DNA of 42,413 nt from IMG/VR virus record IMGVR_UViG_3300046009_004738, positions 1 to 42,413 of that record; one strand, given 5' to 3'. The stretch is from a virus. Each line of letters begins with the position of its first letter. Within the stretch, counting starts at the first letter, position 1. A program made the position numbers and the translations under genes. Under the pieces are notes generated by a model, which saw only the letters and a list, made by a program, of their open reading frames with translations, was not told the origin of the DNA and ran no database searches. Shown here one piece after another: positions 1 through 42,413 of this stretch.

Positions 1-2016
1 ATAAGCCCAACGTTCCACAGCATTAGTGCGGCTGTCTGCTGCTACCACGGTGAATAAGTCTGGGTTTTGGACATCATAGATACGCCAGTTATGTCCAGCT
101 ACACCTGTAGTTGATTGTGATTGATTATTGATTCTTGTTACGTGTATGCTACCATTTTCAAGTCCATACTCTTGTTCCATATTGCGTGCTGTTTGTAATG
201 CTACCTCTCTGCTGACATTATTCATCCTAGTATCAATACTGCGATTGCTGTTTACCAGTTGATAATTACCCGTGGCATTGCCATCAACAGTCACACCACC
301 ACCCTCACTACCACGTATGCGATCATCAAGGTCGCTATAGTAACTATCATCAGGCTTTTCATCAACCATTGGTGTCGCTACCAAGTAGATAGGATCTAGG
401 CCCCAGGACTTGGCAACATCTTTGACTGCATCATAAGCAGTATCAGCAAACACTGCCATGCCGCCCCCACGAGTATCACCACGGCGTCGGACCATCCAAT
501 AAGGACGGCTTTCATTGTCTGGCTTTTTCTTCTTGGCTTTGCGTGCTTCACGTTCTGCTTGTATGGTTTGTATGATATAGCTTCTTGTTTCTTTATCAGC
601 AGTTTGGAATTTAGCGACATAGTCTTTGAACTTGACTAGGTCATCTTGCTCGCCAGCATCATTTAGCACCTTGTATAGGCGTTTTTGATATTCTTTCTTA
701 TACATGTTTTCATCTGTGGCGATGCGTAAGGCCAGGGCCATACGTAATGCTGTATTGGTTAATTTTTCTACAGGATCATCTAGGTAGTTGCCACCTGGAC
801 TGCGGAATTCAATATAACCTTCTTTGGTGTTGATACTGGTATATTTGCTGGTATAACCTGTGTGTATGATCTTACTAGCGGCTAGGGTCAGTCCTTCTTT
901 CATCTTGTTCATCACAGCTTTGAGCTCATCGCCTTTCATCTGCTGGACTTTATTACCAATCTTCTTATACGCACCATCACAGTAATGATTGCTGAGTCGA
1001 TCAAACTGCTCTAACACATATTTGTCACCTAGGAATATGGCTAGTTTTACATAGTCTAGTTTATCTACATTATAGTCTGGAACTGAGATATTGATGTGTA
1101 GGCCAGTTGATGTGTTAGTATACCCACGGCCACGGATGAATTCTAGGACCTGTTGCATCTGTTTAAGTGCTTCGTTGATTTCCAATGCTGGACTGATGAA
1201 CTCTAGACCAGCGTCTTCACTTTCATCGGCGTCGATGCTGGAGTCGGGCTCTATGATCCACTGTCCTTTTTCTTGGGCACGCTCGCGACTAACACTATGA
1301 TAGCTGTCATCATAGCTGGCATCTATACCTGTTTCACTTTTTAATTCATCTGCTACATATTCTAAGTTCAAATAGCTGTCGTTGTCACCGTAGCTGATAT
1401 AAGGCCAATACAAGTAGTGTTCATATTTGTTATAGACATCACTCATGTAGTTCATGTCTATGTCATCACAGTATTTTTCCCAGTCACTGTCACCACTGTC
1501 ATTAAACTCATCACGCAGTTTTTCTATACCTGACATTTCAGCTTCTGCGTAGACATCACTGACTTTGCCCTCTTCTGCACGGTCAAACTCTAATTTCTGT
1601 TGGCGATCAGTATAATCTTTTTCTTCAAGGTATTCACGGATGAACTCTTTCAAATCAGTTTGTGCGGCATCAGTCCTAAAATATTCATCAAACTCAGCGT
1701 CCTGCCACTGCATGAAATCATCATAGAGATTATTACGTAAAGTATCGATAGTTCGCTCACCATTGGGATCATCACCCCCCTGGAAGAAATCTAAGATAAC
1801 TTCTATATTAATGGCACGCTCGTCATAGCCATAATCAGGTTCTGATCCGCCGTCTGATTCTGAACGCACATTATGGATCACTGACTCTAGTTCAAAGCCC
1901 ATCTTCATACCTGTGACTAAAGGACTAGCCAAGAAGTCTTGGAATGCCTTAGGCGTCATTTCCGCTTCATCTAAGATAGCTTCTACTAGGTTAATTTTGA
2001 ACTGATCGTATCTCAT
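1..2016 (-). CDS. Amidoligase-like protein, C-terminus beyond window
   Basis: The reading frame starts at the ATG at 2016 and stays open to the left edge (about 672 codons), so the C-terminus is missing. Visible motifs fit the putative amidoligase family (glutamine-synthetase-like COOH-NH2 ligase fold): GFELES near residue 40, a block reading LEFISPALE then TGLHIN near residues 260-300, and YIEFRSPGGNYL further on. These resemble the acidic metal-binding positions and the His motif of that family, whose members ligate carboxylates to amines. The N-terminus (MRYDQFKINLVE) is a weaker match to the packaging-type leader of the neighbouring genes. An ATAAATA box lies only 6 nt upstream of the ATG. 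The fold call is moderately sure; the substrate is unknown. Confidence 0.6.
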   Translation of the reverse strand, partial: MRYDQFKINLVEAILDEAEMTPKAFQDFLASPLVTGMKMGFELESVIHNVRSESDGGSEPDYGYDERAINIEVILDFFQGGDDPNGERTIDTLRNNLYDDFMQWQDAEFDEYFRTDAAQTDLKEFIREYLEEKDYTDRQQKLEFDRAEEGKVSDVYAEAEMSGIEKLRDEFNDSGDSDWEKYCDDIDMNYMSDVYNKYEHYLYWPYISYGDNDSYLNLEYVADELKSETGIDASYDDSYHSVSRERAQEKGQWIIEPDSSIDADESEDAGLEFISPALEINEALKQMQQVLEFIRGRGYTNTSTGLHINISVPDYNVDKLDYVKLAIFLGDKYVLEQFDRLSNHYCDGAYKKIGNKVQQMKGDELKAVMNKMKEGLTLAASKIIHTGYTSKYTSINTKEGYIEFRSPGGNYLDDPVEKLTNTALRMALALRIATDENMYKKEYQKRLYKVLNDAGEQDDLVKFKDYVAKFQTADKETRSYIIQTIQAEREARKAKKKKPDNESRPYWMVRRRGDTRGGGMAVFADTAYDAVKDVAKSWGLDPIYLVATPMVDEKPDDSYYSDLDDRIRGSEGGGVTVDGNATGNYQLVNSNRSIDTRMNNVSREVALQTARNMEQEYGLENGSIHVTRINNQSQSTTGVAGHNWRIYDVQNPDLFTVVAADSRTNAVERWAY

Positions 2017-2022
2017 ATCGTG

Positions 2023-2029
2023 TATTTAT
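2023..2029 (-). promoter_or_regulatory. Late-promoter-like ATAAATA box, 6 nt before ATG
   Basis: The minus strand reads AATAAATACACGATATG, with ATAAATA ending 6 nt before the start of the amidoligase-like gene. The box matches the T4/cyanophage late promoter core. In T4 the box sits at about -13 to -6, which would place the transcript start at or next to the ATG and leave almost no leader. Confidence 0.5.
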
Positions 2030-2601
2030 TTGACACCTATCTTGAGGAATCTATTGTAGCTGTCATCATAACCCTTGAGCCGGATTTTATCTACAACATA
2101 GGTTTCTTCTAAGGCATACTCTGCGTGGAACGTGTCTAGATCCTGTGTGGTATTAGTGGCGTTATCGGGCTGACCGTCACGTCCCTCTAAGGCCACTACT
2201 GCACCCGGTGGTATATGTTCAAACCATCCCGTATTTTCTATATCATTGCAACTGGTATTGATCACCAAGATGCGATCACCTTTGAAGTCTGTGGTGTTGC
2301 AGTCCTGTGTCACGGGGATGATTCGATCATTGATGCCTAATCGCTTAACCATCTGCTGGACCCATTCTGTGTTTTTTGCTGCGACGTCTATCAAGTATGC
2401 GGTACGGAATCGTATGTGTTTATCTAACAAATAAGGACCCATGCTACCATACCAACTGCCCAAGACATACACAGTGTCAAATTCATCCATGCCCAAACGC
2501 TTTAATTCTGTCAGCAACCATAGCTTGCCAAGGTTGAGATCTTTGGTGCGGCTACCTGCAGGGGTATCTGGACTGTTTTCAAATAGTTCTAATGTTAGCA
2601 T
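2026..2601 (-). CDS. SAM-dependent methyltransferase-like protein
   Basis: This is a 191-residue protein with a Rossmann-like pattern: a beta strand and glycine turn VYVLGSWYGSMG near residues 44-55, an acidic strand end AYLIDVA near 70, and a later strand VINTSCNDIE followed by PPGAVVALEGRD. The order fits class I SAM methyltransferases, and related sequences occur in phages. The start MLTLELFENS resembles the leader of T4 Alt (MELITELFDED), suggesting possible head targeting. It ends 9 bp before the amidoligase-like gene. The Shine-Dalgarno sequence is weak (AAAGAAA). The target of methylation cannot be read from the sequence. Confidence 0.55.
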   Translation of the reverse strand: MLTLELFENSPDTPAGSRTKDLNLGKLWLLTELKRLGMDEFDTVYVLGSWYGSMGPYLLDKHIRFRTAYLIDVAAKNTEWVQQMVKRLGINDRIIPVTQDCNTTDFKGDRILVINTSCNDIENTGWFEHIPPGAVVALEGRDGQPDNATNTTQDLDTFHAEYALEETYVVDKIRLKGYDDSYNRFLKIGVK

Positions 2602-2671
2602 AATTTTTCTTTGCTCACTCTAGGCATCCCTCCAAGGCAGCAGCCGCCTCATAACACCAAACGGTCCTGGG

Positions 2672-2938
2672 TTATGTATATTTCTTTAGTGTGTTCAATG
2701 TATCATTTGCAGAATTTATTAAATCTTCAACATTGTGATCATCACCAGATATTAAACGATTATTACCAAACCAACTATACCAGAGATTTAGATCTTCTTT
2801 CCACCAATCATAAAATGTTTGAATATCATTGACCTCCGGATGTTTTTTAATAGCATTATTATAAGCAATATCAATCTTCTGATTTAAAGTTTGAAGTATT
2901 TCTTGCGCATTTTCGATGATAAAGTCTTTCGCTCTCAT
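2672..2938 (-). CDS. Small protein with capsid-targeting-like N-terminus
   Basis: The ATG at 2938 gives MRAKDFIIENAQEI and lies 1 nt after the stop codon of the upstream gene. A longer version from 2992 would overlap that gene and lose the shared leader, so 2938 is preferred. The product is 88 residues, mostly helical by composition, with Trp-rich stretches (YDWWKED, LWYSWFG). The MRAKDFIxE leader matches the repeated N-terminus of this region and resembles T4 internal-protein leaders. I do not recognise the rest. Confidence 0.7.
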   Translation of the reverse strand: MRAKDFIIENAQEILQTLNQKIDIAYNNAIKKHPEVNDIQTFYDWWKEDLNLWYSWFGNNRLISGDDHNVEDLINSANDTLNTLKKYT

Positions 2939-2939
2939 A

Positions 2940-4241
2940 TTATTGTGCCTTCTTAGGTGGAGTATAGAACTTGGCAGTCCACTTGTCGCCATCTTTCTGC
3001 ATCATTATTCGTTTGTAGATCCATTCTTCTAATCCACCGTCACCATCTCTGCTACGTAGGAATGCGTCACGGACATTCATCGCTGGAATCTTTTCAAGAT
3101 CACCTAAGGTAATTAACTCACCTTCTTCTTTATAAGCATCTTCTGCTGTGCGACGTGCCTGGACAGGACTGACTTCTACAGCTTCTTTAGCTGCAAGGTA
3201 CCAATCATTAGCATCATAGTTCCAACCAAGATAATCAACATCGGCTTCTGAGACTTTATCCCAGTCGATCTGTCCTTCTTCTTCATGGCCTTCTGGATAT
3301 ACATAACCTTCTTTGCGTAGCCAATCATACCAGTAGTCGTCATTGTGTTCCCAATCATTGATCATTTCCCAAACATGCTCCATGGCTATCTCGCCAATCT
3401 GCATCAAAGGTTCTTTCAAATCTTCATCACGGGCGAACATGACCCAGTCACGTAAAGCAGGTACATTCTCTTGGAACCATGGTACTAAATCGCCAAAGCG
3501 TTGTTCTAATAGTAAGACTATATCATCTACAGCATAGTCATTTTCGTCCATGAACTGTTCGCTTTCAAAGTGCAGTTGATATTTCTCACCGTCATATTTA
3601 GGTTGTTTAGGCAACAAGATATACAATGGACCTTCTTTGCTGTAATGACCAAAATAATTGGTGCTGGTTCTGCTGGCTGTGCACCAACGTGTGCCTTGCC
3701 CGTAATAGCAAGCGGCATTCTGATCTTCAGGGACGACTATACGCACAGCATCGTTTTCAAATACTGTCTTAGCAGTGCCTTTGTCTGCTTGCTGTTTCTC
3801 TTCTGGATCCGGATATTCTTCTACTACACCAACGAAGTCTGCTAGGTCACTGTAACGCATGATATCGTTACGTGGTGCTGGTATTTTCTTTTTAAGTTTT
3901 AATAGGTGGAATTTTTCCAGTGCTGGTTTGACTTTGCTTTCTAAGTCTTCGATACGAGCACCCCACCCACCTTGGGCATACATCTTGGCAAGGAACACTG
4001 TGTATTCTTTGTTTTTAGTTGGATCTGCACCTTCGATAGCCTGCATGATTGAGATCAGGATATTGGTTTTAGTATTTGGATCTAAGTTAAAATCTTTGAA
4101 CTCTTTGCGATCGTTTAATAAAGAATAGATGTTATAAATCTCTGGACTAGGATCTTTTACCGCAGTCTGCAAGATCTTATCACCAAAGCGTTGTGCTGTG
4201 GCCTGTTGATTGTATTCAAAGATGAATTGGCGTGCTCTCAT
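2940..4241 (-). CDS. Conserved phage protein with GTRWCTAS motif and packaging-like leader
   Basis: This 433-residue protein begins MRARQFIFE, one of the capsid-targeting-like leaders. Its most distinctive part is the segment around residues 178-230: YYGQGTRWCTAS (W186, C187), then GPLYILLPKQP and YQLHFES. The invariant-looking W-C pair and following beta strands suggest an enzymatic or binding domain that I have seen in large phages but cannot name. The second half is acidic and Trp/Tyr-rich (EHNDDYWYDWL), possibly a helical repeat. It overlaps the stop of the upstream 609-residue gene by 4 nt (ATGA). If it is packaged in the head it could be an ejected effector; that is inference. Confidence 0.75.
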   Translation of the reverse strand: MRARQFIFEYNQQATAQRFGDKILQTAVKDPSPEIYNIYSLLNDRKEFKDFNLDPNTKTNILISIMQAIEGADPTKNKEYTVFLAKMYAQGGWGARIEDLESKVKPALEKFHLLKLKKKIPAPRNDIMRYSDLADFVGVVEEYPDPEEKQQADKGTAKTVFENDAVRIVVPEDQNAACYYGQGTRWCTASRTSTNYFGHYSKEGPLYILLPKQPKYDGEKYQLHFESEQFMDENDYAVDDIVLLLEQRFGDLVPWFQENVPALRDWVMFARDEDLKEPLMQIGEIAMEHVWEMINDWEHNDDYWYDWLRKEGYVYPEGHEEEGQIDWDKVSEADVDYLGWNYDANDWYLAAKEAVEVSPVQARRTAEDAYKEEGELITLGDLEKIPAMNVRDAFLRSRDGDGGLEEWIYKRIMMQKDGDKWTAKFYTPPKKAQ

Positions 4242-6067
4242 TTTCTAAACACACTATAAACGATAGGATAGTCATGCTCGCCAACTATACCAAAATTAAT
4301 GGGATCTTTATCACCCATGCGACGCTTAAAGTCACCCCATACATCATTGAATACTGCTTCTGGATCCTCCTGATATTCTTCAGAATCTTGGCATTGATCT
4401 GTAAATCCTTCATAGTGGACGATGTAATCACCTACTAGATCATAACCAACATCATCAGGAGTTAATCCATCTAGGAATTCTTCTACTTCAGGATCTAACT
4501 GTGCTTGGCTTTCGTACATGCTTTCGCCACCGCCATCTCCACCACCTCCGGCATCACCACCACCGCTGTCAGAGTGATCGTGGTAGCCACCACCCCAGTA
4601 GTAGCCATAATATCCGCCCGCAGGACGTCTACGTTTTGATCGTTTCTTTTTCTTTTTAGCTTTCTTACGTTCGTTTACACTAGGATCTGTCAATGGTGGT
4701 AATTGATCTTTTACTATAGGTGCAACGCAGTTTTTATTAGGCATCTTGCTGATATTTTTAAAAAGTTTAGCCGCTTCACCAACTGCTTCTATATGCATAC
4801 CAGCACGTTCAAAATTTTGTACGTTGGTAATTCCTCTCATGATGGTTATAGCGTTTTGTGTTTGATTAGGGTGTGATTGTGTAGTTTCTGGATTACAGTA
4901 ATTTGCCTGTGCTGGACTACCACTAAGTGCTGCGATCAATGCTGTCATAACGGCGTTCTGTTTGACACCTTCATCTAAACTTAATTCTTGATCTATCGCT
5001 TGGTTCCCGGCCTTGAACAATCGATCTAGATAACCTTTGTTGCGTATGATCTTGAATGCTAGATTCTCTGTTGAGAATTCACCCTCAGCATCAAGTCCTG
5101 CTTGGCGCATGTTCTTGATCTTATCTTGTAATTTCTGTATTTGTTCTGCGTCATTGCTCTTGCGTGCTCGATTGATCTGTGTCATTAGATCACGTGCCTT
5201 GGCATTAACAGCACGATCATTGATCTCAGGTTCCTTGTATTTGGGTGTTCGTAACCATTCACTATCTAAGACACTGTAAGTGCCCTCGCTGACATTTACA
5301 GCATCTACGTCTTCTATGTATAGTTCTACTTCATGTCCTTTGATGGTGATGTCATGTTCATCATTCCAGATCTTTTTCTTGGCCATATAGAAAGCTTCAG
5401 TGATGTCGCAGTCTAAGGCAGTGAAATCAGTGACGATGTGTAGATCAAAATCACTATAGACAGTATAGTTATAGTTGACTAGGCTGCCACGCAGTATCAC
5501 ATCAGATAATTTGAAGTTAGGTATATCTAGATATTCGACGAATCTCTTGGCTATGGCTAATAATTTGTAGCGTACATCTGTACGTAGTTTCGTACCTTCC
5601 CATACATTAGGATTTAATTTCTTGTGATAGGCTATGTTGCCAGGCACTAGATTAGCTGATTCATCTACTGGTTTATCATCACGTAATGGACCACCAACCA
5701 CCCAAGCATCACAGGTGCGTTTAGCCGCACATTTGAATTTAAGGAAACGGCAGTAACCAAGATCACCAGCATCAATTACATCCATTGGATCATCACCAGC
5801 TTCACTGCCTATGCCTTTCTTGATGCAGTTGATAGCATGACGTGTAAGATCAAACGCCGCACAGTTACCACATAGGCTTTTTTTAGCTTCATCGATACCG
5901 TCCAACTGCCACATGTCCATCTTCTTGGCCCAGAATTTGATGTTGGGCTCATTGGGATTCAAAGGGCCATAACCATACTCATTGATAGCCTTTTGCCTAT
6001 TCTTTAAATTTAGTCCTATGTCCTGTGTAGCAGGTGGACATTTTTTTGTGAATTCGGTTGATTTCAT
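4238..6067 (-). CDS. Multidomain protein with polymerase-beta-type nucleotidyltransferase motif
   Basis: This 609-residue protein starts MKSTEFTKK, a variant of the shared leader. Residues 66-119 carry six cysteines (C66, C69, C81, C106, C113, C119), suggesting a metal-binding or disulfide module. Residues 194-208 read GSLVNYNYTVYSDFDL, matching the GS...DxD signature of polymerase-beta-type nucleotidyltransferases; D206 and D208 would bind metal, with VELYIED a candidate for the third acidic position. Later parts include a Lys/Arg tract (near 472-486), a Gly/Ser/Asp-rich linker and an acidic C-terminus. Candidate prohead-protease-like sites (INE-Y, LDE-G) are present. It could be an internal head protein with an enzymatic domain. 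Confidence 0.7.
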   Translation of the reverse strand: MKSTEFTKKCPPATQDIGLNLKNRQKAINEYGYGPLNPNEPNIKFWAKKMDMWQLDGIDEAKKSLCGNCAAFDLTRHAINCIKKGIGSEAGDDPMDVIDAGDLGYCRFLKFKCAAKRTCDAWVVGGPLRDDKPVDESANLVPGNIAYHKKLNPNVWEGTKLRTDVRYKLLAIAKRFVEYLDIPNFKLSDVILRGSLVNYNYTVYSDFDLHIVTDFTALDCDITEAFYMAKKKIWNDEHDITIKGHEVELYIEDVDAVNVSEGTYSVLDSEWLRTPKYKEPEINDRAVNAKARDLMTQINRARKSNDAEQIQKLQDKIKNMRQAGLDAEGEFSTENLAFKIIRNKGYLDRLFKAGNQAIDQELSLDEGVKQNAVMTALIAALSGSPAQANYCNPETTQSHPNQTQNAITIMRGITNVQNFERAGMHIEAVGEAAKLFKNISKMPNKNCVAPIVKDQLPPLTDPSVNERKKAKKKKKRSKRRRPAGGYYGYYWGGGYHDHSDSGGGDAGGGGDGGGESMYESQAQLDPEVEEFLDGLTPDDVGYDLVGDYIVHYEGFTDQCQDSEEYQEDPEAVFNDVWGDFKRRMGDKDPINFGIVGEHDYPIVYSVFRK

Positions 6068-6798
6068 TTTATCTTATTACTCACGTTTATGGCTTTACCT
6101 TTACGTTCAGGATTAGTATCTTTACTACGTTTACGACGAACTGCGGCAGCGATGGCTTTCTTGCCACCTTTGGATCGGAGTGCCGCGGCTTTGCTTTTGC
6201 TTAGACATTTAGGTTTGCCTTCACCAGGCTTGCGGTCTCCACATTTGCCTATGCGCTCACCTTTGGTATTATATCTGTCCCAACCTCCACCACCAGCACC
6301 ACCTTGTTTGCCTTTGCCAAACCAGTCGCGTAGATTTTCGTTTACTGTATTAGTTGGATGTCCTTGAGATTTGCCATCTAGTGTGTCAGCGGCATCGTCT
6401 GCACGCAAAGCGAATTCAAAATCTAGTATGGTTAGGCCATTGACATCATTAGTAGTTATTTGCAGTTTAACTTCTGCATTGTCCTGTGTGATTACTGCAT
6501 TGTGATCCATAGCTTCACTAAATTCGTTTACCATGTCAATGAACTGTTCAGCAGTATCATCGTCAACAAATGTATAGGTCTTTTCTAAGATATGATGATC
6601 TAACATGGTCCAGCTAGCGATATATTTGTGATGTAAGTCATCTAACTCGCTATCTTCGGGTTTAAACAATTCTGTGGGATCGCGGCGTGACTCTTCAACA
6701 GGCACGCAGTTAGGAACCATGCGGCCACCTTTTTTCTTGCCACCTACCTGCTTGTAGCCTTTCCAACAGCGTTCTGATAATAGTTCTGCTATTTTCAT
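6064..6798 (-). CDS. Chimeric protein with pterin-carbinolamine-dehydratase-like domain
   Basis: The 244-residue protein has three parts. Residues 1-33 hold a leader (MKIAELLSE) and the phage motif CWKGYKQVGGKKKGGRMVPNC (broken here only by its cysteine ends, C11 and C31). Residues 60-137 follow the pattern of pterin-4a-carbinolamine dehydratase (YTFVDDDTAEQFIDMV, then LQITTNDVNGLTILDFEFA). Residues 172-244 form a basic tail of a common phage type (YNTKGERIGKCG...GKPKCLSKSKA). In the middle domain H99 is kept, the next position is Asn100 and the usual Thr-His/Trp site is Thr-Asn117, so catalysis is doubtful. It is coupled to both neighbours by 4-nt overlaps. It may be a packaged DNA-binding protein. 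Confidence 0.65.
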   Translation of the reverse strand: MKIAELLSERCWKGYKQVGGKKKGGRMVPNCVPVEESRRDPTELFKPEDSELDDLHHKYIASWTMLDHHILEKTYTFVDDDTAEQFIDMVNEFSEAMDHNAVITQDNAEVKLQITTNDVNGLTILDFEFALRADDAADTLDGKSQGHPTNTVNENLRDWFGKGKQGGAGGGGWDRYNTKGERIGKCGDRKPGEGKPKCLSKSKAAALRSKGGKKAIAAAVRRKRSKDTNPERKGKAINVSNKIK

Positions 6799-6950
6799 TT
6801 TTTACTCTTGTTGCCCCAATTCTTAGCACCTACTTTGCGACATCTAACCAATGCTCCACTGGCATAAGCACTGGGCCAAACTTTATAGCGGCTCTTTACT
6901 TTATGATAGCAGGCATCTTGTTTTTCACTGATAAATTCTTTAGCTCTCAT
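6795..6950 (-). CDS. Small basic protein with capsid-targeting-like leader
   Basis: The ATG at 6950 overlaps the stop of the upstream gene as TAATG and gives MRAKEFISEKQDACYHKVK. The longer frame from 6983 would run into the upstream gene. The 51-residue product has the recurrent phage motif CYHKVKSRYKVWPSAYASG followed by ALVRCRK and a Lys/Asn-rich end. This motif recurs in T4-like aquatic phages, either alone or inside larger virion proteins. If the leader is cleaved after FISE, a peptide of about 42 basic residues remains, comparable in size to small internal head peptides. The function is unknown. Confidence 0.75.
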   Translation of the reverse strand: MRAKEFISEKQDACYHKVKSRYKVWPSAYASGALVRCRKVGAKNWGNKSKK

Positions 6951-7690
6951 TATATGCTCCTGTTTTTCCAAGCACGGAACCAAGCACCTGTACCTGGCAA
7001 AGGCCTGCTTTCTGGTAATACTAGATTGTCACGGCTGAAATTTTCTTTGGCATCTGCTACCAGTTGTTCAAAGTCTGGTCGATCCTTGATGGCTTTGATG
7101 ATAGTTTCTACTGTACTTAATTCTTTTGGTGCGTGTCCTTGTCCTAATAGACGAACTGCTATCTCTTTAGGATCTGCTGTGATGACTTCATCTGTGCCGC
7201 GATCAACCAATCCAAACTTTGGACTCCATTTCATGTTTTGTGCTTTGGCGATACTGGCCAATAATATAGCACGATGCACGCCTTTGAATTGTGATCCTTC
7301 ACTACCACCCATCAGGGCAAACTGTTGTAGGGTAGGATTATCGCTGAACATAAAGTCTGTTTGTACGTAGCCGTTACTAGGATCACCTAAGATGGGAGTT
7401 TTTAAGTGTACAGCATCACCTGATTTCTTGATATCCTCGGCTTTGATGCCACGTTTTAATAGCTGTTTGATCAAGACGTCTTTTGAAATCTTGGTGCTGT
7501 CAACTCCAAGATCCAGATCACCGCTGGTAGCAGCACGTCCAGTTGATCCTAGCATGTTGTCTTGAAGACCAAGTCCAGTCAGCTGTTCTAACCATTGAAC
7601 TGTTGCTACTACATTTTCTCGTGCGATGCGCTCAGTGGCAGGAGCCCCTTTGGGGTCTTTGAATACGTTGCCACCTTCAAATATTTTCAT
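6950..7690 (-). CDS. Nucleotidyltransferase-like protein (polymerase-beta fold)
   Basis: The 246-residue protein has LGSTGRAATSGDLDLGVD at residues 47-64. This is the GS-x10-DxD signature of polymerase-beta-type nucleotidyltransferases, with D58 and D60 as metal ligands, and QTDFMF with D112 is the likely third carboxylate. All three catalytic acids therefore seem present. The family transfers NMP groups to RNA, proteins or small molecules; this member's substrate cannot be inferred. The N-terminus MKIFEGGNVF is short of the full leader but keeps the F-E pattern. It overlaps its upstream neighbour by 1 nt and sits between leader-bearing genes, so co-packaging is possible. Confidence 0.65.
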   Translation of the reverse strand: MKIFEGGNVFKDPKGAPATERIARENVVATVQWLEQLTGLGLQDNMLGSTGRAATSGDLDLGVDSTKISKDVLIKQLLKRGIKAEDIKKSGDAVHLKTPILGDPSNGYVQTDFMFSDNPTLQQFALMGGSEGSQFKGVHRAILLASIAKAQNMKWSPKFGLVDRGTDEVITADPKEIAVRLLGQGHAPKELSTVETIIKAIKDRPDFEQLVADAKENFSRDNLVLPESRPLPGTGAWFRAWKNRSI

Positions 7691-8388
7691 TACAACGATC
7701 CTTGTGCTTTTAATATGTTATCTACTTCTGCGTTACCTGTGGCTGTTAATTTCTGTCCTCTGGAATTCTGTTGAAGGTATGCAGCAACATCTCTTGGGTT
7801 AAGCCTTTTCGCAGCATTTGCGGCTGTGCCAGCTTCTGGATGTGGTGTAGCGTCCCAAGGAGTCGTGTTTTTTCTCACGTGATCGACCCATCCTTGTTGT
7901 TGCGGTATTTGTGATTTCAAGATTTGGTCGACTTGGGTTTTAAGTTGCGGATCTACTTGTTCAGGTCGAATGATACCAGCAAATACATTAAAGGCCTGTT
8001 TGGCAGGAGCTTCTGCTTGTTCTTGGTTTGCTACATCTGCCGCGAATCCAGCTGATGTTCCAGCCTTGCTCAGCGCATCAGGAGTTGAGCTTAGTGCTGA
8101 ATTAACTCCCTGGCTCATACCATAGGCAAATCTGCTGCCAAACTTGCCCAAAGGATTTTTAGCTAAAGAACTCAGGCCCTGGCCAATTTTTCCTATTCCT
8201 GTGCCCAGCGCACTTTGATTATAAGGTGTTGTGGGCTTTGCTGGAGTAGCTGCTATAGTTTGATCAATACCAGCAGGACCTGATGGTCGTCCTGTCTGTG
8301 CTATGACCTTGTCAATGGGTCTTGTGGCCACAGGAGCAACTGGTGCTATAGGTGCAATAGTTTCTCGTGTAAATTCTTTAGCTCTCAT
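7690..8388 (-). CDS. Low-complexity protein with capsid-targeting-like leader
   Basis: The 232-residue product opens MRAKEFTRETIAPIAPVAPVA. After the leader come Ala/Pro-rich and Ala/Gly/Ser-rich segments, then a more ordered C-terminal half (VDPQLKTQVDQILKSQIPQQ, LNPRDVAAYLQQ). No catalytic motif is visible. Its start lies 1 nt after the stop of the upstream HAD gene and its stop overlaps the next start. The flexible middle looks like a linker or head-core filler. I do not recognise a family. Confidence 0.7.
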   Translation of the reverse strand: MRAKEFTRETIAPIAPVAPVATRPIDKVIAQTGRPSGPAGIDQTIAATPAKPTTPYNQSALGTGIGKIGQGLSSLAKNPLGKFGSRFAYGMSQGVNSALSSTPDALSKAGTSAGFAADVANQEQAEAPAKQAFNVFAGIIRPEQVDPQLKTQVDQILKSQIPQQQGWVDHVRKNTTPWDATPHPEAGTAANAAKRLNPRDVAAYLQQNSRGQKLTATGNAEVDNILKAQGSL

Positions 8389-8389
8389 A

Positions 8390-8923
8390 TTATTTTCCGT
8401 ATACTAATGATAGTGCTTTTGCTACTTTATCTAGACTGTCTTCATCTGCTTGATATTTGATACCTATTCCACCACGACTACGCCATGCTACGATATTAGT
8501 ACCTCGATCATCTATTAGGATGTTAGGACTACCATCTGCATTAACAGCGTGTTGTTCTTTTTGACTGGTAATGATGATTTCTGCCGGTTGCGGACGTAGA
8601 TGATTTTTAATCCAGATACGTTTATGTTGTTCACTATTCTTGAAATCACCACGTAAAGGACTAGAGCAGATTCCATATGTTTTTACGTATTTTAGTACCA
8701 GTTTGACTAGATTATCTGCGGTAGGAAATTTAGGTAATTTGCTGAAGAAATCAGTGCCTACCATCTTGTTTAGTGTAGGATCCGCACTAGCTGGCGGAAT
8801 ATCTCTGTAGTTTTTTACACCTGCTAGTTTTGCATACTCTGCAAAAAAGTCTGCGAGAACACCATCCATATCTAGATAGATTTTAGTGTTCTCTGTGGCT
8901 CTGATTAGTTCTTGTGCTCGCAT
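8390..8923 (-). CDS. HAD-superfamily phosphatase with capsid-targeting-like leader
   Basis: Residues 15-25 (IYLDMDGVLAD) form HAD motif I with nucleophile D18 and acid D20. PNILIDDRGTNIVAW near residues 134-148 supplies the C-terminal acidic motif. The length (177) and DMDGVLADF pattern fit small 5'(3')-deoxyribonucleotidase-like HAD enzymes, which dephosphorylate nucleotides. The first residues, MRAQELIRATENT, are an extension ahead of the catalytic core that matches the shared leader of this cluster. A late-type ATAAATA box ends 6 nt upstream of the ATG, as at the amidoligase-like gene. Enzyme class is fairly sure; substrate is inferred. Confidence 0.75.
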   Translation of the reverse strand: MRAQELIRATENTKIYLDMDGVLADFFAEYAKLAGVKNYRDIPPASADPTLNKMVGTDFFSKLPKFPTADNLVKLVLKYVKTYGICSSPLRGDFKNSEQHKRIWIKNHLRPQPAEIIITSQKEQHAVNADGSPNILIDDRGTNIVAWRSRGGIGIKYQADEDSLDKVAKALSLVYGK

Positions 8924-8929
8924 ATCTAG

Positions 8930-8936
8930 TATTTAT
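8930..8936 (-). promoter_or_regulatory. Late-promoter-like ATAAATA box, 6 nt before ATG
   Basis: The minus strand reads GATAAATACTAGATATG ahead of the HAD gene. The box core and the 6-nt gap to the ATG match the site at 2023-2029, predicting a very short or absent leader. Confidence 0.55.
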
Positions 8937-8957
8937 CGCAAATACTATTATATGCTA

Positions 8958-9329
8958 CTATGCTTGACGGGTCAAATAATTAGTACGTATGCGCTTAGGC
9001 ATAAATGCGTCTTTAACTGAACCAATAACTATGTCATTGTCAAATTCTTTGCATGAAAATACGTCTAGATATAGATCGCCTGTTGAATCTATAAAGTGAG
9101 CTACAATGCTAGATGTTACTATAACCTGTATAGCTGTGAAGCCTGCTTTATCAGGAAACTCTGCCGCGGTATATTCGATATATGGTTCACCGATTGGCTC
9201 CATATCAATGCGTTTAACTAGATGTTTTAAGAAGTTATAGACATTATCTCTGCTTTGTATGCTAGGGACGTGGCAAGCTGAGCAGTCAAGTATTAAGTGA
9301 TATCCCCAAAATTGATTAGTATTTTCCAT
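8958..9329 (-). CDS. speD: S-adenosylmethionine decarboxylase-type (SpeD) proenzyme
   Basis: The 123-residue product begins with GYHLILDCSACH and follows the prokaryotic SpeD pattern. S73, H78 and C93 have the spacing (5 and 15) of the self-cleaving Ser, processing His and catalytic Cys of class 1B enzymes (S63/H68/C83 in Thermotoga). The residue before the cleavage Ser is Thr rather than the usual Glu. SpeD cleaves itself to make a pyruvoyl group and decarboxylates AdoMet for spermidine synthesis. Some SpeD homologues instead act on arginine or ornithine, so the substrate here is open. Its start lies 1 nt after the nuclease gene's stop; the AATAATATG junction has little room for an independent promoter. 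Confidence 0.8.
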   Translation of the reverse strand: MENTNQFWGYHLILDCSACHVPSIQSRDNVYNFLKHLVKRIDMEPIGEPYIEYTAAEFPDKAGFTAIQVIVTSSIVAHFIDSTGDLYLDVFSCKEFDNDIVIGSVKDAFMPKRIRTNYLTRQA

Positions 9330-9330
9330 A

Positions 9331-10044
9331 TTATTTAGGTAGTTGAAATTTAAATCCAGTCGCTTGTTCTACTGCTAGTACTGTAGTCTGATACTTAGGT
9401 AAATCTGCTACTGGTAGTGCTGAGTTTGGCATTAAGTATGCCATAACTCGCTTGCTATTTTTTTCGATGATGATCTTGTATAAGCGTGTAGGAATACCTA
9501 GACCATTACCCGTTTTAGCATGGCCTGTGTCATATATACCACCTGAGATAATATAAAAATCAGTGCCAGGAGCCATGGCCCATTGGCGTTCCTGCATTTC
9601 TAGTTGTTTCCAAATACCACGATTGTTATTGGCAACCTGCGGAACCATATTGCTTAAGAAGAAACTCTCACTCATGATTTCAGGATTAATAGTATTGTTC
9701 TTAGCTGGACTCATGTGTCCACGATCATGTGTACGGCCCACAGTAGCATAGTCTGCTAGAGTAGCTGAGCAAGCTGGAGTAACTTGTGGGTCTGGACGGA
9801 AATCATCTTTACGTGTTGCTGGACCGGTCATTGTGGCCACGGTCAAATGTTCGAATACTGCGATTGGTGCCTTGACAGCACAGCTATGGATAACAGCGTA
9901 ATTTTTATGGCAGATTTCTTGATCGCCTGGTTTAGCGGCATAGGTAGCTGCACCTGCGGCTGTAAATTGACTGCATGTTTGATTGATACCTGCATAAGCC
10001 GTTGCGCTTAAAAATAGGCTTAATGCCAATACTAATTTCTTCAT
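9331..10044 (-). CDS. Secreted DNA/RNA non-specific endonuclease
   Basis: The 237-residue protein has a signal peptide (MKKLVLALSLFLSATAYA, likely cleaved after A18) and the DRGH motif at 107-110 (H110 the general base), followed by MSPAKNN. SNMVPQVANNNRGIW downstream supplies the metal-binding Asn region. This is the beta-beta-alpha-metal NUC family, which degrades DNA and RNA. Five cysteines near the N-terminal half suggest disulfides and periplasmic or extracellular action. It may break down host or competitor DNA, or act during lysis. A perfect TATAAATA late box lies 28 nt upstream, and AAGGA precedes the ATG. Confidence 0.88.
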   Translation of the reverse strand: MKKLVLALSLFLSATAYAGINQTCSQFTAAGAATYAAKPGDQEICHKNYAVIHSCAVKAPIAVFEHLTVATMTGPATRKDDFRPDPQVTPACSATLADYATVGRTHDRGHMSPAKNNTINPEIMSESFFLSNMVPQVANNNRGIWKQLEMQERQWAMAPGTDFYIISGGIYDTGHAKTGNGLGIPTRLYKIIIEKNSKRVMAYLMPNSALPVADLPKYQTTVLAVEQATGFKFQLPK

Positions 10045-10071
10045 TGTAAATCCTTAATTATAGTTGTATAT

Positions 10072-10079
10072 TATTTATA
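10072..10079 (-). promoter_or_regulatory. Late promoter, perfect TATAAATA
   Basis: The minus strand reads AGTATAAATAATATAC, identical to the T4 late promoter octamer, 28 nt ahead of the nuclease ATG. It overlaps the stop codon of the upstream oxygenase-like gene, so the nuclease can be transcribed independently of the lipid genes. Confidence 0.7.
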
Positions 10080-10695
10080 CTATGGGCATCCAAGTATTGA
10101 GTAAAAATGGACTACCTTGTATGTATTTCATAGGTACCATATCCATGCTGACGGTAATCCTGGGCTCGTCTAAAGTCCAAGGTTCTACCATATGTGTATC
10201 ACCTATGTCTTCATATAAAGTTATGGTATTATTGCGATTCGTTATTTCGTAAACATGTCCATCTGGAAACTTGTAGACGGTATTGCTGGGTTCTGCATTG
10301 ATGTAAGCACTACAAACATAGGTCTGTGTAAGCCCGCTTAGAGCACCCCAATGATTATGCCAAGGTACACTATCACCCTTTTTTAGATAGTTTAACCAAG
10401 CGTGTATGTAATAGGGTTGATTATACTCACAGACTTCTTTAAAGAACATACATACTTCTCTATATAATTCATTAATGCCATCGTAGGGAAATGTAAACAC
10501 ATTGTAGTAATCGTGTAGACGACTGCTCATGGGGGCCGCATCTAACTGTTCTTTAAGTGTTGATTGATATGCTGTATCGCCGGGAACTTCTAGATGGCCT
10601 AGTTGCCGGCAGACTTTGTTATTGATCCTGCGAGCATCACGCTTTAGACGTTCTAAATCTAGTTGGGTTTCTTTGACTTGGATAGGATTCTGCAT
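10075..10695 (-). CDS. 2-oxoglutarate/Fe(II) oxygenase-like protein
   Basis: In this 206-residue protein VPWHNHWGALSG (around residue 115) gives the first metal-binding His cluster, and DTHMVEPWTLDEPRITVSMDM (residues about 166-186) gives the distal His and the Arg that binds 2-oxoglutarate in this superfamily. The layout resembles phage 2OG-Fe(II) oxygenases of the putative prolyl/lysyl-hydroxylase type. Its ATG (10695) lies inside the end of the upstream desaturase gene (37-nt overlap), so it is translationally coupled to the lipid genes. It could hydroxylate a lipid, protein or base; nothing decides which. Confidence 0.6.
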   Translation of the reverse strand: MQNPIQVKETQLDLERLKRDARRINNKVCRQLGHLEVPGDTAYQSTLKEQLDAAPMSSRLHDYYNVFTFPYDGINELYREVCMFFKEVCEYNQPYYIHAWLNYLKKGDSVPWHNHWGALSGLTQTYVCSAYINAEPSNTVYKFPDGHVYEITNRNNTITLYEDIGDTHMVEPWTLDEPRITVSMDMVPMKYIQGSPFLLNTWMPIV

Positions 10696-11408
10696 ATTTG
10701 ATAGGTCCAGTCTCGGCCCTGGCCTAGACTATGATCGACTAAACTAGGATCATCGTGATGATTTTTGTGCCAGGTTTCGCCAAAACCAAACCACATGTAT
10801 GAGCGTGTGTTACTAGGACCCGCATCGTCATGTTGTAATAATAATACAAATGCTACTGCCCATAGAGTCAAGCTAGCTGGTAATAACCAACAGAATAATA
10901 AGACATTCCACCCACCTAAGATGTACATTAATCCAGCACAACCAAACACCCATAACCAATAGTAGTCATGTAAGAGTTTATAGCGAGCTGTTAATTTTAA
11001 TAAATTGCGTGTGAATATCATATCACAGGGCCATAGGTGTTTGTGATACCAAAATAACACTGACTTCCAGCCACGTTGACGACCATGCGGATCTAATTCA
11101 GTGTCATTATGTTTGTGATGGACATTGTGTATGTTTACATAACTCAGTGGACTACCTAAGCAGGCCATAAACGCACACCAGGCTACAAAATATTCTACAG
11201 GCTTAGACATTTCAAAGTATCTGTGGCTGTAGTAACGATGCATGCCAATATTATTGCCAATACATAGATATAGGAAATAAAATACAAAAGACAATACCCA
11301 CCATGTCCATTCTGCACCCCACGCAAGATAAACATACACAGGTAGCATGACCTGCATGAGTGTCATCCATACGTAGTTAGGTTGTAGGATCCACTTATTC
11401 TTTGACAT
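10659..11408 (-). CDS. Membrane fatty-acid desaturase (first of tandem pair)
   Basis: Starting at the ATG at 11408 (MSKNKWILQPN, AAGGA upstream), the product has three His boxes: HRYYSH, HNVHH and, near the C-terminus, WHKNHH. This is the eight-His di-iron signature of integral-membrane acyl desaturases (delta-9 type). Hydrophobic segments near residues 15-55, 125-150 and 160-185 give the usual membrane hairpins. Such enzymes introduce a cis double bond into fatty acyl chains using O2. The start overlaps the end of the second desaturase by 14 nt. The longer frame to 11462 is less likely because it overlaps more and lacks a good ribosome site. Confidence 0.88.
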   Translation of the reverse strand: MSKNKWILQPNYVWMTLMQVMLPVYVYLAWGAEWTWWVLSFVFYFLYLCIGNNIGMHRYYSHRYFEMSKPVEYFVAWCAFMACLGSPLSYVNIHNVHHKHNDTELDPHGRQRGWKSVLFWYHKHLWPCDMIFTRNLLKLTARYKLLHDYYWLWVFGCAGLMYILGGWNVLLFCWLLPASLTLWAVAFVLLLQHDDAGPSNTRSYMWFGFGETWHKNHHDDPSLVDHSLGQGRDWTYQICRILSKSKKPN

Positions 11409-12201
11409 CTGTAGGTTGTCCTTGCCAATTGAACTTAGGTCTAAATATCTTGCTGAATTCATGAGTCCAGTCTATTTCCCCAGGACGCACAGCAGTATTA
11501 GGAGCCATAGGCCAATCATGATGATTTAAGTGTAGGCCTTCATAGACCCAATCCCATCGATGCAATGGACTATTGTTCGGAGTCCTGTGCCAATGTTGAC
11601 GCCATACCGCCCAACCAATACCCCAACAGGCGATACCAGCTGGTATCAACCATAGGAATAAGAATACATAAGGATCTATCAGATAAAGTATCGCAGCATT
11701 TAATACTACAAATGGCACATAGAATCTATGCAACCATCCCCACTTACGACTAAGTCCTACGATGTGTTTACTAACGATAGGTGTCTTAGCAGGATCTACT
11801 TCACGTTGGAACCAAATAAAGATTGAACGTTTGCCGTTGGTAGGACCATGGGGATCGATCCCAGGAACATCACTATATTTGTGATGGACAACATGGGTCA
11901 TGGCATAGCTCAATGGTTCACCTAGTCCGATCATGCTACCTGTCCATAGGAATACCCATTCAACAGGGCGACTGACTGAGAAGTGCCCGTGTGTAAAATA
12001 CCGGTGTAGGGCGATATTGTTGCCAATCATTGAGTAGACGATTAGATAAAAGAATACCGTGCCGGCCCACCAATACCAAGCTACATCTAAATAGATGCCA
12101 TAGGCAATGGCAAAAAATACAGTGACCTGCATCAGGCTAGCAAACCAACGACTAGGGCGTAGTTGTCTAGCCATCCATTCTAGCGAGAACCATGCTGGCA
12201 T
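11395..12201 (-). CDS. Membrane fatty-acid desaturase (second of tandem pair)
   Basis: The ATG at 12201 (MPAWFSLEWMARQL) is preceded by GGAGGAAGAA, a strong ribosome site, so it is preferred over the TTG at 12219. The three His boxes are HRYFTH, HVVHH and LHLNHH. Membrane segments flank them as in delta-9 acyl desaturases. It is paralogous to the next gene downstream (similar box order and the phrase SYxxxHxVHHKxxD), pointing to duplication within the phage lineage or acquisition as a pair. The start lies 35 nt inside the ketoacyl synthase gene, so both are probably made together. Confidence 0.88.
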   Translation of the reverse strand: MPAWFSLEWMARQLRPSRWFASLMQVTVFFAIAYGIYLDVAWYWWAGTVFFYLIVYSMIGNNIALHRYFTHGHFSVSRPVEWVFLWTGSMIGLGEPLSYAMTHVVHHKYSDVPGIDPHGPTNGKRSIFIWFQREVDPAKTPIVSKHIVGLSRKWGWLHRFYVPFVVLNAAILYLIDPYVFLFLWLIPAGIACWGIGWAVWRQHWHRTPNNSPLHRWDWVYEGLHLNHHDWPMAPNTAVRPGEIDWTHEFSKIFRPKFNWQGQPTDVKE

Positions 12202-13405
12202 TTCTTCCTCCAAATCCAAAACTATTCTTTATAGCGTATTTAACATCTAATTTAACAGATTCTGTGGGTAGTATCATACCTGTGCCTAATGGATCTACTA
12301 GATTAGCATTACCTGGTTGTTGTCCAGACTGCATGCCCTGTAAAGTATAGATAGTTTCAACTATACCAGCAGTGCTCATGCTGTGCCCAATCTGTCCTTT
12401 GTTGCTGACCATAGTCCTACCCGGTGTGAGATTAGCCATAGCATTAAATTCTATTTCATCACCTACAGGTGTGCTGGTAGCATGGGCATTAACAAAGTCT
12501 ATATCTGTAGCAGTAATACCTGCTTTATCTAATGCAGCTTGCACACAGGTTCTAGCACCAATACCTGTAGGATCTGGGCTTGTATCACTGTCAAATAATG
12601 TATATAAGTTAGTGCTGAGAATGGCACCATAGATTTTAGCACCACGTGCTCTGGCTTTACTTAATGGTTCGATAATCATTGTTGCTGCACCTTCGCCCAT
12701 AACAAATCCCTTTCGATTAACATCAAATGGACGATTATCTTCTGGATTGTCGCTAGGACATAGCGCACCAAGGCTTTGAAACCAAAAAATATTAATAGGT
12801 TCGCATAGGTGATCGGCACCACCAACTACCATAGCATCTAATTCTGGGTCTGCTTTGAGACTGGCGATAGCGTAGTCAATACTGGTAATACCTGTAGTGC
12901 AGGCACTGTCCATGGCGGTGTTGGTTCCCGCAAACCCATATATAGCCGCTACTTGTGCGGCAGGAAAATCTAATCCGATATTTAAGACCTTGCGTGGAGG
13001 ATATTTGGTACGACCTTTATCTATAGCATTAAACAGATCTAATCTCAGACTTGTTCCACTACCGAACGTAGTTATGATAACGCCTGTGCGAGTAGAAGTT
13101 AATCCACTGTCACGGACAGCTTCATCTACTGACATCAAACAGGCACGAGTGTTGGGATCCCAATGACGCCATCCATAGTCAAAATGTTCTGGATGTGGGT
13201 CATCTTCTGTGAGTTTAGTTGAGGGTGCGGCGATACGTGTTTTAGCTACGCTGGCATGAGTAGCAGGATATTGTTCTGCATCATCTACAGGCCAACTTAT
13301 CTGACGGACTGCACTTTTGCCTGCTAGCAGATTAGTCCAGCTTTCCTCTGCTGATCGACCAAGGCTATTATAGATGCCTATACCTGTAACTACGTATTGT
13401 TCCAC
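12167..13405 (-). CDS. fabF: Beta-ketoacyl-ACP synthase II-like enzyme
   Basis: The 412-residue length is standard for FabF/KAS II. The catalytic triad is intact: C169 in TAMDSACTTG, H308 in VNAHATSTPVGD and H341 in SNKGQIGHSMSTAG. Other family marks include RPFDVNRKGFVMGEGA near 225-240 and NSFGFGGRN close to the end. The enzyme condenses acyl-ACP with malonyl-ACP. The start codon is GTG at 13405 with AGGAC about 6 nt before. No acyl carrier protein gene is visible, so host ACP would be used. Placed ahead of two desaturases, it suggests control of chain length and unsaturation in host membrane lipid. A polyketide-type synthase is an alternative. Confidence 0.9.
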   Translation of the reverse strand: MEQYVVTGIGIYNSLGRSAEESWTNLLAGKSAVRQISWPVDDAEQYPATHASVAKTRIAAPSTKLTEDDPHPEHFDYGWRHWDPNTRACLMSVDEAVRDSGLTSTRTGVIITTFGSGTSLRLDLFNAIDKGRTKYPPRKVLNIGLDFPAAQVAAIYGFAGTNTAMDSACTTGITSIDYAIASLKADPELDAMVVGGADHLCEPINIFWFQSLGALCPSDNPEDNRPFDVNRKGFVMGEGAATMIIEPLSKARARGAKIYGAILSTNLYTLFDSDTSPDPTGIGARTCVQAALDKAGITATDIDFVNAHATSTPVGDEIEFNAMANLTPGRTMVSNKGQIGHSMSTAGIVETIYTLQGMQSGQQPGNANLVDPLGTGMILPTESVKLDVKYAIKNSFGFGGRNASMVLARMDG

Positions 13406-13431
13406 TTGATGTCCTAAATAATATGCTACTA

Positions 13432-13944
13432 TTACTTATCAGACACTAGTGCGCAGACTGAGTTTTCTGGCAGATTAAGTTCTGCTGTTTTACCTGGAAA
13501 TATTTTTGCATGTTGTAGACTGGCAAGTGTTTTATCATTGGCAGTAATTGGTCCAGTTATACAAACAACTGTGACTCTTTTATCTGTAGCTGTGACTGTT
13601 TTAGTTGTGGGTCCTTTGACTATTTCTACATCTAATATCCTGGTATCAGGAATAGGATTAAACATGATCATGTTTAAACTATGTTCTTTTGTCATTGTAG
13701 TATGATACATGCCTTTGGTATCACTTAAATCTAATAATTCACCTACACGTTTAGTATCATCAGATCTAAATATTTCCCCATTTTCAGTAAGGCGAACTTC
13801 ACCATAACCTTCTCCATCTACGACGTAGACAAATTGATGATAGTGACCATCTCCGTTATTGAAATAAGTATTCTTTTCGTTGGGACTCCAATAAGCCATG
13901 CAGTAGATAAATCCACCAGCATTAACAGCATTATTTAGGATCAT
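13432..13944 (-). CDS. Cupin-like protein
   Basis: The 170-residue product has a beta-rich pattern, with GDGHYHQFVYVVDGEGYGEV near residues 32-51 resembling the metal-binding His motif of a cupin barrel, and a later strand-rich half that could be a second barrel. There is no exact second cupin motif, so metal binding is uncertain. Its ATG overlaps the stop of the upstream gene by 4 nt, and it ends 26 nt before the GTG of fabF. It may be co-transcribed with the lipid genes or with the fibre genes. Confidence 0.5.
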   Translation of the reverse strand: MILNNAVNAGGFIYCMAYWSPNEKNTYFNNGDGHYHQFVYVVDGEGYGEVRLTENGEIFRSDDTKRVGELLDLSDTKGMYHTTMTKEHSLNMIMFNPIPDTRILDVEIVKGPTTKTVTATDKRVTVVCITGPITANDKTLASLQHAKIFPGKTAELNLPENSVCALVSDK

Positions 13945-14276
13945 AGAGTTACTTCCGGATTTGCTAATGCTTCAACTGGAGGAGCCGCTGGTGCAGGTAA
14001 TTCAAAAGCATCAACCGTGGTTTCATGCCCGCTCCAAGTTGAGATATCAACTGGAATTGGTGGGTTTTCTGCTTGATCACGTTGCCATACGTATAAACTT
14101 ATCTGAGGTCTAATCGCTTCGATGAATTCCTCAAGATTCTTGACATTATAGTTAGTAATCTGGAACGCCACACCCGGATATTCATCGATATTTTTCTTGC
14201 TGTTTTCGCTGGCGTATTTTACTACTACGCTCTGTGTTGCTTGATCTATTTCTACGATCTTGATATTGATACTCAT
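13941..14276 (-). CDS. Small tail-region protein, function unknown
   Basis: This is a 111-residue product with an alternating hydrophobic N-terminal half, AIRPQISLYVWQRDQAENP in the middle, and a Pro/Ala-rich C-terminus ending in EVTL. It starts 10 nt after the glycine-rich adhesin gene, with GGAGA before the ATG, and overlaps the cupin gene. Small genes behind phage fibre genes often encode fibre-assembly chaperones or baseplate attachment proteins, but no motif proves that here. Confidence 0.65.
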   Translation of the reverse strand: MSINIKIVEIDQATQSVVVKYASENSKKNIDEYPGVAFQITNYNVKNLEEFIEAIRPQISLYVWQRDQAENPPIPVDISTWSGHETTVDAFELPAPAAPPVEALANPEVTL

Positions 14277-14286
14277 TGAAAATCTC

Positions 14287-16707
14287 CTATGTTAATGGTC
14301 CGATACGTGTTCCAGTAACGGTAAATGTTGTGTTTAAAATTCCAACTACAGCTGGTCCAGATTCACCACCAAGTCCACCACTATTGTTATTATTTGTACC
14401 ATCTGTACCTCGAGTTCCCCGTGCTGCCCCAGCTCCGCCAAAACCTAGTCCTGCACCGCCCGCAGTCAATGTTCCGTTATTGCCGCCATTACCCGGAACA
14501 GCACCAGCACCACCGCCACCTTGGCCTCCGGTTGGTCCACCACCTCCACCACCACCTCCACCACCACCAGCGATGGTTCCGTAGTTTTCAATCACAGTCG
14601 GATAATCTAATCTGAGACCTGCTCCGCCAAATTGTCCTGGACGTCCTGGAACTGAATTTACAACAGTAGTTGCAGTTCGATATCCACCTTTTGAGTTGTA
14701 AATTGGTTGTCCTTTACTATTATAGCTATAACCGTAAGAATATGAAGTAGATGTAGAATATGATCCAGCCGCTCCGCCATCCCCACCACGACCTGATATG
14801 TTACCATAGTTACTTATTTTTACAGTATCTCCTGGACTAAATTTGTTAACGAGGAATGCCGGAGTAGTGACATTGGTACTACCCACAGTGGTATTAGCTG
14901 CTATATAAACATTAACATCTAACAATCCTTCAAAATATTGTACAGGCAAGTTGTCATATACTACAAAATCATATGTAGGTACTACTATATTGATAGTAAT
15001 AGCACGACGTTTAGTAGGATAATTATATAGTTCGATCGGTTGATTAATTAATAAAGGTTTCCAATCATCGTCGACCTTGACAAATGCCTGTTGGATCGGT
15101 TTCCATCCGCCTGTCACTACAGTAACATTTACAGGAGCGGGAGTATAAGATATAGTAATAGAACCACCACCACCACCACTTGATGCCCTACCACCTCGAA
15201 TAGCATTTATACCACCAGCTCCGCCTTCCCCTAGACTAAATCCTGCAGGTACGAGACTTTGACCATCTGCTCCAGAATTGCCACCAACGTCTCCACCATT
15301 TACAGATCCACCAGCACCGCCTAGAGGATAGCCTCCTCCTCCTCCACCAGCACCCCCACCATCGCCACCTTTATAAGTACCAGCGCCGCCTGCGATTCCA
15401 CCTGATGTTCCGCCAGGACTTACTCCCTGGCCAGGAACTCCATTACCACCACCAGCACCACCTCCACCACCAGCGGCTACTACAGTAGGAGTTCCGTTGA
15501 CTAAAACAGCAGATGCAGCACCTCCACCACCTCCACCTCCCGATATCGGAACTGGTCCGGAATTACTACCACGTCCACCAGAATATCCTAAATTGTTAGT
15601 GCCTCCCGCGCCGCCAGGAGCACTTCCTTGATCGCTGGATCCACCGCCGCCGCCTGAGCCAACTGAGATAGTGAGTACTTGACCAGGACTCACGGCTAGT
15701 GTACCTGAAGTTCTTGCGCCTGCACGACCAGCAGATCCAGGACTACTGTCACATCCACCACCTCCACCACCACCACCGATCACGGTTAACTGGATTGATG
15801 TTACTCCTGCAGGTACTGTAAATGTACTAGTTCCGACTGAATTATAGGTTGTTGTTTGTTCTCCAACAGCTTGTGATACTGTTACTGATTGATTAGGTGT
15901 TTTAACATAAGCAATATTAGCTCTGACCCAATTACCTGATGCGTCAGGATTTTTAATAAACGTATTAAATTTCTTGCGCAGAATTATCACGATATATCCA
16001 GGATATCCTGCTTCTCCTAGTTTCTTACCTGGGTAGTAGGCTGTTGTACGTCCTCCAGGTAGTGTTCCACTACCTGCGGCTGTTACTGTACCAAAGTTGG
16101 TTCCGCCGCTACCACCAGTTACAGTGTGTCCTGAAGCAAATCCGCTTGCTCCACCTAAATACCCAGCACCACCGCCACCTCCATAACTAGCATCTCCACC
16201 TCTGAAATTGTCGGTTAGTCCGGAATTTACTCCACCAGGCTTTCCTGCATCTTTGAAGTTGTTATGCCCGTATCCACCACCACCACCGCCACCAGCGGCC
16301 ACACAGACAAATGATCCCTCGACGGCAACAAAACTAGCTCCGCCACCACCACCGCTAGGATAAGGACCACCATTTTGTCCGCACCAAGTACCTCTCGCAC
16401 CACCATTACCGCCTCGGAAATTTTGGTATGTAGTATCTAGTCCGCCCGCGCCACCTGCACCTGTTGCTGATGGGGCATTGAGTCCAGGTTGACCTATTTG
16501 TAAAGTAACTTCATCCCCAGGATTTATATTAACTGTAGTTCTAGCATACCCGCCGCCTCCTCCTGGTGCTCCTCCCCATCCAGCGCCACCACCAGCACCC
16601 CAGCAGTGTATTTCTACATCTGGATAAAACCCTTCGTCGGGCATGGTCCATGCCTTGATCCCATTGGAATCTAGTATTATTTGATAGGTTGTATCATTAG
16701 CTGACAT
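14287..16707 (-). CDS. Glycine-rich adhesin / tail-fibre protein
   Basis: The 806-residue protein is dominated by GGxGGxGG runs. Three Gly-rich blocks (about 33-240, 308-525 and 640-800) alternate with beta-strand segments such as FTVPAGVTSIQLTVIGG and PDVEIHCWGAGGG. This pattern is that of glycine-rich phage receptor-binding domains, where polyglycine-II sandwiches expose variable loops, as in T-even gp38-type adhesins. Blocks one and two begin with similar phrases (VEIHCWGAGGG, IQLTVIGGGGG), suggesting internal duplication. It starts 1 nt into the upstream stop and is followed by two small genes. The role as host-recognition fibre is inferred from composition and neighbours. Confidence 0.75.
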   Translation of the reverse strand: MSANDTTYQIILDSNGIKAWTMPDEGFYPDVEIHCWGAGGGAGWGGAPGGGGGYARTTVNINPGDEVTLQIGQPGLNAPSATGAGGAGGLDTTYQNFRGGNGGARGTWCGQNGGPYPSGGGGGASFVAVEGSFVCVAAGGGGGGGYGHNNFKDAGKPGGVNSGLTDNFRGGDASYGGGGGAGYLGGASGFASGHTVTGGSGGTNFGTVTAAGSGTLPGGRTTAYYPGKKLGEAGYPGYIVIILRKKFNTFIKNPDASGNWVRANIAYVKTPNQSVTVSQAVGEQTTTYNSVGTSTFTVPAGVTSIQLTVIGGGGGGGGCDSSPGSAGRAGARTSGTLAVSPGQVLTISVGSGGGGGSSDQGSAPGGAGGTNNLGYSGGRGSNSGPVPISGGGGGGGAASAVLVNGTPTVVAAGGGGGAGGGNGVPGQGVSPGGTSGGIAGGAGTYKGGDGGGAGGGGGGYPLGGAGGSVNGGDVGGNSGADGQSLVPAGFSLGEGGAGGINAIRGGRASSGGGGGSITISYTPAPVNVTVVTGGWKPIQQAFVKVDDDWKPLLINQPIELYNYPTKRRAITINIVVPTYDFVVYDNLPVQYFEGLLDVNVYIAANTTVGSTNVTTPAFLVNKFSPGDTVKISNYGNISGRGGDGGAAGSYSTSTSYSYGYSYNSKGQPIYNSKGGYRTATTVVNSVPGRPGQFGGAGLRLDYPTVIENYGTIAGGGGGGGGGGGPTGGQGGGGAGAVPGNGGNNGTLTAGGAGLGFGGAGAARGTRGTDGTNNNNSGGLGGESGPAVVGILNTTFTVTGTRIGPLT

Positions 16708-17054
16708 TAATCTCGTTCCTTGGCTAGAGCAAGTTTACATGCTCTTTGGTGTACATTAGTGCTGTAATGTTCACTGTGTTTGTCTCTCAGATATTTGAGA
16801 AATTCAAAATACTTGTGTTTTTCTTCTAGTGGATTTTCTACAGCACGTCCGATTAATTCTCTAGCAGTGACCACATCGGCCATTGAGCTTTCTGTGGTGA
16901 CCATATTAGCCACAGCAAAATCTTCAATCATGTTGCCACTAGCTTGGCCATGCCATTCATCGTTGCCATTATACCATTGATCATCTTGACCTTGGTTGTG
17001 CCAGGCATTATCTGGCCCACTCCAACTGTCTTCAAATAGGTCGTTAATTCTCAT
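16707..17054 (-). CDS. Small protein with Alt-type capsid-targeting-like leader
   Basis: The ATG at 17054 gives MRINDLFEDSW, with GGAATTTTT upstream. An earlier in-frame start at 17102 would lie upstream of the late promoter box, so 17054 is chosen. The leader DLFED resembles the T4 Alt start (ELFDED). A Trp/Gln/Gly-rich stretch (residues 12-42) precedes a helical C-terminal half with MADVVTARELIGRAVENP and a His-rich end. It is 115 residues long. The helical part recurs in aquatic T4-like phages as far as I recall; the function is unknown. Confidence 0.7.
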   Translation of the reverse strand: MRINDLFEDSWSGPDNAWHNQGQDDQWYNGNDEWHGQASGNMIEDFAVANMVTTESSMADVVTARELIGRAVENPLEEKHKYFEFLKYLRDKHSEHYSTNVHQRACKLALAKERD

Positions 17055-17074
17055 AAAAATTCCATCGTTAAGAG

Positions 17075-17081
17075 TATTTAT
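17075..17081 (-). promoter_or_regulatory. Late-promoter-like GATAAATAC
   Basis: The minus strand reads TTGATAAATACTCTT, 20 nt upstream of the ATG at 17054. It forms one side of a divergent control region whose other side is a sigma-70 promoter at 17096-17124. Confidence 0.6.
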
Positions 17082-17095
17082 CAAGAAAATAATCA

Positions 17096-17124
17096 TTGAC
17101 AACTTTAGGAAAAGACTGTATAAT
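17096..17124 (+). promoter_or_regulatory. Consensus sigma-70 promoter TTGACA-N17-TATAAT
   Basis: TTGACA lies at 17096-17101 and TATAAT at 17119-17124, separated by exactly 17 nt, a perfect match to the bacterial housekeeping consensus. The transcript would start near 17131 and reach the ATG at 17156 after about 25 nt. In T4-like phages such promoters drive early genes. Confidence 0.85.
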
Positions 17125-17155
17125 TAGGGTCTACACACTATTCAAGGCATGAATT

Positions 17156-17599
17156 ATGGCAGATTATCAATTATTATTAGATCTAGTTTCAGACCCGATT
17201 TCGGGACCGTTTGAGGGTGAGGACTTCTGGATTGACCCAGATGGTACCATACAGGTAGCGGAAAATAACGTAAAAATAGCGGCCTTACTCATGCGCAAGG
17301 TCAATACCAGTGGTAATTTTACGCAGAATTTAGTCAAGATTGGACAGCGTGGAGACAGCATCTTGTTGGGTTTTGATACCCTGTTGGATGTAGATCCAGT
17401 GTACTCTGCTAAGATTGGATTTAAGGGTGATACAGTAGCTGAAATCAAGCGAGACATCAATGATAAGTTTTGTGTTTATATCAACGGTAAGCGCATGGCT
17501 AGGATGTTTGCCAAACTAACACAGGCTAAACAGATGATCAAAAAGTTGGACAAGGATCTGCAGTCAGCGGCGGATGTACCAGAAGATCTAGATGACTAG
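17156..17599 (+). CDS. Lone plus-strand protein under a strong early-type promoter
   Basis: The 147-residue acidic protein has no recognisable family motif. It has alternating strands (DSILLGFDTLLDVDP, YSAKIGFKGDTVAEIKRDIN), a phrase FCVYINGKRMARMF near 103-116, and an acidic C-terminus (DVPEDLDD). AAGGC precedes the ATG. It is the only plus-strand gene in the first 34 kb, ends 14 nt before the convergent end of the next minus gene, and has its own consensus sigma-70 promoter. I infer early expression and possibly an independent role such as host takeover; that is not shown by the protein itself. Confidence 0.7.
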   Translation: MADYQLLLDLVSDPISGPFEGEDFWIDPDGTIQVAENNVKIAALLMRKVNTSGNFTQNLVKIGQRGDSILLGFDTLLDVDPVYSAKIGFKGDTVAEIKRDINDKFCVYINGKRMARMFAKLTQAKQMIKKLDKDLQSAADVPEDLDD

Positions 17600-17613
17600 G
17601 AGTCAGTAGCTGA

Positions 17614-19383
17614 TTATTGCGGTTTTTGCTGTTTTTGGTTGACTTTCTGTGCTAGAGATTTATATTCACTACCTAATTTAGGATCTGACATTATGGTAAT
17701 TAGATCTTGCATGGCGGGTTCTAGCACTTTCATGCTGGTCTGATCAGCTGGTTTACCTTGGCTAGCGTCATCAAGTGCCTTGGCAATATTAGTAGCGGGT
17801 GCTGTGATTCCTGTGGCAGCCTTAAACGCCTGGGCACCTTGTGCTATTTGTGCAGCTTTTTTTGGATCTGCTGCAGGTTGGCCATAGGGTGTAACATTAT
17901 TGCCTGCACCATATTCTTTTACTGGGGTCTTCTTTTCTAGCTTTTTTAATTGTGCTTGGCGTTCTTGTGGTGTAGGAATTTTTAGTTCACCTGAAGCAAA
18001 TTTCTTACTACGTTCGATATCTTTTAGTTTAGTAGCGACGATCTTGTGACCACGGCTTTCTTCTGCAGGTTGGGCTAACCAACCGTGTTGGTGTGCTACT
18101 TTTTGTAGATTATCCATGTAGATGATGATCTTTCTTTGCAGTTCTTCATCGTTAGCAGTGTTAGGATCGGTCTGTAGATCTTGCAACGCAGTCATCTTAG
18201 CATCATAATCTTCTTTATTTTTTGGGGTATTATAAAATGCTTCGTTAGTTTGTTGTTTGTCTACAACTCTGGTAATAGTTCTGATGCCAATGTGCTCAGG
18301 ATGTGGAGTCTTAGGATCTTTCATGATCTCTGCACGATAGTCAAGTGCTTGCTCCATTGAGTCAAATTCGTCACCAAACTCATAGTTAGGTTCCATGTTA
18401 GGACCACGACCTACAAGTTTATAAGTTGATACTTTAGGTAACTTAGCCCATTCCTTTTCTGCTTCTGTGTCAATCTTTTCTTGGCGTTGACGATCATATG
18501 CATCATCTGCATCATCGTATGGTTCTTCATATTCGTCAGGACCGCTTTCCCAACCTTCATCTAGGTCTACACCAAAGTAATCAAGTGAAGTAGCAAATTG
18601 TTCAATATGACCTATTTTCTTTATGTATTCGATCGCGTCTGACGCCACAGCATGACCAGCACCTTCGTTTTGATTGATAAATCGTGCTAGTAGTTTTGCT
18701 AATTTATTGTCGGTATTAGCATCTTCATTCAGACCTTTTTCATATTCAGCACGGATAGCTGGAAGATAATCACTCCATGCATCTCTAGCACGCTGTTTAC
18801 CCAGCTCGTAAGCAAAGTACAAGAATGCTTCGTTGCCCATGTCTAAATTTTTCAAACCTGGACGCATCTGTTTAACTACTTTAGCAACGATAGGATCTTG
18901 TTCTGCACCTTCATCTAATCCTAATGCTTGTTTTAATTTAGGATTCTGTATCACCAATGCTTTGTTTTTATTAATCCATTCTGTTTTAGTCATACCATAA
19001 GCAGTTTGGAATTCTTTGTGAGACATTGAACGATAGTCTTGTAGTTCGATATCCTTTTCGCTCATAGCACCTTCATCTGCTTTGACAGTTTTGTAGCGTG
19101 GGTGTGGTTCATGGCCACGACTATGACGAGCACCTTTACGACCGGGACGTTTGTCTACTGTGTCTTGGAATTCTGCTTCTAAGAATGCCTGATATTCTTC
19201 AGCAAGTTCTTCTGCTTTGGTTTTGTCTCGTGGGCCTTTGCTTAGGTCTTTTAATATGCTATCACCTACTAGTTTCTTACCTGGGGGTGCAGCATCCGTG
19301 CCCCGCCATTGATCACCAGATTTTTGTCCTACTTTCTCACCAGCGAACTCTTCCATTTTTTCTAACAGTTGTTTAATATCCAT
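17614..19383 (-). CDS. Probable internal head protein with repeated protease-type sites
   Basis: The 589-residue, highly charged, helix-rich protein begins MDIKQLLEKMEEF. It contains many sites of the form hydrophobic-x-E followed by a small residue: FLEAE, LDEGA, LNEDA, LDEGW, TNEAF. This resembles the (I/L)-x-E preference of the T4 prohead protease, and the sites fall in linker-like stretches between helical segments. Most of the rest is Gln/Lys/Glu-rich. It looks like a head-core or ejected polyprotein, but no enzymatic domain is visible. It starts 1 nt after the stop of the Dps gene and ends convergently with the plus-strand gene. Confidence 0.65.
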   Translation of the reverse strand: MDIKQLLEKMEEFAGEKVGQKSGDQWRGTDAAPPGKKLVGDSILKDLSKGPRDKTKAEELAEEYQAFLEAEFQDTVDKRPGRKGARHSRGHEPHPRYKTVKADEGAMSEKDIELQDYRSMSHKEFQTAYGMTKTEWINKNKALVIQNPKLKQALGLDEGAEQDPIVAKVVKQMRPGLKNLDMGNEAFLYFAYELGKQRARDAWSDYLPAIRAEYEKGLNEDANTDNKLAKLLARFINQNEGAGHAVASDAIEYIKKIGHIEQFATSLDYFGVDLDEGWESGPDEYEEPYDDADDAYDRQRQEKIDTEAEKEWAKLPKVSTYKLVGRGPNMEPNYEFGDEFDSMEQALDYRAEIMKDPKTPHPEHIGIRTITRVVDKQQTNEAFYNTPKNKEDYDAKMTALQDLQTDPNTANDEELQRKIIIYMDNLQKVAHQHGWLAQPAEESRGHKIVATKLKDIERSKKFASGELKIPTPQERQAQLKKLEKKTPVKEYGAGNNVTPYGQPAADPKKAAQIAQGAQAFKAATGITAPATNIAKALDDASQGKPADQTSMKVLEPAMQDLITIMSDPKLGSEYKSLAQKVNQKQQKPQ

Positions 19384-19384
19384 A

Positions 19385-19822
19385 TCAGGCCTTTAATGTA
19401 GCACGCAGGAACCATGCGTGTTTAGCGAATGCATCTTGGCGTCCTGCTAGAAAATCACTTAGGCCATGCTCACGGCGAGCTTCTGATTCTTGGAATAACA
19501 TTTTCATAATTTCCTGCATTTTTTCAGCATCACGTAATAGTTCTGCTACCATAGCCTGTGGATCTAGCACTTCAGTTTCGTCGTCTACCGCTGATAGTGA
19601 TGAAAAGCGATATAGGCTAGCTGGTGTATAGGATTTGATCTTGCGGATGTTTTCAGCAAATGCATCAATAGTTCCATATACTTCATTATAGATATCTTCG
19701 AACATATTGTGCAGTTGATAGAAATCACTGCCTTCTACATTCCAGTGGAAGTTTTGTGCTTTGATAGCGAATGCATATTGGCTAGCAAATGCTATCTTAA
19801 GTTGATTAGCAAACTTGTCCAT
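19385..19822 (-). CDS. dps: Dps-like mini-ferritin
   Basis: The 145-residue protein has the Dps ferroxidase residues in exact spacing: H26 (NFHWNVEG), H38, D53 and E57 (DAFAEN), matching H51/H63/D78/E82 of E. coli Dps. Dps dodecamers oxidise and store iron and protect DNA. There is no basic N-terminal tail, so direct DNA binding is uncertain, and no capsid-targeting leader. It overlaps the upstream leader-bearing gene by 1 nt. Possible roles are protecting phage or host DNA from oxidative damage or storing iron during infection. Confidence 0.88.
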   Translation of the reverse strand: MDKFANQLKIAFASQYAFAIKAQNFHWNVEGSDFYQLHNMFEDIYNEVYGTIDAFAENIRKIKSYTPASLYRFSSLSAVDDETEVLDPQAMVAELLRDAEKMQEIMKMLFQESEARREHGLSDFLAGRQDAFAKHAWFLRATLKA

Positions 19823-20226
19823 TATTTCTTCTTGGCCTTTTTAACTGTGCCGCTGCGGCTCATAAACACGCTCTTACCAAATCCTGCACCACCGTCCATG
19901 CTGGTAGCAACTGCACCTGCGCTAGTAGCACCAGCTGATGCTGTTTCGGCTATTTTCAATGCCATTTCGTCTGATTCTTGGTCTACTTTAGGGTCAATAC
20001 CTGCGGCTTTTTGGCTCACAACATAGTCTTTGACTGCAACTAACATGCTCTTGACCACTGCTAGTTTTTCCTGTGCCCATTCAGCCATGTTATCATCTTG
20101 GCCAAATATGCGATCTAGTTCTTCAGCCGCACGTTTGATGGTTTCTAGGTTGTTGTCAACCATACCTGCTTCATCATGGTATTCACTATGATCATAGTTT
20201 TCTTTGATAAATTCTTGGCTTTTCAT
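19822..20226 (-). CDS. Capsid-targeting-like leader protein, helical, basic tail
   Basis: The 134-residue protein starts MKSQEFIKENYDHSEYHDE, the closest match here to the T4 internal-protein leader (MKTYQEFIAE). A helical core (NNLETIKRAAEELDRIFG...MAEWAQEKLAVVKSML) is followed by an Ala/Gly/Ser-rich segment and a basic end (SGTVKKAKKK). The helical part resembles a small conserved protein seen in many T4-like aquatic phages. It has its own late-type promoter and an AGGAA ribosome site. Confidence 0.75.
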   Translation of the reverse strand: MKSQEFIKENYDHSEYHDEAGMVDNNLETIKRAAEELDRIFGQDDNMAEWAQEKLAVVKSMLVAVKDYVVSQKAAGIDPKVDQESDEMALKIAETASAGATSAGAVATSMDGGAGFGKSVFMSRSGTVKKAKKK

Positions 20227-20245
20227 GGTCTATTCCTGTTTAGTG

Positions 20246-20252
20246 TATTTAT
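20246..20252 (-). promoter_or_regulatory. Late-promoter-like CATAAATAC
   Basis: The minus strand reads AGCATAAATACACTAAACAGGAATAGACC before the ATG at 20226, giving a 19-nt gap with a good AGGAA. It overlaps the end of the upstream gene. Confidence 0.6.
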
Positions 20253-20566
20253 GCTAGTATGAAACTTAGTTCACTTCTATGACCACCGTGATCAGGTTTC
20301 CATCGGCCATTGATATGTAAATTTTGTAAACCAAATTTTGTTGAATCAATATCCTCATCCATAATAGTTTCCAATCTAACAGTATGACTGATACCACTTG
20401 CTAGTTCTGCCCATAGGGTTTCCTCAACATAGGTCTGCTGATCCCAGATCCAAGTGCGTTCAGTCATGAGATCATCATTGACGTAGATCCTATATTTTGA
20501 GTTTTGGAGTTCAATCCAAGGTGGGTGTAGAGCATGTACCTGTATAGTTATTCTAGTTTCACTCAT
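20249..20566 (-). CDS. Small beta-rich protein, possible virion decoration module
   Basis: The 105-residue product has a beta-sandwich-like pattern: ITIQVHALHPPWIELQNSK, RIYVNDDLMTERTWIWDQ, HTVRLETIMDED, NLHINGRWKP. Its layout parallels the protein at 21319-21765 (short ligand or decoration domain with 'V-D-D-x-V/M' and a late 'I-x-x-L' strand), and the two flank the nucleotidylyltransferase gene. No catalytic motif is seen. It overlaps the upstream gene by 4 nt. The role is unknown. Confidence 0.65.
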   Translation of the reverse strand: MSETRITIQVHALHPPWIELQNSKYRIYVNDDLMTERTWIWDQQTYVEETLWAELASGISHTVRLETIMDEDIDSTKFGLQNLHINGRWKPDHGGHRSELSFILA

Positions 20567-21288
20567 GCTAGTTTTAATGCTTGTAGATTCTTTTGTGGGG
20601 TATTGGGTTTTACATCAACTGTCATGGATGTTGAGTAGCGTGGATCACGTGCCATTTTCTTATTAGTAGCAACCACCCCTACACCTGCAGCATCTTCATT
20701 GAATATGTTCATACCCTTGCGTACTGCGCGATATAATTGGTTGGCGTAACGTCCAGCACCTGTGATTTCTTTAAACTTTTTAAAATCTTCTTCTTCTGCC
20801 GCTTCTCGAGCTGCACTGGCACTTACACCAGCTATACCATCGTCATCAGGATCTCTTGGGCCACTGCTGACTATATCAATCTTGTTAAATTTAAAGTAAG
20901 TTTTTTTGCCTTCTAGGCCATTGTAGTTATTAAGTAATTTAGTAAAAGTAGGTAATCTATCACCACCAGCAACAAAAGTAACATCTGTATAATTTTGATG
21001 ATATAGGAATTCTAGGATTTCCATGATGCCAGGTAATTTATTAGGATAGACGTGATCAGCATGTTGTGGAAACATGGCTTTGGCGAAATCTACTTTGGTA
21101 TTAAAATCTAAGGGATTTTTCTTGGCATCCTGTGTATGGCTTAGGAATATCCAATAATCACCACCCATGCTGGCACGGGCAACAGTGTTCATAAGACGTG
21201 CATGACCAATAGTAGGTGGATTCATGCGGCCGTAAGCAAAAGCTACATGTTTGCGAGGTTTTTCTTTAAGAACTTCAATTAGAAACAT
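20563..21288 (-). CDS. Nucleotidylyltransferase (HxGH-type) with processed-type C-terminus
   Basis: The 241-residue protein carries GRMNPPTIGHARL (T26-I-G-H29), the T/HxGH signature of cytidylyl/adenylyltransferases, with VSASAAREA near 155-163 in place of the ISSTxxR motif. Enzymes of this fold join NTPs to phosphorylated small molecules such as NMN or phosphopantetheine. The C-terminal 45 residues (after NEDAAGVGVV) are a conserved phage extension that begins at an NED-A site like a prohead-protease cut. The N-terminus MFLIEVLKE also fits the leader pattern loosely. It has its own late-type promoter. Confidence 0.7.
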   Translation of the reverse strand: MFLIEVLKEKPRKHVAFAYGRMNPPTIGHARLMNTVARASMGGDYWIFLSHTQDAKKNPLDFNTKVDFAKAMFPQHADHVYPNKLPGIMEILEFLYHQNYTDVTFVAGGDRLPTFTKLLNNYNGLEGKKTYFKFNKIDIVSSGPRDPDDDGIAGVSASAAREAAEEEDFKKFKEITGAGRYANQLYRAVRKGMNIFNEDAAGVGVVATNKKMARDPRYSTSMTVDVKPNTPQKNLQALKLA

Positions 21289-21310
21289 AGTAAATCCGTA
21301 GATGTTACTA

Positions 21311-21317
21311 TATTTAT
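21311..21317 (-). promoter_or_regulatory. Late-promoter-like GATAAATAT
   Basis: The minus strand reads AAGATAAATATAGTAAC, 22 nt upstream of the ATG at 21288, in the short gap after the gene at 21319-21765. Confidence 0.55.
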
Positions 21318-21318
21318 C

Positions 21319-21765
21319 TTAAAGTTTCTCAAGCAACCAGATATAAAAAGGACTGGTGAATTTAAGCGTATATGTACCATTCCACCCAAGATTAACACAG
21401 CCATCTAGATGATCTATTTCCTGGCCTTTATATAACTGTGGACGATCTAACACATATTCAGCGGACCAAAGTAAGTTGCCTAGACTGATATCATCGATGG
21501 TGATATCATCTATATTAAGTAACATGTCTTTGACTACTTCACCATTTTCTACGACAGTATCATCGTTGGTTTTGTTTTCTAGGCGTATTTTAAGCTCATG
21601 TTCGCCTTCGTCAACTCTACGTTCGAACGATACGATCTGCTCTGCTGAACTGGCTATTTCACTTTGTATAACTACATGATCATCGAGCCAAACAGAAAAC
21701 TGAGGTTTTTTATTCCAATAAGTTCCTGTCAGGCTGATACTAAAATTGAGATTTTCCTCGTGCAT
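21319..21765 (-). CDS. Beta-sandwich (carbohydrate-binding-like) protein
   Basis: The 148-residue product is almost all predicted beta strand: FSISLTGTYWNKKPQFSVWLDD, EHELKIRLENKTNDDTVV, LLNIDDITIDDISLGNLLWS, GWNGTYTLKFTSPFYIWLLEKL. The repeated 'D-D-I' strands and the L-x-N-K-T loop resemble small carbohydrate-binding or capsid-decorating sandwiches found in phages. Its ATG overlaps the glycosyltransferase stop by 1 nt, consistent with a glycan-related job. The exact role is not readable. Confidence 0.65.
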   Translation of the reverse strand: MHEENLNFSISLTGTYWNKKPQFSVWLDDHVVIQSEIASSAEQIVSFERRVDEGEHELKIRLENKTNDDTVVENGEVVKDMLLNIDDITIDDISLGNLLWSAEYVLDRPQLYKGQEIDHLDGCVNLGWNGTYTLKFTSPFYIWLLEKL

Positions 21766-22583
21766 TATTTTGGCTGATGTGCGTTAGGGTGTTCTGCTTG
21801 TTTTTTACCAATTAGTACGTCCAAGTCACCCGCAAACTCATAGTGTCCTGAGTGGTTTAGTAGCACCTTAGCGTGAGCATAGATCTCACCACCTAGTTTA
21901 GCCCAACGGCGGCAGAATGTCCAGTCTTCACTTAGATAGTGACCACGCTCGTCGATCTCTGTATCAAAGATTGAGAACATAGTTGGTTCGTATTGTTTAC
22001 CTAGACCTACATCGTCCACATATTTTGTTTCTGGATGTGCGACACAGAGTTTTTCATATACATGACGTTTGAACATCATGAAGCCTGTGCCCATGGTATC
22101 TACGGGGAAAATGTCGTTGATGATCTGTGTACCTGGTTTAACGTTAATCACATAGCTGATTGGCAATGCTTTCTTAGGATATAATCCACCAATAACATCT
22201 TTGTCTGCAGCCAACATCATGAAGATACTTTCTGGTTGAAAACGAATGTCTGCATCAATAAACATGAAGTGTGTGGCCGCAGGATTGGTCATCATCTTAG
22301 CCATGAGATTGTTACGAGCACGTGTGACTAATGACTCATTGACCATGGTATCTAGGCTCCATTGGAGTCCTGACTTACTAGCCATCAGGATGAAACGCAA
22401 GAAGCTAGTGAAACAGGGTTCTGTGATCTGTCCACCGTAACAGGGAATACCAAAATGGATATGAACTTTGGTAAAATCATATGGAACACCTTGTTGTCCT
22501 TGTTGCATTGCAGGTTGTTGGCCTGGGGCCATGGCGATCATGCTAGGCTGATTAGGTTTAATGCGTTTTGATTGTTTTGCCAT
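21765..22583 (-). CDS. GT-A family glycosyltransferase-like protein
   Basis: In the 272-residue protein, VHIHFGIPCYGG starts the nucleotide-sugar domain, VTRARNNLMAKM follows, and THFMFIDADI holds the DxD-type metal site (D110, D112). The C-terminal part (LSEDWTFCRRWAKLGG) is typical of family 2-like enzymes in which an acidic residue acts as base. The first 35 residues are Gln/Met-rich and probably disordered. Phage enzymes of this type glycosylate DNA, virion proteins or host surface polysaccharide; the target is unknown. Confidence 0.75.
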   Translation of the reverse strand: MAKQSKRIKPNQPSMIAMAPGQQPAMQQGQQGVPYDFTKVHIHFGIPCYGGQITEPCFTSFLRFILMASKSGLQWSLDTMVNESLVTRARNNLMAKMMTNPAATHFMFIDADIRFQPESIFMMLAADKDVIGGLYPKKALPISYVINVKPGTQIINDIFPVDTMGTGFMMFKRHVYEKLCVAHPETKYVDDVGLGKQYEPTMFSIFDTEIDERGHYLSEDWTFCRRWAKLGGEIYAHAKVLLNHSGHYEFAGDLDVLIGKKQAEHPNAHQPK

Positions 22584-22609
22584 CGAAAATCTCTCTTATG
22601 TAAATTAAA

Positions 22610-22774
22610 TTATGCTACTTGAATTTCAACTAAAGTGTTAGCGCCTGCTAACTCTTGAACTACTGCTTCTAAACTTTCTATGATTGAGGCGGTAAGTACA
22701 GGACTGGCTGTTTGATCATCCTTGACCAACTTACTGACCTTGATTACCACAACTTCTTCATGTAATTTTGCCAC
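22610..22774 (-). CDS. Small conserved-looking protein with GTG start
   Basis: A 54-residue frame starts at the GTG at 22774, with AAGGA 9 nt ahead and a late-type box farther upstream. The product begins VAKLHEEVVVIKVSK and ends LVEIQVA; it reads as a short beta-alpha-beta with no low-complexity stretch. It fills the only gap between the glycosyltransferase and Clp genes and has a promoter and ribosome site, so it is probably real. Function unknown. Confidence 0.65.
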   Translation of the reverse strand: MAKLHEEVVVIKVSKLVKDDQTASPVLTASIIESLEAVVQELAGANTLVEIQVA

Positions 22775-22804
22775 GATCGTGATTCCTTAATAATATACTC
22801 ATAT

Positions 22805-22811
22805 TATTTAT
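22805..22811 (-). promoter_or_regulatory. Late-promoter-like AATAAATAA
   Basis: The minus strand reads ATAATAAATAATATGAG, 30 nt upstream of the GTG at 22774. It sits in the gap after the Clp gene and would drive the small gene and the glycosyltransferase. Confidence 0.5.
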
Positions 22812-22837
22812 TATGCATGATTTCAGCAGTAAAATTA

Positions 22838-25153
22838 TTATACTACGATGATACCGTTTTCGTCAACAGTTTTGTTTTCTAATAGATCAATTGAGGGAGC
22901 GATAACAGTGAATTTAACTTGTTCATTGATCCAATCAATAGTAATGATGCTTCCGGAATCAACATGATCAAACAAGATCTTCTTGCTCAATGGTACTTTG
23001 ATGAGCTCACTAATCTTACGTGCCAACGGTCTTGCACCCATGGCAGGATCAAATCCAACTTCTGTTAGATGATCTATCAATGCTTCAGAATTATGAAGTT
23101 TGATTTCTTTTTCCGCTAGTAGATCGTTCAATTCACCTAGGAATTTAACCACGATCTTTTTCATTGAAATTTTGTCAAGTTTATTAAATTTAATTACAGC
23201 GTCAAGCCGATTGCGGAACTCTGGTTTGAAGAACTTCTTGGCTGCTTCATCATCTGTGCCTTCCTTGACCTGGCTACGGCCAAATCCAATGGCATTCTGT
23301 TCACCATCTGCACTACCTAGGTTACTGGTCAAGATCAGGATAGCATTTCGACAATCTGCTTTCTTACCATTGGATCCTGTGATGAATCCTTCGTCCATGA
23401 TCTGTAGTAATAGGTTACTGATATCTGGATGTGCTTTTTCGATCTCATCCATTAGGATGACTGAGTGTGGATTACGTTCAATATCACTAATCAGTAAGCC
23501 ACCACCTAGGTTACCATCTTCGTATCCCACATAGCCCGGAGGAGCACCGATTAGTTTGGCCATGGCATGTTTCTCTTGGTATTCACTCATGTCATATCGC
23601 AAGAGTTTCATGCTGAGTGCTTCTGAAAGTAATTTACATAATTCTGTCTTACCAGTACCGGTTGGACCTAAGAACAAGAAGTTGCCTACTGGTTTGTTAT
23701 GTGCTTTCATACCAGCCTTGGCCACGTAGATCTTTTCCAGTACAGAGTCAACTGCTGATTCCTGACCATATAGTCGATCTTTGATTGTTGTTTCTAAGTT
23801 AACCAAACTTTCATTGGCTTTTTCGCTGAGTAGATTTTCCTTGGGAATCTTAGTTGCCTTGCTGATAGTATCAACGATGTCTAGTTTACCCACAACGAAA
23901 TCTGCGTTCTTGATTTTTAACTTAGCACAGGTCATATCGACGAGATCGATGGCCTTGTCTGGTAATCGACGATCTGTTTGATAACGTACACTGAGATCCA
24001 CTGCGGCGTCGATAGCATCGTCGCTGATAACACCATTATGGAATTTTTCAAAGTGTTGTCTCAAACCGTACAAGACTTCTTTAGCGATCTCTGGGCTCGG
24101 TTCATCAATGTTTAGTTTGTAGAATCTGCGCATTAGCGCACGGTCTTTTTCAAACGATTGTGTGTATTCTTCAAAAGTGGTCGATGCGATAACTTTAATA
24201 TTGCCTTTAGCCAGTGCTGGTTTGAGCATGTTAGCAAAGTCTACTGAACTTGATCCACCTGCACCTGCACCCTGCATCTGATGCGCTTCATCGATGAACA
24301 AGATGGTATTGCCCTTGATGTTTAAGGCACTCAATACTTCTTTGAGCTTTTCTTCGAACTCACCACGGTATTTAGATCCTGCTAGTAAACTGCCAATTTC
24401 TAGATTATAAACAGTATAGGGTTTCAAATATTCGGGCACTTCACCATTGACGATCTTGTGAGCTAGGCCTTCTGCGATAGCAGTTTTACCCACACCAGGA
24501 TCACCAATCATCAATACGTTTGACTTACTGCGACGTGCTAGTACCTGTGCGATTTCTTCAAGTTCACCCAAGCGGCCAATCACTGGATCGATCTTGCCAT
24601 CTAGGACCTCTTGATTTAGATTAGTGCAGTATTCCTTAAGAATCTTGTCAGCGTAGTCTTTCTTACCAGCACTGCCATCTTTCTTGCCAGATCTACTATT
24701 GAGTCGATCAGGATATTCGTGAGTGAAGAAATCAACCAGGGGCTTGCGATTGATACCCCATTTGATTAAGAAATAGGCCGCATGGCTGTTGGGTTCTTGG
24801 CTGATGCTTAGAAACAAGTCAATGGGCAACATCTCTTCACGAGCACCAAATAATACCTGGGTGAAAGCTCGATTGAACACACGTTCAAGAGCATGGGTGC
24901 GCAAGGGTGTCAGATTTTCCACAGCTTCTCTGGTCAGATGCTCTTGACGACCAATGTAGTCATATAGATCACGCAAGAGTTGATCTACTTCCGCACCAAA
25001 ATCAACCAATACCTTGTTAAAACTTCTATGCTCTATCAGGCAGATCAGCAGATGTTCAAGGGTTACATATTCGTGCTTGTAGTCCTTGGCCAAAGTACAG
25101 GCATTGTTGATGATCTCTTCTATTTCAGGATTTGAGCGCATGTTGTCTGACAA
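22838..25153 (-). CDS. clpA: ClpA-like AAA+ unfoldase with IGF tripeptide
   Basis: The 771-residue protein has the Clp N-domain (residues 8-145), AAA module 1 with Walker A GDPGVGKT (217-224) and Walker B ILFIDEAH (284-291), and module 2 with GPTGTGKT (496-503) and [13 protein letters not shown]. There is no ClpB-type coiled-coil middle domain, so it is ClpA-like. Residues 622-624 are IGF in the position of the ClpP-docking loop (IGL in E. coli ClpA). The start is TTG at 25153 because AAAGGA lies 6 nt upstream; ATG 25141 is too far from it. It probably feeds substrates to host ClpP. The dnaJ-like gene lies just upstream. Confidence 0.88.
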
Positions 25154-25177
25154 GATTGGTCCTTTATATAAAAATAT

Positions 25178-26029
25178 TTAGTAGGTTGATCGAATGTTTC
25201 TAAGTATACTTAATTGTTGTTCTGTTAAACTAGGGGTCTTAATATTAATAACAACGATTAAATCACCTCGATGATTGGTATTCATCTGATACAATCCTTG
25301 ACTCTGTAATCCAAATTTTGTTCCTTGCTGGCAGGCCTGCGGTATCTTGATGCTGTATTCCTTACCATCAATACCTTGAACTATTTTATCACAACCTAGC
25401 ATAGCATCTATGCTGTCTATTTCTATATTAGCGACAACGTTGATACCATGTAGTTCAAAACGGTTATCAGGTTGTATAGTAATTATAACATACAAATCAC
25501 CCCTTGTCAAGGTATCAAACATGTTGTCACCCATTTGGCTATACTTGATGGTGGTCCCATCATTAACTCCCCTAGGGATATCCACATCTATGTTATAGCG
25601 ATCACCTTTGGTAGTTTGGACTGATATAGTCTTGCGTTGCTGTTCAAGCGTGCTGGACAGGGTCACCGTCAATTGCACACGTAGATCTTTGTTGCGCCTA
25701 GGCTGTCGTTGTTGGAATGGGTGCCCACCTGGAAAACCTTGGCTAAAGAATTGGGTGAATAGATCTTCTGGTCCACCACCACCAAAATGGAATTCAAAAT
25801 GGTTACCATGATGGCCGCCACCCATGTGCTGGAAAGGATTTGGATTATCGTGTTGTGCCCGACGTTGCGGATCACTTAGGGTTTCATAGGCTGATTGTAT
25901 TTCTTGGAACTTATGTGTGTCACCACCTTTATCGGGGTGATGGGCACTTGCTAGTCGACGATACGCCTTTTTAATTTCTTCTTCGGATGCCCCTTTAGGC
26001 ACACCCAGTGTTTCATATGCATTAGCCAT
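25178..26029 (-). CDS. DnaJ/CbpA-like co-chaperone
   Basis: The 283-residue protein has an N-terminal J domain with the HPD motif at 31-33 ([12 protein letters not shown]), a Gly/Phe/His-rich linker (FQHMGGG...[11 protein letters not shown]), and two C-terminal beta domains ([20 protein letters not shown] and [19 protein letters not shown]). The zinc finger is absent, so it is closer to CbpA/type II. It would stimulate host DnaK ATPase and pass clients. It is followed by the Clp gene and preceded by a late-type promoter. The ATG has no clear Shine-Dalgarno sequence. Confidence 0.9.
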
Positions 26030-26067
26030 ATTATTATATTACAACAGAGTTAGTTTGTTGTCAAATT

Positions 26068-26074
26068 TATTTAT
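26068..26074 (-). promoter_or_regulatory. Late-promoter-like AATAAATAA
   Basis: The minus strand reads GAAATAAATAAATTTGAC, 38 nt upstream of the dnaJ-like ATG, overlapping the stop of the methyltransferase gene. Confidence 0.5.
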
Positions 26075-26784
26075 TTCTTAGATTTAGCGGCACGTTTAAG
26101 TTCAGCTTCGTACCACTCTTCTTCTTTAACGTAGATTTCTTGGAAATGTTCATCTAAGTTACATTGTTCATCAATAGGTAAGTCTAGTGTAGCAAAACTG
26201 CGTTTAGCAAGTACACTGATTCCTGTGCGACGATTAACAACGTTACCATCGCTATAGAACATACTACCCCATGGGAATGTAATAAGATCATAAGTACCAT
26301 CCCAGAACTTAGTGCGTAGGTCGATCATAAATTCGCGACAACCATCAATTCTTAACGTATCGTGGAATACAATAACTCCACTTTCACTTAACAATGGATA
26401 GATAACATCAAAATCGTTTTTGATACCATCATAGCTGTGACATCCGTCAATGTATGCTAAGTCGATGCTAGGATGTTTAGATTTAATTAGTTCTGCAAAC
26501 TCTGGTGTGCGGCTGTTGATTTTAGTAAGTTCGAAGTTTACATGACCTTTTCCACGTAAATATTCTTCGCATTTTTCTTTACTAGACCAATGTTCAAATT
26601 GGTTATTTAATCCATGTGTGTCCCATAGATCATATCCATAGACAACGCCGCCGCGTAGTTTAGCACCACGACATAACCAATCTGTTGATTTGGCTTCTGC
26701 CACACCAACCTCAACGATTACTTTGGCTTGATTAAGATAAACGAGACTTTCTAATAAGGGGCCCTGCTCTTCGACGTATTCCAT
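26071..26784 (-). CDS. SAM-dependent methyltransferase (Methyltransf_24-like)
   Basis: The 237-residue protein has VIVEVGVAEAKSTDWL near residues 22-37 as the SAM-binding glycine region, GYDLWDTHG as the acidic strand end, and DLAYIDGCHSYDGIKNDF near 128-145, then ESGVIVFHDT. This 'IDGxHxY...D' and 'FHDT' pattern is that of class I methyltransferases related to sugar O-methyltransferases and cephalosporin hydroxylase-like proteins. It is separated from the lysis cassette by a terminator hairpin (26803-26838). The acceptor could be a sugar; not shown. Confidence 0.7.
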   Translation of the reverse strand: MEYVEEQGPLLESLVYLNQAKVIVEVGVAEAKSTDWLCRGAKLRGGVVYGYDLWDTHGLNNQFEHWSSKEKCEEYLRGKGHVNFELTKINSRTPEFAELIKSKHPSIDLAYIDGCHSYDGIKNDFDVIYPLLSESGVIVFHDTLRIDGCREFMIDLRTKFWDGTYDLITFPWGSMFYSDGNVVNRRTGISVLAKRSFATLDLPIDEQCNLDEHFQEIYVKEEEWYEAELKRAAKSKK

Positions 26785-26802
26785 TTGAACTCCATTGATA
26801 AA

Positions 26803-26838
26803 AAAAGGTAAACTATATGTTATTATAGCTTACCTTTT
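26803..26838 (-). terminator. Intrinsic terminator after the lysis cassette
   Basis: Arms 26803-26817 and 26824-26838 pair over 14 of 15 positions around a 6-nt loop. On the minus strand the hairpin is followed by a run of seven T (26806-26800). It ends transcription coming from the proline-rich frame just before the methyltransferase gene. Confidence 0.8.
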
Positions 26839-26846
26839 ATTTAATG

Positions 26847-26872
26847 TCTACTGTAACAGTAGATTATTTTTT
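26847..26872 (+). terminator. Perfect 7-bp hairpin followed by T-rich run on plus strand
   Basis: TCTACTG and CAGTAGA (26847-26853, 26857-26863) form a perfect stem with a TAA loop, followed on the plus strand by TTATTTTTT. This would stop antisense transcripts. On the minus strand it begins right after the stop codon of the proline-rich frame. Confidence 0.5.
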
Positions 26873-27121
26873 ACGTCTTAGAGGTCGATTTGGATCATCT
26901 ACCGCTGGCGCACTTGGTGCAGGTGTTGCAGCCGGAGCATCACCAAACGTTGGAGGTGCACTACCAAAATCTGTTGCTACTGGTACAGGAACAGGTGTTT
27001 GTGCTATTGGCGCCGGAGGTGGTGTCCAAGTCTGCTGCGGTTGTGGAACTTCTGGTGAAGGAGTAATCCACTGCGGTTGTGCTGGAACACTTACTTCTGG
27101 GGCTGTTCCGTACCCCGTTAT
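26864..27121 (-). CDS. Proline-rich -1-frame extension of the holin-like gene
   Basis: An 85-codon frame runs from the ATA codon at 27121 to TAA at 26864. Read from ATA it gives ITGYGTAPEVSVPAQPQW, many Pro/Ala/Gln/Thr residues, and ends DDPNRPLRRKK. The composition (no stop, real amino-acid pattern, opposite-frame ORF clearly a shadow) supports coding. It has no ATG, GTG or TTG after an in-frame TGA, so it probably cannot start on its own. Entry by -1 slippage at GGGAAAA (27127-27121) would fuse it to the 96-residue holin-like protein, giving 181 residues. Alternatives are an ATA start in an ATAA overlap or a missing A in the run. Confidence 0.6.
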   Translation of the reverse strand: MTGYGTAPEVSVPAQPQWITPSPEVPQPQQTWTPPPAPIAQTPVPVPVATDFGSAPPTFGDAPAATPAPSAPAVDDPNRPLRRKK

Positions 27122-27127
27122 TTTCCC
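27099..27127 (-). promoter_or_regulatory. Candidate -1 ribosomal frameshift signal
   Basis: The heptamer G GGA AAA (27127-27121, X XXY YYZ form) is in the holin reading frame directly before TAA. Four nt later GGGGT (27116-27112) pairs with GCCCC (27103-27099) around an 8-nt loop (four G-C pairs plus T-G). Heptamer, stop codon and short stem are the usual bacterial -1 frameshift layout; lambda G-T uses the related GGGAAAG. Confidence 0.6.
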
Positions 27128-27408
27128 GCGTCACCAGCCTCGATAGCCGCTACTTTTTCTTTACCACGTGTCCAAGCTGCGATACCTAAAATAGCACCCA
27201 TGGAGATGTGATATAAACCACCACCTTGTAGGGTGATAGGTATGTAACTTGAAATTGCCTGACCTGGATTAAAATACTGTAGTACGTTGAATAAGATTGG
27301 GCCTGCGATAAAGTCAAACCAAATCGTAGCCATATAAGTTACGGCCATCAATGGGCGCCACTTAGTGGTCATCCAATCTGTTGTTTTTTGTTCTGCTGCT
27401 GATGTCAT
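27118..27408 (-). CDS. Holin-like membrane protein (3-TM type)
   Basis: The 96-residue product has TTKWRPLMAVTYMATIWFDF (about 14-33), ILFNVLQYF, then TLQGGGLYHISMGAILGIAAW and a charged end TRGKEKVAAIEAGDAGK. The WRP..., 'LQGGGLYH.SMGAI' pattern fits a phage holin family related to the three-membrane-segment gene-transfer-agent holins. Position at the end of an endolysin and spanin-like block supports this. AGGAG precedes the ATG, and a late-type box lies upstream. The frame ends at a slippery heptamer, so a longer frameshifted product is possible. Confidence 0.75.
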   Translation of the reverse strand: MTSAAEQKTTDWMTTKWRPLMAVTYMATIWFDFIAGPILFNVLQYFNPGQAISSYIPITLQGGGLYHISMGAILGIAAWTRGKEKVAAIEAGDAGK

Positions 27409-27439
27409 TGTCTATGCTCCTAGTGCTTTATTATAATAG

Positions 27440-27446
27440 TATTTAT
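27440..27446 (-). promoter_or_regulatory. Late-promoter-like AATAAATAC
   Basis: The minus strand reads GCAATAAATACTATTATAATAAAGC, 31 nt upstream of the holin ATG at 27408. It lets the holin be transcribed separately from the rest of the lysis block. Confidence 0.6.
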
Positions 27447-27455
27447 TGCGTTTGG

Positions 27456-27650
27456 TTAAATCAAGCCAGCCACAGATTTTAAATCGTCTAGCATTTCGTG
27501 TAGCTGTGTCAGTTTCGCTAGATCGCCAGCTGCTTCATTTACAGCGGCAGTGTGTTTAAGATCTTCTAATAATTCTTTGTATTCACTAGCTGATAATGCG
27601 CCAGCGTGATATTGTGCTTGTAAATCTTCTGCTTGTGTTTTGGTGCTCAT
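27456..27650 (-). CDS. Small helical protein in lysis cassette
   Basis: The 64-residue product (MSTKTQAEDLQAQYHAG...) has the pattern of two amphipathic helices: LSASEYKELLEDLKHTAAV and DLAKLTQLHEMLDDLKSV. The 'hydrophobic-S-x-x-E-Y-x-x-L-L-x-D' element resembles the SHOCT-like short C-terminal segments found in many proteins. Its ATG overlaps the stop of the lipoprotein gene by 4 nt. The function is unknown; the context suggests a lysis-related regulator. Confidence 0.7.
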   Translation of the reverse strand: MSTKTQAEDLQAQYHAGALSASEYKELLEDLKHTAAVNEAAGDLAKLTQLHEMLDDLKSVAGLI

Positions 27651-28066
27651 CTTGGTTTTGCTCCTATGACGTTTTGAATAGTTACTGCGTTTTTCTCAAT
27701 AGTGCCAAACTTGAGTGTGCAGTATGCAGGACTCACCGGATCCTTCTCATGATATCTTACATTTAGTCCTTTGACAATTTCAACAAGTTCTGCAGTCATC
27801 TTAACTGTTTCTTCGTTATGTGGAATGCTGGCTGAATAATTCTTTAGTTCTACTGACTTGTACCATAGATTTTCTACCACAGGTACTACTTCGGCTGTAC
27901 CGCATTTAGCCGCACCCAAATTAGCTGTAGTGCGGATGCTGTTGATTTGGCTGTATTCGTTATTGTCAAACTTAGCCATGTTCCATGCACGATACAAGGT
28001 AGTTTGTTTTATAGTTGCGCATCCTGTTAGTAATACTAAGGCCAATGCTAATGCTAATTTTCTCAT
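27647..28066 (-). CDS. Putative lipoprotein in lysis cassette
   Basis: The 139-residue product starts with MRKLALALALVLLTGC, a signal peptide with the lipobox LLTGC, so the mature protein would be lipidated at Cys16. Two further cysteines (C55 region and C117 region) and mixed helices follow. It overlaps the outer-spanin-like gene by 4 nt. A second lipoprotein next to a spanin pair may assist outer-membrane disruption or act on the cell envelope, but no family is recognised. Confidence 0.75.
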   Translation of the reverse strand: MRKLALALALVLLTGCATIKQTTLYRAWNMAKFDNNEYSQINSIRTTANLGAAKCGTAEVVPVVENLWYKSVELKNYSASIPHNEETVKMTAELVEIVKGLNVRYHEKDPVSPAYCTLKFGTIEKNAVTIQNVIGAKPR

Positions 28067-28329
28067 TTGACTTCCTCAAATATTTTACGTTGTGTTTCAT
28101 ACCATTCTAACCAAGCCTTACTCTTAGCATGACACTCTTTGGCTTTGGCATAGTTGTCTGTGGTATTTTCTAATAGATCTGATAGTTCACGTTTAGCGGA
28201 ATCCAATGGCAATAATAAATCACAAGGTTTAGACAATGCTTCTGGTGCTTGCGGGAAACTCATGGTTACTGGCACACTTGTAGCACAACCTGTTAACAAT
28301 AGTAGGCTAATAAGAAATAAATTACGCAT
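28063..28329 (-). CDS. Outer-membrane spanin-like lipoprotein
   Basis: The 88-residue product has the signal MRNLFLISLLLLTGC with a lipobox, a Pro-containing segment (FPQAPEALSKPCDLLLPLD) and a C-terminal helix rich in charged residues (ECHAKSKAWLEWYETQRKIFEEV). The size and layout fit Rz1-type outer spanins. Its ATG overlaps the upstream inner-spanin-like gene by 1 nt. Together they would bridge inner and outer membrane and fuse them at lysis, which points to a Gram-negative host. Confidence 0.75.
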   Translation of the reverse strand: MRNLFLISLLLLTGCATSVPVTMSFPQAPEALSKPCDLLLPLDSAKRELSDLLENTTDNYAKAKECHAKSKAWLEWYETQRKIFEEVK

Positions 28330-28772
28330 TATTTCTTCTCCTTGATGATACTAGAATTATAAGCAGCAACTGCTTCGTCACTAAGTTTACATTCAGCATT
28401 AATTTTTTCACGATTCCTGCGGATATTTTCTTTTGCAACTTCTGCCTTTTCTTTAATCTTAACTATCTTAGTTACGATTTTTTCTTGGACTTTAGTATTG
28501 GCTTGTTTGGCTTTGGCTTCTGCGACTGCTACTTTCTTTTCAACTTCTGCTACGCGAGCACGCCATTCCATTTCTGTTGAATAGCCACCTTTGAAGTATA
28601 CACCTGCGACTAACAGGGCGATGCCTAGTAGTTGTAGAGGTAGTTTCCAACGTCCAACGAATGGAACCCATCCTAGGAAGAATCCCAATGCGGTAGCAAC
28701 GAGACCTGCGATACAGATACCATTGATCACATAGATCAAGAAACTATCTGGAAGTAAATGTAGGATCCACAT
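28329..28772 (-). CDS. Inner-membrane spanin-like protein with long coiled coil
   Basis: The 147-residue product has two hydrophobic N-terminal segments (IYVINGICIAGLVATALGFF and LQLLGIALLVAGVYF), then a charged helical stretch from about residue 63 to 125 (VAEVEKKVAVAEAKAKQANT...KIVKIKEKAEVAKENIRRN) typical of the periplasmic coiled coil of i-spanins. The C-terminal NAECKLSDEAVAAYN has one Cys that could form an intermolecular disulfide. It directly precedes the outer-spanin-like gene. A pinholin-type role is less likely given the coil. Confidence 0.7.
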   Translation of the reverse strand: MWILHLLPDSFLIYVINGICIAGLVATALGFFLGWVPFVGRWKLPLQLLGIALLVAGVYFKGGYSTEMEWRARVAEVEKKVAVAEAKAKQANTKVQEKIVTKIVKIKEKAEVAKENIRRNREKINAECKLSDEAVAAYNSSIIKEKK

Positions 28773-28775
28773 GGT

Positions 28776-29387
28776 TTATGCCAATACGTGTTTAGCGTGT
28801 TCGTAGTGTTTCTTGCGATCATCAAGACCGATAGTACCACCATTAATCCGTTTAGTCATTAGAACGATGTCGTCTTTGTCGCAGATAGCGTTTAAGCCGT
28901 TCTTCTTCCAGAACCAGCAAGCTGACTCGATAGCACCATCAAGTGTTTCTAAGTCTGCTACTGCTTCGTCTAGAGTTAAGCCAACTGCCTTGGCAAATTG
29001 ACTATAGTTGTCACGACCGGTTAATTGTATAGCACCGCGTCCACGGAATCGATATCCATCACCACTTGCTTCATCGCCATTGCTCATGCGGTTAGCATAG
29101 ACCTTGTTAGCAATCTTTTCTGGATTACGTGCATAAGGTTGTGCTGATTCTAATGTTGGGAAATACTTCTTAAAGATTTTGTTCAGACCTTCAGCTGAAT
29201 AGTTTAGATTTTCTTTCAGCACTGTGAATCCTGCTGACTCATGTCCGCACTGTGCTAGGAAACCTGCCGCACGATTGACAGTATTGATCTCATACTTGTC
29301 AAATGATTCTGTTAAGGCGTCTGCTAGATCGTCTGGGTATTTGTATTTGGGAAATATTGCTTTGATATGTTCTGCTGTGATTTGCAT
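28776..29387 (-). CDS. GH19 chitinase-type endolysin
   Basis: The 203-residue product shows the GH19 core: CGHESAGFTVLKENLNYSAEGL with candidate catalytic acids E50 and E59, then FRGRGAIQLTGRDNYSQFAKAVG, and SACWFWKKNGLN. GH19 phage lysins cleave peptidoglycan glycan strands. There is no signal peptide, so export depends on the holin (27118-27408). The C-terminal TKRINGGTIGLDDRKKHYEHA is standard for the family. It is the first gene of the lysis block, before the spanin-like pair. Confidence 0.9.
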   Translation of the reverse strand: MQITAEHIKAIFPKYKYPDDLADALTESFDKYEINTVNRAAGFLAQCGHESAGFTVLKENLNYSAEGLNKIFKKYFPTLESAQPYARNPEKIANKVYANRMSNGDEASGDGYRFRGRGAIQLTGRDNYSQFAKAVGLTLDEAVADLETLDGAIESACWFWKKNGLNAICDKDDIVLMTKRINGGTIGLDDRKKHYEHAKHVLA

Positions 29388-29407
29388 CTTAGATTCCTTT
29401 CAAAAAA

Positions 29408-29983
29408 TTATTTTAAACCTGCTGCTACTCTTAGGCTCTCCGTGTAATCGTTAACAGGTGCTGTGGTATCTATTGGTATACCTGCAACGGCCTTCATGGC
29501 ATCTAGTTCTGCCGTGTCTTGCCCATACTTGGCATTATAGGCTTTAGGTGATAGAGGAATGATCTCTTCTAGTACCTCTTCAGTGAGATCATGATCTACA
29601 GTGGATTTATAGTAATGTACACGCCAATCACTTATATCTTGTTCTGTTAGATTCATGACATCTTCCATGATCTTGATTATCTGGGCTGGTAATTCGTCTG
29701 TGCGATCTAATTCTACAAATACCAGATAGTCGCCACCTTCTTTTTCACCAGAACTGACATCGGCATCTAGTACAAAATCATAACCTTTTTCGATAAAATT
29801 GACCAAGTCTGCACTGGGCTCCTTGCCAGAGACTTTGAAGCTGATCACACAGACATCTGCGTCATCGCCCATCTTGCTCTTGTATTCGTCGATGTGCATC
29901 TCAGTATGAACTAGGCGTTTCAGATCGCCTTGTTCGAGATTTTCTCTCAGCAGTTTAGAACTGCGGTGCTGGTTGTTGTGCAT
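29408..29983 (-). CDS. Conserved T4-like phage protein, function unknown
   Basis: The ATG at 29983 (MHNNQHRSSKLLRENLEQ) overlaps the end of the upstream gene by 29 nt; a longer frame to 30049 overlaps it more. The 191-residue product contains RENLEQGDLKRLVHTEMHIDEY, a beta strand VCVISFKVSGKEP, and DFVLDADVSSGEKEGGDYLVFVE, a pattern I know from T4-like aquatic phages without an assigned function. There is no catalytic motif or membrane segment. Its position with the next gene upstream suggests a pair of virion or morphogenesis proteins. Confidence 0.7.
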   Translation of the reverse strand: MHNNQHRSSKLLRENLEQGDLKRLVHTEMHIDEYKSKMGDDADVCVISFKVSGKEPSADLVNFIEKGYDFVLDADVSSGEKEGGDYLVFVELDRTDELPAQIIKIMEDVMNLTEQDISDWRVHYYKSTVDHDLTEEVLEEIIPLSPKAYNAKYGQDTAELDAMKAVAGIPIDTTAPVNDYTESLRVAAGLK

Positions 29984-30500
29984 TTTGATCTTCTTGTTCC
30001 TGGTCATAGCTGGCTTCGGAATCATTACCTTCCTCATAAGCCTGTTCAATATCTTCTAGGTCGAGCGTGGCTGATTCTAAGTCTAAGCTACCTTGCTGTA
30101 TTTCCTGCATGAGTTTCTTAGGCATCACGATAGTTACTAACCATATGGGTTTCTTGGCCATTTTTGGCATCTTCGTTCCTGCCTCAAAATCATCAGGTGT
30201 TTTGATCTTGATCGGATATTCCAGCATGTCCTTGCTGTAGTAAATTTCGCAGTCATACTCTAATAGGCGTTCACCACCTCTTGGATCTGGCATTAGTTTG
30301 TAAGGCCACATGAAAGTGCAGGTAACGAAGTATTTTTCGTATACAGGTCCTTCTACCAGCTCACCCTCTTTCCAATGGGCAAACACATAGAGATCCAGTT
30401 CATCTAACACACGCTCAAAATCCAGCAGGGTAGCAAGACTTGAGTCAGTCATGAAGATTTCTTTGGTATTTTCTATCACGTCGTGGATTGCTTTGGCCAT
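29955..30500 (-). CDS. Conserved phage protein, function unknown
   Basis: The 181-residue product has a mixed alpha/beta core: VLDELDLYVFAHWKEGELVEGP, YFVTCTFMWPYKLMPDPRG, LEYDCEIYYSKDMLEYP, and KKPIWLVTIVMPKKLMQEIQ, followed by an acidic, Gln-rich tail (EDIEQAYEEGNDSEA to QQPAPQF). No enzyme motif is seen. It pairs with the gene at 29408-29983 by overlap. It may be a virion protein because such acidic tails occur in scaffold or assembly factors; that is a guess. Confidence 0.65.
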   Translation of the reverse strand: MAKAIHDVIENTKEIFMTDSSLATLLDFERVLDELDLYVFAHWKEGELVEGPVYEKYFVTCTFMWPYKLMPDPRGGERLLEYDCEIYYSKDMLEYPIKIKTPDDFEAGTKMPKMAKKPIWLVTIVMPKKLMQEIQQGSLDLESATLDLEDIEQAYEEGNDSEASYDQEQEDQNAQQPAPQF

Positions 30501-30518
30501 ATTAAGTACTCTTTTGTA

Positions 30519-31172
30519 TTATTTATCTAAACCGCGAACACTCTTAGGTTGGATCCCCCGCCACACCTGTTCATCAAGCCAATATTCATCTACATGTTTG
30601 ACATACTTCTTATTGGGATCTTCTGAAATAAATTTAAGTATATCAGGATTAGCGTGGTCCACAGGGAACCCTAATAACTTGCCAACCCATTTCAAATAGT
30701 GCTGTTTGTGTAGGAAAAACGCTTCATTATCTAAGAAATGTACTGGAAAATCACTGGTTAATAGATGATTATAGTAGTACTCTTGTGCCATGGGTGTAGT
30801 AACTGTTTTACGGACACGTAGCTGTTGTTCTGCGTTGATATTTTGATCACGTACGATAATAGCAATTTGTACATCTATGTTCAGAGCTGTAGCCTGCTCC
30901 GCAACTTCAAGTATTTTAGGTACATAGCGTGTGCCATCATAAAAGAAAGGACAGCTAACATTAGCCAGCCAATAGTCTTTGCCTTCAAACTGCTGGGCAG
31001 TAAGGCGTTCAGGATAGACCCAATACTCAGCAAAAGGTTCTTCGTCGCTAGGTACCCAATACTTGTCTAGTAAACTCTTCCACCCACCTACATCAGGGTG
31101 TGTGCTAAACACACGACTGAATAAGTGATTGCCTGAGCCTTGCGGCCCTGTGATAATTAATAACTTTTTCAT
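30519..31172 (-). CDS. Sulfotransferase-like P-loop protein (paralogue 1)
   Basis: The 217-residue protein starts MKKLLIITGPQGSGNHLFSRV. The GPQGSGNH loop (9-16) occupies the position of a Walker A or PAPS-binding loop but has Asn-His where kinases have Lys-Ser/Thr, which fits the sulfotransferase 5'-phosphosulfate loop better than a kinase. A later strand VQIAIIVRDQNINAEQQLRVRK resembles the 3'-phosphate-binding R...S region. It is a close paralogue of the gene at 31169-31804 (GPQGAGNH, RDQTILNNQQ) and overlaps it by 4 nt. Target unknown. Confidence 0.6.
   Translation of the reverse strand: MKKLLIITGPQGSGNHLFSRVFSTHPDVGGWKSLLDKYWVPSDEEPFAEYWVYPERLTAQQFEGKDYWLANVSCPFFYDGTRYVPKILEVAEQATALNIDVQIAIIVRDQNINAEQQLRVRKTVTTPMAQEYYYNHLLTSDFPVHFLDNEAFFLHKQHYLKWVGKLLGFPVDHANPDILKFISEDPNKKYVKHVDEYWLDEQVWRGIQPKSVRGLDK
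30520..30526 (-). promoter_or_regulatory. Late-promoter-like GATAAATAA
   Basis: The minus strand reads TAGATAAATAATACAAAAG, 19 nt upstream of the ATG at 30500, overlapping the stop of the upstream P-loop-like gene. Confidence 0.5.
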
Positions 31173-31804
31173 GGGCGTGTCTTAAATGTTATACCTTGTT
31201 TATTACCTTGATCTAAAACATACTCATCAACATAGTGTATATATTTTAGATTACTGTCATTTTCTAAAATAGTGTTGATGCTGGGATTATTCCAAGCTAC
31301 GGGAATATTTAATTTCAAACTCTTTAGATAATCTTGCTTGTACAAATATAATAATTCATATGACAAGAATGTTGGATTCCAAAGTTTGGGTAATTGTTCT
31401 AAAAACATAGGAAGTGTACTTTGTTTTCGAATACGGGTTTGTTGATTGTTTAATATAGTTTGGTCACGACCGACTACAGCTATTTCAACCTCTACCCCAC
31501 AGCCCATTACTGTGGCAGCAAATCCTTGTACGTCTGGCATCCATATGGGATTAACGTCATGACCAACAATACCCAATGGTAAACTGATGCTGGTAAAGTA
31601 ATATTCGCTTTGTGTCCAATCGAATGATTTAAGTAAACTATGATCACGCCAATGCTGGGCAAATGGTTCTGCAAAACGGTGTGCCTCCCAGTAGTTTTCT
31701 AATAGAGTTTTCCATCCATAGACTTCAGGGTGTAGACTAAGCACCTTTGACCATAAATGATTACCGGCACCCTGTGGTCCAGTGAGTATCAGCATTTTAG
31801 CCAT
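31169..31804 (-). CDS. Sulfotransferase-like P-loop protein (paralogue 2)
   Basis: The 211-residue protein begins MAKMLILTGPQGAGNHLWSKVL and shares with its neighbour the loop at 9-16, the phrase HPEVYGWKTLLENYW, the strand EVEIAVVGRDQTILNNQQTRIRK, and a Tyr/Asp-rich end (YIHYVDEYVLDQ). It is therefore a tandem duplicate, now clearly diverged. As in paralogue 1, the loop lacks Lys. The reaction is likely transfer of sulfate or a related group, or nucleotide binding only. It overlaps the amidotransferase-like gene by 8 nt. Confidence 0.6.
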   Translation of the reverse strand: MAKMLILTGPQGAGNHLWSKVLSLHPEVYGWKTLLENYWEAHRFAEPFAQHWRDHSLLKSFDWTQSEYYFTSISLPLGIVGHDVNPIWMPDVQGFAATVMGCGVEVEIAVVGRDQTILNNQQTRIRKQSTLPMFLEQLPKLWNPTFLSYELLYLYKQDYLKSLKLNIPVAWNNPSINTILENDSNLKYIHYVDEYVLDQGNKQGITFKTRP

Positions 31805-32333
31805 ATAGTAAATCCTTAAGGTCTTGTGGTATAATAGGATTCTCCATACGTTCAGGATGCCACACTAATCCCCAAATTGGCAGAGTGTGATGTTTAAATC
31901 CCTCAACAAAGTCATCTGCCCAGGCAAATGCATCTAAGTTATCACCTAGCTCAAAAATACAACCCGAATGATAACTATTCACAATATAAAAATCTTTTCC
32001 TATTTTAATAGGATGGTCGGTATTTTGATGACCTAGTATATTTTGATTCGTTCCATCGTGCATTCTGTTAAGGAAAAATGCGCCGTGACATACTCCTAAC
32101 ATAGGTAGATTATTTGTTATAGCATATTCAAATAATATTCTTTCAACTTGTTCTCTGTCATCACTGGTATCACCACCACTGAACACGATCATATCAACAT
32201 CTACATCTATGTTGGGTATATTTGGAATAGGAATAAGTTCGTGGCCTTGAAGTAAACGAAACCATCCTTGTTCTAGACAATCATAGACAAATCCATTGAT
32301 TTCGATCTGACGTTGTGTGACAGCTATTTTCAT
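31797..32333 (-). CDS. Class-I glutamine-amidotransferase-like hydrolase
   Basis: The 178-residue protein has MLGVCHGAFFLN with nucleophile C82, and GLVWHPERMENP with H159 and E161, a full Cys-His-Glu triad of GATase-1/peptidase C26 enzymes. VFSGGDTSDDREQVER is the oxyanion-side loop as in gamma-glutamyl hydrolases. Stand-alone members release glutamate or ammonia from gamma-glutamyl compounds. It is coupled to the small membrane gene upstream (4-nt overlap) and to the P-loop pair downstream, so a shared modification pathway is possible. Confidence 0.75.
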   Translation of the reverse strand: MKIAVTQRQIEINGFVYDCLEQGWFRLLQGHELIPIPNIPNIDVDVDMIVFSGGDTSDDREQVERILFEYAITNNLPMLGVCHGAFFLNRMHDGTNQNILGHQNTDHPIKIGKDFYIVNSYHSGCIFELGDNLDAFAWADDFVEGFKHHTLPIWGLVWHPERMENPIIPQDLKDLLYG

Positions 32334-32560
32334 TTGAAAAAGAATAGATAAATTAATCCGGGGATAATAATAAAGAATTGTGGTAGGAAATTCAAGATGA
32401 TAGCCCGTTCATTCCATTTATAGCCCACATAGGTCCACCCTGCGGCACCTAATAATTGTAGAATGCTGTTCCACGGAGTAATGCCCAGAACGTGAAATAC
32501 CATAGCTATCAGTATAATTGTAGCACTAGACCATTTGACCACAACTGTATAATCTTTCAT
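32330..32560 (-). CDS. Small membrane protein with two or three TM segments
   Basis: The 76-residue product has hydrophobic segments at about 9-27 (WSSATIILIAMVFHVLGI), 30-47 (WNSILQLLGAAGWTYVGY) and 55-75 (AIILNFLPQFFIIIPGLIYLF). The W-K-W-x-x-R between segments 2 and 3 is typical of small phage membrane proteins of unknown role. GAGGTTTCG precedes the ATG. It begins just after the terminator of the ferritin-like gene and runs into the amidotransferase-like gene. No obvious promoter is visible ahead of it. Confidence 0.7.
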   Translation of the reverse strand: MKDYTVVVKWSSATIILIAMVFHVLGITPWNSILQLLGAAGWTYVGYKWNERAIILNFLPQFFIIIPGLIYLFFFK

Positions 32561-32576
32561 CGAAACCTCAGAGAAT

Positions 32577-32601
32577 AAAAAAGGGACCTAAGTCCCTTTT
32601 T
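32577..32601 (-). terminator. Intrinsic terminator after the ferritin-like gene
   Basis: A hairpin with arms at 32578-32587 and 32592-32601 (GGGAC paired with GTCCC, extended by A/T pairs) and a 4-nt loop is followed on the minus strand by T-rich sequence. It ends the transcript of the gene at 32628-33317. Confidence 0.8.
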
Positions 32602-32627
32602 CTTGAAACTTATACAATTAATTATGC

Positions 32628-33317
32628 TTAGTAAGCAGCATCCATTAATTTTACAGCTTCTGGAGTTGCGGTTGTGTTCATGCATGATACAGCGAACAAG
32701 TCCATACGCATTGTGCGAGCGATTTCTTCAATACGTGCTTGTGTTTCAGCATCTGTAGCTAAAAGTTCTAGTGCGCGAGCACCAATCTTGCTGTGGAAGC
32801 CTTCATCACGAGCGATCTTAGCGTATGTTGTTGAGATGAATTCGTCTTGAATGCAGTCGGCCATTTTTTGCCATACACGTTCTGCACGACCTTCAGCAAT
32901 AAACTGATAAGCAGCTAGTGCTAGTGGATCGTTTTGTGCTTCATACTTAGCTAATAGAGCAGCACCTTTAGCAGTTGGTTTTGCAGCTTCTGCTGAAATA
33001 GCAGATTCTACATCAACTTCTTTGCCTGTGATGTGTTCGATAACTTCTTTTACCATACGGAAGTGGTTAGCTTCGTCTAATGCTTGTTTGCTTAGTAGTG
33101 CTAGTTCTTCTGTAGTTGTTGAAGCTGGAGCTGTAGCTACTTTGTTTGCGATTTCAACCATGTTCATACGCTCGTTAACCATACGACCAACGAAGTGCTC
33201 AACTAGAGCTTCTTGGCTAGGTTGTGAAGCAAAGTATGCTTCAACGTTCAATTCACTGGCTTGAAATAGTGCTTCATTTTCTTGTGCTAGTTTAGCAACA
33301 AATTGTTTTGAGTTCAT
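32628..33317 (-). CDS. Ferritin-like di-iron protein
   Basis: The 229-residue helical protein carries two ExxH motifs, E82-x-x-H85 (DEANHF) and E172-x-x-H175 (DEGFHS), with E49 and E142/E146 as partners. This is the di-iron site of a ferritin-like four-helix bundle. The length and spacing resemble ferritin-like oxidases or oxygenases more than storage ferritin. It is flanked by its own terminator and a late promoter with a long leader (about 75 nt), so it is expressed alone. It could be an O2-dependent oxidase; no substrate is visible. Confidence 0.75.
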   Translation of the reverse strand: MNSKQFVAKLAQENEALFQASELNVEAYFASQPSQEALVEHFVGRMVNERMNMVEIANKVATAPASTTTEELALLSKQALDEANHFRMVKEVIEHITGKEVDVESAISAEAAKPTAKGAALLAKYEAQNDPLALAAYQFIAEGRAERVWQKMADCIQDEFISTTYAKIARDEGFHSKIGARALELLATDAETQARIEEIARTMRMDLFAVSCMNTTATPEAVKLMDAAY

Positions 33318-33358
33318 TATGTTTTCCTTTTAATAACGTTATAATTATAGTTGTAGTT

Positions 33359-33381
33359 GTTAACCGTTTGACCAGGTTAAC
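33359..33381 (-). promoter_or_regulatory. Perfect 7-bp inverted repeat in the leader of the ferritin-like gene
   Basis: GTTAACC (33359-33365) and GGTTAAC (33375-33381) flank a 9-nt spacer. It lies between the late-type box at 33393-33399 and the ATG at 33317, so it is transcribed and could fold into a leader hairpin or act as an operator. Confidence 0.4.
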
Positions 33382-33392
33382 AAATATACAAG

Positions 33393-33399
33393 TATTTAT
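33393..33399 (-). promoter_or_regulatory. Late-promoter-like AATAAATAC
   Basis: The minus strand reads AGAATAAATACTTGTATA, 75 nt upstream of the ferritin-like ATG, overlapping the end of the gene at 33396-34154. A ribosome site AAAGGA lies near the ATG. Confidence 0.5.
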
Positions 33400-34154
33400 T
33401 CTTTATTTATGATTTGATACAAATCTAGTGCATGTTTTACAAATTCAGACTCGGATCTTTTTTGTCCTTTATACCATTCACTGTGAATTATTTTAGCAGA
33501 ATTGTAATTGTTGTCTAACTTAAAAAAATCAATAACTGATTTATAAAAGTTATAATCTAACACTTCGTCAAATAGAATCTCTGCATTTAATATTTTATAA
33601 TCAATGTTACGGTTTTTAACTAACTCCAAATTTTGATTTACGGAGTAATTATTTCTTTCTGTCAGGATTTCTTTATTTCCAAAATGCATTAAGCTATTAA
33701 ATTTAAAATAACTTTGATACGCAAGGGTCGAATCAATGGTTATAATTAATACTTTTTCGAAATCCTGGTTTGGTAAAATATGGTCAAACGGTATAAGATA
33801 ATCAAGCATTGGCCTAAACTGCCACTCATATTTTAACCAGTTATGAAAGCTTCTAGTTGACGGGTACACAGAATTAATAATAAAGTCAATTTTATTAGTA
33901 GTATTGAAAGAAAAAGATTCTGTAAAAAGTTTAGTTTTAATCTCTTCTTGTAAATTTATTGGCAAAGATTGCAATATCTGTGCTGTAAAATTCTCATACT
34001 CGGGCCAATTAGCGCCTTTGAATGTGTTGTATAATGTGCGTTCTGGAAATAGATTATTAAATTGAAATTTATTGTCAAGTAAGATAAGCCATCGGATGTG
34101 ATTGCCAAATGCTCCTATAGGAGCAGACACTGCAAATTTTGATAGATTATTCAT
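33396..34154 (-). CDS. Sulfotransferase-like/P-loop-like protein, AT-rich
   Basis: The 252-residue protein starts MNNLSKFAVSAPIGAFGNHIR. The loop GAFGNH resembles the PGAFGST and GPQGSGNH loops of nearby genes. TRSFHNWLKYEWQFRP in the middle and VLIITIDSTLAYQSYFKF afterwards parallel the second phosphate-binding part of the fold. The reading frame is rich in Asn, Phe, Ile and Lys, more AT-rich than the lysis or head genes, suggesting a separate origin. It overlaps the next upstream gene by 4 nt. The fold call is tentative. Confidence 0.5.
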   Translation of the reverse strand: MNNLSKFAVSAPIGAFGNHIRWLILLDNKFQFNNLFPERTLYNTFKGANWPEYENFTAQILQSLPINLQEEIKTKLFTESFSFNTTNKIDFIINSVYPSTRSFHNWLKYEWQFRPMLDYLIPFDHILPNQDFEKVLIITIDSTLAYQSYFKFNSLMHFGNKEILTERNNYSVNQNLELVKNRNIDYKILNAEILFDEVLDYNFYKSVIDFFKLDNNYNSAKIIHSEWYKGQKRSESEFVKHALDLYQIINKE

Positions 34155-34738
34155 TTAATTAACGTCACTAAAATGTCAGGCCACGTCTGTGTAACTTTTG
34201 TAGGCGTTTGAAAATTATCAAAAATCCATTGAGAATTAAAATATTCCCACTTGCAGTTATTTATCTTTCCGTATTCCAAAATTGCAGCATTTTGCTTCAT
34301 TATCTCCGTTAACATGGTATTGCTATCTTTATACGCATCATAACAAGGGTATTTGATATTAAATCCGCCCGCTTCATGCCACCAACTATAACAGGCCATA
34401 TCAGGACGATATACCATCATGACCCAGCTATCCTGCCACTGTTTTTTCTTACGTATACCAGTTAAATGAAAGGCCCACTCGTGGCTTTTGATCAGTTTAG
34501 TACCGCCGGACTCTGACCATTGTCTATCTATGTAATCGCCATTGGTAATTAACGTACACTCCATACCTTTGCCAAAGTAAGCACCTAGATGCCCACTGTA
34601 GTTATTATGCAGATATTCACGACTGCTGTTACGATCGCTGATGTTGAACCCAGGAATCGTTTCTATGGTCTGTGCTATACTGCTCCAGCGACTACCTGGT
34701 GCTCCGGTAAAAAATATGTGATCGGATAATTTTATCAT
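34151..34738 (-). CDS. Sulfotransferase-like protein
   Basis: The 195-residue protein has HIFFTGAPGSRWSSIAQ (7-23) as a 5'-phosphosulfate-type loop, GTKLIKSHEWAFHL as the next substrate-side strand, and WVMMVYRPDMACYSWW resembling the 3'-phosphate Arg-containing strand (YRP...). This three-part layout is the best sulfotransferase match in the island. Sulfotransferases move sulfate from PAPS to sugars, lipids or Tyr. It is divergent from the plus-strand paralogue pair across a 32-nt control region. Confidence 0.6.
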   Translation of the reverse strand: MIKLSDHIFFTGAPGSRWSSIAQTIETIPGFNISDRNSSREYLHNNYSGHLGAYFGKGMECTLITNGDYIDRQWSESGGTKLIKSHEWAFHLTGIRKKKQWQDSWVMMVYRPDMACYSWWHEAGGFNIKYPCYDAYKDSNTMLTEIMKQNAAILEYGKINNCKWEYFNSQWIFDNFQTPTKVTQTWPDILVTLIK

Positions 34739-34759
34739 ATAAGTAATATACGTACTTAT
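34739..34759. promoter_or_regulatory. Inverted repeat in divergent intergenic region
   Basis: ATAAGTA (34739-34745) and TACTTAT (34753-34759) form a perfect 7-bp inverted repeat with a 7-nt spacer, centred between the minus gene starting at 34738 and the plus gene starting at 34771. It looks like a candidate operator or shared promoter element. Confidence 0.4.
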
Positions 34760-34770
34760 TAGGATTTTAT

Positions 34771-35679
34771 GTGATACATATTTTATTTGTCCCTGGCACG
34801 TTTGGTAGTACTGTTCAATATACTATAAGACAGTTTGATAAAAATTTAATAGATAATAGAATTTTGTGTCTACAAGATGAACTAATACTACCCGACGGGT
34901 CTATGCATAGTTTTGTCAAAACAGGCCATTATACATTATTACAAGATCTAAATGATTTTTTAGATGGTAAAACAGATCGAGATATTATAATAACTTCGCC
35001 AATATATCCAATGGTAGATGCACATGCTGAGTCTATTATTGCGTTGTTTGTTGATCGTCGACCAAATGATAAGTTTATTTTTATCTATGTTGCTGATATA
35101 GAGCAAGCAGAAATCACAATTCTAGCACACTACCATAAAATTTCAACAGGCTTCAAAAATTTATCAATCGGTACATTATGCGGAGACAATCAACATGATA
35201 TAATCAATTGGAATCCAAAATATACGCATTGGAGCCAAATGCGGCAGTGGGAACTTAGAGAATGGTTTAGTAAATTTTATCCTGTGTGGGTACAAGAGTG
35301 GATTGAAGCTAAAAATTATGTTCCGCCATCCTGGCTTACAATCTCTTCAGGAGACATACTTAACAATACCAACGAAACCTTTAAAAAAATAATTAATAAA
35401 ACCGGTAATTTTAATTCTGATTTTCAAGATGATTTTGATGATTTTGTTGATCTATGGAGATCAAAACAACAGTATATATTAGATGAACATGCTACTATTA
35501 AAAATATTGTTAAGTTTACTGTAGATAATATTCCGTATACTTGGGAGAAATTAAACGTAATTTCTGAGGCTATAATACAACGACGGTTGCGTGATGCTGG
35601 ATACGAAATCAAATGTTATAATCTCAATGAGTTTCCAACAAACTCCTTAGATTTATACAACCTATTGGAACCTATATGA
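34771..35679 (+). CDS. Paralogue A of an AT-rich sulfotransferase-like pair
   Basis: The GTG at 34771 is preceded by AGGA at a 6-nt gap. The 302-residue product begins MIHILFVPGTFGSTVQYTIR. The PGTFGST loop is like a phosphosulfate-binding loop. Shared with paralogue B (36188-37069) are GSMHSFVK, YKIS/YKIY, an SxQYILD block near residue 230-235, and a C-terminal C-Y/F-NLNEFP. It ends by ATGA overlap with a methyltransferase. The protein is Asn/Ile/Asp-rich and AT-biased, like B. Probably modifies a polymer or surface molecule; the reaction is inferred. Confidence 0.6.
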   Translation: MIHILFVPGTFGSTVQYTIRQFDKNLIDNRILCLQDELILPDGSMHSFVKTGHYTLLQDLNDFLDGKTDRDIIITSPIYPMVDAHAESIIALFVDRRPNDKFIFIYVADIEQAEITILAHYHKISTGFKNLSIGTLCGDNQHDIINWNPKYTHWSQMRQWELREWFSKFYPVWVQEWIEAKNYVPPSWLTISSGDILNNTNETFKKIINKTGNFNSDFQDDFDDFVDLWRSKQQYILDEHATIKNIVKFTVDNIPYTWEKLNVISEAIIQRRLRDAGYEIKCYNLNEFPTNSLDLYNLLEPI

Positions 35680-36188
35680 ATCAAACTGATTTAAATTTTT
35701 ATTTTTCAACGATATGGAAAAGCGAACTAAATCAGTACAAATATTCAGGATTCACTCTGGTAGACAAAATTAAACCTTGGGAAAAAGTGATAGATGTTGG
35801 ATGCGGGTTTAACGAATTCAAATCTCGCATAATTAATCTTGTGGGTATAGACCCCGCCAATGATCGTGCTGATTATCAAGTTAGTATAGAAGAATTTAAT
35901 ACTGTCGATCGTTTTGATATTGCATTATGCCTAGGCAGTATTAATTTTGGCGACAAGCTAACTATCATGAATCAGATCGCCTGCGTGGTTAATTGTCTCA
36001 AACCTACCTCACGCATCTATTGGCGATGCAATCCTGGATATGCTGATCATGGCAACGAAGAATGCAAGGACATAGATTTTTATCCGTGGTCAATCGAAGA
36101 ACACGTAAAACTATCAGAGCTGTTTGGTTTTAAGTTAATGACTTGTTGTTGGGATAACGATAGGATCTACGCGGAGTGGATTAGATAA
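35676..36188 (+). CDS. SAM-dependent methyltransferase-like protein between paralogues
   Basis: The 170-residue protein has KVIDVGCGFNEFKSRIINL with the DVGCG motif of class I methyltransferases at about residues 40-44, VGIDPAND as the acidic strand end, and DIALCLGSINFGDKL as the next strand. The lid and C-terminal strand (FGFKLMTCCWDNDRIYAEW) follow. It is small but the core is complete. It overlaps both neighbours (ATGA and TAATG), so the three genes form one translational unit. The target is unknown. Confidence 0.7.
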   Translation: MNQTDLNFYFSTIWKSELNQYKYSGFTLVDKIKPWEKVIDVGCGFNEFKSRIINLVGIDPANDRADYQVSIEEFNTVDRFDIALCLGSINFGDKLTIMNQIACVVNCLKPTSRIYWRCNPGYADHGNEECKDIDFYPWSIEEHVKLSELFGFKLMTCCWDNDRIYAEWIR

Positions 36189-37069
36189 TGATCCACATAT
36201 TTTTTTCTCCTGGTGCATTTGGTTCAACTATTGAATATTCGATTAGAAGATTTACCAAAGAATTTAACACAGTCAATGCTGAAATATTAGATAATGGTAG
36301 TATGCATTCCTTTGTCAAAGAATTTCACCCATTGATCTTAGATCAATTGAACACTATTCCTTTTGATGCCAAAATAGTTACCCCAGTTTATCCAAATTTG
36401 AATCTTCTGTCAGTAGCTGAAACTATAGACGAATTTAAAAAAATTCTTACTTCAGATGATAAAGTAATTTTTATTACCCAAGCTGATCTTAATTCGGCTG
36501 AAAGACACGAATTGTTTGCCTACTACAAAATATATCCTAGTCTCGATAAAAATTATAATAAACTCTTTAATCTAAGATTTGATCTCAATAATATTCAACA
36601 ATGGAATAAAGATTATAAGTCATTTGATGATATGCAATATTGGGAAAAAAGAGAATATTTAAGTTTAATTTATAGCAAATTATGTTTTGAATTTTTACAC
36701 GCAAAAGATCAAAAAGATGACAATTGGCTTACAATAACAACCAATGATATATTATTCAATTTTAAAAAAACAATAAAAAATATAATCAATTATTTGGGAT
36801 TGACCTTCATTGATGATGAATTGGATAATTTTTTCAATGAATGGAGAGTAAAACAACAATATATATTAGACAATTATCAATTAATAGAAAAAATAGTTGA
36901 TAGCGTAATTACTGGTCAGAAATTACATTGGGGAGGATTATCTCTTGTAGCTGAAGCGTTAATTCAATACAAATTAAAATTAGTTGGATTTGATATACAG
37001 TGCTTTAATTTAAATGATTTTCCAGATAATGCTGCTCAATTGAGATCTTTTCTTATTCGGACAGCTTAA
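36188..37069 (+). CDS. Paralogue B of an AT-rich sulfotransferase-like pair
   Basis: The 293-residue protein begins MIHIFFSPGAFGSTIEYSIR and follows the same plan as paralogue A: DNGSMHSFVKEF, VITPVYPNL-like strand, KVIFITQADLNSAERHE, WRVKQQYILDNY, and CFNLNDFPDNAAQL at the end. It is therefore a tandem duplicate with the methyltransferase between copies. The base composition is very AT-rich, with many AAA, AAT and TTT codons. It shares the plus-strand operon with PhoH but lies 111 nt before its ATG. Confidence 0.6.
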   Translation: MIHIFFSPGAFGSTIEYSIRRFTKEFNTVNAEILDNGSMHSFVKEFHPLILDQLNTIPFDAKIVTPVYPNLNLLSVAETIDEFKKILTSDDKVIFITQADLNSAERHELFAYYKIYPSLDKNYNKLFNLRFDLNNIQQWNKDYKSFDDMQYWEKREYLSLIYSKLCFEFLHAKDQKDDNWLTITTNDILFNFKKTIKNIINYLGLTFIDDELDNFFNEWRVKQQYILDNYQLIEKIVDSVITGQKLHWGGLSLVAEALIQYKLKLVGFDIQCFNLNDFPDNAAQLRSFLIRTA

Positions 37070-37180
37070 TATTTAGCCACGAGATTAAAAATTAAACTAG
37101 TCACTAAAAAATAAATTTCCGCTCCTTAAATATCTTTGTAGATGACCGTAATCTACAATTTACTTTTTTCAGGGAGCAAT
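37070..37180 (+). other. Short intergenic region before phoH
   Basis: This 111-nt stretch has no gene. It contains an ATAAAT-type box (AAATAAATT near 37109-37117) and the strong ribosome site AGGGAG at 37171-37176 ahead of the PhoH ATG. I see no hairpin strong enough to call a terminator. Confidence 0.4.
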
Positions 37181-37906
37181 ATGTCAAAACGTAGAATGCG
37201 TAATGTAGCACTTGCAGCAGATAATACACTTAGTTTCAATCAATACGTTCAACAGAGAAAAACAGTAACCTTAATTCCAAAAAGCCTAAATCAAGAAACA
37301 TATATCGAATTATTAACAGATCCATCTAAACACATTGTTTTCGCTACAGGCCCTGCGGGCACAGGGAAAACCATGCTGGCCATGCAAGCAGGTGTTCGGG
37401 CATTTAAAGAAGGTTCTGTAAGTAAAATCATTCTAACTCGTCCAGCGGTAGGAGTGGACGACGAGCGTCATGGTTTCCTACCAGGCAATATAACAGCAAA
37501 GATGGAACCATGGACCAGACCCTTGTTTGATGTAATACAAGAGTATTATCGTCCACAAGAAGTAGCCCGTATGCTAGATGAACAGGTGATTGAGATAGCT
37601 CCCCTAGCATTTATGAGAGGTCGCACTTTTAAGGATAGTTGGATAGTAGCAGATGAAATGCAAAACGCCACTCCTGGACAGATGAAGATGCTCCTAACGC
37701 GACTCGGTGAAGGCTCCAAAATAGTTGTTACAGGCGATACACGTCAGGCAGACCGTAGTGATAATGACAACGGTTTACTAGGTTTCAAAGGCCTTGTTGA
37801 AGCATACCAACAGAGTAAGTATGTAGCCGGTGTTGAATTTGAATCTAGAGATATCGCGAGACACCCAGCGGTGAGGGAGATTCTATCGATCTATGGCGAA
37901 ATTTAA
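37181..37906 (+). CDS. phoH: PhoH-family ATPase
   Basis: The start is the ATG at 37181, with AGGGAG before it; the earlier ATG at 37142 lacks a ribosome site. The product (241 residues, MSKRRMRNVAL) has Walker A FATGPAGTGKTMLAM (about residues 57-71) and Walker B SWIVADEMQNATPGQ, then VVTGDTRQADRSD. It matches PhoH, a P-loop ATPase frequent in T4-like aquatic phages. Its role is unsettled (RNA helicase-like or phosphate-stress related). It is followed convergently by the cupin gene, with stops 1 nt apart. Confidence 0.92.
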   Translation: MSKRRMRNVALAADNTLSFNQYVQQRKTVTLIPKSLNQETYIELLTDPSKHIVFATGPAGTGKTMLAMQAGVRAFKEGSVSKIILTRPAVGVDDERHGFLPGNITAKMEPWTRPLFDVIQEYYRPQEVARMLDEQVIEIAPLAFMRGRTFKDSWIVADEMQNATPGQMKMLLTRLGEGSKIVVTGDTRQADRSDNDNGLLGFKGLVEAYQQSKYVAGVEFESRDIARHPAVREILSIYGEI

Positions 37907-38227
37907 TTATAGATAGTGTTTGTCTGAAGGAACGCTAGGAGTCTTTATAGTAACAACTTCCGTTTCTTCGAGATATTCAATTTGGCTAATATCTCCAGGT
38001 TCTAATACACAGATATCTCCAGCTTTGAACATCTCTCCATTGCATATTTGACGGCCGCTGATAACCAAGGTAATTTCATAGACTAGTTTATGGATATGAC
38101 TAGCAGTTTGACCACGTGGATTCTTTTGATAGGTTACTTCAAATTCTTTGGTTCTATAGACAGCACCATCAAAATCACCGATAAACCAACCTCGGGCTCC
38201 GCACTCACTTAATTTGTAACGCTGCAT
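37907..38227 (-). CDS. Cupin-domain protein
   Basis: The 106-residue protein is one cupin barrel: ASHIHKLVYEITLVISGRQI (HxH... then E at the metal site) and GDICVLEPGDISQIEYLEETEVVTIKTPS (second motif, less conserved). Cupins of this small type bind a metal and a sugar-nucleotide or acid; sugar isomerases such as FdtA are similar. It overlaps the next gene by 23 nt. Its enzyme class cannot be told from sequence. Confidence 0.65.
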   Translation of the reverse strand: MQRYKLSECGARGWFIGDFDGAVYRTKEFEVTYQKNPRGQTASHIHKLVYEITLVISGRQICNGEMFKAGDICVLEPGDISQIEYLEETEVVTIKTPSVPSDKHYL

Positions 38228-38519
38228 TTAGATCATTCACTGTTTGTTCTATATATTCGCCAAACCCTTCGTGGTAGTGTGCGAATAGCTCTTGAAAGTT
38301 CTTACCGTTGTGGAAACTGTTCTTAATCACACGTTCATTGGTAAGATCTAATACCACACTGTATCTGAGATACCTATCTCTCCAGCCACGAACGATTTCT
38401 AAATTCTCATCGTATTGAATATTGTCTGGATTACTAACGTACCCAGCACGACTGGTTTGACGAGGATTTTTAGGACGTGCTACGTAGGTAGCCAATAGAT
38501 AAATGTTTAAATTAGGCAA
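38205..38519 (-). CDS. Small unknown protein downstream of clamp loader
   Basis: The 104-residue product begins MPNLNIYLLATYVARPKNPRQ and has the pattern VVLDLTNERVIKNSFHNGKNF followed by a helix with YHEGFGEYIEQTVNDL. In T4 the gene after 44 is 62, but this protein is shorter and I see no gp62-specific pattern. It overlaps the clamp-loader stop by 8 nt and the cupin start by 23 nt, so it is translationally linked. Function unknown. Confidence 0.6.
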   Translation of the reverse strand: MPNLNIYLLATYVARPKNPRQTSRAGYVSNPDNIQYDENLEIVRGWRDRYLRYSVVLDLTNERVIKNSFHNGKNFQELFAHYHEGFGEYIEQTVNDLNAALQIK

Positions 38520-39432
38520 TCTGTATCAACTCTGTGATAGTTGCTGAAAGATTGATTTCCTGATCTGCTACTAGACTGGCACTGGCTGCACCCTTGCGTA
38601 TGATGCTAATGGCCTCATCCTGACCTTCTACAGTCTTGCTAAACAAATCAAGATTGTTGTACATCCAAGTGAATATTTCTACCATCTCTTCTGGTCGGGC
38701 TTGGCTACACAACAGTTGTCGTGCTTCACGTACCTTACCTGATTTAAACAAATCAACCATGGCCAATTTATAGTCTGCTGTGCCTGCGCCAGTTTCACTT
38801 GGTGTTTTGAGTTTACCTTCCACAGTATTCATCTGTAGTAAATTCAAACACTTGCGTAGATCTGGATATGTGGCTTTGACATAGCTGTCGAGGGTATCTA
38901 ATTCAAATGTCACCCCTTCTGTCACTAACACTGTGGCCGCTCTGGCTGTAAATTCTGTATGGTCAACTTTTTCCATATGGAAACCTTGACAACGACTGTG
39001 CAAGGCTGGAATGATCTTGTGCGGATAATTACAGGTTAAGATGAAACGTGCGGTCTGTGCATATTCTTCCATGACACCACGTAATGCCGCCTGGGCATTT
39101 GGACTTAAGAAATCTGCCTCATCTAAGAGGACTATCTTGAAATCACCGAATGGCATGGTGCTGACGAAGCTGGTAATATTATTGCGCACATTGTCGACGT
39201 TGTTCTCACGACTAGCATTGATTTCTAACACATCATATTCGTCAATATTTAGAGCATTGATCAAGATCTTAGCCAAGGTCGTCTTGCCAATACCAGCACC
39301 GCCACTGAATAGTAAATGTGGTATACTGCCTTCCTTGATCCAAGATTTAACCTGTTCACGCTGTGCTTCATCACGGAACACATATCCTTCTATGTCCTTG
39401 GGTCTATAAGATTCTGTCCATAATTGTTTCAT
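38512..39432 (-). CDS. 44: Sliding-clamp loader large subunit (gp44-like)
   Basis: The 306-residue AAA+ protein starts MKQLWTESYRPKDIEGYV, typical for gp44/RFC small subunits. It has Walker A FSGGAGIGKTTLAK (near 42-55), Walker B IVLLDEADFLS, sensor 1 RFILTCNYP and the SRC motif (HSRCQGF). It would load the DNA polymerase clamp onto primed DNA. A sigma-70-type promoter lies inside the preceding tiny gene, and its ATG overlaps that gene's stop (ATGA). This is one of the strongest markers of a T4-like phage in the window. Confidence 0.93.
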   Translation of the reverse strand: MKQLWTESYRPKDIEGYVFRDEAQREQVKSWIKEGSIPHLLFSGGAGIGKTTLAKILINALNIDEYDVLEINASRENNVDNVRNNITSFVSTMPFGDFKIVLLDEADFLSPNAQAALRGVMEEYAQTARFILTCNYPHKIIPALHSRCQGFHMEKVDHTEFTARAATVLVTEGVTFELDTLDSYVKATYPDLRKCLNLLQMNTVEGKLKTPSETGAGTADYKLAMVDLFKSGKVREARQLLCSQARPEEMVEIFTWMYNNLDLFSKTVEGQDEAISIIRKGAASASLVADQEINLSATITELIQIA

Positions 39433-39554
39433 TCTTTATCCTTGCAATCACATGTTTTGCGGCCTTGTTCACATGAACCATGACATCCACTAGGCATCTT
39501 ATATACTATAAGACAACAACACACAAATGTCAATAGTATAAGAGCAATTATCAC
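39429..39554 (-). CDS. Tiny Cys-rich membrane protein
   Basis: A 41-codon frame from the GTG at 39554 to TGA at 39429 overlaps both neighbours (GTGA and ATGA). It begins VIIALILLTFVCCCLIVY, a membrane segment, and continues KMPSGCHGSCEQGRKTCDC with paired cysteines (CxxxC, CxC) before KDKE. The double coupling supports a real gene. The cytoplasmic Cys cluster could bind metal. Its sequence also contains the promoter for the clamp-loader gene. Confidence 0.6.
   Translation of the reverse strand: MIIALILLTFVCCCLIVYKMPSGCHGSCEQGRKTCDCKDKE
39505..39533 (-). promoter_or_regulatory. Sigma-70-type promoter TTGACA-N17-TATAGT upstream of gene 44
   Basis: On the minus strand TTGACA (39533-39528) and TATAGT (39510-39505) are 17 nt apart. 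Transcription would start near 39498, about 66 nt before the clamp-loader ATG, inside the tiny Cys-rich gene. Early or middle expression of replication genes fits this. Confidence 0.65.
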
Positions 39555-39805
39555 ACTAACTCCTCACCAATACCTAGAATTTCTGCTAGGATTAATAAAC
39601 TACCAGCGATATAAAGTTCACCCATGATTAATGCACCACCGGCAATGATCCTGATCAGACTTTTGGCTAGGCTGATACGCAGATGCCAAACAGCATCTGG
39701 GTGTTTGATTTCTTTAACAACTAGTCCAGAATCTGGATTATTTTCTAGTACTGTTAGAGCTTGTTTAATGTCTTTTACTGCTTCTTGATAATTTTTATCT
39801 ATCAT
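39551..39805 (-). CDS. Small protein with C-terminal membrane helix
   Basis: The ATG at 39805 overlaps the stop of the upstream gene (ATGA); the longer frame to 39925 lies inside that gene in another frame. The 84-residue product (MIDKNYQEAVKDIKQALTV) has an N-terminal charged helix, then a hydrophobic C-terminal part (SLIRIIAGGALIMGELYIAGSL) giving one or two membrane segments. It forms an overlapping operon with genes on both sides. Function unknown. Confidence 0.65.
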   Translation of the reverse strand: MIDKNYQEAVKDIKQALTVLENNPDSGLVVKEIKHPDAVWHLRISLAKSLIRIIAGGALIMGELYIAGSLLILAEILGIGEELV

Positions 39806-40050
39806 TTTCTTAAGATCTCCATGAGACGTTTCTGTTCCCATTCTTTTTCCTGTTGTGGAAAATCTGGTAGTGTTTTGTACACATCTTCTAATAAACATTT
39901 TAGCATATATAGATCGTGTTTGCAAGCGCAGGCACTGAATCCATCTGTATGTGGACTGTTAGCGTAGATGGCGATCTTATTGATATGACGTGCTATATCA
40001 ATGAGATCTTCTTTGGTAAAAATTTCTAAATTTTGGTAATCTTCGTCCAA
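39802..40050 (-). CDS. Small helical protein, function unknown
   Basis: The 82-residue product starts MDEDYQNLEIFTKEDLIDIA and has two helical stretches (HINKIAIYANS and LYMLKCLLEDVYKTLPDF) joined by a Cys-His-rich turn (CACKH). Its ATG is adjacent to the GroES-like stop. It overlaps the next gene by 4 nt, so it belongs to the operon running from the GroES-like gene to gene 44. No family is recognised. Confidence 0.65.
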   Translation of the reverse strand: MDEDYQNLEIFTKEDLIDIARHINKIAIYANSPHTDGFSACACKHDLYMLKCLLEDVYKTLPDFPQQEKEWEQKRLMEILRK

Positions 40051-40404
40051 TTATAGACCTTGACCGATGGTTTCATCCTGTTGGGGGTCATCGCTGACCA
40101 ACAGGATGTCAGCTGGATCGATGCGTCGGATAGTCTGTTCACCTTCAGCGTCTTCGATCAAGGTACCACGTGTCCAGCGACCGTGTTTGACTAATACATA
40201 TTGACCAACTTTGATATCCAACTGTTTGCCGCCCACGCTGTAGACTCGACCCCAGCGAGGATGGACGCCTTCTAGTTTACCATCACTGTTTGGTATGATA
40301 ATACCACCGTGACTGATCTTTTCCTTGAAGTTCATATCCGTGACTACGACATAGTCCTGTAATGCACGGAAACTCTTGATTTTTTTAGCTTCAAATACTG
40401 ACAT
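40051..40404 (-). CDS. GroES-like co-chaperonin
   Basis: The 117-residue protein follows the GroES fold: LQDYVVVTDMNFKEKISHGGIIIPNSD with the mobile-loop region (SHGGIIIP) near 28-36, then GRVYSVG, VGQYVLVKHGRW and RIDPADILLV. T4 gp31 is the phage counterpart that partners host GroEL to fold capsid protein. The hydrophobic tripeptide III in the mobile loop fits GroEL docking. It is followed by replication genes and preceded by a conserved virion-type gene. Confidence 0.85.
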   Translation of the reverse strand: MSVFEAKKIKSFRALQDYVVVTDMNFKEKISHGGIIIPNSDGKLEGVHPRWGRVYSVGGKQLDIKVGQYVLVKHGRWTRGTLIEDAEGEQTIRRIDPADILLVSDDPQQDETIGQGL

Positions 40405-40412
40405 ACGACTCC

Positions 40413-40859
40413 TTAGATTCTTTGGATACCGGTTGGTTTGCTGCCAGTAAGGATGCTGGGATCCAATAGCTCTTGTGTGACTTCTGTTTCCTTGGCCACG
40501 CTGTCAGCAAAACTACCACGAGGTTTAACATAACCAGAAACTACATCCTCTGTTGGACTTTGTTCTTCGACGATAGGTGCGATTTCTTCTGGTTCTAGGA
40601 TTTCGATAGCTACAGGTTCATGACTCACAGCACTCATAGATTCTGCCACTGCCTTAGAGTTATCAGCTATTGGTCCCTTGAGTTTGTTCTTTTCTGCCAT
40701 GACCTGTTGGCGAGTCTTGATGATTTTACCACCAGCTCCCAGCTGATCTCCTCGAGCATTCACTTTCATATTGCCCACTGCGATGGTCTGTTCGTTAGCT
40801 AATCTGAGGCGATCCATATCAACCGGAATACCTCTTGCTGTTCTGTGATTTGTTGCCAT
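40413..40859 (-). CDS. Conserved T4-like phage protein, possibly virion
   Basis: The 148-residue protein has an N-terminal block GIPVDMDRLRLANEQTIAVGNMKVN followed by ARGDQLGAGGKIIKTRQQVM, which I recognise as a recurring pattern in T4-like aquatic phages, and a C-terminal acidic, Pro-containing half (EILEPEEIAPIVEEQSPTED). The end SILTGSKPTGIQRI is typical of the family as I recall. Its function is not assigned; a virion role is likely. It has a late-type promoter and AGGAG before the ATG. Confidence 0.7.
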   Translation of the reverse strand: MATNHRTARGIPVDMDRLRLANEQTIAVGNMKVNARGDQLGAGGKIIKTRQQVMAEKNKLKGPIADNSKAVAESMSAVSHEPVAIEILEPEEIAPIVEEQSPTEDVVSGYVKPRGSFADSVAKETEVTQELLDPSILTGSKPTGIQRI

Positions 40860-40881
40860 GTTAGTTCTCCTATTATATGCG

Positions 40882-40888
40882 TATTTAT
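40882..40888 (-). promoter_or_regulatory. Late-promoter-like AATAAATAC
   Basis: The minus strand reads GAAATAAATACGCATATAATAGGAG, 22 nt upstream of the ATG at 40859, overlapping the stop of the preceding gene. AGGAG gives the ribosome site. The GroES-like gene 9 nt after it could be read from the same start. Confidence 0.6.
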
Positions 40889-41397
40889 TTCAGGAATTCA
40901 TCAATGTTTAAATCATAGTATAGGCTATCTATGCGATGTACTCCAATCAAGAATAAGACATAACTAGCCACGCTTGATCCTCTACCTACACCCCAAACTA
41001 CATTGTTCTTTCTTAAGGTATCTACGAGATATTTTAAATAACGCAATAAATCAAATAAATCTCGTTCCTGATACAGCAATAATTCTTGCCCTACACGCTG
41101 TAGTTCTGCATCTATTTGACATAGGTCCAATACATATTTGGCTATGTCTAACTCCTTATATTCCTGGGGCATGTGCCAATTACGTTGTAAAGTATTATCA
41201 AATTCTTCTACAGTCTGTGTGATCTGATGATAGCTGTCTAAGAAATCCAATTCAGCGTGTAGTTCTGCTACACTGCGGTTGTATTCTAGGCTGTCCTCAA
41301 CTTGGAATCTGCTGATATCTAGCGTAGGATTTTTATACAGTAAGTTACACAATTCGTTACTATCTGTATAGGCCTGTCCGTATTGGTCGTAGCGCAT
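40885..41397 (-). CDS. Short protein with DNA polymerase III alpha-type motif
   Basis: The 170-residue product ends with VVWGVGRGSSVASYVLFLIG and HRIDSLYYDLNIDEFL. This matches the GPGRGSAAGSLVAYLLGIT...DP...YxLxFERFL motif of C-family (DnaE/PolC) polymerase alpha subunits. The rest (helical, with AELHAELDFLDSYHQI) has no PHP or catalytic Asp motif, and the length is a fraction of a normal alpha subunit. It may be a domesticated fragment acting as an accessory or a split polymerase part. It overlaps the upstream gene by 1 nt. Confidence 0.65.
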   Translation of the reverse strand: MRYDQYGQAYTDSNELCNLLYKNPTLDISRFQVEDSLEYNRSVAELHAELDFLDSYHQITQTVEEFDNTLQRNWHMPQEYKELDIAKYVLDLCQIDAELQRVGQELLLYQERDLFDLLRYLKYLVDTLRKNNVVWGVGRGSSVASYVLFLIGVHRIDSLYYDLNIDEFLK

Positions 41398-41645
41398 CAG
41401 TCTTTGGTGATATCCTTGGCTGTATCGTCGGAACCCAATCTTCCTGATTTTTGGGCCTGTTCTAGCATCTTTTGATTGCGTCGCTCAACTTCCATGGCAT
41501 AGTCACCCAGTATCAACTGCAGCTGATTAACCATGTCACTATATCCCATACGATAGGCAAATCCTAGGCGTGTGTTCAGATCGCTGCGTTTTGAGTGCAG
41601 TTCTTCATCTGTTAGTTTGCTCAAATCGTTTGTTAGTGGATGCAT
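41397..41645 (-). CDS. Small conserved-looking helical protein
   Basis: The 82-residue product (MHPLTNDLSKLTDEELHSKR) is helical with LGFAYRMGYSDMVNQLQLIL as its central hydrophobic part and a charged C-terminus. A similar 'LTDEEL..K...L..R...A.RMG...MV.QLQ' pattern is familiar from T4-like aquatic phages, without a function. The ribosome site AAGGAG lies in the 3' arm of the large palindrome at 41654-41694, so its translation may depend on that fold. Confidence 0.65.
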   Translation of the reverse strand: MHPLTNDLSKLTDEELHSKRSDLNTRLGFAYRMGYSDMVNQLQLILGDYAMEVERRNQKMLEQAQKSGRLGSDDTAKDITKD

Positions 41646-41653
41646 AAAAGAAA

Positions 41654-41694
41654 ACTCCTTATACTTGATTATATACTAATCTAGCATAAGGAGT
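41654..41694 (-). terminator. 41-nt near-perfect palindrome: terminator and Shine-Dalgarno mask
   Basis: Outer arms ACTCCTTAT (41654-41662) and ATAAGGAGT (41686-41694) pair perfectly, and most of the inner sequence pairs as well, making a long hairpin. On the minus strand it is followed by TTTTCTTTT, so it can end the transcript of the right-edge gene. The 3' arm contains AAGGAG, the ribosome site of the next gene. Confidence 0.65.
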
Positions 41695-41714
41695 CAATGA
41701 TATTTGGTTAAAGA

Positions 41715-42413
41715 CTATACTTTAAACCATTTATTTTCAGCTGAATGGAACACGAATGTGGCTGGGGTATTATTTGCTAGCGTAACGTTAGCGCCAGTAT
41801 CTACAGTATACCCAACCCATGGTGATAATACTCGGAAGGTTTCAATTCTTACATTTGAACTAACTGTGATAGTGTGTCCATCTGTGCTGACATTTGGTAA
41901 GATGACATCTGTCCAGAAACTGCTGATACTACCAGCTGGAGTAGGAGCAACAATTACACGGCTTACATTCACGTTGGCTTGTATGCTGACATTAGCTGTA
42001 GGTTTGTATATTTGATAGCTCGAGTCAACTGTTGCACCTGCACGTGTTGTGGTACCATTAACTGTTAGGGCATTAACTACTGCACCTGCAGCTAATACGT
42101 TACCTATGGTATTAATATAAACTGCACCACCTGATGATGTCTGTGTGATATTGCCTACTACTGAATGGAACTGTCCACTAACGGCTCCAGCTAATCCAAC
42201 TCTAGCATTACCAAATACGCTAAGACCGGTTGAAAGTACATTACCGGTGGCAATTACTGTTGTGGTATTTAATGTAGTGAAATCGATCGCAGCATCATAA
42301 TTGCGCAGAGCATCTTCGATCCATACATGAGCACCAGCATCGAGACTTGAAAAATCAAATTGGTATACACCAGTATTCAGTGTAAGTACATTTCCACTCG
42401 CACCTTGGATGTT
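41715..42413 (-). CDS. Partial structural protein (fibre-like), N-terminus beyond window
   Basis: The frame is open from the right edge to TAA at 41715 (232 residues). A GTG at 41972 is internal and not a start. It has repeated 'GNVLxxG' and 'GNAxVG' units (TGNVLSTGLSVFGNARVG, IGNVLAAGAVVNAL) and a C-terminal beta-rich part (VSSNVRIETFRVLSPWVGYTV ... FHSAENKWFKV). Ser/Thr/Asn/Val-rich beta repeats of this type are common in phage fibres and other virion surface proteins. The true family cannot be decided without the N-terminus. Confidence 0.6.
   Translation of the reverse strand, partial: NIQGASGNVLTLNTGVYQFDFSSLDAGAHVWIEDALRNYDAAIDFTTLNTTTVIATGNVLSTGLSVFGNARVGLAGAVSGQFHSVVGNITQTSSGGAVYINTIGNVLAAGAVVNALTVNGTTTRAGATVDSSYQIYKPTANVSIQANVNVSRVIVAPTPAGSISSFWTDVILPNVSTDGHTITVSSNVRIETFRVLSPWVGYTVDTGANVTLANNTPATFVFHSAENKWFKV

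Follow-up and report, generated by a model that had tools for sequence, protein, structure and literature searches.

Sequence analysis of an uncultured phage and its relatives identifies what is very probably a programmed -1 ribosomal frameshift in a holin-like gene. Frameshifting at this site had been put forward in an initial annotation of the DNA, and the proposal is now supported by retention of the slippery heptamer among homologues, purifying selection on the shifted-frame tail and covariation in a downstream pseudoknot. The trait that we infer to be conserved is the production of two holin isoforms from one gene. The mechanism of -1 frameshifting is known and the elements found here are canonical; among phages, such shifts are known mostly from tail-assembly genes. 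What appears to be new is the probable use of the mechanism in a lysis gene, together with an arrangement in which the two frames have been swapped in some relatives.

Reading frames at the holin-like locus

Positions are given in the numbering of the whole 42,413-nt stretch of DNA analyzed (the window; record IMGVR_UViG_3300046009_004738), in which the holin region is encoded on the minus strand. The 0-frame ORF of the holin-like gene (27118-27408, minus strand) specifies a short form of 96 aa with two predicted membrane helices and ends in GAC GCG GGA AAA TAA, with the TAA at 27120-27118. As originally reported, this terminus carries the slippery heptamer GGGAAAA in the phase G_GGA_AAA (27121-27127, minus strand), directly followed by the 0-frame TAA. 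From there the -1 frame continues into a proline-rich tail, ITGYG...DDPNRPLRRKK (26864-27121, minus strand), comprising 85 codons past the heptamer and a stop codon at 26866-26864, with proline making up 25% of its 87 codons. The frame indeed offers no usable start: it contains no ATG, GTG, TTG or CTG codon, only ATA and ATT remain as possible start codons, and the tail is therefore accessible only through a frameshift. Joining the 0-frame and the tail yields the anticipated product of 181 aa.

To gauge how unusual this configuration is, we compared it with the 55 in-frame X_XXY_YYZ heptamers located within window ATG ORFs that are 60 aa or longer. The holin site is the only one of these after which the -1 frame runs for at least 30 codons beyond the 0-frame stop; it also has the highest downstream pseudoknot score of the 55, and an equal or higher score is found at 0.075% of random window positions. 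The conjunction of this heptamer with a long -1 frame is hence not attributable to chance. An intrinsic-terminator-like hairpin with a U-run (26803-26838, minus strand; -16.3 kcal/mol, z -7.1) lies 3′ of the tail stop, which places the tail inside the holin transcript, and hairpin and T-run sequences resembling it can be discerned by eye 3′ of the tail stop in split homologues. Between tail stop and terminator, the window carries the palindrome TCTACTGTTACAGTAGA at 26847-26863, and diverged similar repeats occupy this interval in several relatives. An antisense ORF overlying the tail (26844-27146, plus strand) was discarded, as it is unconserved in homologues and the substitution pattern matches the tail frame instead.

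Conservation of the split gene and selection on the tail

A total of 103 distinct gene sequences came from protein-guided scans over 2.9 million viral contigs, supplemented by the window and by a few records of phages and genomes; 15 of them, including that of the window, have the split arrangement. Homologues thus preserve the same split and heptamer, and others encode a homologous tail as an in-frame fusion. All 15 split sequences retain GGGAAA(A/G) in the same phase at the overlap of the two frames, with codons (GCG/TCG) GGA (AAA/AAG) and the exact GGGAAAG in six of them. Every split homologue has a run of either G3A4 or G3A3G, which settles the concern that a fifth A might have been missed in the window. 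The 0-frame stop lies directly 3′ of the heptamer in 13 of the 15, and one or three codons later in the relatives L039 and L035. At these loci GCG, TCG and GGA make up 7.7%, 3.5% and 19.7% of their respective synonymous sets, so their invariable presence indicates that the heptamer has been maintained in spite of codon bias.

The -1 tail is likewise present in the 15 split sequences, spanning 64-95 codons counted from the heptamer, and in each of them it begins with GK-x-x-G and ends in an RP-x-RR basic block. Two tail blocks are conserved, a junction-proximal one resembling GTAPEVxVPxxPxW and the C-terminal RP-x-RR, which are common to the split types and two fused types and are separated by a variable linker rich in proline and acidic residues. 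When the tail is read in the -1 frame, ten closely related pairs of split genes have dN/dS values of 0.15-0.32, with changes at third codon positions dominating; the window sequence and the two relatives nearest to it, compared with one another, give 0.15-0.22. Four distant pairs, for which the alignment is less certain, give 0.47-0.59. These values indicate that the shifted-frame product is conserved and that purifying selection acts on the tail as a protein read in the -1 frame.

Outside the viral contigs, a megablast search against isolated phages returned no match, tblastn yielded distant homologues only, none with the frameshift signal, and the bacterial genome collection provided a single remote match. 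The sequence GGGTTTTAA in L132, which occurs at a different place, shows no pseudoknot by the same scoring and was not counted.

A covarying pseudoknot downstream of the heptamer

A 5-bp stem had been noted 4 nt past the heptamer. The stem is there (GGGGU/GCCCC), but it is not a plain stem: it constitutes stem 1 of a covarying H-type pseudoknot (27084-27116, minus strand), with a loop 1 of 2 nt and a loop 3 of 9 nt. Stem 1 pairs GGGGU (27116-27112) with GCCCC (27103-27099), and stem 2 is formed by the hairpin loop, GGAACA (27109-27104), pairing with UGUUCC (27089-27084) 9 nt downstream, in the overall layout UAAC-GGGGU-AC-GGAACA-GCCCC-AGAAGUAAG-UGUUCC. Across the family this candidate stimulatory structure is found at a short spacer of 4-5 nt past the heptamer.

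In an alignment of 12 distinct sequences, 96.3% of cells are standard pairs, and three pairs of stem 2 show double-sided changes in 16 cells, a figure that counts sequences and not events. The covariation score is 0.369 versus 0.183 in shuffles, none of 500 shuffles reaching either this score or the 16-cell count, and pairing falls to 36-68% in controls with slid partners. Stem 2 variants include GGAACA/UGUUCC, GAAACA/UGUUUC, GGAGA/UCUCC, UCGAAGA/UCUUCGA and UUGAAGA/UCUUCAA; stem 1 is nearly invariant and hence contributes little covariation evidence itself. Because the pseudoknot region is also coding, the observed score was evaluated against synonymous-codon randomizations, and it was matched by fewer than 4% of the recodings in 17 of 19 sequences, the two exceptions being L013 (12/300, 4%) and L035 (29/300, 10%). 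A DNA pattern combining heptamer, stop, spacer and stem 1, run over the 2.9 million viral contigs, matched 15 stretches, every one of them on a contig already found through its holin-like gene. We also inspected the upstream sequence for a Shine-Dalgarno-like stimulator, which we do not claim, given that GAGG or GGTGA-like stretches occur in some members only.

Relatives with the frames swapped

An alignable tail is encoded in frame in four relatives (L013, L037, L038 and L025). Three of these have an in-phase G_GGU_UUU at the equivalent place, followed by a pseudoknot (L013:5291-5338, L038:5291-5338 and L037:5288-5335), and their -1 reading, GGG UUU UAA, meets an immediate stop; the predicted slippage product is 98-99 aa long, compared with 180-187 aa for the in-frame product. 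The fourth, L025, also has a pseudoknot, in this case after A_CCU_UUU, where a shift to -1 would meet UAG at once; the slip site is weaker, and L025 is only a probable member of the group, since ACCUUUU is not a canonical heptamer and its P-site re-pairing is poor. Under either arrangement the expected short form has 92-99 aa and the long form 158-191 aa, and the production of two isoforms thus seems to persist regardless of the frame in which the tail is encoded. No such frameshift signal is present in relatives that have the short form only or an in-frame tail of another kind. Many relatives have just the short form or an in-frame tail without a recoding signal, and two isoforms are therefore not universally needed.

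On a core-gene tree we count at least three changes between split and fused arrangements; the tree is poorly resolved, with 15 of its 26 inner branches open, and the swaps cannot be dated from it. From these comparisons we consider it likely that the two-isoform output has been conserved while the frames traded places, with a pseudoknot kept throughout and a new heptamer, G_GGU_UUU, used where the tail is in frame; the frameshift rate would then set the timing of lysis. The frame-swapped relatives serve as natural controls. Should the two arrangements have the same biological role, either slippage must be efficient or the ratio of the products is immaterial: similar ratios in both arrangements would call for a high rate, and a low rate would make the majority product differ between them. 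Slippage was initially assigned to a minority of ribosomes, but its efficiency could be high. In measurements made in E. coli with stimulators present, G_GGA_AAG ranked in the top three heptamers by efficiency (PMC4066793).

Lysis cassette and identity of the holin-like protein

In the window, as in several relatives, the stretch just upstream of the holin-like gene carries genes for an endolysin (28776-29387, minus strand; phrog_181, 1.5e-81), an Rz-like inner-membrane spanin (28329-28772, minus strand; phrog_312, 1.2e-6) and an Rz1/LysC-like spanin (28063-28329, minus strand; phrog_456, 2e-6, with PF23793 just under its gathering score). The gene order of the cassette is retained in relatives, and the gene families were checked in three of them. 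The holin-like product is thus a small membrane protein sharing a cassette with an endolysin and spanins, as holins do. Its core gives a weak profile match to the phrog_3427 holin (E 1e-4), and the window protein scores 23.7 against PF11351 (GTA_holin_3TM), for which the gathering score is 24.8 and the relative L030, at 25.4, lies above it. In its AlphaFold2 model (pLDDT 75) two helices span residues 4-46 and 64-90, the first being 43 residues long; hydropathy is ambiguous on the number of helices, and the top Foldseek matches of the model are proteins named 'Holin of 3TMs'. These weak profile matches and the gene context together suggest that the protein is a holin.

Several features of the neighborhood may be recorded here. 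The endolysin has 203 aa in the window and in L025, versus 280-281 aa in L036, L013 and L058, where an extra C-terminal region matches other endolysin families, suggesting that a domain was lost or gained in this cassette. Two small genes separate the spanins from the holin-like gene: one for a 139-aa lipoprotein-like protein with a weak match to Cor superinfection exclusion (27647-28066) and one for a 64-aa protein (27456-27650); most of the relatives viewed have both at the corresponding positions. Downstream of the cassette lies a gene at 25178-26029 whose relatives start like a DnaJ J-domain (e.g. in L071), and this gene lies 3′ of the holin region in every relative viewed.

Proposed mechanism and function

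In the mechanism we propose, ribosomes positioned on GCG-GGA-AAA would encounter the H-type pseudoknot 4-5 nt ahead, and a fraction of them would slip back by one base, re-pairing from GGA to GGG and from AAA to AAA. The slipped ribosomes would skip the TAA and add the 85-residue proline-rich tail with its terminal basic cluster, and those that do not slip would stop to give the product of 96 residues; where a relative encodes the tail in frame, slippage at the site of this kind that it keeps would instead truncate the protein. The short and long forms would share two membrane helices and could co-assemble in the inner membrane. The likeliest topology is N-in/C-in, given the basic residues close to either end (KWR ahead of the first membrane segment and RGKEK behind the second), in which case the tail would be cytoplasmic and might alter when or how the holin triggers. 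On balance, and with somewhat more confidence than doubt, we take the tuning of holin triggering and lysis timing by the two isoforms to be the best functional reading. We place it first on the strength of the lysis cassette, the holin-like core, the probable cytoplasmic location of the tail and the example of lambda S, whose charged C-terminus is a cytoplasmic regulatory domain according to passages of PMC7312051 and PMC12817945 that cite Blasi et al. 1999.

Alternative explanations

The existence of relatives with in-frame fusions could be taken to mean that the split is a sequencing error, or that the gene is decaying and the tail is the remnant of a fusion. Sequencing error is excluded because the same split, with an identical junction, recurs in 15 distinct homologues drawn from many contigs; this recurrence, the purifying selection on the tail and the covarying pseudoknot rule out error and decay alike, leaving them a negligible probability. 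We also reject the synthesis of the tail by re-initiation, from a start of its own or through transcriptional slippage, which we regard as very improbable. The tail frame does lie directly 3′ of the TAA, where a coupled restart is conceivable in principle, but no homologue has an ATG, GTG or TTG near the junction and the ATA at codon 3 is missing in about half of them. Moreover, G3A4 is a short run by the standards of polymerase slippage, and a selected pseudoknot at a spacing of 4-5 nt is a hallmark of ribosomal -1 frameshifting.

Two further explanations accept the recoding and differ on what it is for; both rank behind the tuning of triggering by isoforms. The tail might bind a partner, such as a spanin, the endolysin, peptidoglycan or a host protein, and the long form would then act as a tether or antiholin instead of a charge-based timer. 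The two conserved blocks around a variable linker make a linker-plus-motif layout that fits such a role, but the absence of the basic C-terminus from two fused relatives (L037 and L038) does not; we deem this possible and rather doubtful. Less plausible still, and in our judgment unlikely, is that the isoforms serve virion assembly or have a role in a virion membrane, with no part in lysis timing. Tail assembly is the classical use of phage -1 frameshifts (PMC5009743), and a remote homologue in Pseudomonas phage PA5oct (MK797984.1, EST35_0306; L034:4001-4327) is annotated as a virion structural protein and was detected by ESI-MS/MS, which makes the lysis role less than certain. This homologue, however, is only 27% identical and lacks the heptamer, the pseudoknot and the tail, and a virion role sits poorly with the endolysin and spanin genes just upstream in the window and several relatives and with best profile and fold matches that are holins. 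The structural annotation is itself odd for a holin family.

Comparison with known recoding and holin systems

A search of largely open-access literature found no case of a frameshift, pseudoknot or slippery sequence in a holin gene, and the word holin is absent from the accessible portions of the Atkins 2016 review and of the PRFect and GeneTack papers. A close formal parallel to the split arrangement, in heptamer type (G_GGA_AAG) and in the pairing of a 0-frame short form with a -1 extension, is lambda gpG/gpGT, where the shift occurs at a low level and gives about 1 extended product in 30, or about 30:1 (PMC5009743). That system serves tail assembly, its genes encoding a tail chaperone just upstream of the tape measure, whereas the gene described here has a holin-family core, resides in a lysis cassette and is followed by a covarying pseudoknot. 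The tail tube protein of SPP1, gp17.1/gp17.1*, also acquires a C-terminal extension, of 87 residues, through a frameshift right at the stop codon; it differs in being a virion protein and in using a +1 shift at CCCUAA, and no pseudoknot is described in the available parts of the account (PMC6316719). The fused relatives L013, L037 and L038 are akin to E. coli dnaX (tau/gamma) in slipping to an early -1 stop that truncates the product, but dnaX always truncates and the holin-like family includes both extending and truncating arrangements.

Among holins, the core aligns with PF11351 (GTA_holin_3TM) and phrog_3427 and the structural model matches proteins so named, but profile coverage is about half or less and two helices are predicted in place of three. 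In lambda S, as far as the passages citing the original work go, basic residues at the cytoplasmic C-terminus bear on hole formation, much as proposed here; that terminus is always present in lambda S, whereas in the holin-like family the basic terminus belongs to a tail that is optional. Automatic annotation of such uncultured phages truncates the holin-like gene at the expense of this tail. The lambda S105/S107 holin/antiholin pair offers a further likeness, in that one gene yields two isoforms with membrane domains in common and timing could plausibly be affected. Dual starts give the lambda forms a difference of two N-terminal residues, whereas the forms predicted here would be set apart by frameshifting, which adds about 60-95 residues at the C-terminus. 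If real, the lysis-gene frameshift would represent a new way to set the ratio of two holin forms, one fixed by RNA at translation and not by dual starts or a separate antiholin gene.
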